Below, in pieces: positions 1-64,000 of a DNA stretch of 64,000 nt. The notes beneath the pieces are model-generated. The model was not told where the DNA came from. It saw only the letters and a program-made list of their open reading frames with translations, and did no database searches. The DNA lies in NCBI RefSeq assembly GCF_007994985.1, contig NZ_VOQF01000006.1, positions 186,001 to 250,000 on the forward strand, written 5' to 3'. Position 1 is the stretch's first letter. The number at the start of each line of letters is the position of its first letter. The translations under genes were made by a program, and so were the position numbers. This DNA comes from Metabacillus litoralis (GTDB lineage Bacteria > Bacillota > Bacilli > Bacillales > Bacillaceae).

Positions 1-13
1 AAACAACTCTTAT

Positions 14-27
14 CGAAAACGCTTACT
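14..27. promoter_or_regulatory. cre-like site (weak) in the left-edge intergenic region
   Basis: The sequence CGAAAACGCTTACT resembles the CcpA box TGWAANCGNTNWCA with two end mismatches. It lies near the left edge, where a gene read leftward beyond the window would have its promoter. The remainder of 1-282 is AT-rich with no convincing ORF or RNA that I can see. Confidence 0.35.
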
Positions 28-282
28 TATTTACATTTTAAAATATTATTTTCCCCTTTACTATAACTTGATTAAACTCTTTTATTGTCCTTATTTGCCA
101 CTATAGTGTTGAAAAAATATATAGTTAATAATTTATGTAGACTTTTGCCTCAAACGTTCGCTTTTAAGTGACAATTCTTAAATATTCACCCTATTTTCTA
201 TCTTAGGCAACCTTTGGATATAAGAAGAACATATCTTTCACTACAAATAAACACTTCATTTATGCTCTTAATAGTCAAAAAT

Positions 283-329
283 AAAATAGCCATATCATCT
301 ACTTTAATTAGTAGTAATACGGCTATTTT
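283..329 (-). terminator. Terminator of the AraC-family gene
   Basis: AAAATAGCC at 283-291 pairs with GGCTATTTT at 321-329, leaving an A/T-rich loop. The arm overlaps the stop codon region of the leftward AraC gene and the minus-strand product ends in a T tract. Confidence 0.6.
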
Positions 330-1285
330 TTCAATATTTCATCTCTATAATTTTTAGGAGTATAACCGTATTTGCTCTTAAACACACGGTAAAAGTAACT
401 TATATTTTCATATCCAACCTCTTCTACAATTGATGTAATCGGTAAAGATGTGTTAACCAATAATTCCTTTGCTACACTTAGTCTTTTCTCCTGAACAAGA
501 TCCTTAAATGTGAATTTTGTTGCCTTTTTAATTTCTTTGCTTAACGTGTAATGTGGTAGATTTAAATTAGCAGCCAATTCATACAATGTAGCATCTTTAT
601 AATTTTCGTCAATGTATTTTAGTGACTCTACAATGGTCTGATGTTTATGGCTCTCTTCGTTATATCTAACTTTATCAGAGTTCTTAATAAGCTCTACCAT
701 TAGTAATCCCATATATAGCTTGATCGTTGATTCTGACAACAAAGAAGGTTTCATAATTTCAATAATCATTTTTTCTATAAGCTCTTGTATACTTTCAATT
801 TGTGATACAGCAAAATAAAGATATTCTCCATTTTGTGTTTCATTAAAAATACTACTTATTAAAAAATTCGAAATCATATTCTCTGTTGTTAAATACGAAA
901 AGATAAACGAAAAAAACTCTGGTTTAATGATAAAGTTAATAATAATATCTTCTTCTGAGCATGCTTCAAGTTCATGTTCGATATATTGATTTAGGAAAAG
1001 AATATCTCCCTTTTTTAATTCAAGCTTCTCATTGCCAACTGTTTGATTAAGTGTGCCATTATAAACATAGTTAACTTCAATATAATTGTGTTTATGTTTA
1101 GGAAATGGTACAAACCTCGTATGTTTTCGTACCATAATCATTCTATTATTTAAAAATTTTTCACCTTCAACAATAAAACTCTCTTGACTCGTATAGAGCT
1201 CTTTTTGCACTTCTCTCTTTTGTTGAAGCACTAACTTTTCTTCATCATTTAAGGTTAATAATTCTTGTAAAAGATCGTATTTCAT
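323..1285 (-). CDS. AraC-family transcriptional regulator with N-terminal cupin
   Basis: This 320-residue protein looks like a sugar-responsive AraC activator. After an N-terminal helical stretch, a cupin-type sensor follows: FPKHKHNYIEVNYVYNG, then KGDILFLNQYIEHE, typical of the metal/sugar-binding jelly roll at about residues 60-120. The C-terminal ~100 residues carry two helix-turn-helix motifs, ending with the signature VGYENISYFYRVFKSKYGYTPKNYR. The gene is monocistronic, with its own terminator overlapping the stop. It lies directly downstream of a DeoR gene and the lut-rhaEW operon and is read in the same direction, so a role in rhamnose or pectin-sugar control is plausible. The inducer is unknown. 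No membrane segments are present. Confidence 0.85.
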   Translation of the reverse strand: MKYDLLQELLTLNDEEKLVLQQKREVQKELYTSQESFIVEGEKFLNNRMIMVRKHTRFVPFPKHKHNYIEVNYVYNGTLNQTVGNEKLELKKGDILFLNQYIEHELEACSEEDIIINFIIKPEFFSFIFSYLTTENMISNFLISSIFNETQNGEYLYFAVSQIESIQELIEKMIIEIMKPSLLSESTIKLYMGLLMVELIKNSDKVRYNEESHKHQTIVESLKYIDENYKDATLYELAANLNLPHYTLSKEIKKATKFTFKDLVQEKRLSVAKELLVNTSLPITSIVEEVGYENISYFYRVFKSKYGYTPKNYRDEILKK

Positions 1286-1364
1286 TAATATCCCTCTTTT
1301 ATATCAAACATAACATTTTATTTTCCTATATTGTAGCATTCAACCCCAATTTTACTTAAAGAAA

Positions 1365-1390
1365 AACGGCATAGACTAAGCTATACCGTT
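1365..1390 (-). terminator. Terminator of the DeoR-family (RhaR-like) gene
   Basis: On the minus strand AACGGTATAG and CTATGCCGTT form a 10-bp stem with one G-U pair and a six-base loop, followed by TTTTTC. It sits just downstream of the stop at 1404. Confidence 0.75.
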
Positions 1391-1403
1391 ATCTCCTATG
1401 TTT

Positions 1404-2168
1404 TTATATCTTAACTATTTGAAGCAGCACACCTTTTTCTTCCAAAGCTCGAGAATACGAATCATCAATGCTATCATCGGTAATAACACGTCCAATATTT
1501 TGTATTTCTTTAATTTGGGCGAAAGTTCGTACTCCGAACTTAGTAGAATCAGCCAATAATATCGTTTGATCTGCGATAAACATCATTTGCTTTTTCAACA
1601 ATGCTTGCCACTCATTTGAATCACTTAAACCCGCATCAATATGAACGCCCTTGCACGATATAAAAGCCTTATTCACATGATACATATTAAGTGATCTCTC
1701 CGCTAATGGACCAACATATGAAAGTGATTTAGGTTGCAGCATTCCACCAGTAGAAATAACTCGAACTTGCTCTTTTTTACTAAGTTCAACTGCTACTTTA
1801 ATTGAGTTAGTTAAAACGGTTAGTGGTAAATCTGGCATCTCTTTTGCCATATACCAAGCAGTTGTACTAGCATCAAGGACAATTTGGTCTCCTGGTTCAA
1901 TTAGTTTAACTGCCTCAATGGCAATTGCTCTCTTTTGTGCTGCATTTGTAATTTCTCTTTCTGTATAAGAAACTTCTGTTTGTTCATCTTGTATACTTAC
2001 AGCGCCACCATGACTTCGGCGTAATAGGTTTTCTTTTTCTAATTTTTCTAAATCTCGTCTTATTGTTTCTTCTGTTACCTTAAAAATTTTACTTAGTTCT
2101 GTTACTCTAACACTTAATTTTTCATTAACAACATCGACTATTTTACGGTGTCTTTCTGCCACAAGCAT
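1404..2168 (-). CDS. rhaR: DeoR-family regulator, probably of rhamnose catabolism (RhaR-like)
   Basis: This is a 254-residue DeoR protein with the usual two parts. The N-terminal winged helix (residues ~3-58) contains VTEETIRRDLEKLEKENLLRRSHGGA. The C-terminal sugar-phosphate sensor domain is of the ISOCOT fold, with DASTTAWYMA, TNSIKVAVEL, STGG and LLADSTKFG. DeoR members normally bind a phosphorylated sugar, here perhaps rhamnulose-1-phosphate. The start follows AGGAGG about 11 bases upstream. It lies directly downstream of rhaEW and is separated from it by a terminator. In B. subtilis the rhamnose operon is controlled by a DeoR protein of this type next to rhaEW. T-rich TTTGTTTG repeats in front of lutA and rhaEW are the likely operators. 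The symbol is inferred from context. Confidence 0.8.
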   Translation of the reverse strand: MLVAERHRKIVDVVNEKLSVRVTELSKIFKVTEETIRRDLEKLEKENLLRRSHGGAVSIQDEQTEVSYTEREITNAAQKRAIAIEAVKLIEPGDQIVLDASTTAWYMAKEMPDLPLTVLTNSIKVAVELSKKEQVRVISTGGMLQPKSLSYVGPLAERSLNMYHVNKAFISCKGVHIDAGLSDSNEWQALLKKQMMFIADQTILLADSTKFGVRTFAQIKEIQNIGRVITDDSIDDSYSRALEEKGVLLQIVKI

Positions 2169-2192
2169 GTGTGTATGTGCCTCCTAGTTCTC

Positions 2193-2263
2193 ACAATGAG
2201 AAATTAAATTATGAGATTGAGCTTACTTGCTAAAAGAGTCAGCTCTTATGCTTGTAGGCTCTA
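2193..2263 (-). promoter_or_regulatory. Structured 5' leader of the DeoR gene
   Basis: On the minus strand there is first an imperfect hairpin (GAGC...AAGAG CTGA CTCTT...GCTC, about 2217-2263). A short hairpin TTCTCA TTG TGAGAA follows at about 2193-2208, directly upstream of the AACTAGGAGG ribosome site. It is not a class I recognise. It could be a regulator site or modulate translation. Confidence 0.35.
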
Positions 2264-2337
2264 GATATTATTATGACATAGTATAAACTGAAACGCATCG
2301 TTTTTAGTTCTTTTACGCTTTCATACTATTAGCTACA

Positions 2338-2378
2338 AAACAAGGTGTAATAGAATTTTCATCTTTTACACCTTGTTT
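2338..2378 (-). terminator. Terminator of the lutABC-rhaEW operon
   Basis: On the minus strand AAACAAGGTGTAA pairs with TTACACCTTGTTT around a 15-base loop, ending in a T-rich stretch. It lies 17 bases after the rhaEW stop and separates the operon from the DeoR gene. Confidence 0.8.
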
Positions 2379-2394
2379 GTAACCATATTATTTA

Positions 2395-4464
2395 TTATCT
2401 AGTAAATGCAGCTGGAACTCCACCATCAACTGTTATCATACAACCAGTTGTTCTATCTGATTTTGATGATGCGAAAAATAAAATAGATTGTGCAATATTT
2501 TTTGGATAAATATTCACTAATAAAGTCGTACGTTTACGATAGTGTTCTTCTAATTGATCTGGATGAATACCATATGCTGCTGCACGTTCTTCTCTCCAGC
2601 TTGATCCCCAAATAGCTGATCCTTGAAGAACTGCATCTGGAAGAACAGAGTTTACACGAATACCAAATTCTCCACCTTCAGCTGCAATACATCTAGCAAG
2701 ATGAGTTTCCATCGCTTTTACAGAGCTATATGCTGCTGCGTTCTTTCCTGCATATACAGAGTTTTTTGAACCGATGAACACCATATTTCCGCCAGTTCCC
2801 TGTGTTTTCATTTGCTTGAACGCTTCACGAGCAACTAAGAAATAACCCGTTCCAAGAACATTCATGTTTAAATTCCACTCTTTTAATGATGTTTCATCAA
2901 AAGGACTTGAAGTGGCAAGTCCAGCATTATTGACAATTGTGTCTACTCCACCATAAGTTAAAGCAGTTTGTTTGAATGCTTCTTGAACAGCTTCTTCACT
3001 AGTTACATCCATTTTCACTGCAAATGCTCGTTTTTCACCATATTGTTCATTGATTTCCGCTGCTACCTTTTCCGCACCTTCCAGGTTAAGGTCAGCAATC
3101 ACAACATGTGCTCCTTCAGCTACAAATTGACGACAAGTTTCACTACCGATTCCACCTGCACCACCTGTTACAAATGCTACTTGTCTTGAAAATTCCGCTT
3201 CTGCTGGAGCTAATGATAATTTATAAAGCTCTAAAGGCCAATATTCAACATTGAATGACTCATTTTCATTTAAAGAAACAAAGCTTCCTAGTGTAGTAGA
3301 TCCTTTCATAACTGCAATTGCACGATGGTATAAAGCACCACTAACATTAGCCATCGGAATATTTTTTCCGCTATTAACCATACCAATACCAGGAATTAAA
3401 ATAACTCGTGGTGCTGTTTCAGAAATTTTGTCACCTTCGTTTTTATTTCTTTCAAAATATGCTTTGTATTCTTCTTTAAAGTCTTCAATTCCAGCTTTTA
3501 CTTTTTCTACTAAACTAGCAACATCTTCTGATTGTGGATTCCAATCAATGAATAAAGGTGTCATTTTTGTATGAACTAAATGATCAGGACATGCTGCTCC
3601 AACTTGTGATAATTCAGCAGCGTCTTTACTGTTTACAAATTGTAGTACATCTTTTGCATCATCATAAGTTAATAGCATTTTCTTTTCTTCACTAACAGCA
3701 CCACGAATGACAGGCATCACTTGAGCTAAAATATCTTTACGATCTTCTTCTGGTAAAGCTTCATATTTTTGTCCACCAAATACATTTTCTTCAACAAGTT
3801 TTGATTGGATATATTGCTCAGCTTCATTGATAACAGAAATTGTTTTTTCATAGCTTTCTTCAGCCGTTTCACCCCAAACTACAAGACCATGTTTCTCCAT
3901 TAATACTAATTCAGCATTAGGGTTATTTTTCACACCTTCTGCAATCATTTTTGATAAAGTGAATCCCGGACGAACATATGGTACCCATACAAATCGATCT
4001 CCATAAATTTCTTCTGCAATTTGTCTACCATTGTCTGCACAACAAACGCTAATAATCGCATCTGGATGTGTGTGATCAACATGTTTAAAAGGTAAGAATG
4101 CATGTAATAGAGTTTCAATTGAAGCACGTGGATGCTTACTGTCAATCATACAATGTGCTAGATAAGCAACCATCTCTTCATCAGGCATTTCATCACGTTC
4201 AATTAAAGGACGAATATCTTCCATTTTTAAGCCTGTGAAGTTATGAGCCTTCATTGTCGCTAAATCTGATCCACTTCCTTTTACATACATAACCTCTACA
4301 TCACGGCCGCGGAAATCTTTTTCAATTGTTTTCATTGATGTATTCCCGCCACCCCAGTTACATACAGAACGATCTGTTCCAATTAAGTTAGAGCGATAAA
4401 CTAATTCTTCAACACCTTGAGATAATGAAGCTGCTTTTTCTTTATTCCATAAACTTTGTACCAT
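2395..4464 (-). CDS. rhaEW: Bifunctional rhamnulose-1-phosphate aldolase / lactaldehyde dehydrogenase (RhaEW)
   Basis: This 689-residue fusion is cytoplasmic. Residues ~1-420 are a class II aldolase of the araD/fucA type, with metal/catalytic motifs HTHPDAI and MEKHGLVVWGE. It splits L-rhamnulose-1-phosphate into dihydroxyacetone phosphate and L-lactaldehyde. Residues ~428-689 are a short-chain dehydrogenase with the NAD-binding motif VTGGAGGIGSE, the NNAG strand, and the S...YSSVK catalytic signature. In characterised relatives (the B. subtilis RhaEW/YuxG type) it oxidises L-lactaldehyde to L-lactate. The start is an ATG after GAGGAGG. The gene is the last of the operon lutA-lutB-lutC-rhaEW, and its lactate product is the LutABC substrate. 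A T-rich repeated operator lies in the 108-base gap upstream, so an internal promoter is possible. Confidence 0.95.
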   Translation of the reverse strand: MVQSLWNKEKAASLSQGVEELVYRSNLIGTDRSVCNWGGGNTSMKTIEKDFRGRDVEVMYVKGSGSDLATMKAHNFTGLKMEDIRPLIERDEMPDEEMVAYLAHCMIDSKHPRASIETLLHAFLPFKHVDHTHPDAIISVCCADNGRQIAEEIYGDRFVWVPYVRPGFTLSKMIAEGVKNNPNAELVLMEKHGLVVWGETAEESYEKTISVINEAEQYIQSKLVEENVFGGQKYEALPEEDRKDILAQVMPVIRGAVSEEKKMLLTYDDAKDVLQFVNSKDAAELSQVGAACPDHLVHTKMTPLFIDWNPQSEDVASLVEKVKAGIEDFKEEYKAYFERNKNEGDKISETAPRVILIPGIGMVNSGKNIPMANVSGALYHRAIAVMKGSTTLGSFVSLNENESFNVEYWPLELYKLSLAPAEAEFSRQVAFVTGGAGGIGSETCRQFVAEGAHVVIADLNLEGAEKVAAEINEQYGEKRAFAVKMDVTSEEAVQEAFKQTALTYGGVDTIVNNAGLATSSPFDETSLKEWNLNMNVLGTGYFLVAREAFKQMKTQGTGGNMVFIGSKNSVYAGKNAAAYSSVKAMETHLARCIAAEGGEFGIRVNSVLPDAVLQGSAIWGSSWREERAAAYGIHPDQLEEHYRKRTTLLVNIYPKNIAQSILFFASSKSDRTTGCMITVDGGVPAAFTR

Positions 4465-4482
4465 TTTTGTTTCCTCCTCTAT

Positions 4483-4572
4483 TGTTTGTATCTGTTTTTG
4501 TTTGTTTTATCTGTTTTTAATTATAAACTACGTTTGTTTGTTTTTGAATATATTTTTTGTTTATTTTTGAAA
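4483..4572 (-). promoter_or_regulatory. T-rich repeated operator upstream of rhaEW (likely DeoR/RhaR sites)
   Basis: The gap between lutC and rhaEW is packed with short direct repeats on the plus strand: TGTTTGTATCTGTTTTTG, TTTGTTTTATCTGTTTTT, GTTTGTTTGTTTTTGAA and TTTGTTTATTTTTGAA. The same words (TTTGTTTG, TTTTTGAA) occur upstream of lutA at 7519-7591. Repeated TTTG-rich heptamers are typical of DeoR-family operators. The regulator assignment is inferred. Confidence 0.6.
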
Positions 4573-5292
4573 TTATTTATCATGCACAAGAATATAGGTT
4601 GCTTTTATCGGTCCGTGAACACCTACAATTAAGTTTAATTCAATGTCAGCACTATTACTTGGACCTGTAATAAAATCAATACAGGAAGAAATGTTTCTAC
4701 CCTCTTGAACTTGTTTATTTATATAAGCAGTTGCTTGAGTCATTCTTGGTACTAATGTACTTTTGGGGATAATGGCAATATAGGTTTTCGGTAATAAACT
4801 AACAGATCTACCTTTGTTTTCACTACTAAATAAAACGACTGTGCCTGATTCAGCTAAAGTCATATCACTAAATGTAATTCCGACATCTGCTTTTTCTGCA
4901 GCTTGAATATTTTTCTCTTTTAGAGATGGGTCCCAAATATGAACATCGATATCCTCTTTAGGTAATTCCTTCAATAACTTATCTTCTAAGCCGAACTGTT
5001 TATACCGCTCATCTTTCCAAGTTACTACACTTGATACTTCATATTGTTTGAAAACATTTCGGATTTGTTTCGTAAGATCTTCTGAGTTTGTCTCGATAAA
5101 TTGAGTATGAATTACTTCACAATGTTTTTTTAGGACTTCAACCAACTCATCTTTTGTTGCGTCTTTTAACACGTCATATTGTGGAGTTGTTGTCCACTCT
5201 GGTTTTGTTACTGTTTTTCTTCTTTGTCTACCTAGTTTTTCAGCAAGATTATTAAGAAATGTTTCTTGATGATGGATTTGTCCTTCTGCCAT
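4573..5292 (-). CDS. lutC: Lactate utilization protein C (LUD-domain subunit)
   Basis: This 239-residue protein is the LUD-domain subunit of the iron-sulfur L-lactate oxidation complex LutABC, which converts L-lactate to pyruvate. The LUD core is visible as DVGITFSDMTLAESGTVVLFSS (about residues 155-175), then KTYIAIIPKSTLVPRM and the C-terminal FITGPSNSADIELNLIVGVHGP signature. The start ATG follows AGGAGG and lies 3 bases after lutB, so the two are probably translationally coupled. The length equals that of family members. In B. subtilis the lut operon is controlled by LutR/SinR. Here it is joined to rhaEW, which makes L-lactate. Confidence 0.94.
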   Translation of the reverse strand: MAEGQIHHQETFLNNLAEKLGRQRRKTVTKPEWTTTPQYDVLKDATKDELVEVLKKHCEVIHTQFIETNSEDLTKQIRNVFKQYEVSSVVTWKDERYKQFGLEDKLLKELPKEDIDVHIWDPSLKEKNIQAAEKADVGITFSDMTLAESGTVVLFSSENKGRSVSLLPKTYIAIIPKSTLVPRMTQATAYINKQVQEGRNISSCIDFITGPSNSADIELNLIVGVHGPIKATYILVHDK

Positions 5293-5295
5293 TAT

Positions 5296-6720
5296 TTATT
5301 CGCCTCCTTTGTTCCTCTTTTTATACCAGTCTCTAAATCTCTCTTTATTAGGAGCAGGAAAATCACGTACATCTGTCCAAGGCTTCATTGGTCCTGGGCC
5401 TTTATGAATACTATTATCTTGCGTAAACGGTGCCATCACAGAGGAAGCAGATTTTGTTCCCGCTTTATAAAGACTTGGTGAACTTGCTGCTAATTGATAG
5501 CCTTTCATTGCAAGCTTTTCAGCAAAAGGTGACTTTTTCTCATCTTCTACAATTTTTCTACGATGTTTAATTAATAGTTCATGTAGAGGTATTTTTACTG
5601 GACATGCATCTGTACATGCTGCACATAAAGATGATGCATATGGAAGCTCTTTATAATCTTCATAACCACCAAGTAATGGTGTTAAAACAGCTCCGATAGG
5701 TCCTGCATAAATCGATCCATATGAATGACCACCAATATGGCGATAAACCGGACACACATTAACACACGCAGCACAACGAATACAGTTGAGTGCACTTTGG
5801 AATTCTGTTCCTAATATGTTTGATCGACCGTTATCAACTATCACAAGGTGGAATTCTTCTGGTCCGTCAACATCTCCCTCGTCTTTTGGTCCTGTTAAAC
5901 CAGTAATATAGCTTGTTAGTTTTTGGCCTACTGAGCTTCGACATAGTAAACTAACAAGAATATCTAGCTCTTCCCAAGTTGGGACAATTCGTTCCATCCC
6001 CATTACTGTAATTTGTGTTTTAGGTAAAGCGGTTACAAGTCCTGCATTTCCTTCATTTGTGACAAGACTAATAGAGCCTGATTCCGCCACAGCAAAATTG
6101 CAGCCTGTAATACCTAGATCAGCACTTAGAAATTCTTGACGTAACTGTTCTCTTGCAAAAAGTGCGAGCTCCTCAGGAATTTCTGATTTATCATAACCGC
6201 GTTTTTCTTTAAACGTATCGCGAATTTGCTCTTTATTTTTATGAAGAGCAGGAACAACAATGTGTGAAGGTGGATCATGATCATCAAGCTGAAGTATATA
6301 TTCCCCTAGATCTGTCTCAATCACTTCACAGCCAGCTTTTTCAAGTGCACTATTTAAATGAATTTCTTCTGTAACCATTGATTTTGATTTAACAACTTTC
6401 TTTGCATTTTTCTCTTTTGCTACTTTTGAAATATACTCATTAGCCTCTTCCTTTGTAGAAGCAAAAAAAACATGTCCACCTCGCTTTTTAACGTTTTCAC
6501 TCAATTGCTCTAAGTAGTAATCAAGGTTTTCAAGAGTATGCGTTCGAATTTCTTCTCCAAGCTTACGCCATTCTTCCCAATTTCCAAGCTCTTCTGTAGC
6601 TAAAATACGCTTTCCCTGCATTCTCTCTTGAGCTGAAACAACAGCGTTTCTCATGAACGTATTATTTACACCTTTATCAACACGCTCAAAAAATTTCTCA
6701 TCACCTATTTTCATTGCCAT
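5296..6720 (-). CDS. lutB: Lactate utilization iron-sulfur protein B
   Basis: This 474-residue protein is the large subunit of the LutABC L-lactate oxidation complex. The N-terminal two thirds form a LUD domain ([57 protein letters not shown]). The C-terminal third has two 4Fe-4S ferredoxin motifs, [12 protein letters not shown] and [13 protein letters not shown], followed by a conserved helical tail. The ATG follows GAGGTGAAG and is 1 base after the lutA stop. The order lutA-lutB-lutC is the standard one. All cluster cysteines are present, so it should be functional. Confidence 0.96.
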
Positions 6721-6721
6721 T

Positions 6722-7444
6722 TTACTTCACCTCACTGTTTAATACTTCTGCTATATGCATAACCTTAATTGATTTACCTTTTCGATTAATTCTTCCGCCA
6801 ATATTCATTAAACAACCACAATCAGCTCCAATTAATACTTCCGCTCCGGTCTCTTCAATATGCTTAACTTTTTCATCAACCATCTGCTCTGAAATAGGAA
6901 CCATTTTCACTGAAAAAGTTCCACCAAAACCACAGCAATCATGACTATTCGGAAGTGGTTTAACATCTAAGCCTTCCACTTGATCTAATAACTTAACAGG
7001 AGCATCTTTAACACCAAGTAAACGTGTCATATGACAGGATTTATGATAAGTCGCACATGCTGGTAAACTAGCATTCACGTTTTCTACTTTTAATACATCC
7101 ACAATAAACTGTGTTAATTCATATGACTTATTGGCTAGCTTTTTAGCTCTTTCCTTCCAAGCTTGGTCTTTCTCAAATAAGTGACTATATTCCTTTAACA
7201 TGGCTACACATGATCCTGATGGACCAACAACATAATCCGAATTTTCAAATGTACGAATCATATGTTTTGCCACTTCTTTTGTTTCTTTATGATAACCACT
7301 ATTATAAGCAGGCTGACCACAGCATGTTTGTTTTTCAGGAAAATCCACTTCACAGCCCAGCTTTTCTAAAAGTTCAATTGTATGTTGACCAACATTTGAA
7401 TAAAATACATCTGCTAGGCATGTAATAAATAAAGATACTTTCAT
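6722..7444 (-). CDS. lutA: Lactate utilization protein A (CCG-domain subunit)
   Basis: This ~240-residue protein has two cysteine-rich CCG domains, with the paired motifs [11 protein letters not shown] near residue 40 and [13 protein letters not shown] near residue 175, plus CGCLMN. This is the glycolate-oxidase/heterodisulfide-reductase subunit type. It is the first gene of the operon and passes electrons from L-lactate oxidation with LutB and LutC. I prefer the ATG at 7444, which is 8 bases after GGGAGG; a GTG two codons earlier is too close to the ribosome site. Upstream is a TATAAT at 7487-7492 and a T-rich operator. Confidence 0.95.
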
Positions 7445-7486
7445 TTCCACTACCTCCCGTTACTAAAAAGTACTGATCTTGTTCTT

Positions 7487-7492
7487 ATTATA
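7487..7492 (-). promoter_or_regulatory. Probable -10 box of the lutABC-rhaEW operon
   Basis: The minus strand reads TATAAT here, about 43 bases upstream of the lutA start. The -35 region (around 7510-7515) is a poor match, and the T-rich repeats begin right behind it. This fits a promoter whose access is set by the bound regulator. Confidence 0.5.
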
Positions 7493-7518
7493 CTACTTTT
7501 CTATCATAATAACACCCG

Positions 7519-7591
7519 TTTTTGTTTGTTTATATTTATTTATATTTGAATAAATGTTTGTTTTTCTTTTTTTGTTTGTATTTTTGAAAAG
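7519..7591 (-). promoter_or_regulatory. T-rich repeated operator upstream of lutA (likely DeoR/RhaR sites)
   Basis: Plus-strand words GTTTTTGTTTGTTTATATT, ATGTTTGTTTTTC and TTTGTTTGTATTTTTGAAAA repeat the composition and the TTTGTTTG/TTTTTGAA words found upstream of rhaEW at 4483-4572. It lies immediately upstream of the promoter of the lut operon. I infer that one DeoR-family regulator (1404-2168) reads both. Confidence 0.6.
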
Positions 7592-7684
7592 TTACACTCT
7601 GTTAAACTTGTGATAATTATGTATATGCACAGTAATTAGTTATTCTGATTTTTTTGCGTAAGATGTTTTTGTCGGAAATTGTCT

Positions 7685-7735
7685 AATCGAAGATATTTTC
7701 GGAAAATCGAAGATAAATCCCAAAAATCGAAGATA
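7685..7735. repeat. Three direct repeats AATCGAAGATA with exact 20-bp period
   Basis: AATCGAAGATA occurs at 7685-7695, 7705-7715 and 7725-7735, each exactly 20 bases from the last. The spacers also resemble one another (A/T plus TCGG or CCCA). It sits between the lut operator and the terminator at 7765-7799. It may be a fragment of an interspersed Bacillus repeat or an array of protein sites two helical turns apart. Confidence 0.75.
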
Positions 7736-7764
7736 AAATTTATTTGTGCTTCTCAACAAGCTTT

Positions 7765-7799
7765 AAAAAGCCCTAATCTTCTTCGGATTAGGGCTTTTT
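7765..7799. terminator. Strong bidirectional-looking terminator
   Basis: AAAAAGCCCTAATC (7765-7778) pairs perfectly with GATTAGGGCTTTTT (7786-7799) around a 7-base loop. T tracts are present in both directions. It lies just after the small ORF at 7808-8002 and would end leftward transcription from the GH42 side. Confidence 0.85.
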
Positions 7800-7807
7800 T
7801 CGATCTA

Positions 7808-8002
7808 TTAACTATTCATTTTTAAATATTTACGTTTTCTCCATACAAAACCAGATCCAATAACAATAAAAAGCAACCCAATCATCAGATTATTGTATTT
7901 TTTGTTGCTGTATTTGGCAACCCATAGCTTTCTGTCTGTTACATCTTCTTCTTTTTCAATTTCTACTACAGAATAGATACTAAGGTTATCTGTATTTTTC
8001 AC
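7808..8002 (-). CDS. Doubtful 64-residue single-pass membrane peptide or C-terminal remnant
   Basis: A GTG-started frame encodes a polar N-terminal half and then one hydrophobic segment, LMIGLLFIVIGSGFV, followed by WRKRKYLK. That tail resembles the membrane anchor and positive tail of cell-wall sorting signals, but no LPXTG motif is present. No Shine-Dalgarno sequence is visible in front of the GTG. It is followed immediately by a strong terminator. It could be a real small membrane protein or the leftover C-terminus of a larger surface protein. I cannot assign a function. Confidence 0.3.
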   Translation of the reverse strand: MKNTDNLSIYSVVEIEKEEDVTDRKLWVAKYSNKKYNNLMIGLLFIVIGSGFVWRKRKYLKMNS

Positions 8003-8108
8003 TTTATATTAAAAATAAAAAGTTTTAAGCTATTTGATTTTCTTGTCGCATCACCATTAAAGTAAGGGATTACTTTTATGTACAAAGGAATTTGTTGCAA
8101 TACAAGTA

Positions 8109-8150
8109 AAGAGGCACCCAATCTACATTAGAATGGATGCTCTTACTCTA
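8109..8150 (-). terminator. Probable terminator of the GH42 gene
   Basis: The minus strand reads AAGAGCATCCA, a 13-base loop, then TGGGTGCCTCTT, pairing with one bulge and one G-U. It starts about 9 bases after the GH42 stop codon. The T tract is weak (CTCTTTACTT). Confidence 0.5.
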
Positions 8151-8158
8151 AGAAATCA

Positions 8159-10222
8159 TTAGCTGTTTGTTTTCTCAATTATTCTTACTTCATATCTATC
8201 TAGCATGATGTCTCCAGTGATCATCTCTCCAGAAACCATATCTTTTCCTTGGAAATCAAAGCTAACAGGTTGTCTTTCTTCTGTAAAATTCATGATAAAA
8301 ATATAATCATTTTTTTCTGCCTTTCTGACTTGGACAGAAACACCTTGCTCATGTTTAATATCATGAACAGATCTAAGACTTAATTCTTCTATTAAATCAC
8401 TATAAAAGTCTCTGTGAAATTGTTCATCTAAGCGTGCACCAATATAATATGATTTTCCTTTTCCATATTGATGACTTGTCACTGCAGGTGTATTTTCATA
8501 AAAGTCCTCTTGATAGATTCCTTCTACATTAGCCGTATTAAGATCAATAACTGTTGCATAATCTTTCATCTCATATGACTTGTTTTTGTAAGTAACATGA
8601 TTTCTATCTTTTGGATACAAAGTATCTGTTTCAAGAGGCTTCATTCCAAAGATCTCTTGAAGATCTTTATGCCAGCCACCCATATAAGTTAAATCATGTT
8701 CATTCACAAGACCACTGATGTAAGTCATAACTAATTTACCACCATTAGCAACATATGCTTTTAGTCTTGAAATTGTTTCCTCACTTACTAAATACAGCAT
8801 TGGCACAATAAGTAATTTATAATTAGAGAAATCTTGCTCTTTCGTTATAACATCTACTGGGATATCTTGTTCCCAAAAGGTGCGGTAATGCTGTTGTAAC
8901 GTTTGTGGATATAGCTTCGTTTTAAGACCAAAGCCTTGAGCATCATTTACTGCCCAGTTATTTTCCCAATCATAGAAAATAGCTACATCAGATGGACGGT
9001 TTGTTCCAACTACATCTGATAGCTTTTCTAATGTTTGACCAACCTTTGCAACCTCTTTAAACACTCGATTTTCTGGACTATTGTCATGATCAACAACAGC
9101 TCCATGAAATTTTTCTGAAGATCCTCGTGATTTTCTCCACTGGAAATACAAGACACTATCAGATCCGTGTGAAACCATTTGCATAGAAGAAAGCAAATGC
9201 ATACCTGGGCGTTTCGCTTTATTTACTTCATGCCAGTTCACTCCACTTGGTGTTGATTCCATTAATAAGAATGGCTGCTGTTTAAGGCTTCTATACAAGT
9301 CGTTAATAAAGCCCACTTTCATTGCTAAATCGGCAGTACTCTCCCAATCATTATGCCAAGCAGGATATGCATCCCAGCTAACAACATCAAGATGCTTTGC
9401 AAACTTGCTATAATCTAGTGCTTGAAATGGTATTAAGTCAAATGTGTCTGCCATAAAATTTGTCGTAATCGGGATATTAGGTGTTAATTCTCTTAATGGC
9501 ACAATTTCATTTTCATAAAAGTTTATCGTTTGATCTGTAACAAATCGACGCCAATCCAAGTTTAATCCATGAACGGCACTCTCACCTATTTGGGAAGGAG
9601 ATTCAATTTGTGACCATTCATTATAAGTATGACTCCAGAAAGGACCCCACCATGCATCATTTAAAGACTTCAAGCTATGATTATATTTTTCTTTTAACCA
9701 ATCTCTGAATGCATGTTGACAATAATCACAATGACATTCCCCACCATATTCATTGGAAATATGCCACATTAATAAACTTGAATGTTGACCATATCTCTCT
9801 GCTAATAGTCTGTTCATTTGCTGCGTTTTTTCACGATAAACCTTTGAAGTAAAGCAATGGTTATGACGACCACCATGTAACTGCTTTAATCTGTTACCGT
9901 TTACTCTTAAAACTTCAGGGTATTTTTGAGACATCCACGCAGGGCGAGCACCACTTGGTGTTGCTAGAATGACTCGACCACCAAAACTAGTGGTGTTATC
10001 AAAGATTTCGTCTAACCATTCAAAGTTATAAACACCTTCTTCTGGCTCAAGTGCGCTCCAAGCAAATATTCCTACTGAAAAAGTATTAGTGTGTGCCAGC
10101 TTCATTAGCTTTATGTCATCCTCTAAAATGTCAGGACGATCTAGCCATTGATCAGGATTGTAGTCTCCTCCATGAAGCATGAAGTTCGCTTTTGATATAT
10201 ATGTTTTATTATTTTCAGGCAT
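8159..10222 (-). CDS. GH42 beta-galactosidase
   Basis: This 687-residue cytoplasmic (no signal peptide) glycoside hydrolase of family 42 cleaves terminal beta-galactose, as in galactan side chains of rhamnogalacturonan I. The TIM barrel starts with FMLHGGDYNPDQW. The acid/base Glu is at about 158 in WHISNEYGGE and the nucleophile Glu at about 322 in LLMESTPSG. Cys123, Cys163, Cys165 and Cys168 (CHCDYC) match the zinc site of the family. A trimerisation domain (~400-620) and a C-terminal beta domain follow. The start follows AAGGAG. It stands alone with its own terminator, unlike the second GH42 at 17168-19159, with which it shares only family-level similarity. The two probably differ in substrate length or linkage. 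Confidence 0.93.
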   Translation of the reverse strand: MPENNKTYISKANFMLHGGDYNPDQWLDRPDILEDDIKLMKLAHTNTFSVGIFAWSALEPEEGVYNFEWLDEIFDNTTSFGGRVILATPSGARPAWMSQKYPEVLRVNGNRLKQLHGGRHNHCFTSKVYREKTQQMNRLLAERYGQHSSLLMWHISNEYGGECHCDYCQHAFRDWLKEKYNHSLKSLNDAWWGPFWSHTYNEWSQIESPSQIGESAVHGLNLDWRRFVTDQTINFYENEIVPLRELTPNIPITTNFMADTFDLIPFQALDYSKFAKHLDVVSWDAYPAWHNDWESTADLAMKVGFINDLYRSLKQQPFLLMESTPSGVNWHEVNKAKRPGMHLLSSMQMVSHGSDSVLYFQWRKSRGSSEKFHGAVVDHDNSPENRVFKEVAKVGQTLEKLSDVVGTNRPSDVAIFYDWENNWAVNDAQGFGLKTKLYPQTLQQHYRTFWEQDIPVDVITKEQDFSNYKLLIVPMLYLVSEETISRLKAYVANGGKLVMTYISGLVNEHDLTYMGGWHKDLQEIFGMKPLETDTLYPKDRNHVTYKNKSYEMKDYATVIDLNTANVEGIYQEDFYENTPAVTSHQYGKGKSYYIGARLDEQFHRDFYSDLIEELSLRSVHDIKHEQGVSVQVRKAEKNDYIFIMNFTEERQPVSFDFQGKDMVSGEMITGDIMLDRYEVRIIEKTNS

Positions 10223-10514
10223 AATTTTCTCCTTTTATACAGTTTGCATACTTTTTTATATCATGCAGCTATATTCTTATTTTTCTAACATAAGCACCTT
10301 AAGGTCTTCTTCTACAAACACTGAAACTAGGATAATATTGAAATCAAAAAAAGTTTAATATCCATTTTATTACAACTCTTCCGTAATCAATGTTACGATA
10401 TAAAAGTCTTAACACTTTCTATAGTATAGTCGTAGTAAATCTTGACCAAAAAATAACACTAGATATTAAGAGAAGTTGTTACTAAGTATAATGTCAAATT
10501 AAGGTGGTTCTTTC

Positions 10515-10724
10515 ATGAACAATACTAAGAAAATATATTTCATTGGTTATTTCATTTTATATCCAATTATTTTTTTGATCAGTTTTTTTACCTGGATGTA
10601 TTTCATTAAAGATAATAAGTTATTTACTGTTATACAGGACTGTTTAGCTATTTTAGGGATTTATTATCTTATGACAAGTTTTCTTTTTTTATGGTATTTG
10701 CCTAAACAAAATAAAGAGAAGTAA
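10515..10724 (+). CDS. Small two-pass membrane protein, unknown function
   Basis: This is a 69-residue protein with two hydrophobic segments (about residues 8-29 and 38-60), a lysine-rich N-terminus and a KQNKEK tail. The ATG is preceded by AAGGTGG at proper spacing, so it is probably expressed. It is one of only three plus-strand genes in the window and is divergent from the GH42 gene. I do not recognise the family. Confidence 0.6.
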   Translation: MNNTKKIYFIGYFILYPIIFLISFFTWMYFIKDNKLFTVIQDCLAILGIYYLMTSFLFLWYLPKQNKEK

Positions 10725-10929
10725 TCAAAGTATCATCCCTTCCTCTAATAATTCATAGGAGTAAAGTTCGAAGATGTTTTCTGTCATTTTTTTCACTTAC
10801 ATTTTCTTAATAAATAACGATAGTGTAATGTAACCTAGATATCATAATATTAAATGATTGGCACCCAATTTGTTGGAGACATAATGAACCTTTTTCGTTA
10901 TTCTATTATGAGAGAAAAGGAGGAATATT

Positions 10930-11547
10930 ATGGAGCCATTACTTCACGGGATGCTTTTAGCTTTTGGACTTATTTTACCTTTAGGGGTACAAAATATTTT
11001 TGTATTCACACAAGGAGCGACTCATATAAAATTCACAAATGCCTTACCATCCATTGTTACTGCAGCCATTTGTGATACCATTTTAATTTCATTAGCTGTT
11101 ACGGGTGTTTCATTTATTGTTTTTAACTTCATTTGGTTAAAAAACACAATCTTTTTTGTAGGCTTTTTATTCTTAATTTATATGGGCTGGATGATGTGGC
11201 GTGATTCTTCTAATGTCTCAAAACAACCGGAGCTAAATCCTTTTTCGCCTAAAAAACAAATAACATTTGCAGCTTCTGTGTCATTATTAAATCCCCATGC
11301 GATTATGGATACAATTGGAGTAATTGGTACAAGTTCATTAACTTATAGTGGTTCAGATAAATGGCTTTTCACATTGGCATGTATCGCTATTTCTTGGTTG
11401 TGGTTCTTAGGCTTAGCTATTGCAGGTAGAAAAATCGGACAGTTGGATACAAATGGAAAGTACTTAAGGTATATGAATCAATTTTCAGCTATTATTATAT
11501 GGGTTATGGCGTTTTATATTATTAGTCAGCTATTTCAGAAGCATTAA
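10930..11547 (+). CDS. LysE/ArgO-family amino-acid exporter
   Basis: This 205-residue integral membrane protein of the LysE superfamily exports amino acids such as lysine or arginine. The N-terminal segment LLAFGLILPLGVQNIFVFTQG contains the family's conserved G-P-x-x-N-type pattern (here PLGVQN). Five to six hydrophobic segments follow, and SLLNPHAIMDTIG is the second conserved helix (NP motif). The start follows AAGGAGG. It is on the plus strand, monocistronic, with a clear terminator 31 bases after the stop. It has no evident link to the pectin genes. Confidence 0.88.
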   Translation: MEPLLHGMLLAFGLILPLGVQNIFVFTQGATHIKFTNALPSIVTAAICDTILISLAVTGVSFIVFNFIWLKNTIFFVGFLFLIYMGWMMWRDSSNVSKQPELNPFSPKKQITFAASVSLLNPHAIMDTIGVIGTSSLTYSGSDKWLFTLACIAISWLWFLGLAIAGRKIGQLDTNGKYLRYMNQFSAIIIWVMAFYIISQLFQKH

Positions 11548-11578
11548 AAATAAGTTTCACTCAAATAAAATACATACA

Positions 11579-11604
11579 AAAGGAGCAAGCAAACATGCTC
11601 CTTT
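11579..11604 (+). terminator. Terminator of the LysE-family gene
   Basis: AAAGGAGCA (11579-11587) and TGCTCCTTT (11596-11604) form a perfect 9-bp stem with an 8-base loop, followed by a short A/T-rich stretch. It lies about 30 bases after the stop. Confidence 0.75.
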
Positions 11605-11706
11605 AATTATTGTATACATTGTACAAATTGTAATTCTTGTTTTAAACCATGGGACATAACTCTATCATTTATTCAAGAGTAAACTATATAAGTATTAAAA
11701 CTGATA

Positions 11707-12216
11707 TTATGATAATTTAGCCAGTATTTCTCGTATAAAAGCAGGTTCATCGGCTGGAGTACGGGATGTAACTATATTTTCTCCAACAACCACTTCTTCA
11801 TCTTTATAAATTGCACCTGCTAGTTTAATATCATCACGAATTCCTATATAGCTTGTTGCCTCTTTTCCTTTTAATACATCAGCACTGATCATAACTTGAG
11901 GACCATGACATATCCCTGAAATTAACTTACCTTGTTCATTTAATTCTTTAACAAAACGAACAACATCCTCATTTACGCGTAAAGCCTCAGGAGCACCACC
12001 ACCAGGAATAACCACTCCGGCAAAATCACTGCCGTTTGCATCTGCTGCACCTAATTCTGCTGTATAAGAAACTGTCCCTTGCTTACCTGGACATTCCACA
12101 CCCTTTTCCAAGCCAATAATCACTGCCTCATGACCTGCCTCCTTAATTGCTTCATAAGGATTGATCATCTCTGAATCTTCAAAACCACCTGCTAATAAAA
12201 ATGCTATTTTAGCCAT
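11707..12216 (-). CDS. DJ-1/PfpI-family general stress protein
   Basis: This 169-residue protein of the class I glutamine-amidotransferase-like fold is a PfpI/YfkM-type stress protein. The nucleophile elbow is ISGICHGPQVM, with the conserved Cys near residue 103 followed by His. The acidic residue is in LLAGGFEDSEM, and VVIPGGGAPEALR is the family motif. Members are described as cysteine peptidases or deglycases, but the activity is debated. The ATG follows AGGAGG. It is a single gene with no obvious tie to the neighbours. Confidence 0.92.
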   Translation of the reverse strand: MAKIAFLLAGGFEDSEMINPYEAIKEAGHEAVIIGLEKGVECPGKQGTVSYTAELGAADANGSDFAGVVIPGGGAPEALRVNEDVVRFVKELNEQGKLISGICHGPQVMISADVLKGKEATSYIGIRDDIKLAGAIYKDEEVVVGENIVTSRTPADEPAFIREILAKLS

Positions 12217-12492
12217 TTAACTTCCTCCTAGTTCATAGAATAATGAATTAATAGTTATGATTTTAATAATTTAAGATAAGTTTTTAGTACAAAACAATTA
12301 TTTTCACAATAAGAAAAAGTTAGAAAATAAATTTGTACGCACATTTAGATTAATAGGAAAACGTTTTATTTGTCAAGGTTTACATAATGAATGACAGTGA
12401 TACCATCATTAAAATTTAAGTTAGGTTTCACTAGTTGTACGGATAATTATTTATAGATTGATTTTATAGTTAACAGAATCCCTATATAGAAA

Positions 12493-12537
12493 AGCTACCC
12501 TAAAATAGAAAGTCTTTCAATCTATTCTAAGGTAGCT
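12493..12537 (-). terminator. Terminator of the rhamnogalacturonan lyase gene
   Basis: The minus strand reads AGCTACCTTAGAATAGA ... TCTATTTTAGGGTAGCT, a long stem with two G-U pairs and an 11-base loop, followed by TTTC. It starts about 11 bases after the stop codon. The remaining bases of the 12217-12548 gap hold only the palindrome AAAACGTTTT at 12358-12367 and nothing else I recognise. Confidence 0.75.
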
Positions 12538-12548
12538 ATTAAATTTGG

Positions 12549-15119
12549 TTATCTGCCTGAACGTTCCTCAATATTCACAATTATACTCTCAGCTTTAGCT
12601 GTTAAAATTGATTTTGCATTTTCGCTAACTTCTTTTTTCTTCTGTTTTTGATCTAACTGTTTAATGAATTTCTCTAAAAAGGAAATTCCCTTTTTATCAG
12701 AGCCTTTATCAATATGATGTTGAGCTTGTTTTAACGTATTTTCAAGTTTACGTATAATTGAGCCATTCAACTCTCCATTTTCTTCATATATGTCTACTAG
12801 ATTGCTTAAAGAAGTTAATTCATTAGGCATTTTCATATCAGGCTGTGGAACACTTTGCCAATCAGTGTCAGAAGCAAAATAGTAGCTTGGATATGCTGGC
12901 TGATTATAACCGACGTTTTGCCAAGCAATACCTGTTCTATATTGTGCATCATGCATCAATGTATATAATTTACGGTCTGTCACTTCTGTGCTTAAATAAA
13001 TTCTAATCGATTGACTATCATCCGTTCGAACAAGCAATTCCTCACGCCAATCTCCAAAAATATCAGCAACTAATGATGGATTTCCTTTTGTACCATTATT
13101 CGTTTTTGTACCTGAAGCAGTTAAAACTGTTCCTTTTTTCCAATCATCAATTGTTGGTGTTTTATCTCCTGATCCATTCACGATCTGTGTTGTCATATCA
13201 GCAGACCATTTGATATTCATATTCGTTCCTGGTGAACGTGTATCAAGCTTCGTTCCATTAGCTGTCCACAAACCAACAGCCCAAGTTTCTAATCCACTTT
13301 GAGAAGGATCAATATCACCTACCATTCCTCTACCAGTATCTCTACCAGTATAGCCACCATATATAACTTCTCCTGTTGCAGCATCTCTAAGTGCATAGCC
13401 ATACGGAGCCCAGCGACCACCTTCATGAACCATAAAGATTTCTAAGCCTTCTCTATTAGGATCGATATCTGCAACATGCAATGCATCACCATGTCCTAAG
13501 CCAGCAATTACACCTGGTGTTGCACTTTCAGGTGGCATCACATCACTTGAGCTATATAACAAAGAACCATCATGATCAATTGTAGAAGATCCATAAATCA
13601 CTTCCTGCTTACCATCTCCATCAACATCAGCTGTACTTAAAGAGTGTGCACCTTGAGTTGTAAGTGAACCAAATTCCTCACTTGTCCCAAGTCTTCCATG
13701 TGGACCATCATTAAAAGGATTTGTCATTGGTGTCCAGCCACTATCAACATCCCACTCTTCTTTAAGGTGCTTTCCATCCCAGCTATATGATACAAGTGTT
13801 GATCTTGTATAATAGCCTCGTGAAAAAATAGCGGATGGGTTTTCACCATCTAAATATGCTACACCAGCTAAAAAGCGATCGACTCGATTACCAGGCTCAA
13901 TTCGCGACATCGCGTAATCTCCCCACATTAATCCATCATCATGACGTTCATGTTTATAACGAATAGTTTCCATTTCAGAGCCAGTTTCTCCATTAAATAC
14001 AGTTAAGTACTCAGGACCTTTTACAATAAATCCTTCAAAATCTCTTAAGTCATTACGGCTACTTCTACTAGGAGCATATTCATCAATAAAGTAATCTGCT
14101 AAACTTTCAGCATCATCAGTTGATAGCGGGTAATCATATTTCTTTTCGATTCCAAAGGCCTCTTCAAGTGATGCAGGCCAATTTCCATTTACAACTTCCT
14201 CATGATTATGCCAATTCTTAAACATATCAACAACATGATTATAATAATCTTCACTACTCATTCGATAATCATCTTGATGACTATATCCTTCTTTTTTATC
14301 TTCTTTAAGCATTGTAATAAATTCTTCAGATTTAACATTTCCTTTTGCATCAAACTTTATCACTTTTGTACCTGGTGCTGTTTTAAACATTAATTCAGAT
14401 TTTCCATCACCATCAAAATCATATACTAAAAATTGTGTATAATGAGCTCCTGATCGGATATTAACTCCAAGATCAATCCGGTACAACAATTCCCCATCAA
14501 ATGTATAGCAATCAATATACGTATTTCCTGTATAACCTTTTTGTGATACATCCTTTGAATTTGTCGGATCCCATTTCACAAAAAACTCATACTTGCCATC
14601 TCCATCAACATCCCCAACACTCATATCATTAGCTGTATAAGAATAGGCTTCACCACTTGGTGTAACACCATCAGAAGGCTTTTTCAACTTCAAATCAAAA
14701 TATGTATTTTCCCATGGTGTTGTTTCTGAGCTCTGATCAATTTCCTTTCCATTTTCAACAGCAGCTACATAATATTTAGATGTACCTGTACCATTACTAT
14801 CTAAAAAGTTTGTACTATCATCAACTGTTCCGATCTTTTTACCATCACGATAAACATTGAAGTTAACACCCGTTAAACCAGTTTCTGAATAACCTGACAC
14901 TTCATCACTTAACAGTCGCCAACTTAAAAAGATCCCCTCTGAAGTACTTGCAGCTACAAGACCTCTGTCTAAATATTCGAGCTGAACAGAACTACTTTGG
15001 ATGGCCTGCTTATTTGTTTGAGATAATACTGCTGAAGCACTACCTTGAAAACCTGTAAAAAGAAGTGGAGCTGCTAAAGATAAAGTAACTAGTTTTTTAG
15101 TAATAGATTGTTTCCTCAA
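12549..15119 (-). CDS. yesW: Secreted rhamnogalacturonan lyase, PL11 (YesW-type), with C-terminal FIMAH-like domain
   Basis: This secreted endolyase cuts the rhamnose-galacturonate backbone of rhamnogalacturonan I by beta-elimination. I place the start at the TTG at 15119, preceded by AAGGGTGA at 9 bases. It gives a compact signal peptide (RKQSITKKLVTLSLAAPLLF ... GSASA). Longer starts (ATG 15140, TTG 15161) lack a ribosome site. An N-terminal fibronectin-like part is followed by the PL11 eight-bladed propeller, with calcium-binding repeats DVDGDGKYE, DFDGDGKSE and DVDGDGKQE. After the propeller, the last ~85 residues are a helical domain (LVDIYEENGELN, LKQAQHHIDKGSDKKG, AKSILTAKAESI) that matches the FIMAH domain found on Firmicutes secreted enzymes. 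That makes it longer (~856) than B. subtilis YesW. It has its own promoter and terminator. Confidence 0.93.
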   Translation of the reverse strand: MRKQSITKKLVTLSLAAPLLFTGFQGSASAVLSQTNKQAIQSSSVQLEYLDRGLVAASTSEGIFLSWRLLSDEVSGYSETGLTGVNFNVYRDGKKIGTVDDSTNFLDSNGTGTSKYYVAAVENGKEIDQSSETTPWENTYFDLKLKKPSDGVTPSGEAYSYTANDMSVGDVDGDGKYEFFVKWDPTNSKDVSQKGYTGNTYIDCYTFDGELLYRIDLGVNIRSGAHYTQFLVYDFDGDGKSELMFKTAPGTKVIKFDAKGNVKSEEFITMLKEDKKEGYSHQDDYRMSSEDYYNHVVDMFKNWHNHEEVVNGNWPASLEEAFGIEKKYDYPLSTDDAESLADYFIDEYAPSRSSRNDLRDFEGFIVKGPEYLTVFNGETGSEMETIRYKHERHDDGLMWGDYAMSRIEPGNRVDRFLAGVAYLDGENPSAIFSRGYYTRSTLVSYSWDGKHLKEEWDVDSGWTPMTNPFNDGPHGRLGTSEEFGSLTTQGAHSLSTADVDGDGKQEVIYGSSTIDHDGSLLYSSSDVMPPESATPGVIAGLGHGDALHVADIDPNREGLEIFMVHEGGRWAPYGYALRDAATGEVIYGGYTGRDTGRGMVGDIDPSQSGLETWAVGLWTANGTKLDTRSPGTNMNIKWSADMTTQIVNGSGDKTPTIDDWKKGTVLTASGTKTNNGTKGNPSLVADIFGDWREELLVRTDDSQSIRIYLSTEVTDRKLYTLMHDAQYRTGIAWQNVGYNQPAYPSYYFASDTDWQSVPQPDMKMPNELTSLSNLVDIYEENGELNGSIIRKLENTLKQAQHHIDKGSDKKGISFLEKFIKQLDQKQKKKEVSENAKSILTAKAESIIVNIEERSGR

Positions 15120-15374
15120 AATTGATTCATCACCCTTCATTAATAGTCGATAAAGTTTCAAAATTCAGTGAGGCCAATATTACTTGAAATTCTATTTGAT
15201 CTTAACTAGATTGGTTAGTATATTCATTGCTAGCTATTTAATTAAGTAACTTTCTTAAGTAAATTCAAGTACACCAATTGAAACAAGCTTTCCCGTGGTT
15301 ATACGTAGGCTCCCTTCTTAATCAGTTTTTTGTAAGCCCTTTCATTAATTAGTGTGATCAAGAACTCATTTCAA

Positions 15375-15438
15375 TTATAAGTAATTCTTTATCTTAGATA
15401 CATATAAAAAACCGCTACTTTATATTAAAAATCAGTGT
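15375..15438 (-). promoter_or_regulatory. Possible yesW promoter with upstream ACACTGATTTTT box
   Basis: The minus strand has TATAAT at 15375-15380 with TGTATC 17 bases upstream. Behind that, ACACTGATTTTT at 15427-15438 differs by one base from ACACTGTTTTTT found upstream of the rhamnogalacturonan binding-protein operon. It could be a target of the YesN-like response regulator. The leader would be about 250 bases long, so this is tentative. Confidence 0.35.
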
Positions 15439-15529
15439 TGTTTAATAGATTTTTAATTGTTGGAAAGTTATTGGAAAAAGAAGGCTTTTCTTTGGATTGT
15501 GATTAAGTAAAACAACCTTTGACTTGGCT

Positions 15530-15680
15530 TTCCTCTCGTTTGTGTCCTTCATTAGATCTATGACGGACTTTTGCTTGGAGGTTCCTCTCGTTTGTGTCCT
15601 TCATCAGCTCTATGACGGACTTTTGATCGGGGCTTCCTCTCGTTTTTGTCCTTCATTAGCTCATGACTATGACGATTTTA
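15530..15680. repeat. Tandem repeat, 52-bp unit, about 2.9 copies
   Basis: Units begin with TTCCTCTCGTTT at 15530, 15582 and 15634, exactly 52 bases apart. The second half of each contains CTATGACGGACTTTTG (degenerate in the last copy). It lies between yesW and the GH4 gene. It does not code and forms no obvious hairpin. The unit resembles interspersed repeats common in Bacillus genomes, but that needs a genome search. Confidence 0.85.
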
Positions 15681-15725
15681 ACTCATAAATAAAGCGATGC
15701 AAAAAAAGTCTTTAACGCAAAATAA

Positions 15726-15752
15726 AACAAGGCTCCTTAACAGAGCCTTGTT
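15726..15752 (-). terminator. Terminator of the rhamnogalacturonan utilisation operon (after GH4)
   Basis: AACAAGGCTC (15726-15735) and GAGCCTTGTT (15743-15752) form a perfect 10-bp stem with a 7-base loop. On the minus strand it is followed by TTATTTT. It lies 18 bases after the GH4 stop codon. Confidence 0.9.
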
Positions 15753-15769
15753 CCTACCCCTATACAAAA

Positions 15770-17146
15770 CTATATATCCCAGCCAGCCAAATAACTTTTC
15801 GTATTATCTAACATCTCATTAAATAATTCCTCTGCGTCTTCCCTATTTACTGCTGCCAATAGTGGCTCATTAACAAATGTATTAAACGCTAGTTGTTTAT
15901 CTTTAGTTAATGATGCTTTTAAAATTGATTCTTGATTAATAACATGTCTACTAACCATATTATGAATGTCTAATGGTAGTTTCCCTGCAAATACTGGTTG
16001 AACAGAGTCGTACTTGAATAAAGCATTTGTTTCAACAATTGTTCCTAGCGGTAAGCCTTCAATTTGACCTTTATTTGGATAATTCACATTTGTTACTAGG
16101 TCCTCTACACCTAGAAGAGCGAGAATAATGTTAACTCCTTCTTCACTTGAAGAAACAAGATTCAGCTCTTTTTTACCTTCTATTAATGCTTCATTATGAT
16201 TCACTTTTTCTATTAAATCCTTTTTACGGAAATCCACATGTGTTAGATGAAATTTCCAATAAGCTACTGTTTCTGGATTTTTCAAATATGTTGGTGGCAT
16301 GAATTCAGCTAAATGGCGATCACCAGCAGCAGCTATTAAGCTATATTTTTTATATAAGTCGAACTTTACTTTATTGCAGGATGAGAAAACACTATTTTTC
16401 CATTCTCCTTCTTCTTTTTCATAGCCAGTTTCGTCATATTTTTCTACAAATTGTTTATAGTAAGGCATTAAATCAATATTTTGGTAGCTAGCTTTATTTA
16501 TCCATGTGAAATGGTTAATACCTAATACATTTACTTTAATGTCAGAGCGATGTTGCACTTCTTTATCTAGAAATTCTTTTACAACTTCAGATAGCAAATT
16601 CTGTGTTTCAAATACCTCATGACAGCAGCCAAAGGCTTTGATTTCTGGAAATACCTCATAAAGTGTTCGAGTGCAAAGTGACATTGGATTTGTATAATTA
16701 ATAACCCATGCCTTTGGTGCATGTCTTTTAATTGCTTGGGCTATTTCCACAAACATCGGAATTGTTCTAAGCGCTCTGACAAGACCGCCAGGACCAACTG
16801 TATCACCTACAGATTGATACACTCCATATTTTTCAGGTGCATGAACATCAGAGGCCATTTCCTCAAACGTACCTGGTAAAATAGAAATGATGACAAAATC
16901 ACTGTCTGACAATGCTTCCTCCATCGTTGTGACAGCTTCATATTTCCAATTACTTTTTGCTTTTTCATGATTTGATATTCTATTTCCTATTTGTGCATTG
17001 CGATTGGCAGCTTCATAATTAATATCATATAAAGCAACAGTTCCTGAAATTCTACTTTCTAATGCGAGATCATTCATTAAACTTTTTGCCCATCCCTTTG
17101 ATCCCCCACCAATATAGGCAATTTTAAGTGATTGTAAATTAGTCAT
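15770..17146 (-). CDS. lplD: GH4 alpha-galacturonidase (LplD-type)
   Basis: This 458-residue NAD- and metal-dependent glycosidase of family GH4 is an intracellular enzyme. The Rossmann motif is at the N-terminus (KIAYIGGGSKGWAKSLMNDL). The family signature around the catalytic metal Cys/His is CCHEVFE (Cys175, His176) plus NYTNPM and GINHFTW. The CHEV variant is the one described for alpha-galacturonidases such as B. subtilis LplD, rather than the alpha-glucosidase or melibiase variants. It would release galacturonic acid from rhamnogalacturonan oligomers already trimmed by GH105. The ATG follows GGGGGAT. It is the last gene of the long operon, 21 bases after the GH42 gene. Confidence 0.88.
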   Translation of the reverse strand: MTNLQSLKIAYIGGGSKGWAKSLMNDLALESRISGTVALYDINYEAANRNAQIGNRISNHEKAKSNWKYEAVTTMEEALSDSDFVIISILPGTFEEMASDVHAPEKYGVYQSVGDTVGPGGLVRALRTIPMFVEIAQAIKRHAPKAWVINYTNPMSLCTRTLYEVFPEIKAFGCCHEVFETQNLLSEVVKEFLDKEVQHRSDIKVNVLGINHFTWINKASYQNIDLMPYYKQFVEKYDETGYEKEEGEWKNSVFSSCNKVKFDLYKKYSLIAAAGDRHLAEFMPPTYLKNPETVAYWKFHLTHVDFRKKDLIEKVNHNEALIEGKKELNLVSSSEEGVNIILALLGVEDLVTNVNYPNKGQIEGLPLGTIVETNALFKYDSVQPVFAGKLPLDIHNMVSRHVINQESILKASLTKDKQLAFNTFVNEPLLAAVNREDAEELFNEMLDNTKSYLAGWDI

Positions 17147-17167
17147 GCAGATCCCCCATGTTCTTCA

Positions 17168-19159
17168 TTAATTTTTTTGAAAAGAAACCACCTTATGTTC
17201 ATAACTGTTAATCTCATATTTTCCTTTTGGAATGAATTCACCAGTAATTCCATTAACAGCATCATGAGGAATTGTAACCGAGCCTCCGTTTCCATCCATA
17301 TTAACGATTACCCACACAACCTCATTGGATCCTTGCCTTGGAACAACGATTGTACCTTCTGTTACATTTGTTTTTACTACTACATTCGCTTCTTCAGCAT
17401 AATGATTTAGACAATTTATTAGGAGCTGTTCACCAGATTCTTCTGTTGGTAGTGACCCAAGCATCACAACTTTTCCTTTACCAACAGAGTGCTCTGTCAT
17501 GAATGCCTTACCTTTAGAAATTCCTTCACTGATCATGCCTACTGCTTTAGCTTCTTTGGGCTCGAAAATAGCACTCCATAAACTCAGTGGTGCAGCTTTC
17601 CCCATGAATTCTCCAGTAGATTCAGTTCCATCCATTGGGTATGTAAATAATGTTTCAACACTAGCTAGTTGGTCCAACTCGCCTAGAGCTGCATCTGTAT
17701 GAATTGTATGATGCTCTGTTCTTCCACCTGTTATAGGGCCAACAATCCATATTCCACCGCCCTTAACAAAATCCTCTGCTCTATTTCGATAGTCTTGTGT
17801 TACGTTATGAATAAATGGAGTAAATAATAATTTATATCCCTGTAAATCCGCACCTTCTGGTAGAAGATCACGATGGTAACCTGCTTTTACTATTTTTTCG
17901 TAAAATTCTACGACTAATGAACGATAATCTAAGTTTCGATGTGGTTCTGTTTTCATAAATGCTTTAGCAACGTCAGAATAGGTTATTGCTACTTCAGCCT
18001 GTAATGGTTTTGATGATAGAATGATAGACTCTATTTCCTTTCTTGCAGCTTCGACTTCCTTTACATTTTCAAAACCAACTGTCGGTTTACCCCATGCACT
18101 TATAACAGATCCATGTGGCTGTTCACATCCTGTTCGCTGCTGTCTCCAAAGCCAATAACAAAATGCTTCTCCCCCTAATGCATAGGCAGCAACTGCTTCA
18201 GCTTTTAGATAACCATTTGGATGTGGTGCAGCATGACTTTCAAGAGAAGCACTATATGATGGGCTCGTCTCCATGATCCAAAAATCTCTGTTCTTTTTAA
18301 AATTTCTCCATAAATCACAATTGAATAAATAAGCTGCAAAATTGCTTTGTTCTGCGTATGTATCAAATGAAGCAAAATCTAAATTTTTATATAGTCTCTC
18401 ATTATCAACATGAAAAAAGGTTGTGCTATTGTGAGTAATAGGTGCAGTAGAATATTTTCGAATAATTTCAGCCTGCTCATCAGCAAATTCAGCTATTTTT
18501 TCATAAGAGAAAAGCTGATACATTGTTTTTAAGGATGAATTATGAAGAAATGGAGTTGAAATAGGCTGGGGAATTTGATCAAAGCTATGGTAATATTGAC
18601 TCCAAATATGAGTACCCCAGGCTTCATTCAATCTGTCAATTGATTCATATCGATTTTCTAACCATTCATGCCATAAAGTCTTACAGGTTTCACACATGCA
18701 TTCACTAACATGACATTTAAATTCATTATCTAGCTGCCAACCAATTACACTTGGATGATCTCCTACCGCTTTTGCAATTTCTTTGGTAATAATTGCTGCC
18801 TTTTCTCGAAAATAGTGATTATTCGTACATATATGCTGTCTTGAGCCATGAATCATTGTCTTCCCATCTTCATTAACATACATCCGCTCTGGATGGTTAT
18901 GTGTTAACCAAATTGGAGGTGTCGGAGTTGGTGTACACATGACCGTTTCAATAGAATGTTCACTCAATTTCTTGATCATATCTACAAAAAAGGTAACATC
19001 AATTTTCCCTTCTTCTTTTTCAATGATTGACCAGGCAAACTCACCCATCCTTACTACATTGATGCCAGCTTCAATCATGTATTTTATGTCTTCTTCAATT
19101 GCTTCCTCATTCCATAATTCAGGATAGTACGCAGCTCCATGATATAACTTTTTACTCAT
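17168..19159 (-). CDS. yesZ: GH42 beta-galactosidase (YesZ-type)
   Basis: This is an intracellular GH42 enzyme of 663 residues, the same length as B. subtilis YesZ. I start at the ATG at 19159, which follows AGGAGATACC; the frame extends 18 codons upstream without a ribosome site. The acid/base Glu is about 146 in WQLDNEFKCH and the nucleophile Glu about 297 in WIMETSPS. Zinc cysteines are Cys111 and the CMCETC group. It removes beta-galactose from side chains of imported rhamnogalacturonan oligomers. The operon neighbours are the SGNH esterase upstream (89 bases) and GH4 downstream (21 bases). Confidence 0.92.
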   Translation of the reverse strand: MSKKLYHGAAYYPELWNEEAIEEDIKYMIEAGINVVRMGEFAWSIIEKEEGKIDVTFFVDMIKKLSEHSIETVMCTPTPTPPIWLTHNHPERMYVNEDGKTMIHGSRQHICTNNHYFREKAAIITKEIAKAVGDHPSVIGWQLDNEFKCHVSECMCETCKTLWHEWLENRYESIDRLNEAWGTHIWSQYYHSFDQIPQPISTPFLHNSSLKTMYQLFSYEKIAEFADEQAEIIRKYSTAPITHNSTTFFHVDNERLYKNLDFASFDTYAEQSNFAAYLFNCDLWRNFKKNRDFWIMETSPSYSASLESHAAPHPNGYLKAEAVAAYALGGEAFCYWLWRQQRTGCEQPHGSVISAWGKPTVGFENVKEVEAARKEIESIILSSKPLQAEVAITYSDVAKAFMKTEPHRNLDYRSLVVEFYEKIVKAGYHRDLLPEGADLQGYKLLFTPFIHNVTQDYRNRAEDFVKGGGIWIVGPITGGRTEHHTIHTDAALGELDQLASVETLFTYPMDGTESTGEFMGKAAPLSLWSAIFEPKEAKAVGMISEGISKGKAFMTEHSVGKGKVVMLGSLPTEESGEQLLINCLNHYAEEANVVVKTNVTEGTIVVPRQGSNEVVWVIVNMDGNGGSVTIPHDAVNGITGEFIPKGKYEINSYEHKVVSFQKN

Positions 19160-19248
19160 ATGAAGGTATCTCCTATTATTAGTTTTTTTAGTGAGTGTCA
19201 CTAAGAATTTCAAAGGAATATTGCTGTCAACAGAGTGAGCTTACTAGA

Positions 19249-19926
19249 TTAAGTGGATAAATACGTAACAAGCGGTAAGTCTAACTCTTTTATTCCTTCC
19301 ACTACTAATTTTCCTATTTCCCTTGCACCTGTTTCTGAAAAATGCGTGTTATCTTCAATTCCATCAGGATAATTCGGATGAGTATTAGGCTCTAGAATTG
19401 TGAACAATTTCTTTGATCCTTCTATGCCAAGCTCTTCATAAAGAGCTTTTGTTTTTGTCCATAAATCAATGATTGGAACTTCTAGCTCCTCTGCCAATTG
19501 AATCATTGCATAAGGATATTCGCCTAACGTATTTTCGAGACTACCTGCTTGATCAAATTTCCTTCTATGAACAGATGTTAATAAAACCGGCTTTGCTCCT
19601 TTGTCACGAGCTCCTTTAATATACTCTCTTAAAGAAGATTGATAAGTCGTATAAGGATCTGTACCATAGGATTTTTGATCGTTATGTCCAAACTGGATAA
19701 ACAAATAATCATTTGAATGAATACGATTTAAAATAGATTGGAGTCTTCCTTCTTCTATAAAACTATTTGAGCTTCTACCACCCACTGCTTCATTATGAAT
19801 CCTCACATGGTTATCAAAGAAATGTTGGAAAAATTGTCCCCAACCTGCCATAGGAGATTCATGAGATGGGCAATTAGCTGCAGTGGAATCTCCTGCTATA
19901 TATATCGTATATTGATTCTGAATCAA
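19249..19926 (-). CDS. yesT: SGNH/GDSL rhamnogalacturonan acetylesterase (YesT/RhgT-type)
   Basis: This 225-residue cytoplasmic SGNH hydrolase has all four blocks: nucleophile Ser14 in IYIAGDSTAAN, Gly50 in AVGGRSS, Asn82 in FIQFGHNDQ, and Asp192/His195 in DNTHFSETGA. This pattern is that of rhamnogalacturonan acetylesterases, which remove acetyl groups from galacturonate residues so that other enzymes can proceed. The start is TTG (19926) with GGGGGAG six bases upstream. It lies in the operon between GH105 and GH42, the same neighbourhood as yesT in B. subtilis. Confidence 0.9.
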   Translation of the reverse strand: MIQNQYTIYIAGDSTAANCPSHESPMAGWGQFFQHFFDNHVRIHNEAVGGRSSNSFIEEGRLQSILNRIHSNDYLFIQFGHNDQKSYGTDPYTTYQSSLREYIKGARDKGAKPVLLTSVHRRKFDQAGSLENTLGEYPYAMIQLAEELEVPIIDLWTKTKALYEELGIEGSKKLFTILEPNTHPNYPDGIEDNTHFSETGAREIGKLVVEGIKELDLPLVTYLST

Positions 19927-19978
19927 AACATTCTCCCCCTACCAATCAATATTTTTTATCATGGCATTTAGTAGAATA

Positions 19979-21013
19979 TTAGTTATATACTTTTTTATTA
20001 CTTTTGATTAATTCAGCTAGAAATACAAGTGTTAAACCCTGTCCCCACCCTTGTATGCGTTTGTATGGTACGTTTTTATATCCGTCAGCATCATTCATTA
20101 CGGCTGTTCCTGCTGAAACCTTTGATACTTTTCCATCCTCTTCAATTTCTCTTAAAATACCATCAATTGATTTTTGGATATATTTATTATACAGAGAACC
20201 TCTTGTAAGCAATGCAGCTGCAATCGCTGATGTTCCTGAAATTTCACCATATGAAGACGGATCATCTACAATTGTATGCCATAAACCATCTTCACCTTGT
20301 AGCCTAACTAAGGCACTTAATTGATCTCGTAATGAGCAATCAATAATCATATAAGAAGGATCCTGTACTTCAACCAAACTTAATGCTTTTGCCATTGTTA
20401 ATGCAGCCCATCCATTTCCTCTTGCCCAATATATTGATGACATATGGTTTTTCGCAATATTATCCCATCCATGATAATAAAGATTTGTCACTGGATCCTG
20501 CAGAAAATCCTCATGACCATGATATTGTTTAAGTCCATCTCTGAAATAATCCTCACGATCTAGTAATCTACCAACTCTTAGAAGAAATAAGCCGGCCATC
20601 ATCATCGTATCAACCCATGCCTGTTCAGGAAAAACATCTTTTACTGAATTCACTGTATGTTGAAAAATTCCATCAGCAAAACGTGGTGCATCATTTTTAA
20701 GATATTCTGCCATCTCTTTAATCACATTCAAGTACTTTTCATCCTCTGTCACAGAGTAAAGTGTGATTAATGTATGTCCAATAGAAACACCATTAATAGA
20801 CAACTTTGGTAGACCGTCCTCAAGCCATTCATCTACCCATGCTTTTAATAAATCAATATATTCTTGTTTTTCTGTTGCTTCATAAGCTGCTGCTATTCCA
20901 TAAAAAGCAACACCACCAGGCCAATCCCAATTAAAATCCATTTCAAATGTTCTTTTCACCACTTTATCTAGTACTTCCTGAATTTCTAATTCATCAAATT
21001 GAAGTTTTGGCAT
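19979..21013 (-). CDS. yesR: GH105 unsaturated rhamnogalacturonyl hydrolase (YesR-type)
   Basis: This intracellular alpha/alpha-barrel enzyme hydrolyses the unsaturated galacturonate that PL11 leaves at the non-reducing end of oligomers. From the ATG at 21013, which follows GGAGG by 8 bases, it has 344 residues, the length of B. subtilis YesR; the frame runs 10 codons further without a ribosome site. Family motifs are WPGGVAFYGIAAAYE, the catalytic-Asp region EQAWVDTMMMAG, and HGWDN...WARGNGWAALTM, with GQGLTLVFLAEL at the C-terminus. It begins 22 bases after the binding-protein gene. Confidence 0.94.
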   Translation of the reverse strand: MPKLQFDELEIQEVLDKVVKRTFEMDFNWDWPGGVAFYGIAAAYEATEKQEYIDLLKAWVDEWLEDGLPKLSINGVSIGHTLITLYSVTEDEKYLNVIKEMAEYLKNDAPRFADGIFQHTVNSVKDVFPEQAWVDTMMMAGLFLLRVGRLLDREDYFRDGLKQYHGHEDFLQDPVTNLYYHGWDNIAKNHMSSIYWARGNGWAALTMAKALSLVEVQDPSYMIIDCSLRDQLSALVRLQGEDGLWHTIVDDPSSYGEISGTSAIAAALLTRGSLYNKYIQKSIDGILREIEEDGKVSKVSAGTAVMNDADGYKNVPYKRIQGWGQGLTLVFLAELIKSNKKVYN

Positions 21014-21035
21014 GTCATTTTCCTCCATTGTTGTT

Positions 21036-22454
<1,419 letters not shown>

Positions 22455-22474
22455 TTCAGTTGGTCTACTTAAAA

Positions 22475-23143
22475 TCACTCATTTATCAGATCTTTTTCAT
22501 TTAAATTCTTAGTCATGACCATTTCTCTTTTTTTACTTATTGCATTAAACGCATTTATTGCTGGTTTTGTCATAACTAATGCAAATATATTACCACTGCA
22601 TACTAATAGTAAAGGTGGTCCAAAAGATAATAAAATAGCTAATCCTACACTACTTACAAAGATCATGATTGTTGAAAAAGGTCTCATAATCATAATAAAA
22701 AAAGAATTCTTAAACACTTGTGCGATCTTCAAATCATAATGAACATACATTGGAAAAATATAAAATAGGACACAAATAAAGAGTATTGAAATGATTAAAA
22801 AAGGAACGGATAATAGATTTTGAATTTGCAGTGAGGCTTGCTGTAGGAAGTAATAGTCAATCACTAATACTGTTCCTGCCATTACAATAACCGCTCCCAG
22901 AATATTACTTTTAATAAACTCTTTTTTGTATGATCTCCAAAAAACTTCCGTTATAGAAATATCCATTTCTCCCAATGCCCACCTTCTGACCACAGCAAAC
23001 ATTGCTACTGTTGCGGGAAAGAATCCTAAAACAATGAAACCTAGTAATGAAAAGAAGATCCAAAGAATATTTAAAAGTACTAATCTTGTAATCCATTCAA
23101 GAACGTTATTTACACCACCCATAATTCCATGTGTTTCCATCAT
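22475..23143 (-). CDS. yesL: YesL-family (DUF624) membrane protein
   Basis: This 222-residue integral membrane protein of the DUF624/YesL family has five to six hydrophobic segments, starting with WITRLVLLNILWIFFSLLGF and including the conserved FFPATVAMFAVVRRW and YIFPMYVHYDL. The function is unknown. The family occurs almost only next to ABC oligosaccharide importers in Bacillaceae, as here, where it follows the two permeases by 76 bases. A second member is at 55774-56397 beside the other importer. The start is probably one of two adjacent ATGs after GGAATGGGGC. Confidence 0.88.
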   Translation of the reverse strand: MMETHGIMGGVNNVLEWITRLVLLNILWIFFSLLGFIVLGFFPATVAMFAVVRRWALGEMDISITEVFWRSYKKEFIKSNILGAVIVMAGTVLVIDYYFLQQASLQIQNLLSVPFLIISILFICVLFYIFPMYVHYDLKIAQVFKNSFFIMIMRPFSTIMIFVSSVGLAILLSFGPPLLLVCSGNIFALVMTKPAINAFNAISKKREMVMTKNLNEKDLINE

Positions 23144-23219
23144 ATTTGCCCCATTCCTTTTTCAATAATTTCTATCTTTTCTTACGTGGTAAAAATATAG
23201 AGGGCTAGCTTTGCTAAGC

Positions 23220-24113
23220 TTAACCCTTTAATCCACTAGTACTAATACCTTCAACTACGTGTCTTTGGAACAAGAAGAAAATAACAAAAACTGGTATTAA
23301 CGTAACAATTGACATCGCAAACATCGCTCCCCAGTTAGACACGGTTTCATTACTTAAAAACATATTAAGTGCCATTGAAACTGTATATTTATCTGGACTA
23401 TTTAAATATAGGACTGGTCCCAATAAGTTATCCCATGTCCAATAGAACGAAAATATCGCTGCAGTAGCCAATGCCGGTCTAATTAAAGGTAGAATAATTT
23501 TGTAAAAGATTTTAAATGTATTACATCCATCTATAGTAGCAGCTTCATCTAATTCTCTTGGAATTGTTCGAATAAATTGAACAAGCAGGAAGATAAAAAA
23601 CGGATGTCCGAAATATGCAGGAACAGCGATTGGTTTTATTGAATCTAGCCACCCTAGCTTTGCGAAAATGATATACTGTGGAATCATTACGACTTCATAT
23701 GGTAGCATTAACGTCACCATCATGATTGCGAACCAAAAGCTTTTTCCGAAAAATTCCAACCTTGCAAACCCAAATGCTATAACTGCTGAAGATATAACTT
23801 GACCTACCATTGTAAAAAATACAAGTACAACAGTATTTTTTATAAATACCCCAAAGGAATTTCCACCGATTCCTTCCCAACCTTGTGCAAAGTTATTAAA
23901 AACCCATGGATCAGGAATAAGTGATTGTGCAGTAACAAATATTGTTTCACTTGGCTTAAATGAACTCATTAATAGCCAAATTACTGGATAAAGCATAAGT
24001 ATTGCAAAACCACCTACAAGAATGTGATAAATCCACCATTTAGGTTTTTTCATTTTTCGAACTTTCAATCCTGTTGTACTAGGATACTGTTTTAATTTCG
24101 TTTCTGTTTGCAT
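23220..24113 (-). CDS. yesQ: ABC sugar permease (YesQ-type)
   Basis: This 297-residue inner component of an oligosaccharide ABC importer (MalG-like) has six transmembrane segments. The ATPase-contacting EAA loop reads [29 protein letters not shown] near residue 185, and the C-terminus [13 protein letters not shown] is typical. The ATG follows GGGGGG two bases after the partner permease, so they are translationally coupled. No ATPase gene lies in the window. In B. subtilis the YesOPQ importer uses the shared ATPase MsmX. Confidence 0.94.
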
Positions 24114-24115
24114 TG

Positions 24116-25015
24116 TTATTTCCCCCCTTCAGATTCATAATGAACCCAAAACTTCGATGAGAAGAATATGATTGCAGTGAGGATACCGACAATGATTAAC
24201 ATCACCCATGCCATTGCTGATGCATATCCCATATTAAAGAATTCAAAGCCTTGAATGAACAAATATAGTGAGTAAAGAAGTGTACCATCTAAAGGTCCAC
24301 CTGTACCCTTTGAAATGATAAATGCAGGCACAAATGTCATAAATGCTGCAATTGTTTGCATGATTGTGTTAAATAAAATAACAGGACTTAACATTGGTAG
24401 CGTGATTTTCGTGAACTTTTGCCAAAAAGTAGCACCATCAACACTAGCTGCTTCATAATAAGTAACTGGAATGCTTTTTAATCCAGCTAAGAAAATTAAC
24501 ATGGAAGATCCAAATTGCCAAACAGAGAGAAGGATTAGCATCCAAAGTGCTGCCGTAGGATCCCCAAACCAGCGAACATCTGGTAAACCGAATACTCCTA
24601 ATAAAAGATTGATAATTCCTTCATCACCAAAAATATTTCGCCACATAATTGCAACTGCTACACTTCCACCAATTAAAGATGGTAGATAGAATAATGATCG
24701 ATAAAGACCTACTGCTCTAGATGCTGTGTTTAAAATCATCGCTATAATAAGAGCAAAACCTAATCTTAATGGAACACCAGCAAACACGTAAATGAGTGTT
24801 ACTTTAAGAGATTGCCAGTATCTTGGATCTTCGGTGAACATTTTTTTATAGTTTTCTAAGCCTATCCACTGAGGAGCTCCAAATAGGTTATATTTAGTAA
24901 AAGAAAAATATAATGAGGCTAGTATTGGGATAAAAGTAAAGGCCAGAAATCCTATTATAAAGGGGCTAATAAATAAGTAGCCTCTTACATTTTGCCTGAT
25001 AGCTCGTGTACTCAT
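24116..25015 (-). CDS. yesP: ABC sugar permease (YesP-type)
   Basis: This MalF-like permease has about 299 residues from the ATG at 25015, which follows AAAGGA; an upstream TTG (25081) has no ribosome site. Six hydrophobic segments are visible, starting with [20 protein letters not shown], and the EAA loop is [27 protein letters not shown]. It pairs with YesQ directly downstream and receives substrate from the lipoprotein at 25179. A strong hairpin at 25137-25168 separates it from that gene. Confidence 0.94.
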
Positions 25016-25136
25016 ACAATCATTCCTTTCAACGGAACTTAATTTAAGATAAGGCTGTTTTCGATAAAAAGACTGTTTCAAGAGATTATTAAGGCATTTA
25101 GCAACAATCTTTCTAAAAAAGAGCCTAAGATAAAGT

Positions 25137-25168
25137 CTGATAGCTGATCGAATATGATCAGCTATCAG
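25137..25168 (-). terminator. Intercistronic hairpin after the first binding-protein gene
   Basis: CTGATAGCTGATC (25137-25149) and GATCAGCTATCAG (25156-25168) form a perfect 13-bp stem with a 6-base loop. On the minus strand it is followed by ACTTTATCTTAG, a poor T tract. It is therefore more likely a partial terminator or mRNA stabiliser that keeps the binding protein in excess over the permeases. Confidence 0.7.
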
Positions 25169-25178
25169 TCTCTACTCT

Positions 25179-26486
25179 TTATTTATTTTGAGACAAGATA
25201 CTTTCTGCTTGTTGTCTAAATTGTTTTGCAGCATCTTCGACTTTAAGTTGACCGTAATTCATTTGTTCAGATAAACTATCAAGCATTTCAATGATTTCAC
25301 CAGCACCAATTGGATCTGGACCATCAAATGCTGAACTGTTTTCCTCAGCCCACTCAACACTATCAAATACTTGAACTTGTTCAGGAGTAAGAACTGGCTT
25401 TAAAGCATCCTTCACAACTGATGAACCTGGGATACCACGATCACCTAAGATTAATTTATTTGCTTCTTCATTATTAACAAAGAAGTTGATAAACTTAGCT
25501 GCTTCTTCTTTATGCTCAGAATTATTCGCTACTGACCAGAACATACTAGGTTTTAAATATAAACCGTCACTTGTGTTAGGTCCTGGCATATTTTGGATTT
25601 TCAATGGTCTGTTAGCTACTTGTTGTAAACCAACAAACTGGTTGGACCATTGCCAAATACCAACTGCTTTTTCTTTTACAACAGGGTCATCTTCAATACC
25701 TTTAACCTGAGCTAAATAATCTGGAGTTGGAGCAGCACCATCTTTAACTAATCCAGATGTCATTTCAAAGAAATCAACAAACATTTGGTCATCTTCATAA
25801 CCTAAAGTTGTACCATCTTTGCTATATAATGTTTTTCCTTGTGTTCTTAAGTAATAGTTAAAGAAAACATCTGCTTTCATACCAGTATCAGCAAAAATTC
25901 CTGCGTCTTTAGCTTTTTGTGCCATTTCTTTATAATCATCCCATGTCCAATCCTCTTTAAGAGAATCAACACCAGCTTTCTTTAATAGTGCTTCATCATA
26001 ATGAAAACCAACAACATTTACTCCTAAGTTAAATCCATATAATTTATCATCAATTTTTCCACCATCAACATAATTATCAGTGAAATTTGTTACATCAATT
26101 TGATCTCCAATATATGGTGTCATATCTGCTAACTGACCATTTTCTGCATATTGTGAAAAGTAAGAAAGATCCATTTGGATAATATCAGGCAATTTTTGAG
26201 CAGATGCCTGTGGTGCAAGTTTCTTCCAATAATCGTCCCAGCTTGCATATTCAGCTTGGATTTTCACACCCGGATTTTCTTTTTCATACATTTCGATAAC
26301 TTTCAGTGTGTAATCATGTCTTGGTTCAGATCCCCACCATGCAATACGAACGGTTACTTCCTCTTCCTTTTTGTCTCCTGAATCTCCCGAATCTGAAGTA
26401 GATTCACCAGATGTACTGTTACCACTACATGCTGCTAGAGAAAATACCATGAAAACCGATAAAAACAACATCAACCATTTTTTCAT
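25179..26486 (-). CDS. yesO: Solute-binding lipoprotein of the rhamnogalacturonan importer (YesO-type)
   Basis: This 435-residue extracellular lipoprotein has a signal peptide ending in the lipobox FSLAACSG. A Ser/Gly/Glu-rich linker comes next, then a family-1 binding-protein fold (VRIAWWGSEPRHDYTLKVIE, WDDYWKKLAPQ, DIIQMDLSYFSQY). It captures rhamnogalacturonan oligosaccharides for YesP/YesQ. The ATG follows AAGGGGG. It heads the transport operon, with a perfect cre 31 bases upstream of the start and putative activator boxes farther out. A paralogue lies at 21036-22319. Confidence 0.93.
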   Translation of the reverse strand: MKKWLMLFLSVFMVFSLAACSGNSTSGESTSDSGDSGDKKEEEVTVRIAWWGSEPRHDYTLKVIEMYEKENPGVKIQAEYASWDDYWKKLAPQASAQKLPDIIQMDLSYFSQYAENGQLADMTPYIGDQIDVTNFTDNYVDGGKIDDKLYGFNLGVNVVGFHYDEALLKKAGVDSLKEDWTWDDYKEMAQKAKDAGIFADTGMKADVFFNYYLRTQGKTLYSKDGTTLGYEDDQMFVDFFEMTSGLVKDGAAPTPDYLAQVKGIEDDPVVKEKAVGIWQWSNQFVGLQQVANRPLKIQNMPGPNTSDGLYLKPSMFWSVANNSEHKEEAAKFINFFVNNEEANKLILGDRGIPGSSVVKDALKPVLTPEQVQVFDSVEWAEENSSAFDGPDPIGAGEIIEMLDSLSEQMNYGQLKVEDAAKQFRQQAESILSQNK

Positions 26487-26516
26487 TTTTTTATCCCCCT
26501 TGTTAAAAACTTTTTT

Positions 26517-26530
26517 GTTACCGCTTACAA
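26517..26530 (-). promoter_or_regulatory. Perfect cre (CcpA) site upstream of yesO
   Basis: The minus strand reads TGTAAGCGGTAACA, a full match to TGWAANCGNTNWCA, between a TATAAA at 26539-26544 and the start codon. This is the usual road-block position, so glucose repression of the importer operon is expected. Confidence 0.8.
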
Positions 26531-26572
26531 CCCTTATTTTATAGGGTTTATTAAACTATTAAAATGTAAAAA

Positions 26573-26601
26573 ACAGTTAACAGTGTTCAAAAAACAGTGT
26601 A
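26573..26601 (-). promoter_or_regulatory. Direct repeats, candidate YesN-like response-regulator site
   Basis: Plus-strand AACAGTTA (26573), AACAGTGT (26580) and AACAGTGT (26594) are spaced 7 and 14 bases. On the minus strand they read ACACTGTTTTTT...ACACTGTTAACTGTTTTTT. They sit just upstream of a promoter lacking a good -35, as expected for an AraC-type activator site. Confidence 0.5.
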
Positions 26602-26648
26602 TTCTGATTTATATGTCAAATAAAAGAGAAAGTCCATCCAACAAAAAT

Positions 26649-26995
26649 GAGGCAGGGACATAAATTTTTAAGCTAATGAAAAAACCGAATTATTAAGTGA
26701 TATGTCAATTAAACATTCGACCTAATAGTTCGGGTTTTTATTTGCACTCTTCAATGTTTTTAGATTTTGCATACTATTTTTAAGAACAAGTGTAATGGAG
26801 CGGAAGACATTTGACTCCTGCGGGTGCAGAGGAAAGGCTGAGACCCCACAGGCGCTTGCGCCGAGGAGGCTTAGCTTCCTCCCCGCGGAAAGCAAATGTC
26901 TGCAGCGCAATGGAACGAACTTGTTTCTTTCAACTGAACTGAATTTAGGGATTATTCGTCTTTTTGAATGATTTCTTTAATTATGTCCCAGCCTC
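26649..26995. repeat. Composite repeat bounded by inverted GAGGCNGGGACATAA arms
   Basis: GAGGCAGGGACATAA at 26649-26663 is matched by TTATGTCCCAGCCTC at 26981-26995, inverted with one mismatch, about 317 bases apart. Inside are a hairpin CCGAA...TTCGG followed by TTTTTA (26682-26740) and a GC-rich palindromic element (26791-26925). A 60-codon frame over this segment is spurious. It may be a mobile miniature element or a structured RNA. Confidence 0.7.
26791..26925. repeat. REP-like GC-rich palindromic element, copy 1
   Basis: The element begins TGTAATGGAGCGGAAGACA and contains ACTCCTGCGGG, GAGACCCCACAGGCGC and GAGGAGGC. AGACATTTG (26805-26813) pairs with CAAATGTCT (26893-26901). It is much more GC-rich than its surroundings and closely resembles the copy at 33811-33937. 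It is a non-coding interspersed element of a type common in Bacillus genomes. Confidence 0.8.
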
Positions 26996-27040
26996 TATCT
27001 TTTTGCTGTAAATGGGTACCTGTAGAACCTTATTAATTAA

Positions 27041-28579
27041 TTAATTCACTTTTTTATATTCTGATGGAGAATAACCAGTTATTTTCTTAAATACCTGACT
27101 GAAATATTGAGGGTTATCTCCAAATCCAATCGTCTCTGCTATAGTAAATACCTTAACATCATCCATTGATTGAATTTGTTCGATTGCTTTATTAATTCTA
27201 ACCTCTGTCACATAGTTTGAAAATTTCTTACCTGTTTCTTGTTTAAATAATTTACCTAAATAATCTGCGTTCATAAAAACTTTATTAGCTACCCATTTTA
27301 ATGAAAGATCTGCATTACCAAGATTGTCTTTCACAAGATCAATCATTTTTTGAATAATTGCAGAATGATTTGACTTGTGTCTGTCATAATGAATTTGTGT
27401 GATTTCAGTTGCTGTTGTAACAAAGAACTCCTTCATTTGTTGAATAGTGTCCATTTCAACTAAAGAAGACATCTTCCCCATATATTCCTGAAGATTACTT
27501 GTATCTGCGTTTTGAATCATCATAAGGAATATTTGCATAACATAAGAACGAACTAAACTAATAGACAACCTACTTTGTGTTAAGTCATTAAAGAAACGTG
27601 TAATCTCACTTTCTACCTTTTCTAAATTTCCTGATTTTATAAATAAGCAAAGACTTTGACCATCATACTCGTACCCAGCTATTTTATTTTCTTGATGAAT
27701 ATCGCTTTTTGTAATAATGCTTCCCTCACCTAAATAAAACCTATGATTCAAGCATTCAAGTGCTTCAAGATAGAGTCTTCTTACTTGAGTAATACAATCA
27801 ACATCACTTATTGCAACAGTCATATCCATTTCATAAATATCGTAAAAATGATCCCTCAATTGTTCAATCTTTGATTGCAAGTTCGCAAACTCATGATCAC
27901 TTACAAGAAATAAAACATATTCTCCTATACTTGTTGATAAAACTGATTGCGAGAATAAATCTTCTCCAAGATTTTCGATAACAAACATATGTTCATAATG
28001 ATAATCACCTTCTATTCGAAAAATCAGCAAACGAATGTATTCATCTTGAAAATTAACTTTTAACAAACCTTCATAAAATTGAATACCTCTGTTACTATCA
28101 GGTTTACTTGAAATAAACTCTTTTAATAGCTGCTTCTTAACATAAGGCTGTACTTGATCTAAACGACTTTTTGTTTCTATTAAAAATTGAGACTTTTTTG
28201 CTTCACGATCCAGTTCACCAATTACTTTATTTAACGCATCAGCAATACTTGATTCATTACAGGGCTTTAATAAATACTGTTTAACACCAAATTCCATAGC
28301 TTGCTTTGCATAATTAAAGTCATTGAAGCCTGATAAAATAATAAATTTTATGGCTGGAAGCTCACTTGAGATTAATTCAACTAATTGTAATCCGTTCATC
28401 CCTGGCATTTTAATATCACAAATGACAATATCAGGCTGCTGTTTTTGAATAAAATCATAAGCCTCAAGACCATTTCTTGCCGTACCAATTAATGTAGTTC
28501 CCAAATCTTCCCAATTGATAATTCTTGAAATCCCTTCTAAAATAATCCTTTCATCATCGACAAGTAAAACTTTATACAT
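27041..28579 (-). CDS. yesN: Response regulator with AraC-type DNA-binding domain (YesN-type)
   Basis: This 512-residue protein has a receiver domain (residues 1-120; VLLVDDERIILEG, phospho-acceptor Asp in DIVICDIKMPGMNG, Lys in YLLKPC). A long linker region follows, then a C-terminal AraC double helix-turn-helix (TIAETIGFGDNPQYFSQVFKKITGYSPSEYKK). It is activated by the sensor kinase encoded directly upstream, whose frame it overlaps by 8 bases. From position, it should switch on the rhamnogalacturonan importer/enzyme operon starting at 26486. The ATG follows GAGGTGGG. Confidence 0.92.
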   Translation of the reverse strand: MYKVLLVDDERIILEGISRIINWEDLGTTLIGTARNGLEAYDFIQKQQPDIVICDIKMPGMNGLQLVELISSELPAIKFIILSGFNDFNYAKQAMEFGVKQYLLKPCNESSIADALNKVIGELDREAKKSQFLIETKSRLDQVQPYVKKQLLKEFISSKPDSNRGIQFYEGLLKVNFQDEYIRLLIFRIEGDYHYEHMFVIENLGEDLFSQSVLSTSIGEYVLFLVSDHEFANLQSKIEQLRDHFYDIYEMDMTVAISDVDCITQVRRLYLEALECLNHRFYLGEGSIITKSDIHQENKIAGYEYDGQSLCLFIKSGNLEKVESEITRFFNDLTQSRLSISLVRSYVMQIFLMMIQNADTSNLQEYMGKMSSLVEMDTIQQMKEFFVTTATEITQIHYDRHKSNHSAIIQKMIDLVKDNLGNADLSLKWVANKVFMNADYLGKLFKQETGKKFSNYVTEVRINKAIEQIQSMDDVKVFTIAETIGFGDNPQYFSQVFKKITGYSPSEYKKVN

Positions 28580-30338
28580 AATCCCACCTCATCTGATATG
28601 GAATGACTATGAGTACCTGTGTTCCTTTACCAAGTTCACTATCAAGTTGTAGTCCATATTCCTGACCGAAAACAAATTTAATTCTCGCATCAATATTTTG
28701 TAATCCAATGCCATTACCTCTAGTCTTCATTTCACCATTTTTCACTTGTGCAAGCTGCTGGTTATCCATCCCTGGTCCATTATCTTCAACTAGTAAGTGA
28801 AGATAATCTTCTTCTTTAAAAGCAGTAACCCTGATCTCGCAAGGCTCTACCATCATCTCTAATGCATAATGAATGGCATTTTCAACAAGAGGTTGTAGAA
28901 CTAGCTTTGGGATCATACAATCCTTTACTTTTTCATCAATGAATAATGTAAATACCAATCGCTCTTCAAATCGAAATTTCTGAATGGTCACATAGTGTTC
29001 AACCATTTCCATTTCTTCTCTTACAGTAATAACATCATCTTTTATACTTATTGCATTTCTTAATAAATAGCCGAGTGATTCTACCATTTTGGATATCTGT
29101 TGTTGCTGATTTACCTTTGCTAACCAGTTAATAGATTCGAGTGTGTTATAAAGAAAGTGTGGGTTTATTTGAGATTGTAATGCTTTAAATTCTGTATCTT
29201 TAATTAAAAGCTGTTTTTCATAATTCTCTTTAATTAAGTCATTTATCTGCTCAATCATGATAAAAAAATTCCGATGGAGAATGCCAACTTCATCATGATA
29301 TTGTGAAGGTGTAAAACTTTCTGCTACTTTAAAGTCCCCCTTTTGAACAAACTTCATAGCAGACACTAAATTTCCTATTGGGTTTGTAATTCTCTCTGAA
29401 AATCGGATAATTAATAAAATGGCTGAAATAGAAATGGTTAAAAACAAAAAGATTACCAAAAACTTGATCATTGTTACTTTCGCAAACATTGTTCCAAAAG
29501 GTAACACATTCCAATATGTCCAGTTAGCATAAGGAGACTTAGAATGAGTTACAAAAAAGCTTCTTCCATATATGCTTTGAATTTGATAACCCTGTTTACT
29601 ATTAGTGGTTAATTGAAGTTTATCAAGATTTGCTAACGTGGTATCTTCAGCAAAAAATATATCCTCACCCTTAGAAATAGCAATAAATCCCTCACCTTCC
29701 CACTCTCTCGGAAGCTCCTTCACTATATCTTTCAATTTCACTTCTACAATCAATGTTCCTAGATTTTCTAAACTTAAATTTTCATATGATTTAATCTGTC
29801 TTGCTGAAAAAATCGTATCTTCGTCATCTTCCAAGGATATCCAACTATTGCTTCCATTTTTATCTTCTGCTTTTTTCATAACATATTCTTTTTGATCATA
29901 TAAAATCATTGAGGAAACTCCCCCAGCTCGAAACTCCTTTCCACTATGATCAAAAAGATGAATTGACTGGATATATCTTTCAGCACCTATATAACTAGTT
30001 AATTTTTCCCAAACCTCTTGTTCAATTTGATATTTTTCATATTTTGATAAATTCTGTTTAGACCGAATTAATGCGTGCTGAATAACATCATCAGTCAAGA
30101 TTTTGTAAGTTACTTCCTCGATATTCTTAAGTTCATCCTCTATTCGATTAGAAGACATAATTAAAACTTGTGAAGACTGGCGATATATTTGCTCATCATA
30201 GCTATTAAAAGCATATTGAAAACCCATGATTATGAAGGACAAACAAACGATTAATAAAATCGAGATAAATAAAATTAACTTGTATTTAATTTTTAAATTT
30301 TTATATTTATTTGAAATCAACACTTTTAAGTTCTTCAT
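28572..30338 (-). CDS. yesM: Membrane sensor histidine kinase (YesM-type)
   Basis: This 588-residue kinase of the HisKA-7TM/LytS-like family has a transmembrane segment near residue 20-45 and a large extracellular sensor domain (~45-285). A second transmembrane segment (MIKFLVIFLFLTISISAILLII) and a HAMP linker follow. The histidine motif is SQINPHFLYNTLESINWLA, and the ATPase domain has NAIHYAL, EDNGPGMD and RGNGIGLQN. It likely senses rhamnogalacturonan oligomers outside the cell, perhaps with a binding protein. It overlaps the response-regulator gene, so the two are co-translated. A cre-like site lies upstream at 30400-30413. Confidence 0.92.
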   Translation of the reverse strand: MKNLKVLISNKYKNLKIKYKLILFISILLIVCLSFIIMGFQYAFNSYDEQIYRQSSQVLIMSSNRIEDELKNIEEVTYKILTDDVIQHALIRSKQNLSKYEKYQIEQEVWEKLTSYIGAERYIQSIHLFDHSGKEFRAGGVSSMILYDQKEYVMKKAEDKNGSNSWISLEDDEDTIFSARQIKSYENLSLENLGTLIVEVKLKDIVKELPREWEGEGFIAISKGEDIFFAEDTTLANLDKLQLTTNSKQGYQIQSIYGRSFFVTHSKSPYANWTYWNVLPFGTMFAKVTMIKFLVIFLFLTISISAILLIIRFSERITNPIGNLVSAMKFVQKGDFKVAESFTPSQYHDEVGILHRNFFIMIEQINDLIKENYEKQLLIKDTEFKALQSQINPHFLYNTLESINWLAKVNQQQQISKMVESLGYLLRNAISIKDDVITVREEMEMVEHYVTIQKFRFEERLVFTLFIDEKVKDCMIPKLVLQPLVENAIHYALEMMVEPCEIRVTAFKEEDYLHLLVEDNGPGMDNQQLAQVKNGEMKTRGNGIGLQNIDARIKFVFGQEYGLQLDSELGKGTQVLIVIPYQMRWDYV

Positions 30339-30399
30339 CGTTTAGAACTCCAATGTAGTAATTTACTGAATCATGGTAAGAATTAGATTTTGAAAATTT

Positions 30400-30413
30400 A
30401 GTAACCGCTTTCA
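30400..30413 (-). promoter_or_regulatory. cre-like site upstream of the sensor kinase
   Basis: The minus strand reads TGAAAGCGGTTACT, 13 of 14 to the CcpA box. It is about 62 bases upstream of the kinase start. Catabolite repression of the two-component system would add to that of the operon. Confidence 0.6.
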
Positions 30414-30495
30414 AATTAAAACCCACAATTTATCTCCCCTTCTTGAGTAAAGAGAGCAGCCTTATTCTTGATTGCAGTAGATAAATTCTGTATAC

Positions 30496-30867
30496 CTATT
30501 TAAGTGGATATGCCATAGTCGACATTAATGCTAATTGTGGCTGTGTAGAATCTAACCGGCTATATTGAACAATTATTGGAGAATCACTTTCTACTTCAAT
30601 AGAATACGGAACACCTAAAGGTATAAAATCACCATCTAATTCTAAGGATGAAGTTCGTAAATGATTACTTCTTTTACCTAGTACTTTTACTGGTATTTTT
30701 TCAATTGGTTCTCTGTCTTCAAAATAGATTGAGATTAAAAGCTTTGCTTCACTTTCATTTAGATTTACAATACAAATTGACTCATGACTAAGCTGTTCAC
30801 CAGAACTTAGTGGTGGGATAAATCCGTCTGGGATAATCCAATGTAACTCACCCTTTTTTGTATTCAT
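30496..30867 (-). CDS. ASRT-family small beta-sandwich protein (sensory rhodopsin transducer-like, DUF1362)
   Basis: This is a 123-residue soluble protein. The pattern IIPDGFIPPLSSG, SHESICIVNLNESEAK and ISIYFEDREPIEKIPVKVLGKRS, then GVPYSIEVESDSPIIVQYSRLD, matches the family of the Anabaena sensory rhodopsin transducer. Comparative work has proposed that family to be a small-molecule (probably sugar) binding superfamily linked to carbohydrate genes. No rhodopsin is present. The start is an ATG after AGGAGGGT. It is 61 bases downstream of the MATE gene and in the same direction. It could sense or chaperone a pectin-derived sugar; that is inference. Confidence 0.8.
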   Translation of the reverse strand: MNTKKGELHWIIPDGFIPPLSSGEQLSHESICIVNLNESEAKLLISIYFEDREPIEKIPVKVLGKRSNHLRTSSLELDGDFIPLGVPYSIEVESDSPIIVQYSRLDSTQPQLALMSTMAYPLK

Positions 30868-30928
30868 TATAATACCCTCCTAAACTACTTTTATATGTTA
30901 AGGCATTTTGACATAATATTTCGATATT

Positions 30929-32302
30929 TTAAGATGCATCTGATTGTAATCCTCGTCTACCTAATGCCATTTGACGCCATTTCCCTTGTCGCCATCGCCA
31001 AAGCATGAGTAAACCTCTTAACCATTCATCAACAATAAAGGCTACCCAAATGCCTTTTAATCCTAACTCAAAATGAATTCCCAATATATATGCTAAAGGC
31101 ACGCTTACTCCCCACATGGAAAGGATCCCGATGAATACAGGAAAACTGACATCACCTGCAGCACGTAATGAGTTAATGACCACAGCATTAAATGCACGTC
31201 CAGGTTCAACAAATGCAGTTAATAGCAGAAGAATACTTCCTGTTACAATAATATCATGATTATTTGTAAAAAGACGGAAAATTTGGTAACTAAAAAGATA
31301 AAGTATGATTCCAATAATCGCTGATACAATGATCGCAATGATAAGACTATTTATACAGCGCCTATAAGCTTCGTCAAATTTTTTGGCACCAACTTGATGT
31401 CCGATCATAATTTGCGTCCCTTGACCGATGGCTAAAGAAAAAAGCAGAACAAACATACCTATATTCTGTGCATAAACCTTTGTTGTTATGGCCTCTGTTC
31501 CGAGTAAAACGATAAAAGAGGTAATCACTAGCTGTGATCCATTAAAGGATAAATGCTCGCCTGCTGATGGAATTCCTATTCTTAGTATTTTCCTTAACTC
31601 AACATGTGGAATTTTTTTAAAAACATATAAAAATGGTAAACTCGGTTTCACTTTTTTAAATAAAATGAAAAACATCACAACTATTCCTATTAATCTACAG
31701 CAAATTGTTGAAATTGCCACACCCGTAATACCCAATACTGGAAAGCCAAATAATCCAAATATAAACAGTGCATTTCCAATTATATTAATCAAATTCATTC
31801 CAACAGTAACGTACATAGCATCTCTAGTGAAACGGTAACTTCGTAAAATAGCTCCCATCGTCATTAAACCAGATTGAAAACAAATACATCCTCCAACAAT
31901 TTGCAGATAAAGTGTAGCATCAGCAATAAGTGTGTGTGAAACCCCCATCATGATAATAATTTTTGATGCGAAGAAAATAAGCGTAAGACCCATAATTAAA
32001 CCGAAGAGAATGTTTGTCACAATCGATACTACAGCTATTCGACTAGCTTCCTTTAAAGATCCTGCTCCTAGATTTTGTGCAACAAGTACACTTGTTCCTG
32101 TTGCAACAAATCCAAACATCACAACGATGACGGATAGAATTTGGTTCGATATTCCAACCGCTGCCACAGCATCATCTGAATATTGACTAAGCATAATTGT
32201 ATCAGCGTTTCCCATCAGTAAATGTAATGATGTTTCAATAAATATTGGCCAGGTTATCGCAAATAATGAAAGCTTCTGAACAGATTTCTCTTTCGATTTC
32301 AT
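30929..32302 (-). CDS. MATE-family efflux transporter
   Basis: This 457-residue membrane protein has twelve hydrophobic segments in two similar halves. The family motifs are visible: NADTIMLSQYSDDAVAAVGISNQ near the N-terminus and IGQGTQIMIGHQVGA in the second half. MATE proteins export drugs or metabolites in exchange for Na+ or H+. The substrate is unknown. The position between a GH43-like gene and the ASRT gene suggests export of a sugar-related by-product, but this is speculative. A cre-like box (two mismatches) lies upstream at 32352-32365. Confidence 0.92.
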   Translation of the reverse strand: MKSKEKSVQKLSLFAITWPIFIETSLHLLMGNADTIMLSQYSDDAVAAVGISNQILSVIVVMFGFVATGTSVLVAQNLGAGSLKEASRIAVVSIVTNILFGLIMGLTLIFFASKIIIMMGVSHTLIADATLYLQIVGGCICFQSGLMTMGAILRSYRFTRDAMYVTVGMNLINIIGNALFIFGLFGFPVLGITGVAISTICCRLIGIVVMFFILFKKVKPSLPFLYVFKKIPHVELRKILRIGIPSAGEHLSFNGSQLVITSFIVLLGTEAITTKVYAQNIGMFVLLFSLAIGQGTQIMIGHQVGAKKFDEAYRRCINSLIIAIIVSAIIGIILYLFSYQIFRLFTNNHDIIVTGSILLLLTAFVEPGRAFNAVVINSLRAAGDVSFPVFIGILSMWGVSVPLAYILGIHFELGLKGIWVAFIVDEWLRGLLMLWRWRQGKWRQMALGRRGLQSDAS

Positions 32303-32351
32303 GTTGTTATCACATCCGTGACAAGTTTAAAATAAAAACTACAATCTAATA

Positions 32352-32365
32352 ATAGAACGCTTTCA
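32352..32365 (-). promoter_or_regulatory. cre-like site (weak) upstream of the MATE gene
   Basis: The minus strand reads TGAAAGCGTTCTAT, with two mismatches at the end of the CcpA box. It is about 50 bases upstream of the MATE start. Confidence 0.35.
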
Positions 32366-32532
32366 TTTAAGTCCTTACTGCAAATTTAATTACAATTATA
32401 ATAAAGTAACTATAAATAAGACATATAAAATTCAGACTTCATGTATTAGAAAACAGTGCAATACTATTAATTAAGATAAGGAAATTTATGAACCTCAAAA
32501 ACTACTAATACCTCAGTAACATTTCTGAAATC

Positions 32533-33468
32533 CTAACAATTCATGTTTAATCGCACACTGGCATTTCGATCACAAATAAGCTTCCCATCAAGTATATCTA
32601 GCTTTGCAATCTGAAGTGAAGTTCGTTTACTTTCGTAGGATTCCACTGATATTCCTTCTTTTCGACCCGGATGTGTAAAATAAAAAATAAATGCTTCTTG
32701 CTCATGAATATGAACATCAGCATGATAGCCAAAAGAACCATCATCATAGCGAGTTCCTGGAATATGTAGAATGGTATTGTTATAGTTCCAGCTTTTACAA
32801 TCTTTTGATACATAAACAGCTTGACCAGCCCATTTATCAACAACCATCCAATAGTAATCCTTAAAATAGAATACATTAGGGCCTTCATGAGGAAATTCTG
32901 TAATCACTGGTCCAACAACTTCCCACTGATATAAATCAGTACTATCTGCTGCATATGTATAAGAGTTATGCTCCTCATCTTTGTACCACATTCTATAGCC
33001 ACCATCAGGTAAGGTATGAACACAAGCATCAATAACAAACTCAGAACTTAGCTTAAGATTTGATTCAAATGTCCAGTCCCACAGATTATTACTTGTATAA
33101 TGAAGAATTTTCCTTTTGTGTCCTTGCCATTGATTAGGAACTCCTTGTATATAACTAACATACATATGATAAAAACCTTCATGATAAATAACTTCCGGTG
33201 CCCAATATGTATTTCTGCCTTTTTCAAAATCAAGACCTTGAAGTGTTCCTCTGTAATTCCACGTTTGCCCTCCATCAGATGATGATGCAATACCAATGTC
33301 TGTTCCATGAACCCAAGAAACACCGTCACAATGAACATTTGCACGTCGGCTTGTGTAAAGTATCCACCATTGCTTTTCCTCGTGATTCCATATTATAGTT
33401 GGATCAGCCGCACCATCAAAAATAGGGTCACGAAATAATGGTGAATTAGTTGTTTTAGCTTTGGTCAA
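32533..33468 (-). CDS. GH43-like five-bladed beta-propeller glycosidase
   Basis: This ~311-residue protein with no signal peptide has the layout of clan GH-F enzymes. A first-blade Asp is in FDGAADPTIIWN, and NTYWAPEVIYHEGFYHMYVS marks the second blade. FVIDACVH is probably the pKa-modulating Asp, and EGPNVFYFKDYYWMV holds the likely acid Glu. It is possibly an arabinofuranosidase or galactosidase acting on pectin side chains. Subfamily and substrate cannot be told by eye. The likely start is TTG at 33468, eight bases after AGGAG; a GTG three codons earlier is too close. Confidence 0.75.
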   Translation of the reverse strand: MTKAKTTNSPLFRDPIFDGAADPTIIWNHEEKQWWILYTSRRANVHCDGVSWVHGTDIGIASSSDGGQTWNYRGTLQGLDFEKGRNTYWAPEVIYHEGFYHMYVSYIQGVPNQWQGHKRKILHYTSNNLWDWTFESNLKLSSEFVIDACVHTLPDGGYRMWYKDEEHNSYTYAADSTDLYQWEVVGPVITEFPHEGPNVFYFKDYYWMVVDKWAGQAVYVSKDCKSWNYNNTILHIPGTRYDDGSFGYHADVHIHEQEAFIFYFTHPGRKEGISVESYESKRTSLQIAKLDILDGKLICDRNASVRLNMNC

Positions 33469-33549
33469 TATTCTCACTCCTACATAGTTATTTTCGAATT
33501 TTCAAACAAAGATATTTTATCTATTAAAAATTGTTACTTTTTATAGGAG

Positions 33550-33682
33550 ATGGTTGATTGAGCTCCAGGTTGCTCGCTTTCCGCAGGGCGGTCGGTGAGC
33601 CTCCTCGTCGCTAAGCTCCTGTGGGGTCTCACCTGTACCGCAGTTCCTGCAGGAGTCTCACACCTTCCACTCAATCAACCAT
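33550..33682. repeat. REP-like GC-rich palindromic element, copy 2 (opposite orientation)
   Basis: ATGGTTGATTGAG (33550-33562) and CTCAATCAACCAT (33670-33682) are perfect 13-base terminal inverted repeats. The inside carries GAGCCTCCTCGTCG, GGGGTCTCACC and CCTGCAGGAGTCTCA, the reverse-complement counterpart of the words in the other two copies. It has no coding capacity of note. It lies in the 629-base gap between the GH43-like gene and kduI. Confidence 0.85.
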
Positions 33683-33810
33683 TGTTATAGTACTTAGTCT
33701 TCAAGGAAACAACAATTTATAAAGCTTGTGTTATCTTTTTTCTTAGATTATTACCTTTTATCCGATAAAACACTGTTTTCTCAAGAATTATTATTAGTTA
33801 AAACAATATA

Positions 33811-33937
33811 GTGTAATGTAGCGGAAGACACTTGACTCCTGCGGGTGTAGAGGAAAGGTCAAGACCCCGCAGGCAAAGCCGAGGAGGCTTGACTTCCTCC
33901 CCGGCGAATCTTGTGTCTGGAGCGAAATTAAACGAAC
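33811..33937. repeat. REP-like GC-rich palindromic element, copy 3
   Basis: The element starts GTGTAATGTAGCGGAAGACA and contains ACTCCTGCGGGTGTAGAGGA, AAGACCCCGCAGGC and GAGGAGGC. It is nearly the same as copy 1 over ~125 bases and lies 130 bases from copy 2. A 60-codon frame across it is spurious. Confidence 0.85.
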
Positions 33938-34032
33938 TCATTAGTTTGCTAAAACTCATTAATAACAACACATTTTCCAAGTATAATCAATTATTATTAT
34001 AAAAGGCTTCCTACTAAAAAAGACTTGCATAA

Positions 34033-34086
34033 AAAGAGTGCCATCACTCCTTACTACGAAGTGTAGTAAAGTGAATGGCACTCTTT
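34033..34086 (-). terminator. Terminator of kduD-kduI
   Basis: On the minus strand AAAGAGTGCCAT..CACTTTACTAC pairs with GTAGTAAGGAGTGATGGCACTCTTT, a stem of more than 20 bp with small interruptions and a short loop, followed by TTATGC. It lies 11 bases after the kduI stop. Confidence 0.85.
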
Positions 34087-34097
34087 AATTGATGAGA

Positions 34098-34928
34098 TTA
34101 TTTCAGATCTTCCATCTTAACAGCATCCATGTCTGTGAATGTATAATTTTCTCCTGCCATTGCCCAGATAAACGTGTAGTTGCTTGTTCCTACTCCAGAA
34201 TGAATAGACCATGGTGGTGAAAGAACAGCTTGCTCATTTTGGACCACTAAATGACGAGTTTCTTGTGGCTCACCCATGTAATGGAATACTCTTGATTTCT
34301 CATCCATATCGAAATAAAGATACACTTCCATCCTACGGTCATGAAGATGTGCTGGCATTGTGTTCCACATATTGTTAGGTTCAAGTAGCGTCATTCCCAT
34401 CATTAATTGACAGCTTTGAATACCATCTGCATGAATATATTTATAAATTGTACGTTTATTTGATTCACTGTCAGATCCTAAATGTGTTGGCTCAGCATCT
34501 TCAATTGGAGCTTTTTTCGTTGGATATTGCTTATGTGCTGTTGTAGAGACGATATAAAATTTAGCAGGATCAGAAGAATTGCTGCTTTCGAATAAAACTT
34601 CTTTATTTCCTAGGCCTACATAAAGACAGTCTCTTTTATTTAATGTATAACTCTGACCGTCAACTAAGACTGTTCCTTCAGCACCAATATTGATGATACC
34701 AACTTCACGTCTTTCTAAGAAATAATCAGTTTTTAATGTTTCTTGATCTTCTAGTTTTAGAGATTGAGATGTTGGAATGGCTCCTCCAGTTACAACACGA
34801 TCATAATGTGAGTAGGTCATATTGATTTCACCTTGCACAAAAAGTGAATCAATTAAAAAGTCGCTTCTTAGTCTTTCCGTTGTATATGTTTTAAAATCTG
34901 TTGGATTTGTTGCATGTCTGATTTCCAT
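34098..34928 (-). CDS. kduI: 5-dehydro-4-deoxy-D-glucuronate isomerase
   Basis: KduI converts the ring-opened unsaturated uronate (DKI) to DKII in pectin-derived uronate breakdown. It has 276 residues from the ATG at 34928, seven bases after AAAGGGG, the standard length. A double cupin fold is seen, with the metal ligands in PAHLHDRRMEVYLYFD and PPWSIHSGVG. N-terminal MEIRHATNPTDFKTYTTERL is the family start. It is the second gene after kduD (168-base gap) and ends at a strong terminator. Its substrate arises from GH105/GH88 action in this window. Confidence 0.96.
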   Translation of the reverse strand: MEIRHATNPTDFKTYTTERLRSDFLIDSLFVQGEINMTYSHYDRVVTGGAIPTSQSLKLEDQETLKTDYFLERREVGIINIGAEGTVLVDGQSYTLNKRDCLYVGLGNKEVLFESSNSSDPAKFYIVSTTAHKQYPTKKAPIEDAEPTHLGSDSESNKRTIYKYIHADGIQSCQLMMGMTLLEPNNMWNTMPAHLHDRRMEVYLYFDMDEKSRVFHYMGEPQETRHLVVQNEQAVLSPPWSIHSGVGTSNYTFIWAMAGENYTFTDMDAVKMEDLK

Positions 34929-35096
34929 TATTTTTTCCCCTTTCAAATTTGAGAATTGAGTTATTACTTTAGACTTTGGCTACTTTCATATATGTTGTTG
35001 CTTTATAACAAGTGGAGCGGAGGCTGATTTTCGCTACAATCAACCTAACAAAGTTTCTGTTCAATAATTCAAATCTTTTAGAAAAAGAGCCTTCGT

Positions 35097-35852
35097 TTAA
35101 GAGCTCATCCAGCCGCCATCAACACATAAAATATGACCATTAACATAACGCGAAGCATCTGATGCTAAAAAGATAACTGCACCTTTTAAATCATCAGGTG
35201 TCCCCCAACGACCTTGGGGAATTCTTGACGTAATATATTCATTACGCTCCTGATTAGCACGAAGCTGTGCTGTATTATCTGTTTCCATGTAACCAGGTGC
35301 GATAGCGTTTACATTTATTCCTCTACTTGACCATTCATTTGCTAGAGATTTTGTTAATCCAGCAACAGCATGTTTACTCGCTGTGTATGCAGGTACTCTT
35401 AAGCCACCTTGATAGGAAAGCATAGAAGCTATATTTACTATTTTTCCTGATCCATTTTCAAGCATATGTTTACCTACTTCTCGACATAGCTGAAAAACAG
35501 AATGTTGATTCACTTTTATCACTTCATACCAATCATCATCTGAAAATTCTTCAGCATTTGATCGACGAATAATACCCGCATTATTAACTAAGATATCAAT
35601 AGTATTTGTTATTGCTAAAGCGTCATTGACTAGTTGTGCGGCTGCATGATCTTGTGATAAATCAATGGTAAGTTCATGGAATGTTCCACCAACTGCTTCG
35701 ATTTTACTTCGCGTTTCTGACATATTACTCATTCCAGCTCCAATTACTGTTGCGCCAGCTTCCGCAAGACCAACTGCCATCCCTTGACCTAGTCCTCTGC
35801 TAGCTCCAGTTAATAAAGCCACTTTACCTTTTAAAGAAAAAAGTGATTCCAT
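35097..35852 (-). CDS. kduD: 2-dehydro-3-deoxy-D-gluconate 5-dehydrogenase (SDR)
   Basis: This 251-residue short-chain dehydrogenase reduces DKII to 2-keto-3-deoxygluconate. The cofactor motif is TGASRGLGQGMA, then NNAG. The catalytic Ser is in VNIASMLSYQGG with Tyr/Lys in YTASKHAVAG. The C-terminal GHILCVDGGWMSS is typical of KduD. The ATG follows GGGGAGG. The promoter region carries TATAAT (35903-35908, minus strand) overlapped by an operator that is repeated upstream of kdgK. Confidence 0.95.
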   Translation of the reverse strand: MESLFSLKGKVALLTGASRGLGQGMAVGLAEAGATVIGAGMSNMSETRSKIEAVGGTFHELTIDLSQDHAAAQLVNDALAITNTIDILVNNAGIIRRSNAEEFSDDDWYEVIKVNQHSVFQLCREVGKHMLENGSGKIVNIASMLSYQGGLRVPAYTASKHAVAGLTKSLANEWSSRGINVNAIAPGYMETDNTAQLRANQERNEYITSRIPQGRWGTPDDLKGAVIFLASDASRYVNGHILCVDGGWMSS

Positions 35853-35886
35853 TTCAATACCTCCCCTTGTGTAACTTTGTATTAAA

Positions 35887-35908
35887 TTGTTCGTTTATGT
35901 TCATTATA
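35887..35908 (-). promoter_or_regulatory. kduD promoter with operator shared with kdgK
   Basis: The plus strand has TTGTTCGTTTATGTTCATTA at 35887-35906, overlapping the minus-strand -10 TATAAT (35903-35908). The same 20-mer with one change lies at 38483-38502. This is the probable operator of the DeoR repressor encoded next door. Confidence 0.7.
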
Positions 35909-35927
35909 GTTTGATTATAACATAAAT

Positions 35928-35970
35928 AAAAGAGATGACAACGATTAATTGACCGTTTATCATCTCTTTT
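35928..35970 (-). terminator. Terminator of kdgK-kdgA-deoR
   Basis: AAAAGAGATGA (35928-35938) pairs with TCATCTCTTTT (35960-35970), followed on the minus strand by TATTTATG. It sits 7 bases past the DeoR stop and 20 bases ahead of the kduD promoter elements. Confidence 0.75.
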
Positions 35971-35977
35971 TTTGTTT

Positions 35978-36742
35978 TTATATTTCTGCAAAATGTAAGT
36001 TTATTTCTCTATTTCTTAAGTTTTCTTTTATTATTTCGTCCAGATTTGTATCTGTCACGATTTCATTTACATCTTGAATGGAAGCAAATTGAATTAATGC
36101 TACTTTTTCAAACTTCGTGGAATCAGCTAACAAGGTAATATGATCAGCACATGCGATAATTTGTTTTTTCCAATCAGCATGAATACTATTAAATACTGTT
36201 AAACCGTGTTCAATCGAAACACCTGTTGTTCCGAAAAATAGCCGATTCACCCTCATTTTACTTAGCATCTCTGTTGCTTGTGCCCCCATTAAAGATGATG
36301 ATGAATCAATTCTTGTACCACCTAGTACCATCAAACGAACATTATGCTTTGACAGCAGCACATTCGCAATTTTCAAATCGTTAGTAATAACTGTTATAGG
36401 AAAAGCCCCTAATAGCTTTGCAATAGCAATTGTGGTGCTTCCTCCATCCATTAAGATTGTATCATTTGGTTGAATGAGCTTTACTGCCTCTCTTGCAATT
36501 GCTTCCTTTACATCACTATGACCTAATTGACGTTCAGCAATTGGGAGCATTCTTCCCTCATCTTCTACTAATACTGCTCCACCATGTATCCTTTTCAATA
36601 GTCCACGCTTCTCTAAGATTTCTAAATCGCCACGAATTGTTTTCTCTGTAACATCTAAGAGCTTACTCAATTCAGAAACTTTAATGATTTTATTTTTATC
36701 TAATTGCTCCAGTATTCTTTCATGCCGTTCAACAGCAAGCAT
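35978..36742 (-). CDS. DeoR-family regulator of the KDG (kdu/kdg) genes
   Basis: This 254-residue DeoR protein has an N-terminal winged helix with VTEKTIRGDLEILEKRGLLKRIHGGA. The C-terminal effector domain has DGGSTTIAIAKLL, TNDLKIANVL, LGGTRID and LLADSTKFE. It is third in kdgK-kdgA-deoR and ends at a terminator just before kduD. In B. subtilis the equivalent regulator KdgR is a LacI protein, so a DeoR member here is a non-homologous replacement. The repeated operator upstream of both kdgK and kduD is the probable target. The inducer is probably KDG or KDPG (inference). It is about one-third identical by eye to the RhaR-like protein. Confidence 0.88.
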   Translation of the reverse strand: MLAVERHERILEQLDKNKIIKVSELSKLLDVTEKTIRGDLEILEKRGLLKRIHGGAVLVEDEGRMLPIAERQLGHSDVKEAIAREAVKLIQPNDTILMDGGSTTIAIAKLLGAFPITVITNDLKIANVLLSKHNVRLMVLGGTRIDSSSSLMGAQATEMLSKMRVNRLFFGTTGVSIEHGLTVFNSIHADWKKQIIACADHITLLADSTKFEKVALIQFASIQDVNEIVTDTNLDEIIKENLRNREINLHFAEI

Positions 36743-36830
36743 TATTAGTCCCCCGATACTTCAAAACCATTCTATTTTAATGATACTATTATAGGCTACT
36801 ATCATACAAAATCAAACGTATAAAACTATA

Positions 36831-37469
36831 TTACTTTTTCCTTGCATCCTGAACAGCTTTTATAAATGCAGATGCTGTTTCTGTTATTTCACTTAAATAC
36901 TGTTCACTAAGCTCTTTTTTTGTATTCACTAAAGAACTTCCTACTCCTACTCCAGAAGCTCCTGCCTTAATGTATTCTCCAACATTAGCAACAGATATTC
37001 CCCCAGTTGTGATCAGTGGAATTTGTGGTAGCGGTCCATGAATATCCTTAATATAAGATGGTCCAAATACATTAGCTGGAAATACTTTGACAAGATCAGC
37101 ACCATTTTCATAGGCTGAGAGAATTTCAGTTGGTGTTAAAGCACCTGGAATACTAACGACACCATATCTTTTAGCCATTTCAATTGTTTTACTATTGATC
37201 GTTGGTGAAAAAATAAACTTCGCTCCTGACATAATAGCAGTTCTAGCTGTTTCAGGGTCTAAAACAGTTCCTGCTCCAACCAATACATCATTCAGCTCTA
37301 AAGATGCTTTTTCGATGGCTGCACAAGCTCCTGGTGTTTCAACTGTGATTTCTAAAACCTTTACTCCACCTTTACTTAGTGCTTCACCAATAAGTGCAAT
37401 ATTATCTACTGTAGCCCCACGAATAACAGCAGCAACTCCAGTTTGCTTTATAATCTCAATATGTCCCAT
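36831..37469 (-). CDS. kdgA: 2-keto-3-deoxy-6-phosphogluconate aldolase
   Basis: This 212-residue class I aldolase splits KDPG into pyruvate and glyceraldehyde-3-phosphate. The Schiff-base Lys is in ADLVKVFPAN and the supporting Glu in VLEITVETPG. The Arg is in VAAVIRG, and the phosphate site is TTGGISVANVGEYIKAGASGVGVGS. The start is the ATG at 37469 after GGGGGATG; the frame extends 11 codons upstream into kdgK without a ribosome site. It lies 13 bases after the kdgK stop, so it is an operon. Confidence 0.95.
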   Translation of the reverse strand: MGHIEIIKQTGVAAVIRGATVDNIALIGEALSKGGVKVLEITVETPGACAAIEKASLELNDVLVGAGTVLDPETARTAIMSGAKFIFSPTINSKTIEMAKRYGVVSIPGALTPTEILSAYENGADLVKVFPANVFGPSYIKDIHGPLPQIPLITTGGISVANVGEYIKAGASGVGVGSSLVNTKKELSEQYLSEITETASAFIKAVQDARKK

Positions 37470-37482
37470 TTCTGCATCCCCC

Positions 37483-38433
37483 TTAACGTATAACATCTTC
37501 ACGATTATTTGATAAAAGCTGCTCTACTTCATCTCGTTCAGGTAAGCCGTCAACATCTCCATTTACCATTGTCACGAGTGCTCCTACTGCATTTGCTCGT
37601 TCGACTGCTTTCTTTAGCTCAATTCCATCCAGTAATCCTGACAAAAAGCCTGCAGCAAAGCCATCTCCAGCACCTATTGGATCCACCACTTGCTTAACTG
37701 GAAATCCAGAAATTAAACCGCTTTCTTTTCCAGTGAAATAAAAAGCACCTTCTGCTCCAATCTTCAACACAACGATTGATGCACCATGGTTTAAAAATAA
37801 TTGCCCTAGTTTATGTGGGTCACTTTCACCAAATAGAAATTCTCCCTCAGCAACACCAGGTAAAATAATATCTGCTTCTGCAGCAATTTCTAGTAATGTT
37901 TTTCTCGCTTCTTCTTCACCCCAAAGCTTTGTTCGTAAATTAGGATCAAAGACAATTGTCGTTCCTTCACTTTTAGCCAGCTTAATTGCTTCAAAGATTG
38001 TTTCTTTACAGCTATCACTAAGTGCCGGAGTAATTCCTGTAATATGAAGATATTTTGCTTTTGCTAAATACTCTTTATCTAGATTTTCTGGTGATAGTTT
38101 ACTAGCGGCAGAGCCTTTTCGATAATAATAAACTCTCGTATTATGCTGCCTTCTCGGTTCTTTAAAGTAAATTCCTGTTGGTGCATCTTGATCAAAGGTT
38201 ACTTGAGTTACATCAACATTTTCAGCCTTTAAAAAACCAAGAATTGCTTTCCCGAATTCATCATCTCCAAGCTTACTTATCCAACCTGACTTATGACCTA
38301 ATCTTGCTAATCCAACAGCAACATTTGATTCCGCTCCACCAATCCTGTTTGTAAACTGTGTAGCATTTCTCATAAAACCATCACTCGTTGGAGTAAATAC
38401 CACCATTGATTCCCCTATTGTAATAACATCCAT
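37483..38433 (-). CDS. kdgK: 2-keto-3-deoxygluconate kinase (PfkB family)
   Basis: This 316-residue ribokinase-family enzyme phosphorylates KDG to KDPG. The N-terminal MDVITIGESMVVFTP is typical. The first signature region is NRIGGAESNVAVGLARLGH, and the second, with catalytic base Asp, is VVDPIGAGDGFAAGFLSGLL. The start is the ATG at 38433 after AAGGGGGAT; an earlier in-frame start is less likely. It is the first gene of kdgK-kdgA-deoR, with the shared operator 50-70 bases upstream. Confidence 0.95.
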   Translation of the reverse strand: MDVITIGESMVVFTPTSDGFMRNATQFTNRIGGAESNVAVGLARLGHKSGWISKLGDDEFGKAILGFLKAENVDVTQVTFDQDAPTGIYFKEPRRQHNTRVYYYRKGSAASKLSPENLDKEYLAKAKYLHITGITPALSDSCKETIFEAIKLAKSEGTTIVFDPNLRTKLWGEEEARKTLLEIAAEADIILPGVAEGEFLFGESDPHKLGQLFLNHGASIVVLKIGAEGAFYFTGKESGLISGFPVKQVVDPIGAGDGFAAGFLSGLLDGIELKKAVERANAVGALVTMVNGDVDGLPERDEVEQLLSNNREDVIR

Positions 38434-38460
38434 CTCACAATATCCCCCTTTTGTGTGCAA

Positions 38461-38502
38461 TTATGTTCGTTAACTAATTTTATTGTTCGTTTATGTTTAT
38501 TA
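38461..38502 (-). promoter_or_regulatory. kdgK operator region
   Basis: TTATGTTCGTTAA (38461-38473) and TTGTTCGTTTATGTTTATTA (38483-38502) share the ATGTTCGTT/GTTCGTTTATG core. The second is 19/20 identical to the site at kduD. The rest of 38503-38734 holds ATATAA-type promoter-like sequence and nothing else I can identify. Confidence 0.7.
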
Positions 38503-38734
38503 AGTATATAATGTTCTGACGATTTTCTCTATACTTTTTATTGATATATTGAAAATTATGATGAGAATTTAATCTAGATGTTCAAACTTTATAAGCACTC
38601 ATAACTTCCTCCCCATGCTAGTTCAAAAAATGAAAAGGTAGCTTGCACACAATTTATCAAAAAAATAAAGACTTATAATTTCATTTCAATTTATATAGCA
38701 TTAGTGTTGGTAATAAACAAAGTAGGGGTGTAGC

Positions 38735-39382
38735 ATGGGTAAAAATATAAAAATTGATTCTCCAAAAATCGCAGGAGAATTAGAAAAAGTAAATTTCCAG
38801 GATATTTATTATGAAGAAGATCCACAATTAATGAATTGTATGGTTAGTAGTGCACAAGTTGATAATGAGGAAATTAATCGAGTAATCTTTTCAAAGGTTA
38901 TCTTTAAAAATGTAACGTTTTTGAACTCTTCCTTTTTTAACATCGATATGACTGACGTTATATTTGAAAATTGTAATCTATCTAATGCACGGTTTTGTGA
39001 TGGTATTATTCATAGAGTCACATTTAAGGATTGCAAGCTTGTTGGTTTGGATTTTTCGAATGCTAATTTGGGCAATGTTACTTTTGATAATTGCGATCTT
39101 AATCTTAGTAGTTTTGCAGAAGCTCGTCTTAAACAAGTAGGATTTATTGAATCTTTATTAAGTCATACCAACTTTTATGATTGTAAACTGAACAAAGTGA
39201 GTCTAAAAAGCTGTGATCTTAATGAAGCTGATTTTACTGAAACTTCTTTAAAAGGAATTGATATTAGTACATGTTCATTTGAGCAACTAACTGTGTCATT
39301 TGAGAATTTAAATGGTTGTGAGGTTTCACCTAATCAAGCCATAGGATTTTCGAGATTGCTAGGATTGAAGATTGTAGAATAA
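38735..39382 (+). CDS. Pentapeptide-repeat protein
   Basis: This 215-residue protein consists mainly of A(D/N)LXX-type five-residue repeats from about residue 50 to 195 (VIFENCNLSNARFCDG, LVGLDFSNANLGNVTFDNCDL, LNEADFTETSLKG). They fold as a right-handed quadrilateral beta helix. The role is unknown; some relatives mimic DNA and protect gyrase, but many have no known function. The ATG follows AGGGGTG. It is on the plus strand and divergent from kdgK, with its own terminator. Confidence 0.9.
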   Translation: MGKNIKIDSPKIAGELEKVNFQDIYYEEDPQLMNCMVSSAQVDNEEINRVIFSKVIFKNVTFLNSSFFNIDMTDVIFENCNLSNARFCDGIIHRVTFKDCKLVGLDFSNANLGNVTFDNCDLNLSSFAEARLKQVGFIESLLSHTNFYDCKLNKVSLKSCDLNEADFTETSLKGIDISTCSFEQLTVSFENLNGCEVSPNQAIGFSRLLGLKIVE

Positions 39383-39410
39383 CTAAAGTAAGGTTATGTT
39401 TAATACATAA

Positions 39411-39450
39411 AAAGGAACCACCACTCATTAATGAGCAATGGTTCTTTTTT
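39411..39450. terminator. Bidirectional terminator between the pentapeptide and SulP genes
   Basis: AAAGGAACCA pairs with TGGTTCTTT across an inner CTCATTAATGAG palindrome. TTTTTT follows on the plus strand, and the mirror A tract serves the leftward SulP gene ending at 39488. Confidence 0.8.
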
Positions 39451-39487
39451 CAAGTTTTCAGATTTAGATTTTCTTAGAAAACACAAA

Positions 39488-41197
39488 TTATATTTGATAA
39501 TCCAAAACATGTGGATTTGCAACATCTGGTTTCTCTATATTAATACCTTTCGATTTTAACAGCTGCTCTAATGATAAATGATTACTTTGTTCTGTATATT
39601 TCTCATTCCATTTAGCTTTATCAACTGTATCTCGAATGGAGCCCTTCATGCTCGCAAATAAAACAGTTATCTTTTTGTTATCACAAAACTCAATTAAATC
39701 CTCTAGTGTATCAATTGATATTGTATCAACATCATTAACACCTGACATATCAATAATGAGCCATTTTACCCTTTTATACTTTTTAAGATAATACCTTATC
39801 TTTTCCTCAATATAGGAAATGTTCGCAAAATGGAGACTCGAATCGACTCTTAATATTAAGACTTCATCAGAAGTTATTGCTTCAGGATATCGTTCTACAT
39901 TGCGAAATGTTTTTTCACTTTTCACGTAGCCCATTTGGACAATTGATGGGTGTGAACTTTTATTTACTAATAAAAATAAAGTGAATATTGCACCGATTAT
40001 AATTCCCCATTGAATTCCTATAAATAAAGTAACAAGAAAAGTTGTAATCCAAATCCATCCTTCAAATCGTTTGACTTGAAAAAGATGCTTTAGCTCTTTT
40101 ATATCGACTAATTTATAAACGGCAACTAAGATAATTGCAGCTAAAACAGCGTTTGGTAGATAATAAAAAGATGATGTGAAAAACAACAACGTTAAGATGA
40201 CAAGGCATCCAGTTATAACTGAAGTGATTTGAGTGGCGCCACCTGATTGGTGATTAACAGCTGTTCTAGAAAAACTGCCGTTTACCGGAAAAGATTGAAA
40301 CCATGATCCAATAATATTTGATAATCCTAATGCCACTAATTCCTGGTTTGGATTAATCTTATATTTTTCCTTTTTAGCTACTACTTTTCCTATCGCAAGC
40401 GACTCCATAAAGCCTAAAAGAGCAATTGTGATTGCCATAGGAAGTAAAAGTTGAATCAACTCTGTGGATATAGAAGGAAATAAAAATTGCGGGAAACCTC
40501 CTGGTACTCTTCCTACAATCTTCACACCATTTTGATCTAAATTAAGTGATGCAACAACAGCAATTGATATAATAACAATTAAAAGGGCACTAGGTAATTT
40601 TGGAGCAGCCTTTTTCATAACAACTAAGAAAATGATGCTTATTACACCTATTACAAATGTAATAATATTAATCTCTTTTATTTCTTGAATGATTTCTATT
40701 AAAATAAGATGAATCTGTAGGTGGTTTCCAATTTCAATCCCAAATACATGTTTAATTTGACTAAGACCAATTGTAATGGCAGCTGCTGATGTATAACCGT
40801 TCATAACCGAGTGGGGAATGAATTTGACGATAAATCCTAATTTACTAAGACCTAACAGAAGCTGAATCATACCAACCATTAAAGCTAATAGAAGTACAAG
40901 CGATATATATGATCCTGACTCTGGAGCTTCAATTGTGGAAACTCCTGAAAAAACAAGTAATGATGTAATGGCCGTTGGTCCAATAGATAAATGTTTTGAT
41001 GAAGCAAAAATTGCGTAAATAAATAAAGGCACTGTAGCAGCATATAACCCCATAACTGCTGGAAGTCCAGCAACCATTGCATAAGCCATTCCTTGAGGAA
41101 TTAACATGATAAATAAAGTGATTCCTGCGATTAAATCTCTTTTAAAAAGCTCTTTATTATAAATTAATAAAAAATCTAATGGTTTCCACTTAGGCAA
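39488..41197 (-). CDS. SulP-family anion transporter with STAS domain
   Basis: This 569-residue transporter has the SulP N-terminal signature RDLIAGITLFIMLIPQGMAYAMVAGLPAVMGLYAA and about twelve membrane segments, then a cytoplasmic STAS domain (~430-550; LRVDSSLHFANISYIEEKI, IIDMSGVNDVDTISIDTLEDL). SulP proteins carry sulfate, bicarbonate or dicarboxylates; the substrate is not readable here. The start is TTG at 41197 after AAGGAGAGA. It is separated from the upstream kinase gene by a terminator, so it is not under the riboswitch unless read-through occurs. Confidence 0.93.
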   Translation of the reverse strand: MPKWKPLDFLLIYNKELFKRDLIAGITLFIMLIPQGMAYAMVAGLPAVMGLYAATVPLFIYAIFASSKHLSIGPTAITSLLVFSGVSTIEAPESGSYISLVLLLALMVGMIQLLLGLSKLGFIVKFIPHSVMNGYTSAAAITIGLSQIKHVFGIEIGNHLQIHLILIEIIQEIKEINIITFVIGVISIIFLVVMKKAAPKLPSALLIVIISIAVVASLNLDQNGVKIVGRVPGGFPQFLFPSISTELIQLLLPMAITIALLGFMESLAIGKVVAKKEKYKINPNQELVALGLSNIIGSWFQSFPVNGSFSRTAVNHQSGGATQITSVITGCLVILTLLFFTSSFYYLPNAVLAAIILVAVYKLVDIKELKHLFQVKRFEGWIWITTFLVTLFIGIQWGIIIGAIFTLFLLVNKSSHPSIVQMGYVKSEKTFRNVERYPEAITSDEVLILRVDSSLHFANISYIEEKIRYYLKKYKRVKWLIIDMSGVNDVDTISIDTLEDLIEFCDNKKITVLFASMKGSIRDTVDKAKWNEKYTEQSNHLSLEQLLKSKGINIEKPDVANPHVLDYQI

Positions 41198-41335
41198 TAA
41201 AGTCTCTCTCCTTCCTCTGAAGGCTATTTCATTATTTAAATATTTTCGTTAATTTTCACTTCGTTACATTACTTTTATTTAACTCTTTATAAAGAAAATA
41301 TTATACAACTTAAGTATAGATAAAGATACAAATAA

Positions 41336-41366
41336 AATCCAACCCCTAAAAAATCGAGATTGGATT
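41336..41366 (-). terminator. Terminator of the kinase-like gene
   Basis: AATCCAA (41336-41342) pairs with TTGGATT (41360-41366); on the minus strand it is followed by TTATTTG. The stem is short (7 bp) but well placed, 15 bases after the stop. Confidence 0.6.
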
Positions 41367-41381
41367 CAATAACATTATAAA

Positions 41382-42053
41382 TTACTTCCAAAAGAATTTC
41401 AGTTTAAGAACATCCTTCATAAATTCATCAATTGATGCAAAGCTTCTCTGGTTATACCACCTTTGAACTGTTTCCATTAACCAAAAAGGGATTGCCTTTC
41501 CATCAATTTTTTCGTAATACGCATCATATCCTTTTCTCAAATGCTCCCAGCGATGGTCATCTCCAGGTTTACAATATTCGGATACATCAATTACTTTTGC
41601 TCTTCCATTCTGTAGTAATATATTTTTCAAATGAATATCTCGTGGATTTAATTTTTGTTTTACTACATAATTCCTTGCATCTTCTACATCCTTGATTACT
41701 TGATAAGGAATATGAACTCCCTGTAGTAAGCAATCATAAAGAGTGATTCCTGATTCAAAGCTCAGAACTAAATATCGATCATAAGCTGCAAAACACGTTG
41801 GAAAATATGGTGATTTCTTTAATTGATCATAGACTTTTGCTTCTAATTGAATTTTATCTTGTTTATCGTCTGCGAATAATTTAAACGCATAATCGGGTAA
41901 ATCTATATATTGAAAAACAGCTGCATCAGTCCCGATACCAATGCATCTCAAATCATTTGAACTGCCAGTAATTGTTACAGGTTTATTGTTTGGGTTTGAC
42001 ATTATTTTTATTTCTGATAAAAGTTTATCAACGATTACCCATTTCTCTTCCAT
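41382..42053 (-). CDS. YrzF-like atypical serine/threonine protein kinase
   Basis: This ~223-residue kinase-fold protein has a reduced protein-kinase layout: a glycine-poor loop CIGIGTDAAVFQY, the ATP-binding Lys in YAFKLFADD, catalytic loop LNPRDIHLKNILL (an RD-type HRD equivalent), and metal motif KVIDVSEY in place of DFG. This is the pattern of the short Bacillus kinase-like proteins such as YrzF. Targets are unknown. I favour the ATG at 42053 (six bases after AGGTG); GTG 42062 and ATG 42056 are alternatives. About 200 bases upstream is a manganese riboswitch with two terminators read in the same direction, and a terminator follows, so the riboswitch seems to control this gene alone. Confidence 0.8.
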   Translation of the reverse strand: MEEKWVIVDKLLSEIKIMSNPNNKPVTITGSSNDLRCIGIGTDAAVFQYIDLPDYAFKLFADDKQDKIQLEAKVYDQLKKSPYFPTCFAAYDRYLVLSFESGITLYDCLLQGVHIPYQVIKDVEDARNYVVKQKLNPRDIHLKNILLQNGRAKVIDVSEYCKPGDDHRWEHLRKGYDAYYEKIDGKAIPFWLMETVQRWYNQRSFASIDEFMKDVLKLKFFWK

Positions 42054-42254
42054 CATTTTCACCTATCTTTTTGGAATACTATCTGATTAATAAATCTTAC
42101 TTGGGTTATGTGTATTATCTTATATATATTTTCTAAGAGCTAAGATCCTCCCACAAACCCAAATGTTCTACATTAATCTAACCACCTAGCATTTAATAAA
42201 ATTCCTAAACTTTGTAATAACAATCTAATTCCCTATCTTATTTATAATAAAAAT

Positions 42255-42278
42255 GACCTTTACTACCATGTAAAGGTC
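42255..42278 (-). terminator. Second (downstream) riboswitch terminator
   Basis: GACCTTTAC (42255-42263) and GTAAAGGTC (42270-42278) form a perfect 9-bp stem with loop TACCAT. On the minus strand it is followed by ATTTTTATT. Its arms repeat the words used in the first terminator and in helix P1 of the riboswitch. Confidence 0.8.
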
Positions 42279-42279
42279 T

Positions 42280-42317
42280 AAAAAAAGACCTTTACCAATC
42301 TAGAATTGGCAAAGGTC
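42280..42317 (-). terminator. First riboswitch terminator
   Basis: The minus strand reads GACCTTTGCCAAT..ATTGGTAAAGGTC, then seven T (42280-42286). Its 5' arm uses CCTTTG, which also forms the 3' half of aptamer helix P1. Closing P1 with Mn2+ would therefore prevent this terminator. Confidence 0.88.
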
Positions 42318-42400
42318 TCGCTAACAATAAAATTGCCAACAAAGCCGGGGTGTTTTAACCCGTAATGACGACTTTGTTTAACAGCTACTCCCCTTTGGAG
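42305..42400 (-). ncRNA. yybP-ykoY manganese riboswitch aptamer
   Basis: On the minus strand the RNA starts CAAAGGGGAGUAGC (loop L1), continues with a variable arm containing GUCGUCAUUACGGG and CACCCCGGCUUUG, and closes with GCGAGACCUUUG (L3 and P1 3' strand). These are the conserved blocks of the Mn2+-sensing yybP-ykoY class, which docks L1 and L3 around the metals. P1 pairs CAAAGG with CCUUUG. The usual targets are Mn2+ exporters (MntP, TerC/YkoY, P-type ATPases). No such gene lies downstream; the next gene is the kinase at 41382-42053. Confidence 0.85.
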
Positions 42401-42425
42401 TAATGACGTCTATTCAGTTAACCTT

Positions 42426-42454
42426 ATCTTAGCAAAGATCTGGTATATGGTCAA
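42426..42454 (-). promoter_or_regulatory. Promoter of the manganese riboswitch transcript
   Basis: The minus strand has TTGACC (42449-42454) and TAAGAT (42426-42431) separated by exactly 17 bases, a good sigma-A promoter. The start would be about 20 bases before the aptamer. Confidence 0.75.
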
Positions 42455-42540
42455 TTTATAAGCCAAAAACTTACAAAAGCTTTTGGCAAGACGATAAGTG
42501 TACTCATTTCCCTGCCTGATGATAATTTCTTCATAAAAGA

Positions 42541-42566
42541 AGGCTGCCCATTTTTTCGGACAGCCT
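42541..42566 (-). terminator. Terminator of the nitroreductase gene
   Basis: AGGCTGCCC (42541-42549) pairs with GGACAGCCT (42558-42566) with one G-U pair on the minus strand, followed by TCTTTTAT. It lies 7 bases past the stop. Confidence 0.8.
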
Positions 42567-42573
42567 CTCAGTA

Positions 42574-43059
42574 TTATGGTAAGTGCTTAATTTTTTCTTC
42601 GATTGATGTTCTATCTTTTGGAGTACTAATTTCCTCTGGGTAACCCACTCCAAAAACTCCAATCACATCATACTCATCTTGAACACCAAGAATCTCACGG
42701 TTTTTCTGAGCATTTCCTACAGAAGACCAGAATGTACCGACTCCTTCTTCCCAAGCTATCAGATTAAAATTTTGTACAAAGCAAGCAGTAGCTAGGGCGT
42801 TCTCTGCTTTTTCAACTTCTGTACTACCATGCTTTGATAAAACTGCCATTACAACAGGAGCATTGAAAAAATTAGCTTTATGATTTAAAGCTGCTCTTGT
42901 CTCAGGCCCTACCAAATACACTTCCCATGGTTCAGTCATTTTGTGATTTGGTGCCATAGTGCTTGCTTGTAGCCATTTACTAATTTGCTCCATAGAGATT
43001 GGATCTGCTTTGAAGCTTTTGATAGTACGTCGTGAATAAATGATATCAGTGATAGTCAA
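42574..43059 (-). CDS. Nitroreductase-family flavoprotein
   Basis: This 161-residue protein, short for the family, belongs to the FMN-dependent nitroreductase fold. It has the phosphate-binding N-terminal SRRTIKSFKADPISMEQISKWLQAS, then APNHKMTEPWEVYLVGP, ATACFVQNFNLIAWEEGVGTFW and the C-terminal VIGVFGVGYPEE. It probably reduces quinones or nitro compounds using NAD(P)H; the natural substrate is unknown. The start is TTG at 43059, eight bases after AAGGAGG. It is a single gene. Confidence 0.9.
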   Translation of the reverse strand: MTITDIIYSRRTIKSFKADPISMEQISKWLQASTMAPNHKMTEPWEVYLVGPETRAALNHKANFFNAPVVMAVLSKHGSTEVEKAENALATACFVQNFNLIAWEEGVGTFWSSVGNAQKNREILGVQDEYDVIGVFGVGYPEEISTPKDRTSIEEKIKHLP

Positions 43060-43321
43060 GTCATGTTCCTCCTTAAAAATATAAAATCCTCATATTTGCA
43101 GATGGAACCCTATAAGTATCCAGGAGTTCAGTTTCACAATAAGAGAATGGTATGTGACTAGGTTAAGATATTAGTTGTTAATTTGATTATAACAGGAAAA
43201 TAGGTATAATCGATACATTCTAGTTAAGCAAATTTTTCTTTGACTGAATTGCTCCATGATTTTATTTTTTTAAAAAATTGCTTTAAAAATCTATTTAATA
43301 GGTTTTCCACATGACTTACTT

Positions 43322-45145
43322 CTACATAAATCGAAAACTCAATTCTACAGAAGTCAATTTGCTGGGCTTCTTAACTGTAAAATCTAACTGATACAACTCT
43401 TCTCTCTTCCCAAAATGATTTATAAATTCATTTTCTCGAATAATTAAATCTAGTTGCTCTCGATCAAAATACACTTTTATTTTCTCAGATCCTTCCAAAA
43501 TTATCCCTGTAGAATCTTCAATGACCTTCATGACAGGAGTAATAAATCGTTCAACGATGGAAATTGGATTTTCTAAAAAATGAAATGTATCAATTAGAAC
43601 CAGTTCTGGTGTATGATTTTTCTTCCATTGAAATTTCCTTACTAAATGCTCTAAGCTCTTCATGTTATATGCTTTATTAAGATCCATTTCAATTAAATCT
43701 TCTGTTTGATTGCTGAAATAATCTATAATCGTTGATTTGTGATTGTATCCTTCAGTTTGAAATTGATTGTTGATGACTGGCACCGAATGTCCATGAGATC
43801 CATTACATAAAAATGTATAACGTTTTTGGTTAAAATAATCCTCACAATACATTCCACTTCCTAAATCCTTAAAAAAAGATTCTCCTTTTGCTTGTAAAAT
43901 AAAATGGCCAATATCATTATGATTATGTGGCTCATCATTATGTCCACCTTTACAAGCAAATACATACTCATCATGTCTTGAAATGAACCATTGTGAATCT
44001 TTAAGATAATACGTTTCGTTACGCCAAGGATTACCACTTAACTTTTCATCTAACCAAAGTAAATTTCTAAAAGCTGGTGCCCATCTACTACAATGGTCTT
44101 CATCATAAGATGCACGTAGCTCTACTTCGGGAACTTCAATATCAGGAAAAATAGTTTTTAAATAATGACTAAGACCTAAAAATATAGCTCCTCTTTCTGT
44201 TGAGTCAGAAAAGTTTACAACCTGATTTTTATAGATAAAACATTTTTGCTGAAAAAGAGCTATTTGATGAACTTTTTGAATATGAAATAAGTTAATTTCA
44301 TCAGATGTTTTTTTCTTGAGTAAATCTGCAAAGTAGACATAAAAACCAAAACCGTACTGCCAGTATCCATATCCCTCCATACAAGCACCATCATTGTTAA
44401 ATCCTTTTAAGTAATATGAAATAGCTTTTAACACTTTCTCTAGAATTGAAGCTAATTGTTTATCATCCTTTATTAAATGTAATGCAGCTGATCCGATTGC
44501 GCCTGCACAGACCGCTGACCAATTATGAGTTGAGGTCTCCCAATCAAATGATTGTTTTTGGAAGGGAACAAGTACGCGACGAAATACCTCATTCACCATT
44601 CTTTTTTGAATGAGGGGATCAATGATATGCTCCGTTAATTTCAGTATTTCACTGAGTGTAAATGCGGTTTCAGCAGCAAACAAATCAATAGTGTAAAAAG
44701 GATCCTCAAATTGCTGAAACTGATCATCCAATTTTGTATCCATCTCAGTACTATTTTTTAAGTGGGCTGGTAAACACCATGTGTACTCATTGCAAATAGA
44801 CCAAATGGTTTCATGAAGTTCCTTCAAATAAATAGGTTCATCCGGTTCTATCAACGTCATTAAAGCAAATGTATTTAAACGTCTTCTTGTTGCAAAGTAG
44901 CTTCTCTCATACTCAAGTCTTGATCCAGTTTCTCTAAAGATAGTAAACTCATAAAATGTGAGCTCTTGAAGGGGTGTTTCGAGTAGCTTTGTTGCTTCAT
45001 CTTTTATTTCAAGTAATAGAGATTGATAAACTGTTTTCTCCTTTATTTCTTTAAACCAATTAGCTTGTTCTTGCTTTGATGAAAATAAAAGAGAGGACTT
45101 GTTCTTTTTAATCAAAGCATGTATTTGCTCATATTCTAAAAGCAA
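43322..45145 (-). CDS. Heparinase II/III-family polysaccharide lyase or hydrolase
   Basis: This 607-residue protein without a signal peptide has an N-terminal alpha/alpha toroid (~1-370) and a C-terminal beta-sandwich with the heparinase II/III hallmark GHNDEPHNHNDIGHFIL. That is followed by FFKDLGSGMYCEDYF and CNGSHGHSVPVINNQFQ. Relatives are lyases of uronate-containing glycans or oligouronides. The cytoplasmic location points to an oligosaccharide substrate brought in by the importer at 52068-55540. The start is TTG after GAGGTG. It is last in the run sensor kinase - regulator - DUF2264 - lyase. The exact PL family cannot be told by eye. Confidence 0.85.
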   Translation of the reverse strand: MLLEYEQIHALIKKNKSSLLFSSKQEQANWFKEIKEKTVYQSLLLEIKDEATKLLETPLQELTFYEFTIFRETGSRLEYERSYFATRRRLNTFALMTLIEPDEPIYLKELHETIWSICNEYTWCLPAHLKNSTEMDTKLDDQFQQFEDPFYTIDLFAAETAFTLSEILKLTEHIIDPLIQKRMVNEVFRRVLVPFQKQSFDWETSTHNWSAVCAGAIGSAALHLIKDDKQLASILEKVLKAISYYLKGFNNDGACMEGYGYWQYGFGFYVYFADLLKKKTSDEINLFHIQKVHQIALFQQKCFIYKNQVVNFSDSTERGAIFLGLSHYLKTIFPDIEVPEVELRASYDEDHCSRWAPAFRNLLWLDEKLSGNPWRNETYYLKDSQWFISRHDEYVFACKGGHNDEPHNHNDIGHFILQAKGESFFKDLGSGMYCEDYFNQKRYTFLCNGSHGHSVPVINNQFQTEGYNHKSTIIDYFSNQTEDLIEMDLNKAYNMKSLEHLVRKFQWKKNHTPELVLIDTFHFLENPISIVERFITPVMKVIEDSTGIILEGSEKIKVYFDREQLDLIIRENEFINHFGKREELYQLDFTVKKPSKLTSVELSFRFM

Positions 45146-45191
45146 ATAATTTTCACCTCACAATTTAGAGAAACATAATATACTCCTCTAT

Positions 45192-47039
45192 TTAAATTGG
45201 AATTATCACTGCTGCTTCATCCAAAAATTGAACAATGATTTTCTCCTTATCTATTTCTACACTAGGAACTGCTCTCCAGCTATCTTCATCAGTATTAGTT
45301 GCTCCATACACAGCATTAACGAGGAAATGGGTTCCTGGCATAATTCTCTTCTGAATCGTCGGAATAACAGTACGAGAATGCAGAATGTTTGTATTTGAAT
45401 TCGGATAAACTAAGTCAGCTCTACCTCCACCATCAAGACTTTTCATTCCGCTTGCTCCCGATGACATTTGAGCAAAACATTCAAGATTCATTTGATCCGT
45501 TTTTAATGTAGCTTCTCCCTTTTCACTTTCAATCCCTAATGCAAAGCCACCATCAGCTGTATCTAGTGTTCTGCTTGTTTTTATACAATGTATTCGAATA
45601 TGCCAAGGTGTGCCTGGGACAATCCATGTTTGCACCTCTACGTCATTCCAAGGCTTCCATTTCGTATAGATATAATTCTTTTCAACTTTAGTATCTTCAC
45701 ATTCTCTTTTCACTCGATAAATATTATCTCCTTCACTCAAAGCTAATATTGAATCAAATGCTCCTTGTGAAAGCCCCCATTCTGCTCGTGGTACACTAAA
45801 ACCAAAAGTAGTAGAATAAACAAACTTTTCATATTTTGCTGAGGTGTGAGTATGTTCGTTTGTTGATAGATGTCCTGAATTGAAAGCAAGAACATGATCT
45901 TTGTTTTGATTTCTAAAAATGATCATATGTGGTTCTTTCTGAATCCTTTTTTCCTGTAATAGAGGGAGTGGCTCCTCTTCTGCTCGCCAGAAGGGATGAT
46001 CACCATCAAGAGCTAAAGGTAAAAATGATTTTAACGCCCAATAAGGTGAACCTGGTGAATTATAATTTTCAGCTACAATCAAGTTAGGATAAGAATATCC
46101 TATTGTTAAAATGCCATTATCGTTAAAGATAGGTTGCTTAAACCACCATCTCATGTTTCTAAGAATAATTCCTTTCATTATCCCTAATGAAAAAGGCTTA
46201 ATACCTGCATAAACCGCAGCTCCCCAGAATGAAGACATGGCAAATCGATACGTTAAGCTTCGCCCATAAGGAACAGATGAACCATTTGTTGAAAACCAGT
46301 AAATAAACTCTTTTGAAAACATCTCTGCGCGTTCTTTATATTTTTTAGAACGGATAGGATCTTCTTTTTCCATAAACTTAGAGTAGATAAGGCCATAAAA
46401 ATGAAGAGCAAAAGGTACATAATAATCTGAATGTCCATCAATACCATCCGAATACCAACCATTAGATACATAAAATTGATCAATTCTTTCTAAATTTTCT
46501 TCAACTTTACAGCGATCATATTGTTGTCCGACATTTTTCAATCCTAGATTAACAAGAACAGCAAAGAATAACCAATTACAATCATGTGCTTTACATTGAT
46601 TAATTTGTGATAACCATTTTGTTAAATTTTCTTTTTCTTGTAGATTAAGAGGATCCCAAATCTTGCTTGGAATTAGTAATAAAGATAAACCAAAAGCAGC
46701 CATTTCAACTATTTTTTGATCAAAATGGGTTATTTCTCCCCAATATTCCTCATGATTAGGGTTTGTTCCATTTTTTATACCTTGCAGATGCATTTTCCAC
46801 AGATCAGATTCTTTCTCTTCACAAGCAAGTAAGGGTGCTAAGCCCCATAATAATCTTGAAAAGGCCTCAAATTCAGATGTGGAATCAGAGTATGCAGCAC
46901 TTGTATTTCCCAATTTCAACCTGGTAAACCCTTTACTATAAAAAGATTTTAATGGATTAAAAATTTGTTTTAGTGCCTCAGTTACATCTTCCCTAGATTT
47001 AAGAGGGTTTGTTTGAAGCGATTCAATTTTAGTAAGCAT
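45192..47039 (-). CDS. DUF2264-family protein, probable uronate-active glycoside hydrolase
   Basis: This ~615-residue cytoplasmic protein from the ATG at 47039 follows AAAGGGGATC; the frame extends 27 codons upstream with no ribosome site. PLKSREDVTEALKQIFNPL, FEAFSRLLWGLAPLLA, GWYSDGIDGHSDYYVPFALHFYGLIY and SSFWGAA are typical of DUF2264, an alpha/alpha toroid fold followed by a beta domain (KYEKFVYSTTFGFSVPRAEW). To my knowledge, members have been placed in a CAZy glycoside hydrolase family (GH154, beta-glucuronidase), but this needs checking. A cre-like box lies at 47157-47170. It sits 46 bases upstream of the heparinase-like gene. Confidence 0.8.
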   Translation of the reverse strand: MLTKIESLQTNPLKSREDVTEALKQIFNPLKSFYSKGFTRLKLGNTSAAYSDSTSEFEAFSRLLWGLAPLLACEEKESDLWKMHLQGIKNGTNPNHEEYWGEITHFDQKIVEMAAFGLSLLLIPSKIWDPLNLQEKENLTKWLSQINQCKAHDCNWLFFAVLVNLGLKNVGQQYDRCKVEENLERIDQFYVSNGWYSDGIDGHSDYYVPFALHFYGLIYSKFMEKEDPIRSKKYKERAEMFSKEFIYWFSTNGSSVPYGRSLTYRFAMSSFWGAAVYAGIKPFSLGIMKGIILRNMRWWFKQPIFNDNGILTIGYSYPNLIVAENYNSPGSPYWALKSFLPLALDGDHPFWRAEEEPLPLLQEKRIQKEPHMIIFRNQNKDHVLAFNSGHLSTNEHTHTSAKYEKFVYSTTFGFSVPRAEWGLSQGAFDSILALSEGDNIYRVKRECEDTKVEKNYIYTKWKPWNDVEVQTWIVPGTPWHIRIHCIKTSRTLDTADGGFALGIESEKGEATLKTDQMNLECFAQMSSGASGMKSLDGGGRADLVYPNSNTNILHSRTVIPTIQKRIMPGTHFLVNAVYGATNTDEDSWRAVPSVEIDKEKIIVQFLDEAAVIIPI

Positions 47040-47156
47040 GAAATCATGATCCCCTTTCAATTTATAAGCCAAATTAAACCTAAAACCAGCTATCTTATCT
47101 AGTAGAACCAATTTCCACAAAAATTCTTATATTAAAAAGGAAGTAATCAACCCCTC

Positions 47157-47170
47157 TTTAAACGCTTACA
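47157..47170 (-). promoter_or_regulatory. cre-like site upstream of the DUF2264 gene
   Basis: The minus strand reads TGTAAGCGTTTAAA, 13 of 14 to the CcpA box. It lies in the gap between the response-regulator stop (47193) and the DUF2264 start, so the enzyme pair may have its own catabolite-repressed promoter. Confidence 0.5.
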
Positions 47171-47192
47171 AAATAAAAGGTGATATAATTCC

Positions 47193-48803
47193 TTACCGCT
47201 TTTCTCCTCTATACTCAATAGGAGTGACACCAACGTAGTTTTTAAACACTTTAATAAAGTAGCTCTGATTGTCATACCCTAACCTCTCACATATTTTCCC
47301 AACAGAGTCAACAGTTTGTTCGAGTAATTCTTTTGCTCTGTTCATTTTGGCTCTTGTCACATACTCAACAAAAGTACCACCAACTTCTTTTTTAAAAAGT
47401 CTGCTGAAATAACTAGGATTCAAATAAAGAATGTTCGCAACTTCATCAAGTGTTATTTTCTTTTCTAAATTCACTTCAACATATTTACAAGCCTCGAGTA
47501 CTTCTTTTCGTCTGGATTTTGAACTAGTACTGTTAACTGCAGACAGAAGCATTTCAAAATAATGAATTAACCAGGTTCTTAGCTCTATTAAAGAATCGAT
47601 TCCAATTACTTCTTCATGAAGAACTTCATTTGATGTATTAGTACCAAAAAACTGTAAAGCCTTCATCTTAACCTTAAGATCAAGTAAAAGTTTAAGAGTC
47701 CAGTCTTTCACAATTTCTGCTGAATATTCTTTTTCCTTAAAGATATCCATCCACTTACATATAAGTGGTCTAATCTCTGAAACATCTTTATTTATAATAA
47801 GCTGTCTGATTTCATTTGACGCCTTGTCATACCATTCAAATAAGCTTTCATTTGTTTTTGCTTCTAGTCGTTTTTTCTCTATTTTGCATGTTTCCATATA
47901 AAATCGTTGATTCGAACTATCGAGTAAATGATGCAGTGATGTTTTAAAAGAATGATAGGAATCAAATGGTTTATCTACTATAAAAGAGAGGGTAATATTT
48001 AATGAACTAAAAACGTTTCTCTGAATTTTCTCAAGACATTTTGTTGTTACTCCGTAACTATCTGACTTTAACGTTGTACTATATGGAAAGAACAAAAAAG
48101 ATTCCTTCTCACTAAAATTAAAAGAAATGGCTATCTGATCATCATCATTTAATACTTCATTAATGACATTTTGGATCGAGAATAATAATGTATCTTCAGA
48201 ATGATAAGATATCTTGGCAGAGCGATAATCTTGTATGAAGCATAATACAGGTATAAACATTCTATTCGTTAAATCCAACCCATAGGATCGTGCTTCATCG
48301 TAAATACCTTTATTTTCAAAGCTGCTTTGATCAATCGTTTTACGTAGAAAATCTCTTTTCATTGATTCTCTGTTTCGTTCAACAATACTCTCTAACTTGA
48401 ATTCTTTTATTTTTTTCTGATCTTCTCTTTCTTTATTTTGCTTTAATTTTTTTAGTACTTCAGTTAAATCTTTCGGATTAAGTGTATCTTTTAAAAGATA
48501 ATCTTGTACATTGAGCTTTAAAGCCTGATGTGCATAATCAAACTCATTGTGACACGTTAACATGCAAACCTGTATATTAGGATTTAATTCTTTTAATTTC
48601 TTGGTTAATTCTAATCCATTCATTTTAGGCATACCGATATCAGTTATTAATATGTCTGGCATTTCATTTAAGGCATGGGTTAGAGCATTAGCTCCATTTT
48701 CATGAGTGCTTTGAAGATTTAATCCTAATTGGTTCCAATTGATTGTCTCAATTAATAGCTCTAGAACTGGATAATCATCATCTACTAGCATTACGTTATA
48801 CAT
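47193..48803 (-). CDS. Response regulator with AraC-type DNA-binding domain (second system)
   Basis: This 536-residue protein has a receiver domain at the N-terminus (VMLVDDDYPVLELL, acceptor Asp in DILITDIGMPKMNGLEL, Lys in YLLKDTL), a long middle part, and a C-terminal AraC double helix-turn-helix (ICERLGYDNQSYFIKVFKNYVGVTPIEYR). It is the partner of the kinase encoded 7 bases upstream and likely activates the second polysaccharide locus (43322-57216 and perhaps the GH59 gene). The ATG follows GGGGAGG. Confidence 0.92.
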   Translation of the reverse strand: MYNVMLVDDDYPVLELLIETINWNQLGLNLQSTHENGANALTHALNEMPDILITDIGMPKMNGLELTKKLKELNPNIQVCMLTCHNEFDYAHQALKLNVQDYLLKDTLNPKDLTEVLKKLKQNKEREDQKKIKEFKLESIVERNRESMKRDFLRKTIDQSSFENKGIYDEARSYGLDLTNRMFIPVLCFIQDYRSAKISYHSEDTLLFSIQNVINEVLNDDDQIAISFNFSEKESFLFFPYSTTLKSDSYGVTTKCLEKIQRNVFSSLNITLSFIVDKPFDSYHSFKTSLHHLLDSSNQRFYMETCKIEKKRLEAKTNESLFEWYDKASNEIRQLIINKDVSEIRPLICKWMDIFKEKEYSAEIVKDWTLKLLLDLKVKMKALQFFGTNTSNEVLHEEVIGIDSLIELRTWLIHYFEMLLSAVNSTSSKSRRKEVLEACKYVEVNLEKKITLDEVANILYLNPSYFSRLFKKEVGGTFVEYVTRAKMNRAKELLEQTVDSVGKICERLGYDNQSYFIKVFKNYVGVTPIEYRGEKR

Positions 48804-48810
48804 TCATCAT

Positions 48811-50616
48811 TCAACCTCCCCTTAAAACAGACAGTACCACTTTTGTACCTTTTCCCACTTCACTATACACTTCCATATTGAATGCATTACCAAAAGTCAT
48901 ACACATTCTTTCATATACATTTGTTATACCAATACTTGAGAACCCCATCTTATTTTGCACATTACTAAAGCCTGCATCTCTAGTTAGTCTTTTTCGTAGA
49001 TTTAATAGTGACTGTTCACTCATTCCCTCACCATTATCTTCAATAATAATGAAGAAATCATTCCTTTTTAAAAAGGCTTCTACAGTAATTTTTCCAGCAC
49101 TTTGATTTAATCCATGGATAATAGAGTTTTCAATAATTGGTTGTAAAATAAAACGTGGTATCGTTTCTAAATATGCAGTATCTGATACATTAACCTCAAA
49201 TTGAACTGCTTCTCTTTGACGCATATTCATTAGACGTACATAATCTGTTACGATACCTACTTCATCTCTAAATGTGATCATGCCTTTGTCTTGATCAATG
49301 GTCATTCGTAACAATTTAGATAATGAGCTAATCATTTCAGCACTCTCATAATCACCCTTTTTCATCACTTTCATTCGAATGGAATTTAATACATTAAATA
49401 AGAAATGTGGATTAATTTGAGCCTGAAGCATTGATAGCTCTGCTTTTCGTTTTCTTATTTGAGTTTCTGTAATTTCACTGATCATTTCATTTACTCGATC
49501 AAGCATTAAATTAAAAGAATTAGAGAGTTTACCTATTTCATCCTTATTTTGAACGTTAGAACGAACCTTTAAGTTACCACTTTGTACAGTTTCTGCCACA
49601 TTGCTTAAATGCACTAATGGCTTTGTGATTGTCTGTAATATATAGGCTAATAATAGGAAAAAGATAATAAATGAAATCAATTGAACAAGAAATACCTTTT
49701 GGAAAATTGAATTAATTTTAAAGATAGCTTGTTTGTATGGATTAACTGATACGAGCTTCCATCCCATATTCATTATTTGATGATCTGCATAAAGGAAATT
49801 CTCTTTCTGTGCAGTTATGATATTTGTAAAATTCGGATCTTGAATTTCCTTTATATAAGGAAATTTGTCCCCAATTTTTCCATTGTCTCGATGAGATAAA
49901 ATTTTAAATGATGAATCTACAAGCATCATTTCTTCTTTACCAGGCAAACTTTCAAATGCTTGCTTCACTTTATTTTCCATTATAGTTACAATGACATATC
50001 CATAGATTTTCAGATTAGAATCTCTTAAAGTTCTAGCAACTGAAATCTGATAAGGATTACTTTTTTGTTCCGATTTGAAAACTGTTGGCTGACTTCCGAT
50101 CCAAACGGCTTCATATCCAAAAACTCCATCTAGTTCTTTAAACCAAGGTTTATTAAATAGGTTTTCTGGATTATAATCACTTACAGGATAATTGGTGTAG
50201 TGCTTTCCATTTTTTAGAAGTATCGTTACATATGATTTTTCTCCAAGTAGTGTTACATTTTCAATCGTTTTAGACACTTTACTATACTCTACAAAGCTTT
50301 CATATGCTTCTTCTTGTTCTATAGTATGATCATCTATTTTGGCATTTTTCTTTAAAATAGTGTTAATTTCAGAATCAAGTTGAACAAAATTTGCAGCATA
50401 TAACATATCCTCAAAGATTTTATTCAGGTATTCTCCTGCTAATTTCAATTCTCGATTAGCATTTGACAATGCCTGTTCCTTCATAGCATCCTTTGTTAAA
50501 TAGTTATTAATAAAGAGCGTAATAATAGCAGGTATAACAATACAAATGATGGAAGTTAAAATAACTTTGTAGCGAAAAGAATGGGGTGGTAGCTTCTTTT
50601 GTATCTGACTCCACAT
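48811..50616 (-). CDS. Membrane sensor histidine kinase (second YesM-like)
   Basis: This 601-residue kinase has an N-terminal membrane segment (VILTSIICIVIPAIITLFI), an extracellular Cache-type sensor (~45-295), and a second membrane segment (VFLVQLISFIIFFLLLAYIL). A HAMP domain, the histidine motif AQINPHFLFNVLNSIRM, and an ATPase domain with NSIIHGL, IEDNGEGMS and SSIGITNVYERM follow. It is separate from the kinase at 28572-30338 and therefore likely senses a different oligosaccharide. It is followed at 7 bases by its regulator. Confidence 0.92.
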   Translation of the reverse strand: MWSQIQKKLPPHSFRYKVILTSIICIVIPAIITLFINNYLTKDAMKEQALSNANRELKLAGEYLNKIFEDMLYAANFVQLDSEINTILKKNAKIDDHTIEQEEAYESFVEYSKVSKTIENVTLLGEKSYVTILLKNGKHYTNYPVSDYNPENLFNKPWFKELDGVFGYEAVWIGSQPTVFKSEQKSNPYQISVARTLRDSNLKIYGYVIVTIMENKVKQAFESLPGKEEMMLVDSSFKILSHRDNGKIGDKFPYIKEIQDPNFTNIITAQKENFLYADHQIMNMGWKLVSVNPYKQAIFKINSIFQKVFLVQLISFIIFFLLLAYILQTITKPLVHLSNVAETVQSGNLKVRSNVQNKDEIGKLSNSFNLMLDRVNEMISEITETQIRKRKAELSMLQAQINPHFLFNVLNSIRMKVMKKGDYESAEMISSLSKLLRMTIDQDKGMITFRDEVGIVTDYVRLMNMRQREAVQFEVNVSDTAYLETIPRFILQPIIENSIIHGLNQSAGKITVEAFLKRNDFFIIIEDNGEGMSEQSLLNLRKRLTRDAGFSNVQNKMGFSSIGITNVYERMCMTFGNAFNMEVYSEVGKGTKVVLSVLRGG

Positions 50617-50784
50617 AACTTACCTCCTCATGTAAAGGATAAGATTTCGGGATTAACTATTTTCCCTCTACTTATTATCTTATCAAAAGTTACTGAAGAG
50701 AAGATTTTTTCTTGTGCCTAGTTTGGATACTATAAAGGAAACATGGCATTAAGTACTCTTTTCGTTTAAATTCATGCAATAATT

Positions 50785-51912
50785 TCAAAACAACTGATTA
50801 TTTCCTTTTAATTTAGCTAGACCTTCAACAAAATAGTAGTCTCCATAAATAAGTGGTACATCAATATTCTTCCCTTCAGGATAGTGACTAGTTCCACTAA
50901 GAATTAAGCCTTCTTCATTATGGTTATCCCAAGCACCATAGTTCTCGTAAAGGGATTTAAGTATTCTAGCACCAGCATTCCTATAAATTGCAGATTCTGT
51001 TGAACTTACTTGATCAGCCAATAACAGTAAACCTGATGCTGCAATTGCACCAGCTGAAGAATCACGATATTTTGTAATGTGATCAGGAAGCCTAAAATCC
51101 CAATGTGGAACATAATCTTCTGGTAGATTGGCAATAAAGAAGTGTGAAACATTTTTTGCTGATTGTAGATATTTATCATCCTTTGTATATTTAAAAAGTA
51201 ATGAGAGACCATAAATTGCCCATGCTGCTCCTCTAGACCATGCTGAATCAGGACCAAAGCCTTGACCACCAATAGCTTCAACTCTTTCCCCAGTTTCAGG
51301 ATCAAATCGAACAATATGATGTACAGAACCATCTTTTCGTATAAAATGATCTAAAACAGTTTCTCCATGCTTTTTAGCAACAATACTATATCTAGGATCT
51401 CCCGTTACATCTGTTGCCCAAAATAATAATGGTAGATTCATCAAGCAATCAATAATTGCCCAACCTGAATTTTTTTCTCCTTCATACCATGGATTCCAAG
51501 CACGAATATAGTTCCCTGAAGCATTAAACCTACCCATTAATAAATTTGCTACTAATAGCCCTCGTCTTTTAGAGTCTTCTTCATTTAAAAGTTTATATCT
51601 TGCAACACTTGTTAACGTCCACATAAAGCCCATATCATGATCTAACTTATAATAATCTGTGATAACAGTATCCAATTTCTTTTCACATTGTTCCGCTAAT
51701 TCTTTATAGGAATCATTTTTTGTATCCTGATAAAGCAGCCAAAGTAATCCAGGCCAAAATCCTGCTGTCCACCATGAAGGAGCCTCCAATTGGTACTTCC
51801 CTTCAACACTTGCATGTGGAAAATTTGACCCTATTTTTTCACTCGTTCTTTCAACCTTAGTATTTACTTTCAGCCATGCTTCCTCAACCCATACTAAACT
51901 GCTATTCATCAT
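50785..51912 (-). CDS. GH88 unsaturated glucuronyl hydrolase
   Basis: This 375-residue cytoplasmic alpha/alpha-barrel enzyme hydrolyses the delta-4,5-unsaturated uronic acid left by lyases on glucuronate-type chains. Family motifs are SWWTAGFWPGLLWLLY, HDMGFMWTLTSVARY, the catalytic-Asp region WAIIDCLMNLPLLFWAT, and GPDSAWSRGAAWAIYGL with RDSSAGAIAASGLLLLAD. It lies between the importer binding protein and the two-component genes. This argues that the second locus treats a glucuronate-containing glycan, distinct from the GH105/galacturonate locus. Two adjacent ATGs follow AAAGGTGAT. Confidence 0.93.
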   Translation of the reverse strand: MMNSSLVWVEEAWLKVNTKVERTSEKIGSNFPHASVEGKYQLEAPSWWTAGFWPGLLWLLYQDTKNDSYKELAEQCEKKLDTVITDYYKLDHDMGFMWTLTSVARYKLLNEEDSKRRGLLVANLLMGRFNASGNYIRAWNPWYEGEKNSGWAIIDCLMNLPLLFWATDVTGDPRYSIVAKKHGETVLDHFIRKDGSVHHIVRFDPETGERVEAIGGQGFGPDSAWSRGAAWAIYGLSLLFKYTKDDKYLQSAKNVSHFFIANLPEDYVPHWDFRLPDHITKYRDSSAGAIAASGLLLLADQVSSTESAIYRNAGARILKSLYENYGAWDNHNEEGLILSGTSHYPEGKNIDVPLIYGDYYFVEGLAKLKGNNQLF

Positions 51913-51965
51913 ATCACCTTTCCTATTTTTCAGTTTTCATCAGACATAAAATAACGAAAAGAAAA

Positions 51966-52033
51966 AGGCGTCAGCTTTTGCTGCATCCATTTCCTTTCCT
52001 CCCAATTAAATAGGTTGGGAGGAAGGGAAATGG
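51966..52033 (-). terminator. Large compound hairpin after the second importer's binding protein
   Basis: CCATTTCCTTTCCTCCCAA (51987-52005) pairs with TTGGGAGGAAGGGAAATGG (52015-52033) with one mismatch. On the minus strand it is followed by a small CAGC-AAAA-GCTG hairpin and GACGCCTTTTTCTTTTC. An outer GGCGT/ACGCC pair (52039-52043 with 51967-51971) can enclose both. This would end or limit transcription from the importer into GH88. Confidence 0.8.
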
Positions 52034-52067
52034 CATTTACGCCTAATACATATGCATTTATCAACAA

Positions 52068-53435
52068 TTATTTATTATTATCGATAATTTCTTGTGCTCT
52101 TTCTTGTGTTGCCTTTAATGTTTGCTTAATTTCTTGTTCACCTAAGATTAATTTTTCATACTCTTCATTTACAACCTTGTATAGCTCTGCTTGATAAGGA
52201 ACAGGTGGGATGATCTTGGATGATTTTGCTCCTTTTAATACATTCACTAGTGACTCTCTATCTACTTTTTCAGGTGTTGCAGTATCTGCTAAGATTCCAT
52301 CGATAATAGATCCTAATTCTTCTTCACTAACACCATTCCAAGAAGGAATATTTTTCCCTTGAACGATTTGACCTTCTGATGTGTACCAACGAATAAATGT
52401 ATAAGCTTCTTTCTTATGCTTCGAATTCGCAGCGACAGACATAAAGTCAGTTGTAACTGGAGTATATCCACCTGCATCCCCTTCTTCATTCTTAGGGTAA
52501 GGAGCTACAGCCACATTAAAGTCTAGAGGGAATTGTTCTGTTCCTCCTAATTCTGTATTCATCCAGCTACCAATTAACACCATGCTTGCATCTTGACCAA
52601 AAAACTGATTACGATAATGAAGCTTCTGTGAAATAATATCTGTATAAGGTGTTGCAGATTTATCTACCTTTTCCATTTGAACACGCATTTCTAATGTCTT
52701 TTTAAACAAAGGACTATCAAAATTAGACGTACCATCTGCTTTAATAAATTCTGTATTATCTTCTTCACTAGCAAGAGCTAATTTCATAAATTCCATCCAG
52801 CCACCACCTTGTGGACCGTGAAAATATGTTCCATAATGATCATCTGTTGTTAGTTTTTTTGCATATTCCATATACTGTTCCCATGTCCAATCAGTTGGCA
52901 CTTCTAATCCTGCTTCATCTAAATGATTTTTGTTTAACAATACGTACCAAGGATTGAATTTACCAGGAAGTGCGTAATAGTTATCATTAAGCTTTGTATC
53001 CACTTTATATTCTTCATTTATTGTATATCCTTCTTCTTCAATAAACTCATCAATTGGTGCTACCATACCTAGTGCAACGCGCTGTGCATAACTAGCAGGA
53101 TCACTAAACATTAAAACATCTAATTGTTCACCAGAAGCAGCCGCCAAATCTAACTTCTGTGTTGCTTCTTGGGTGTCTCCCTTTTCACTAAGAATGACAA
53201 GATCAACATCTATTTTAGGGTACTCTTCCTCAAAAGCTGCAATTGTTTTTTCCCAATTATAGCTTGCTTCATTTCCGTGTGTATGGAACTTAATTGTCAC
53301 AGCTTCATCAGATGCCTTATTATCCTTATCATTTTCTGTTCCAGCGGTGCTTTCTCCACCACCTGTACAACCTGCTAGTACCCCAACTAACATTGTCGAA
53401 GCAGCTAATGTAGACCAAAACTTCTTCTTCATCAT
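52068..53435 (-). CDS. Solute-binding lipoprotein of the second oligosaccharide importer
   Basis: This 455-residue extracellular lipoprotein has the lipobox LVGVLAGCTG near residue 20, an acidic linker, and a family-1 binding-protein fold (VTIKFHTHGNEASYNWEKTIAAFEEEYPKIDVD, AAASGEQLDVLMFSDPASYAQRVALGMVAP). It is not a close paralogue of the two YesO-type proteins. It presumably binds oligomers made by the GH59 or other secreted enzymes. The ATG follows AAGGGGGAG. A near-cre site (53466-53479) lies 31 bases upstream, the same distance as at yesO. Confidence 0.93.
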   Translation of the reverse strand: MMKKKFWSTLAASTMLVGVLAGCTGGGESTAGTENDKDNKASDEAVTIKFHTHGNEASYNWEKTIAAFEEEYPKIDVDLVILSEKGDTQEATQKLDLAAASGEQLDVLMFSDPASYAQRVALGMVAPIDEFIEEEGYTINEEYKVDTKLNDNYYALPGKFNPWYVLLNKNHLDEAGLEVPTDWTWEQYMEYAKKLTTDDHYGTYFHGPQGGGWMEFMKLALASEEDNTEFIKADGTSNFDSPLFKKTLEMRVQMEKVDKSATPYTDIISQKLHYRNQFFGQDASMVLIGSWMNTELGGTEQFPLDFNVAVAPYPKNEEGDAGGYTPVTTDFMSVAANSKHKKEAYTFIRWYTSEGQIVQGKNIPSWNGVSEEELGSIIDGILADTATPEKVDRESLVNVLKGAKSSKIIPPVPYQAELYKVVNEEYEKLILGEQEIKQTLKATQERAQEIIDNNK

Positions 53436-53465
53436 ATTTCTCCCCCTTATTAAGTTCTTCTACAA

Positions 53466-53479
53466 TGAAAACCCTTACA
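53466..53479 (+). promoter_or_regulatory. cre-like site upstream of the second importer's binding protein
   Basis: TGAAAACCCTTACA has one mismatch (C for G in the central CG) to the CcpA box. It sits 30 bases upstream of the start codon, as the perfect cre does at 26517-26530. The order (permeases before it) suggests an internal promoter here. Confidence 0.45.
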
Positions 53480-53585
53480 CGAAAAAGTATAGCAAAGGCT
53501 TTAACCATTAATATAATAATTATTTTACTCATATCGGAAAATATTTGACTTTTCAAAAAGTTTTCCTGCTACATATTGTTTTTTA

Positions 53586-54419
53586 TTACCCCTTTACTCC
53601 ACCTAATGCTATTCCTTCAATTACTTGCTTTTGTCCGATCATAAATACAATCAGTAATGGTAGAATAGCAGAAACTGCTGCAGCCATAATTAATGAATAA
53701 AACTCTCCATTAATTGTTGTAAACTTTTGCATTGCCAGTTGAATTGTATAAAGAGCATCTGATCGTAAGAAAATTAAAGGGTTTTGATAATCATTCCAAG
53801 TCCAAATGAACCTTAAGATTGCATATGTTGCAACTGCAGGACGCACGATAGGTAAAGCAATTGACCAGAAAATCCTCCAATGACCTGCACCATCAATTTT
53901 TGCAGCATCAATGTACTCGTTATGAATTCCCATAAAAAATTGTCTTAGCATAAAAGTTCCTAATACACTAAAGCTCCCTAATAATATTAGCCCTAAGTGA
54001 CTATCAAACAACCCAATGTTTCGATAAAGAATAAATTGTGGAACTAAGCTAGCTTGTGGAGGAACCATATAAGTTGCTAAAACTATGATAAATAACCATT
54101 TACCTGCAGGAAATTTCACTTTAGAAAAACCATAAGCTGCTAAAGCTGAAACCGTACAAGAAACGACTGTTGTGAGGACTGCAACTTTTATAGAATTCCA
54201 ATAATAGATATAAAACGGAAACTCTCCAAACCAAACTTGTTGATAGTTATTAAAACCATTCCATCTCTCAGGTATCCACTGAATAGGAAACTTAAATACA
54301 TCTGCTTCTATTTTAAATGATGTTGAGAGCATCCATATAAATGGTAATAAAAACAATATACTAACTAAAAATACGATTATTGTAAAAATGAGTTTTTGAA
54401 TATTTAGTTTCTTACTCAT
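53586..54419 (-). CDS. ABC sugar permease, second importer (MalG-like)
   Basis: This ~277-residue permease has six membrane segments, starting with LIFTIIVFLVSILFLLPFIWMLSTSFK. The EAA loop is NEYIDAAKIDGAGHWRIFWSIALPIVRPA and the C-terminus QVIEGIALGGVKG. The likely start is ATG 54419 after GGGAGG; the frame extends 21 codons further without a ribosome site. It works with the permease at 54602 and the lipoprotein at 52068. No ATPase gene is nearby, so a shared MsmX-type ATPase is expected. Confidence 0.93.
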   Translation of the reverse strand: MSKKLNIQKLIFTIIVFLVSILFLLPFIWMLSTSFKIEADVFKFPIQWIPERWNGFNNYQQVWFGEFPFYIYYWNSIKVAVLTTVVSCTVSALAAYGFSKVKFPAGKWLFIIVLATYMVPPQASLVPQFILYRNIGLFDSHLGLILLGSFSVLGTFMLRQFFMGIHNEYIDAAKIDGAGHWRIFWSIALPIVRPAVATYAILRFIWTWNDYQNPLIFLRSDALYTIQLAMQKFTTINGEFYSLIMAAAVSAILPLLIVFMIGQKQVIEGIALGGVKG

Positions 54420-54601
54420 TAAGTTCCCTCCCTTAATAATGGCTGTTTTCAAAACTTTGTTGCTTTTAAATACATGAAGCAATCATCACTGTATTAAGTC
54501 TAGTGGCATCTTTTCTTCATAAAAAGATATCCTTATAGTGGAAAAACACAGTTTTCACTCCATATTTTGGTTACATAGCAACAATCGTTCAGAAAAGAGC
54601 C

Positions 54602-55540
54602 CTAATAATTAACCCATCTTTTTTGTCCAACCCATTGTAATATTGTAATTAAAAAGACAATAAAGAATAAGATAACTGCCATTGCAGATGAATATCCAAT
54701 ATCTAGATTAACAAAAGCCGTATCATATAGATGCCATACAAGCATGCTTGTTGAATGCAAAGGTCCACCTTTTGTTAAAACTGCGATTAAATCGAATACT
54801 TTAAACGTTGAAATAATACCTGTGATTAGTAAGAAAAATGAAGTTGGAGATACCATTGGGAAGGTAATATGACGAAACTTTACCCAAGAATTTGCCCCAT
54901 CCATATCGGCTGCTTCATATAATTCTTTTGGAATCGATTGAAGACCAGCAATATAGATAATTAAATTAAAGCCAACCGAAATCCATATTTGAATTAACAT
55001 AACTGATATCAATGCAAAATTCGGATCAGCAATCCACAATGGTGGATTCTCAATGCCTAATGACATTAATGTTTGATTGATAGGTCCTGACGAAGGATGA
55101 AATAATACTTGCCATACAACCGCAATGGCAACAACACTTGATATATATGGCATAAAAAATGCAACTTTAAAGTAGCTTTTCATGTAAACGCTTTTATCAA
55201 TTACCACAGCTAAAAACAATGAAAATGCCATACAGATTGGTACTGTAAATAAGAAAATCCCATTATTTAATAATGATTTGTTAAATACTTTATCTTCAAT
55301 TAAATCTTTGAAATTACTAAACCCAACCCATTTTAATTGATCAATTCCTTGAATAAACTTCCAATCTGAGAAACTTAAAATAAATGTAGCAAATATCGGC
55401 AGAAGCACTAATACAGAAACTCCAATAAGCATTGGAGAAACAAATAAAAACCCTGCTAAATTCTCACTCTTCTCTGTCTTTACTTTTCTTCTACCTATTT
55501 TCACTTTTGAGGATGTAGATATTTCGGCTTTCGAACTCAT
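54602..55540 (-). CDS. ABC sugar permease, second importer (MalF-like)
   Basis: This 312-residue permease has six membrane segments (AGFLFVSPMLIGVSVLVLLPIFATF first) and EAA loop ELYEAADMDGANSWVKFRHITFPMVSPT. The ATG follows GAGGTG. It is the first gene of the second importer unit and is preceded by a terminator at 55714-55758 that closes the YesL-like gene. A 182-base gap separates it from the next permease. Confidence 0.93.
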   Translation of the reverse strand: MSSKAEISTSSKVKIGRRKVKTEKSENLAGFLFVSPMLIGVSVLVLLPIFATFILSFSDWKFIQGIDQLKWVGFSNFKDLIEDKVFNKSLLNNGIFLFTVPICMAFSLFLAVVIDKSVYMKSYFKVAFFMPYISSVVAIAVVWQVLFHPSSGPINQTLMSLGIENPPLWIADPNFALISVMLIQIWISVGFNLIIYIAGLQSIPKELYEAADMDGANSWVKFRHITFPMVSPTSFFLLITGIISTFKVFDLIAVLTKGGPLHSTSMLVWHLYDTAFVNLDIGYSSAMAVILFFIVFLITILQWVGQKRWVNY

Positions 55541-55713
55541 CGGGTATCACCTCTTTTTTAATATACCTTTATTATAAGAAAAGAAGAGTTTCGACACTTA
55601 ACAGTATTTTGATAGATATTGCAATAATTTTTACTTCTTTTAAGAAAAAACAAGAGTCCACAAACAAAAGATCACCTGTTTCATCTATCAACTTTGTATT
55701 AATAACAAAAATA

Positions 55714-55758
55714 ACACAGATATATTTGCTTTGTGTAACATGGCAGATATATCTGTGT
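55714..55758 (-). terminator. Terminator of the second YesL-like gene
   Basis: ACACAGATATAT (55714-55725) pairs with ATATATCTGTGT (55747-55758), a perfect 12-bp stem, followed on the minus strand by TATTTTTG. It lies 16 bases past the stop. Confidence 0.85.
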
Positions 55759-55773
55759 CTAAGGATTAACGAT

Positions 55774-56397
55774 CTATGAATTTGTGCTTAGATTCATACT
55801 TGCAAAGATTGAGTATGAAAGATACATCAAAACAAAAGCTACGCCACTCCCGAAAAATAATAACGCGACTCCTGGGAAGATCAAACCTATTAATATACCT
55901 GTCACCACCGCAAGAATCATTGTGAAGGTACGAAATGGAAATGAGGTACCGAGTAGAATGGCTGATTTATAATATTGAAGGATAGAACCCTCAAGATGTA
56001 CATACACCGGGAAAATATAGATAAGGACAATAGAAAATATAAAAGTCATAATAACAAAGCATGTTAAAAAGATGTAATGAAGTATACCTTGCATTGAATT
56101 AATTAAAACCAAATCTATATACATGAAACCTATGATACATAACAATGTTCCCCACAGTATATTCGCCTTTTTAAACTCACTTTTATAAACATTCCAGAAA
56201 GAGGAAAAAATTGATATGTTATGCTCTCCCATAATCCATTTACGTACAATCGAAAATAAAGCTACAGTTGATGGAGCAATTCCAAAAATGATAAAACCTA
56301 TTAGTGTGAAAAATATCCATAGTAGATTAATATAGGCAAATTTACTAATCCAATCACATATTCGCAATACCCCTGAAGTCCAACCTGCTGATTCCAA
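55774..56397 (-). CDS. Second YesL-family (DUF624) membrane protein
   Basis: This ~207-residue membrane protein has the same pattern as the protein at 22475-23143: DWISKFAYINLLWIFFTLIGF, FGIAPSTVALFSIVRKWIMGE, YIFPVYVHLEGSI. The probable start is TTG at 56397, six bases after GGAGGGG, which aligns with the start of the other YesL. An ATG five codons earlier overlaps the ribosome site. The function is unknown. Its pairing with a second importer supports a link between the family and oligosaccharide uptake. Confidence 0.87.
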   Translation of the reverse strand: MESAGWTSGVLRICDWISKFAYINLLWIFFTLIGFIIFGIAPSTVALFSIVRKWIMGEHNISIFSSFWNVYKSEFKKANILWGTLLCIIGFMYIDLVLINSMQGILHYIFLTCFVIMTFIFSIVLIYIFPVYVHLEGSILQYYKSAILLGTSFPFRTFTMILAVVTGILIGLIFPGVALLFFGSGVAFVLMYLSYSIFASMNLSTNS

Positions 56398-56565
56398 AAT
56401 GTTCCCCTCCATTTGTTTTAGCAGCTATTAACTTAATCATAATTTGTATGTTTTTACATAAATATCACTTTTTTTACTACTTTCAGAAAATTTTTTACTC
56501 TTATTCATTTATGTAACTTTTACAAAGTTAATAAAATGAAGTAGAACCCAAGATCCTACTTGGAA

Positions 56566-57216
56566 TCATAAGTAAGATAGTTTTAGAGATTTTGCCAATA
56601 AGTCGACCATTTCGTTGGAAACCAATTCTTCTTTATTATGTGCAGGTGTTAAGCATACAACTCTTCCCATACCATACGCATGAGTCCAGCCTGCAACAGT
56701 ATTGCCTTTAGCTGAAACAGCTCTAAGAAACACATCTGTGTTGCTTTCATCACACGTCACAAAATAATGTTCATCAACCATACTAAACTGGTTTCTTATA
56801 GTTGTTACTTCTCCTGTTGGTTGATAACTAACATGCTGATGTTCACTCGGATGAAAATCAAATTTCCCCTGAACCATTTCGTAATATTTTTTAAAATTTT
56901 CATAGGAAGATAATCCCGAATGCCAAACAAACCAACTGCCACCTTGCTTAACATATTGACAAATTTTCTCTTCAAGTTTTTCACACATCCAGTATCTTGG
57001 CTTTTCTTCCGTTGGATTTAATCTATTTGCTTTGTATAGTACGACGATATCAGGGTGTTCTTGCAGCTTTTCAGTTAATTGTTCTGCTTTTATATACTCA
57101 ACTTCCATTTGTTCTCCTTCATTTTTCAACTTTAATAAAGCATGATTAAGAGCTGGTGAAATGTTAGCTTCTTGATGATAATAATCACCTAGAAGTGCAA
57201 TAACTTTTTTCATCAT
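56566..57216 (-). CDS. ThuA-like (trehalose-utilisation family) protein
   Basis: This 216-residue protein has the class I glutamine-amidotransferase-like fold of ThuA. Seen are VIALLGDYYHQ, DIVVLYKANRLNP, IC(Q)YVKQGGSWFVWHSGLSSYE, HPSEHQHVSYQPTGEVTTI, DEHYFVTCDESNTDVFL and GWTHAYGMGRVVCLTPAHN. ThuA members occur in many sugar-use operons, but the chemistry is not settled. The start is one of two ATGs after GGAGGGGT. It lies between the GH59 gene and the YesL-like gene, read the same way. Confidence 0.82.
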   Translation of the reverse strand: MMKKVIALLGDYYHQEANISPALNHALLKLKNEGEQMEVEYIKAEQLTEKLQEHPDIVVLYKANRLNPTEEKPRYWMCEKLEEKICQYVKQGGSWFVWHSGLSSYENFKKYYEMVQGKFDFHPSEHQHVSYQPTGEVTTIRNQFSMVDEHYFVTCDESNTDVFLRAVSAKGNTVAGWTHAYGMGRVVCLTPAHNKEELVSNEMVDLLAKSLKLSYL

Positions 57217-57296
57217 ACCCCTCCAGAGTCATTTTTATCTTAATTGCCTTCTATCCATTGTTCTAAGTAGGAATGTAAATTGTCCCTAAACAAAGA

Positions 57297-57332
57297 GACT
57301 ATCTCATAAGGTAAAAAACTAATGAGACAGCC
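57297..57332 (-). terminator. Terminator of the GH59-type gene
   Basis: The minus strand reads GGCTGTCTCAT, a short loop, then ATGAGATAGTC with two G-U pairs, followed by TCTTTGTTT. It lies about 70 bases after the stop. Confidence 0.6.
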
Positions 57333-57402
57333 ACTTTAATATTATTAATATTTTACTTTCAGTAGTAATAGAAGGATCAGAAAGACTCTAATTTAAAACT
57401 TC

Positions 57403-60400
57403 TTACTCATTTTTTTCAACTAAACCTTCTACGGCATCCTGTAGGGAAACTCTTGCAGCAACTACTTTATCTGTAGTAGACTGTGGGTTCTTCAGTACAG
57501 ATTTTGCTTTCATGAGTGCTTTATGGAAGTTTTTCCAGCTTTCCTTTGTATAGCTTTTATGATTTTTCTGTTCATGATCATCGTATAACTTTTGCAAAGT
57601 TTCTTTATTTACTTCTACTTTGTTTTTCCCATTAATCACATCAATACCATCTAAAACAAATGTTCCACCTTTAATTACCACTTTAGCTGTATGCTTTTTA
57701 TCCTTAAATCCTCGAATATGATAAGAAGTTTGTCTATCACCTTTAGCATATATCCTAAAGTTCTCATCAACTAATTGATCATCAACATACACATCAATTA
57801 AGGCATCAGGAGTGGCACCAAATAAGTTGAAGCCTGATCCTTCAAATTCAAAAACCATCATACTACTACTAGGATTATCTGTATTAGGCTTGCTATAGAT
57901 ATTTACTCCACGGTAATCCATGAATGTTTCTAGCTTTTCATTATCTTTTAGTGACACTTTAAGAGTATGTGGTTTTTCTTCAAGACCTCGTATAGAGTAT
58001 CTTACACCTGTGCTTGAATCTACGCCAAAATTCCCCACATCAACTCCATCAAGTTCAAAATTATAGAGAGTTTTTTCTCCTTTCCCAGCCAGATAATCAA
58101 TACCTGAACCAGTAAAGTTTATTAAAAGATATGGATCATCATTAAAATTAGCCCATGCATTTGTATTATTGGAACCCCAAGAAGCATTTTTTCTAAATGC
58201 ATACACTGTATTTTCTTCGTTTCCAACAAGCGATTCATCCGAAATTTTAACAATATCATTAGCACCTAATTTTTTTACAGCTAAAATAGGATCAGTGGTT
58301 TCAATTTCTGCTTTACTAAAGCTGATATACTTTTCTTTTGCTACAACTTTAAGTGTATGTTCTTTGTCTTCAAGATTTTTTGAAGACCATACAATCTGAT
58401 TTATTTGACTGTTATTAAGATAATTCGCTTCACCGACTAATTTTCCATCTAAATATACATCGCCTGTGCCATTTGAAGGATTTGTGATACCAAACAGTCT
58501 GATCTCAGTTCCCTTAAATTTGATCTCAAACGAACCGCCTACAGAGCTCCAAGCATTTGAACTATTGGAAGACCAGTTGCCCGAATAAAATACCTTATTT
58601 AATGTCCCTTGCGTTGTTGTTGAATCACCATGAGCTACCGTCACTCCATTCCAAACAGGGACATCTGTTGCTGCGGTCATTTGTGTGCGGTTAAAGTGTG
58701 CATAGCCCGCTTGTGTATAGTTCCATTTACCAATATAGCTAATTGGATTTAACAAGTTAGTATTATTTAGAGCTTCTTCCTCGGTTTTATATAGATTTCC
58801 CTGTGCACTATCTATCTTTTCTGACTCATAGGTATATCCCTTAATTGGATCTACACGTAAATTATCAATAAGAGTTTCATAGTATCCAGATCCTAGGACA
58901 ATTCTTCCAGACATTACCGTTGAATCCTCATCCGTATACTGATCAATTTCTTTTCCATCAAGGTAAAGTGTGAACACATTTTCCTTTGCTTCAAGAGCTA
59001 AATTATGCCAAAGCTTGTTATCGAATTGACCAATTTCTCCGCTCTTTACAACATTACCCAATTTAAGGATTTCATACTTGCCATCTGAATACACTCGGGC
59101 ATTATATGGTGCATGTGAATCTAAACCACCGGCTTTCATTTGTCGTACTCCAATTAAAGCATAATTGCTTCTTCCCTCTACTTCTGGAGTATGAGTGTCT
59201 AATAAAAAGTCATAAGAAACCTTATAATTCACCCATCGATGATCACCAAGTGTTGTATTTGGATTACTAGTTGATTCTGAGCCATCTTTCCCACCCCATA
59301 CAGACCATTCTGATGCGATAATATCAGGATTTATTTTCTGCTGTAGCATATTTCCATGCTTTTTGGCATCAGGAATCGTTAACTCAGTACGTTCTACACT
59401 TCCACTAGAAGCAGGCTTAGTTGCTTTTTTCACAACTTCAAAAGCACCTATTTGGTCAGTTGTATAACGTGGAGTTCCTCCTCTTCTTTCAACATAATCT
59501 CTTCCTTTTTCATCATCACGATATTGTTTATATTCAAAATCATCTTTATAAGGTAAAGATAAAATTGTGTCTTCAGATAAATCAACTGGCTGTGATTCAT
59601 ATTCAAAGCCTTCTACTTCTGACTCTTTATCTAATGTAGAAATCGTTACAATTGAATAAGGTTTCACTTCAATTTCATATTCTCCATTCTGCGGTGATAT
59701 AACATGTATGTTTTTAAACCAATTAGCATCATATGCTTGTCCTTCATCTGCACCACGTGTTTCCCATACAAAGATTGGTGCATTTTCCTTGCCATTTAAG
59801 TTTTTTGTATTTATTTTATATTTTCTAGTATTCTTTGTATTATTTGCAAAAACAGTTGTATAGTCATCTGTTTCTGGATCTTTTAATGTAAGGTAGTTAT
59901 GAGTACTTGTATCAACATCAACACCACCATCAAAGAAATTCCCATCACTATATGTTGCATCTTTCACATACATCCACCGCTCATTTTCAGGTGTCGAGTG
60001 ATCATCATATCCAACAAAATTCATCACATGACGCACACCTTGCAATCCACCATCTACTTCATAAAAACCAGACCACGGATCAAAGGCACTAATTAAATGC
60101 TTCGGATTGTAGGCTGATCCTTCATAAAATGCTGCTACTGATGGCTGGAAATCAAATGAAACAGCATTAAGTGGATTACTTGCTGCCCCTGTCCATGAAT
60201 ACACTGAAATGATACGTGAGGTAACATCAATAATTCCAGCTTTCCCCCCGAGTCCACGATAATTCGGCTCCATATTTTCGCGATAACGTGCATTAATCAT
60301 CGGCGCAATTCCTTCAGACACCCAAACTTCTTTAGGCTTCTTTCCTAGTTCTATTAACTTGTTTTGTAATTCAGTAAGTTCATTTGATCCATTTAATCCA

Positions 60401-61200
60401 TAATGAGAGCTGATAACATCAATTTCATCCATTAAATCTGGATGATCAAGCAAAGTCCTACTTATTGTTTTTGTATCTCGGTAACCATCAGAGGCAACTA
60501 GTTTAATATCTTTATAGTCAGCTTCATAATTTGGTTCTTCTTTAATAGAAGTAGTAAAATATTTAAGCCAATCAAGTTCGTTTTTACCATTATTTTGCGC
60601 TCTTTCATTCTGGGAAATTCCAATATAATCTAGTTTAAATCCATATTCATCTTTAACGGCGTCCATTGTCTTTTTGTACCATTGATATCTATTTTCATAA
60701 TCAAGGGTCGCAGCACCAGTCCAAGTAAACCTGGGTTCACCCCAACGTAAAATCTCAGTCGTGATATCAGGGTTGATGGATTTTGCATCAGCTGCAAATT
60801 GGAACCCGGCTCCTCTTAATACATTTGCTGGCTCATCACTATACCGCATTGTTGCCGGCTCAGTTCCGGAGGATGAATTCACATCAGCACCTAATTCTAT
60901 TTTGACATGTGTTAAACCAGCACCTGTTTCGTTATTAAATAATAGATTCATAATTTCCCAATATTTCTCTGGGTGTTCTTCTTTATAATCTAACATCAAA
61001 CGAGATGTATTATTTGCTGTAACAGTTCCAAACCCTTTAAACCTGTTATATTCATCTACATTTTGACCATCAATTGTAATATTTTTTGTGACCACTTCAG
61101 CTTTGGATTCATTCGGACTCACGGTAATGACTGACCCCACTAATAGGGTAGTAATAGCTACAGAACCGATTAGTTTCTTCATTTTCTTTTTTCTGAGCAT
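57403..61200 (-). CDS. Large secreted GH59-type beta-galactosidase with multiple accessory domains
   Basis: This ~1265-residue protein has a signal peptide (KKLIGSVAITTLLVGSVITV ... SKA). The N-terminal catalytic part resembles galactocerebrosidase family GH59: FKGFGTVTANNTSRLMLDY, HVKIELGADVNSSSGTEPATMRY, probable acid/base Glu ~205 in YIGISQNERA, and nucleophile Glu ~302 in VWVSEG (numbered from the upstream GTG at 61218). A beta domain and a LamG-like domain (NYALIGVRQMKAGG, FTLYLDGKEID, about 600-770) follow. Then come three related beta modules with repeated GTEIRLFG-, SGIDYLAG- and SGFNLFG-type strands, perhaps carbohydrate-binding. A FIVAR helical domain ends it (TLQKLYDDHEQKNHKSYTKE). 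No sortase motif is present. The probable start is ATG 61200. It likely attacks beta-galactan of plant glycans. Confidence 0.85.
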   Translation of the reverse strand: MLRKKKMKKLIGSVAITTLLVGSVITVSPNESKAEVVTKNITIDGQNVDEYNRFKGFGTVTANNTSRLMLDYKEEHPEKYWEIMNLLFNNETGAGLTHVKIELGADVNSSSGTEPATMRYSDEPANVLRGAGFQFAADAKSINPDITTEILRWGEPRFTWTGAATLDYENRYQWYKKTMDAVKDEYGFKLDYIGISQNERAQNNGKNELDWLKYFTTSIKEEPNYEADYKDIKLVASDGYRDTKTISRTLLDHPDLMDEIDVISSHYGLNGSNELTELQNKLIELGKKPKEVWVSEGIAPMINARYRENMEPNYRGLGGKAGIIDVTSRIISVYSWTGAASNPLNAVSFDFQPSVAAFYEGSAYNPKHLISAFDPWSGFYEVDGGLQGVRHVMNFVGYDDHSTPENERWMYVKDATYSDGNFFDGGVDVDTSTHNYLTLKDPETDDYTTVFANNTKNTRKYKINTKNLNGKENAPIFVWETRGADEGQAYDANWFKNIHVISPQNGEYEIEVKPYSIVTISTLDKESEVEGFEYESQPVDLSEDTILSLPYKDDFEYKQYRDDEKGRDYVERRGGTPRYTTDQIGAFEVVKKATKPASSGSVERTELTIPDAKKHGNMLQQKINPDIIASEWSVWGGKDGSESTSNPNTTLGDHRWVNYKVSYDFLLDTHTPEVEGRSNYALIGVRQMKAGGLDSHAPYNARVYSDGKYEILKLGNVVKSGEIGQFDNKLWHNLALEAKENVFTLYLDGKEIDQYTDEDSTVMSGRIVLGSGYYETLIDNLRVDPIKGYTYESEKIDSAQGNLYKTEEEALNNTNLLNPISYIGKWNYTQAGYAHFNRTQMTAATDVPVWNGVTVAHGDSTTTQGTLNKVFYSGNWSSNSSNAWSSVGGSFEIKFKGTEIRLFGITNPSNGTGDVYLDGKLVGEANYLNNSQINQIVWSSKNLEDKEHTLKVVAKEKYISFSKAEIETTDPILAVKKLGANDIVKISDESLVGNEENTVYAFRKNASWGSNNTNAWANFNDDPYLLINFTGSGIDYLAGKGEKTLYNFELDGVDVGNFGVDSSTGVRYSIRGLEEKPHTLKVSLKDNEKLETFMDYRGVNIYSKPNTDNPSSSMMVFEFEGSGFNLFGATPDALIDVYVDDQLVDENFRIYAKGDRQTSYHIRGFKDKKHTAKVVIKGGTFVLDGIDVINGKNKVEVNKETLQKLYDDHEQKNHKSYTKESWKNFHKALMKAKSVLKNPQSTTDKVVAARVSLQDAVEGLVEKNE

Positions 61201-61480
61201 TATTTTATCATCCCTCACTTTGATTATTCAATTAGCCAAGATAACTACTTAAATGGGAAAAACTAGTGTCAATTGTTCCTACTTATTTAAAGATTACCTC
61301 ACCTCCTTTACAGAGTTTAGATATATAAACCACCTTCATAGGTTTATGGTTTAAGAATGCCATTTACTATTCGTTTGCTTTTTCTGTAAATTTTTAGAAA
61401 ATAGAAGTAATATTTGTCTAGTCATATTTCAAGAAGAAATTACAAGGTGATTTTGGGAAGTGATGTCATTACAATATAAA

Positions 61481-61494
61481 TGGTAGCGTTTACA
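61481..61494 (-). promoter_or_regulatory. cre-like site upstream of the GH59-type gene
   Basis: The minus strand reads TGTAAACGCTACCA, one mismatch to the CcpA box. A TATAAT lies upstream at about 61532-61537 with no clear -35, suggesting an activator-dependent, glucose-repressed promoter. Nothing else was recognised in 61201-61587. Confidence 0.6.
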
Positions 61495-61587
61495 TTATTT
61501 CATATAATTTCATACTCTCTATACCATTATATTGACTAAATATAGTAATTTTTTTACATCTTCAGTTTATTAATCTTTCTAATGAAA

Positions 61588-61637
61588 ACAAAAAAGCTCC
61601 AATCCCAATCCTAACAGTGGAACTAAAGCTTCTCATA
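61588..61637 (-). terminator. Possible terminator of the alpha/beta hydrolase gene
   Basis: The minus strand has AAGCTTTAGTTCC ... GGAGCTTTTTTG, an interrupted stem followed by a run of T. It lies about 90 bases past the stop. The pairing is imperfect. Confidence 0.35.
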
Positions 61638-61727
61638 CTATGAAGATTCAAGAGGCATTTGAAAACTAATACTCCCTTAGTATATTTTTCCACAAAACAC
61701 CAATCCTTCTACTTAAAAACTCATGAA

Positions 61728-62720
61728 CTAAAGTACTTTCTCCAACCACCTATGAGCAAGAATAGGCCAAATAGCAATACCTTCATCATGTTGACGCTGT
61801 GAAAAATTCTTAACCCCTTGAATAATCGCTTCTTTTAAACTTAATTTTTCTGAAATTTCCCCTATCATTTTTAAGGAAGGAGGTAGTTCAATGTTATTTT
61901 CAATATAAAACTCTATCGTTTCTATATATTGCTGCATCGTGTAATATCCATCATAATTCCCACTAGCCCAATCTTCGTTTGCTAATGAAATACCATGCCC
62001 GCCATTGCCAAACACATGAAGTTCAAATGGGACTCCTTGTGCTTTACATGCATTAGCAAATAAATAGCTATTTTCTACAGGTACATGTTGATCTGTAGCT
62101 GTATGCCAAAGAAAAATTGGAGGTGTATGTTCTGACACATGGTTTTCTAATGACATATATTCCAATTCCTCTTTTGTTGGATCTTCACCTAATAGTGCTA
62201 AAAAAGAATCTTTATGTACAAAAGAAGTAGATGAGATAACCGGATAGGATAAAATCATAGCATCTGGTCGATTACTGATATTTTCATATTCACCACTGAT
62301 TTTTAATTCCTTTGCATCATAGTGAACTGCAAGGCTAGCACTAAGATGCCCGCCTGCTGAAAACCCACAAACCGCTAATTTATTTGGAATGATTTTAAAT
62401 ACTCCAGCATTTTTGCGAAGAAACATAACTGCTTTGGATAAGTCCTTTAAAGGTTGCAGTTTTAATGGATTTTGCGCTAATAAATTTGTTGTATATGTGA
62501 TGACAAATGTATTGTAGCCTTCTTTATAAAACTCCTTAGCAACAAGCTCTCCTTCAGCAGGAGACACCCTTTGATATCCGCCACCAGGAACGACTATCAT
62601 TGCTGGTCTTATTTTCTCATCCTCATCATGAATATATGTAACAATATTCGGCATGAAAAGGCCTTTGACAGGGTATGTATAATCCGTTTTTGTCCAAAGG
62701 TGATACGCATTAGTAAGCAA
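61728..62720 (-). CDS. Alpha/beta-hydrolase, probable carbohydrate acetylesterase
   Basis: This ~330-residue cytoplasmic hydrolase resembles BD-FAE/acetyl-xylan-esterase-like enzymes. It has an oxyanion motif VVPGGGYQRVSP, nucleophile elbow CGFSAGGHLSAS, Asp in WHTATDQHVPVENS and His in GNGGHGISLANED. The most likely start is TTG at 62720 after AAGGGG, since the frame extends 24 codons upstream without a ribosome site. It is probably co-transcribed with the GH105 gene upstream (156-base gap) and would deacetylate imported oligosaccharides. Confidence 0.85.
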   Translation of the reverse strand: MLTNAYHLWTKTDYTYPVKGLFMPNIVTYIHDEDEKIRPAMIVVPGGGYQRVSPAEGELVAKEFYKEGYNTFVITYTTNLLAQNPLKLQPLKDLSKAVMFLRKNAGVFKIIPNKLAVCGFSAGGHLSASLAVHYDAKELKISGEYENISNRPDAMILSYPVISSTSFVHKDSFLALLGEDPTKEELEYMSLENHVSEHTPPIFLWHTATDQHVPVENSYLFANACKAQGVPFELHVFGNGGHGISLANEDWASGNYDGYYTMQQYIETIEFYIENNIELPPSLKMIGEISEKLSLKEAIIQGVKNFSQRQHDEGIAIWPILAHRWLEKVL

Positions 62721-62876
62721 ACTAATTCCCCTTCTTTCAACAGAAAAAATGAAACACCATAGGTACAGAATGCTGGTGAAATTATCTATCAAAACGATCT
62801 CTTTTACTAATCTACTAGACTTAGCTAGTAATGGACTACTAACTAAATCTAGTATTATAGATGAAACAGTGAAAAT

Positions 62877-63980
62877 TTAGATAAACTCATGTAAAAATTC
62901 AGATAAACTTAAAACGGCTAAAGATTGTCCATATGGCATTGTTGTCGTTTTGATTTCCTTATAAAAATCTAACGTATTACCCATACCAGTACCTACTGAG
63001 ACTTTTTGTAGAGCACCTTCTTCGTTAATTTCTTCTACAATTCCCTGAATGGCTTTATAAGCAGTTTCCCGATATTCTTGACCAATATAGCGTTTATGAA
63101 TAGATTTCAAGATTCCATAGGCAAAGCCCGCAGTTGCTGAAGCCTCCAGATAAGATGTTTTATCATTGATTAGTGTATGCCATAATCCGCTTTCATTTTG
63201 AAATTCAGCCAATGTTTCGATCTGTCTTTTTAATGTATCAATAAGGAATTCTCTTAAAAAATCTCCTTCTTTTAGATCTAAAATTTCAATAAATTCCGGA
63301 ATTGCAATGGTAATCCAGCAATTGCCTCTGCCCCATAATGCTTCTGCATAATTGTGATTTTCTTCAAATGTCCAGCCATGAAACCATAATCCTGTTTTAC
63401 GGTCACTTAAATACTTAATATGAATTAAAAACTGTTTTTTTGCTTCTTCAATATATTCTTGTTTATGAAACAGTCTCCCGATTTTAGCTAAAGGTAAAAC
63501 TGTCATCATCAACGTATCATCCCATAGCTGATTTTTATTTTCTGGTCCATAAGTCATGTGTTGAAGACCATCTTCTTTTGTTCGTGGCATATCATGCATA
63601 ACCCACTCGGCCCAATTTTCTAAGTAAGGAACAAATGTCTGGTCCTTTGTTTCCTCATATAAAAATGCTAACGTTAATAACGGGGCCATTGTGTTAACGT
63701 TTTTTGGTGGAACACCTTCTTCAAATCTAGCTTTAAACCATTCTGTGATAATATCTAAAGCCTTTTGACTGTTTGTTAGTTTCCAATATTTGAAGATTCC
63801 GTACAACCCAACACCTTGAGGCCAGTTCCAAACATTCCAACTTTTATCATCAACAACTAAACCATCAAAGTTTAATAAAAATTCACCCGTGTTATCTTTA
63901 ATTTGTGAAAGGTTATCCATTAACACATCTATATAGTTTATAATGTCATTTTTTTCTAAGATAGCTTGTTTTTGAACCAT
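62877..63980 (-). CDS. GH105 unsaturated uronyl hydrolase (second, YteR-like)
   Basis: This 367-residue alpha/alpha-barrel enzyme of family GH105 is cytoplasmic. Visible are WNWPQGVGLYGIFKYWK, the catalytic-Asp region QLWDDTLMMTVLPLA, HGWTFEENHNYAEALWGRGNCWITI, and the C-terminal TMPYGQSLAVLSLSEFL. It differs clearly from the GH105 at 19979-21013 and is closer in size to the YteR type. It removes unsaturated galacturonate (or glucuronate) from lyase products. The ATG follows AGGAGGT within 20 bases of the window edge. Its operon may start outside. Confidence 0.93.
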   Translation of the reverse strand: MVQKQAILEKNDIINYIDVLMDNLSQIKDNTGEFLLNFDGLVVDDKSWNVWNWPQGVGLYGIFKYWKLTNSQKALDIITEWFKARFEEGVPPKNVNTMAPLLTLAFLYEETKDQTFVPYLENWAEWVMHDMPRTKEDGLQHMTYGPENKNQLWDDTLMMTVLPLAKIGRLFHKQEYIEEAKKQFLIHIKYLSDRKTGLWFHGWTFEENHNYAEALWGRGNCWITIAIPEFIEILDLKEGDFLREFLIDTLKRQIETLAEFQNESGLWHTLINDKTSYLEASATAGFAYGILKSIHKRYIGQEYRETAYKAIQGIVEEINEEGALQKVSVGTGMGNTLDFYKEIKTTTMPYGQSLAVLSLSEFLHEFI

Positions 63981-64000
63981 AATATACCTCCTGATAATTT

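Follow-up and report, generated by a model that had tools for sequence, protein, structure and literature searches.

On the minus strand of a 64,000-nucleotide stretch of the Metabacillus litoralis genome (the window), a single short yybP-ykoY (Mn2+) aptamer is followed by two predicted intrinsic terminators, and the next gene encodes a protein-kinase-like enzyme. From sequence comparison this kinase is likely to be a conserved target of the switch and not a gene stranded behind the relic of a TerC leader. With somewhat less assurance, we read the whole as a Mn2+-ON transcriptional riboswitch in which one aptamer, with a pair of terminators under its control, drives expression of the small enzyme.

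Organization of the leader

The minus-strand order is promoter-like site, aptamer, terminators T1 and T2, a 192-base spacer and the kinase-like gene. An initial annotation had described a well-formed promoter, a yybP-ykoY aptamer, a terminator sharing the P1 strand, a second hairpin with a T-rich tail using the same words, and, next in line on that strand, a kinase gene that ends in a terminator of its own. We recovered all of these features, the promoter with a reservation. The promoter-like site (42426..42454, minus strand; motif match) reads TTGACC-17-TAAGAT with TG ahead of the second hexamer, and 13/13 orthologous leaders of the genus have a TTGAC at most 75 bases upstream of the core; such matches are, however, no commoner in the region than expected by chance (5 versus 6.4 in shuffles). 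The two strands of the 1.4 kb region contain six terminator-like sites compared with a shuffle mean of 0.5. A chance hairpin was rejected on the folding z of the leader (-6.4), this excess over shuffles and the leader survey presented below.

The aptamer (42323..42405, minus strand) was identified in a covariance-model scan of 601 bases, where RF00080 matched 42405-42323 with 42.3 bits and an E-value of 4.7e-10; the whole-genome scan gave E 9.0e-10. This significant match places the leader in the yybP-ykoY Mn2+ class, at 2.7 bits under the Rfam gathering score of 45. Because its score falls below that cut-off, a default RF00080 scan of the window returned no listing. A sub-threshold score had been put forward as an argument against the assignment; the shortfall is formally there, and we judge it to be outweighed by the E-value and the relatives. 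The genome containing the window has five RF00080 matches, only one of which, on contig C34 before a TerC gene (62.2 bits), exceeds 45. Those on the plus strand of C45 and on C15 also precede TerC genes, and since the C45 leader, with its TerC gene (PF03741) downstream, scores 37.9 bits, a cut-off of 45 is a poor test for such forms. The minus-strand match on C45 precedes an FbpB/Spo0M/DUF1232 group; this is a tandem-terminator Mn2+ leader (L066 2952-3031, minus strand) ahead of FbpB-like, Spo0M-like and DUF1232 genes. The TerC label derives from Pfam analysis of three proteins of this genome and was extended to other members by BLAST clustering.

The P1 helix is formed in the fold by word 1 (CAAAGG, 42392..42397, minus strand), its 5' strand, and word 2 (GACCUUUG, 42310..42317, minus strand), which supplies both the P1 3' strand and the T1 5' arm. 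Positions 42397-42392 pair with 42310-42315, and the latter strand lies inside T1, so that the P1 switch helix overlaps the terminator. All six P1 pairs can form in 131/139 surveyed leaders, the closing pair being C-G in 63, U-A in 38 and U-G in 29. The L1 strands GGGGAGUAGC and GCGAGACC are invariant across 12 aligned kinase leaders. In its core words, in a P1.1 switch helix that doubles as part of a terminator and in its predicted ON logic, the window leader resembles the yybP-ykoY Mn2+ riboswitch (RF00080) as portrayed in passages of PMC6754395, according to which Mn2+ stabilises P1.1 against terminator invasion. It differs from the known riboswitch in its short aptamer form, its second terminator with common words and its kinase target.

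Tandem terminators

T1 (42285..42319, minus strand) is a predicted hairpin of 16 bp and -21.0 kcal/mol followed by TTTTT. T2 (42255..42278, minus strand) is a predicted hairpin of 9 bp and -11.4 kcal/mol followed by ATTTTTATT. Behind one aptamer stand two predicted intrinsic terminators, each a hairpin with a T-run. Fold and alignment assign word 3 (GGUAAAGGUCU, 42286..42296, minus strand) to the 3' arm of T1 and equally to the 5' arm of AT2, a candidate anti-terminator discussed below. In 12 aligned kinase leaders of the genus the gap between T1 and T2 is 3-7 nt, and T2 is paired in 108/108 cells of their alignment.

We surveyed 139 leaders (134 from 60 genomes and five from named loci) by locating T1 and then accepting any hairpin plus T-run up to 30 bases further on, whatever its sequence. 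This sequence-blind search found a hairpin after T1 in 78/139 leaders. Its 5' arm carries a word near ACCTTTACC, with at least 6/9 matches in 71/78 and at least 8/9 in 51/78; the corresponding figures for other terminators in the same loci are 64/621 and 5/621. These controls were selected under tighter T-run and energy limits than those applied to the leader T2s, and may include T2s of unlisted leaders. Word 4 was placed in register by its best agreement with ACCTTTACC, and seven of the 78 tandem leaders did not pass the 6-of-9 filter (L183, L203, L207, L258, L078, L088 and L090).

Across the 60 genomes, a T2 with the words of T1 accompanies 66/134 RF00080 leaders, comprising 62/71 short aptamers and 4/63 long ones. 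By target, it was found in 28 of the 29 FbpB/Spo0M leaders (which make up 29/134), 14/18 leaders of YrzF-like kinases, 2/2 of Ser/Thr kinases and 15/69 of TerC genes. A matching T2 is missing from G020 (alone among the genus's 13 kinase leaders), from the second kinase leader of G013 and from the DUF6376 leaders of G027 and G030. In the Bacillales genomes surveyed, short Mn2+ aptamers commonly carry the doubled terminator.

A comparable layout is the Bc1 c-di-GMP-I riboswitch of the Bacillus cereus group, in which one aptamer is followed by two intrinsic terminators, an arrangement that the authors of PMC11218506 call rarely seen; in our case the terminators are predicted from sequence. The same paper places the Bc1 terminators 28 bp apart. 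In the window, unlike Bc1, the T1 3' arm matches the T2 5' arm, and the short gap noted above separates the two hairpins in the genus. No paper joining yybP-ykoY with "tandem terminators" was found in the open PMC literature.

The kinase gene and its order relative to the switch

The protein-kinase-like gene (41382..42053, minus strand) encodes 223 amino acids from ATG 42053. The open reading frame can also be read from GTG 42062 (42062-41382, 226 amino acids); judged from the sequence, the ATG, which follows AGGTGA, is the likelier start. We call this window-type kinase YrzF-like, as a provisional name. Its nearest protein system is the RIO / Ser-Thr protein kinase-like fold, and in a 21-sequence alignment the catalytic residues Lys, Glu, Asp-x4-Asn and the metal Asp are invariant columns. 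The protein also shows the kinase fold of the protein kinase-like superfamily, with phosphotransfer as its putative activity. A hairpin with a T-rich tail follows the gene (41335..41367, minus strand; -14.4 kcal/mol, z -4.4).

The initial annotation left three readings for this arrangement: a new target of Mn2+ control, a doubled off-switch, or a leftover whose TerC-like gene has disappeared, and pointed to kinase synteny as a way of choosing. We compared RF00080 and kinase matches by position in 60 genomes, including that of the window. A same-strand RF00080 match lies upstream of 18/56 YrzF-like kinase matches; in nine of these 18 loci the switch faces the kinase directly, in five a PAP2 phosphatase gene intervenes and in four a DUF6376 lipoprotein gene, the leaders of G001, G006 and G015 having been assigned to the PAP2 class by hand. 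DUF6376 may conceivably be linked to B. subtilis YybP. In the window's genus the switch is present at 13/14 close orthologues (61-100% identity); no switch match was found at the remaining one, in G018. Among the best 80 of 362 named loci, 12/80 have the switch, eight of the 12 being genomes already counted, and a PAP2 gene occurs in 6/12 switch-bearing loci versus 0/68 others. A regex scan matched 14 loci, of which L142 is false (the match lies inside a gene) and L126 has a switch serving other genes 3 kb off; L131 has 15 bases upstream only and so was unscored. A cmscan of five loci listed none, a weak result as G002, one of the five, has a 30.9-bit RF00080 match. The PAP2, DUF6376, Spo0M, DUF1232, FbpB and BacA labels were obtained by Pfam analysis of one member per cluster and extended by BLAST clustering.

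A second and more canonical Ser/Thr kinase family (PF00069, E 1.4e-33 and 6.6e-34) stands behind the switch in G038 and G054. Since both window-type and PF00069 kinases are found there, kinases recur downstream of this switch. In G038 and G054 a gene for a small His/Ser/Tyr-rich protein lies between switch and kinase, and in G004, G007, G017 and G020 relatives of this protein are encoded just after the window-type kinase; the kinase may have it as a partner or a substrate. On contig C1 of the window's genome, a gene for a 58-aa protein of this kind (L283:1498-1674, minus strand) abuts a PF00069 Ser/Thr kinase gene (L283:698-1498, minus strand; 266 aa, E 7.8e-29). A distant kinase paralogue (32% identity) directly follows an RF00080 match and a single terminator in G013 (C1, about 3233508-3234290; L227 / L282).

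Other insertions and targets were also observed. Group II introns lie between T2 and the PAP2 gene in G001 and G006 (L080:2906-4682; L081 near 5198-5271); homing to terminator hairpins is a trait of certain group II introns. Genes for BacA/UppP (undecaprenyl-diphosphatase) occur behind tandem Mn2+ leaders at L272 (G037:C10:176543) and L251 (G040:C6:107822), and together with the PAP2 genes they may tie Mn2+ to the lipid carrier cycle.

Live target or relic

The relic reading, in which the true target (TerC or PAP2) has been lost and the kinase is under its own regulation, gains something from the PAP2 gene that stands between switch and kinase in five genomes of the genus and in four named loci outside it (among the best 80 of 362). 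It is likewise favoured by the kinase tree, in which two state changes are required to account for the PAP2 and direct arrangements (one in 10% of bootstrap trees), a pattern compatible with two PAP2 losses without proving them. Where the kinase alone follows, however, the leader is conserved beyond its surroundings: in 11 pairs of direct leaders, which share genomes and so are not independent, aptamer identity is 86-99% against 20-64% for the spacer and 37-88% for four-fold sites of the kinase. The aptamer exceeds the four-fold sites in 11/11 pairs and the 75 bases behind it do so in 10/11. The spacer in the window (42063..42254, minus strand), singled out earlier as the place to look for TerC remnants, gave nothing convincing in a tblastn search for TerC, PAP2 and DUF6376; the best match (E 0.04) was to PAP2 on the opposite strand, and the best TerC match had an E-value of 0.20. 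What differs from locus to locus between switch and kinase is a PAP2 phosphatase or DUF6376 lipoprotein gene. We therefore abandon the proposed loss of a TerC-like gene and regard a relic of either kind as very improbable. The kinase as a new target is well supported by gene order and leader conservation, its response to Mn2+ being a prediction.

Alternative pairing between the terminators

The 3' arm of T1 can pair with the 5' arm of T2 to give AT2 (GUAAAGGUCU, U-rich loop, AGACCUUUAC; 42270..42295, minus strand), a candidate anti-terminator hairpin seen in the fold. For 42296-42255 the minimum free energy is -14.3 kcal/mol with AT2 versus -11.4 for T2, AT2 being the more stable in the window. 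Its pairs are present in 106/106 cells of the 12 aligned kinase leaders, two gap cells excluded. With P1 free, the fold probabilities of T1 and T2 in the window leader are both 1.00; with P1 forced closed, which is a stand-in for Mn2+ binding only, AT2 reaches 0.93 and T2 drops to 0.03. Given this fold and the complementarity of the two arms, one aptamer may gate both terminators.

Among 71 leaders the outcome is divided. Under equilibrium folding with P1 forced, T2 stays above 0.5 in 51/71 and AT2 exceeds 0.5 in only 17/71. Closing P1 lowers the probability of T2 by more than 0.25 in 21/71, and AT2 is above 0.5 even with P1 free in 7/71. Among the 12 aligned kinase leaders, T2 is at or below 0.50 with P1 forced in nine; in G011, the nearest relative, it is still 0.94. 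The median hairpin energy is -14.5 for T2 versus -12.0 for AT2, T2 being the stronger, and AT2 is better than T2 or within 1 kcal of it in 17/71.

Covariation was assessed with shuffles, whose statistics ignore the descent of the leaders. Words 3 and 4 pair in 387/414 cells of 46 distinct rows, a value reached by 0/2000 shuffles, and show nine cells with double changes, reached by 2/2000; two of the nine rows (L112 and G052:C40) are probably misregistered. Words 4 and 5 (T2) covary strongly (41 cells, 0/2000), and words 2 and 3 (T1) are unremarkable (534/2000 shuffles reach the observed value), since word 2 hardly varies. A competing long helix of words 2 and 5, a pairing that none of the models calls for, served as control and was rejected, 1979/2000 shuffles reaching the observed value. 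An earlier cis-shuffle test on 35 distinct word pairs gave 288/315 paired against a shuffled mean of 279.5 (p 0.0006). In the GGTAAAGGC/GCTTTTACC group and in G054 a double change retains the 3-4 pair while the T1 pair is lost, and in L130 a double change retains 3-4 while the T2 pair is lost. Within the 12 kinase leaders of the Metabacillus genus, changes in AT2 are one-sided only. The common words of T1 and T2 could alternatively stem from an old duplication of T1.

Proposed mechanism and alternatives

We tentatively propose a relay in which one aptamer sets two terminators through five alternating complementary words: word 1, the P1 5' strand; word 2, the P1 3' strand and T1 5' arm; word 3, the T1 3' arm; word 4, the T2 5' arm; and word 5, the T2 3' arm. 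At low Mn2+, words 2-3 (T1) and 4-5 (T2) would pair and the polymerase would meet two stops. At high Mn2+, the aptamer would bind the metal and keep words 1-2 paired, leaving word 3 free to capture word 4 once it is transcribed (AT2); word 5 would then be unpaired, both stops would fail, and more kinase would be expected. AT2 should be favoured, since it can already fold while word 5 has yet to be transcribed. The ON state would thus be 1-2 plus 3-4 and the OFF state 2-3 plus 4-5. The design may be widespread in Bacillales on short Mn2+ aptamers driving kinases, FbpB/Spo0M genes and others, in which case Mn2+ would feed into signalling by protein phosphorylation and the off state would be checked twice. 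For the doubled off-switch of the initial annotation, the anatomy is supported and the coupled mechanism is supported with less certainty.

The persistence of T2 in 51/71 leaders under closed P1, against its predicted opening in the window, suits an alternative scheme in which the switch acts on the kinase through T1 only and T2, blind to the ligand, serves as a second terminator that makes the off state tighter or caps expression. Bc1 offers a precedent, since according to PMC11218506 its T2 stays folded once the ligand opens T1. That persistence, the one-sided changes in AT2 and the descent-blind shuffles make this a serious rival; we nevertheless consider it less probable than the relay, as the T2 5' arm retains its match to the T1 3' arm even though the two arms of T2 covary freely, and AT2 outcompetes T2 in the window fold. 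It is far less probable that the aptamer has diverged towards a different divalent metal and that the kinase answers to something besides Mn2+. PMC7266159 does suggest that the specificity of some yybP RNAs found with unexpected genes may have shifted, but GGGGAGUAGC, GUCGUCAUU and CGGCUUUGUUGGC are common to the window leader and the C34 TerC leader of the same genome; the remaining three leaders of that genome each lack one of GUCGUCAUU and CGGCUUUGUUGGC.

Known targets and gene neighbourhood

The targets of yybP-ykoY named in passages of PMC3766115, PMC2211319 and PMC7266159 are transporters, membrane proteins and terC, and the last source also mentions diverse genes out of keeping with Mn2+. 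A search of the open PMC literature, a scope that leaves two key 2015 Mol Cell papers outside, found no paper with "manganese riboswitch", "protein kinase" and "downstream gene". If the proposed reading is true, kinases of two distinct families join a regulon known for metal exporters, which would point to Mn2+ as an input to phosphorylation signalling, and a single sensor could control two terminators by a simple, portable design.

Next after the kinase in the window is a sulfate-permease gene (Sulfate_transp and STAS domains; 39488-41197, minus strand), on which a gene for a pentapeptide-repeat protein (38735-39382, plus strand; Pentapeptide_4, E 9.9e-54) converges.
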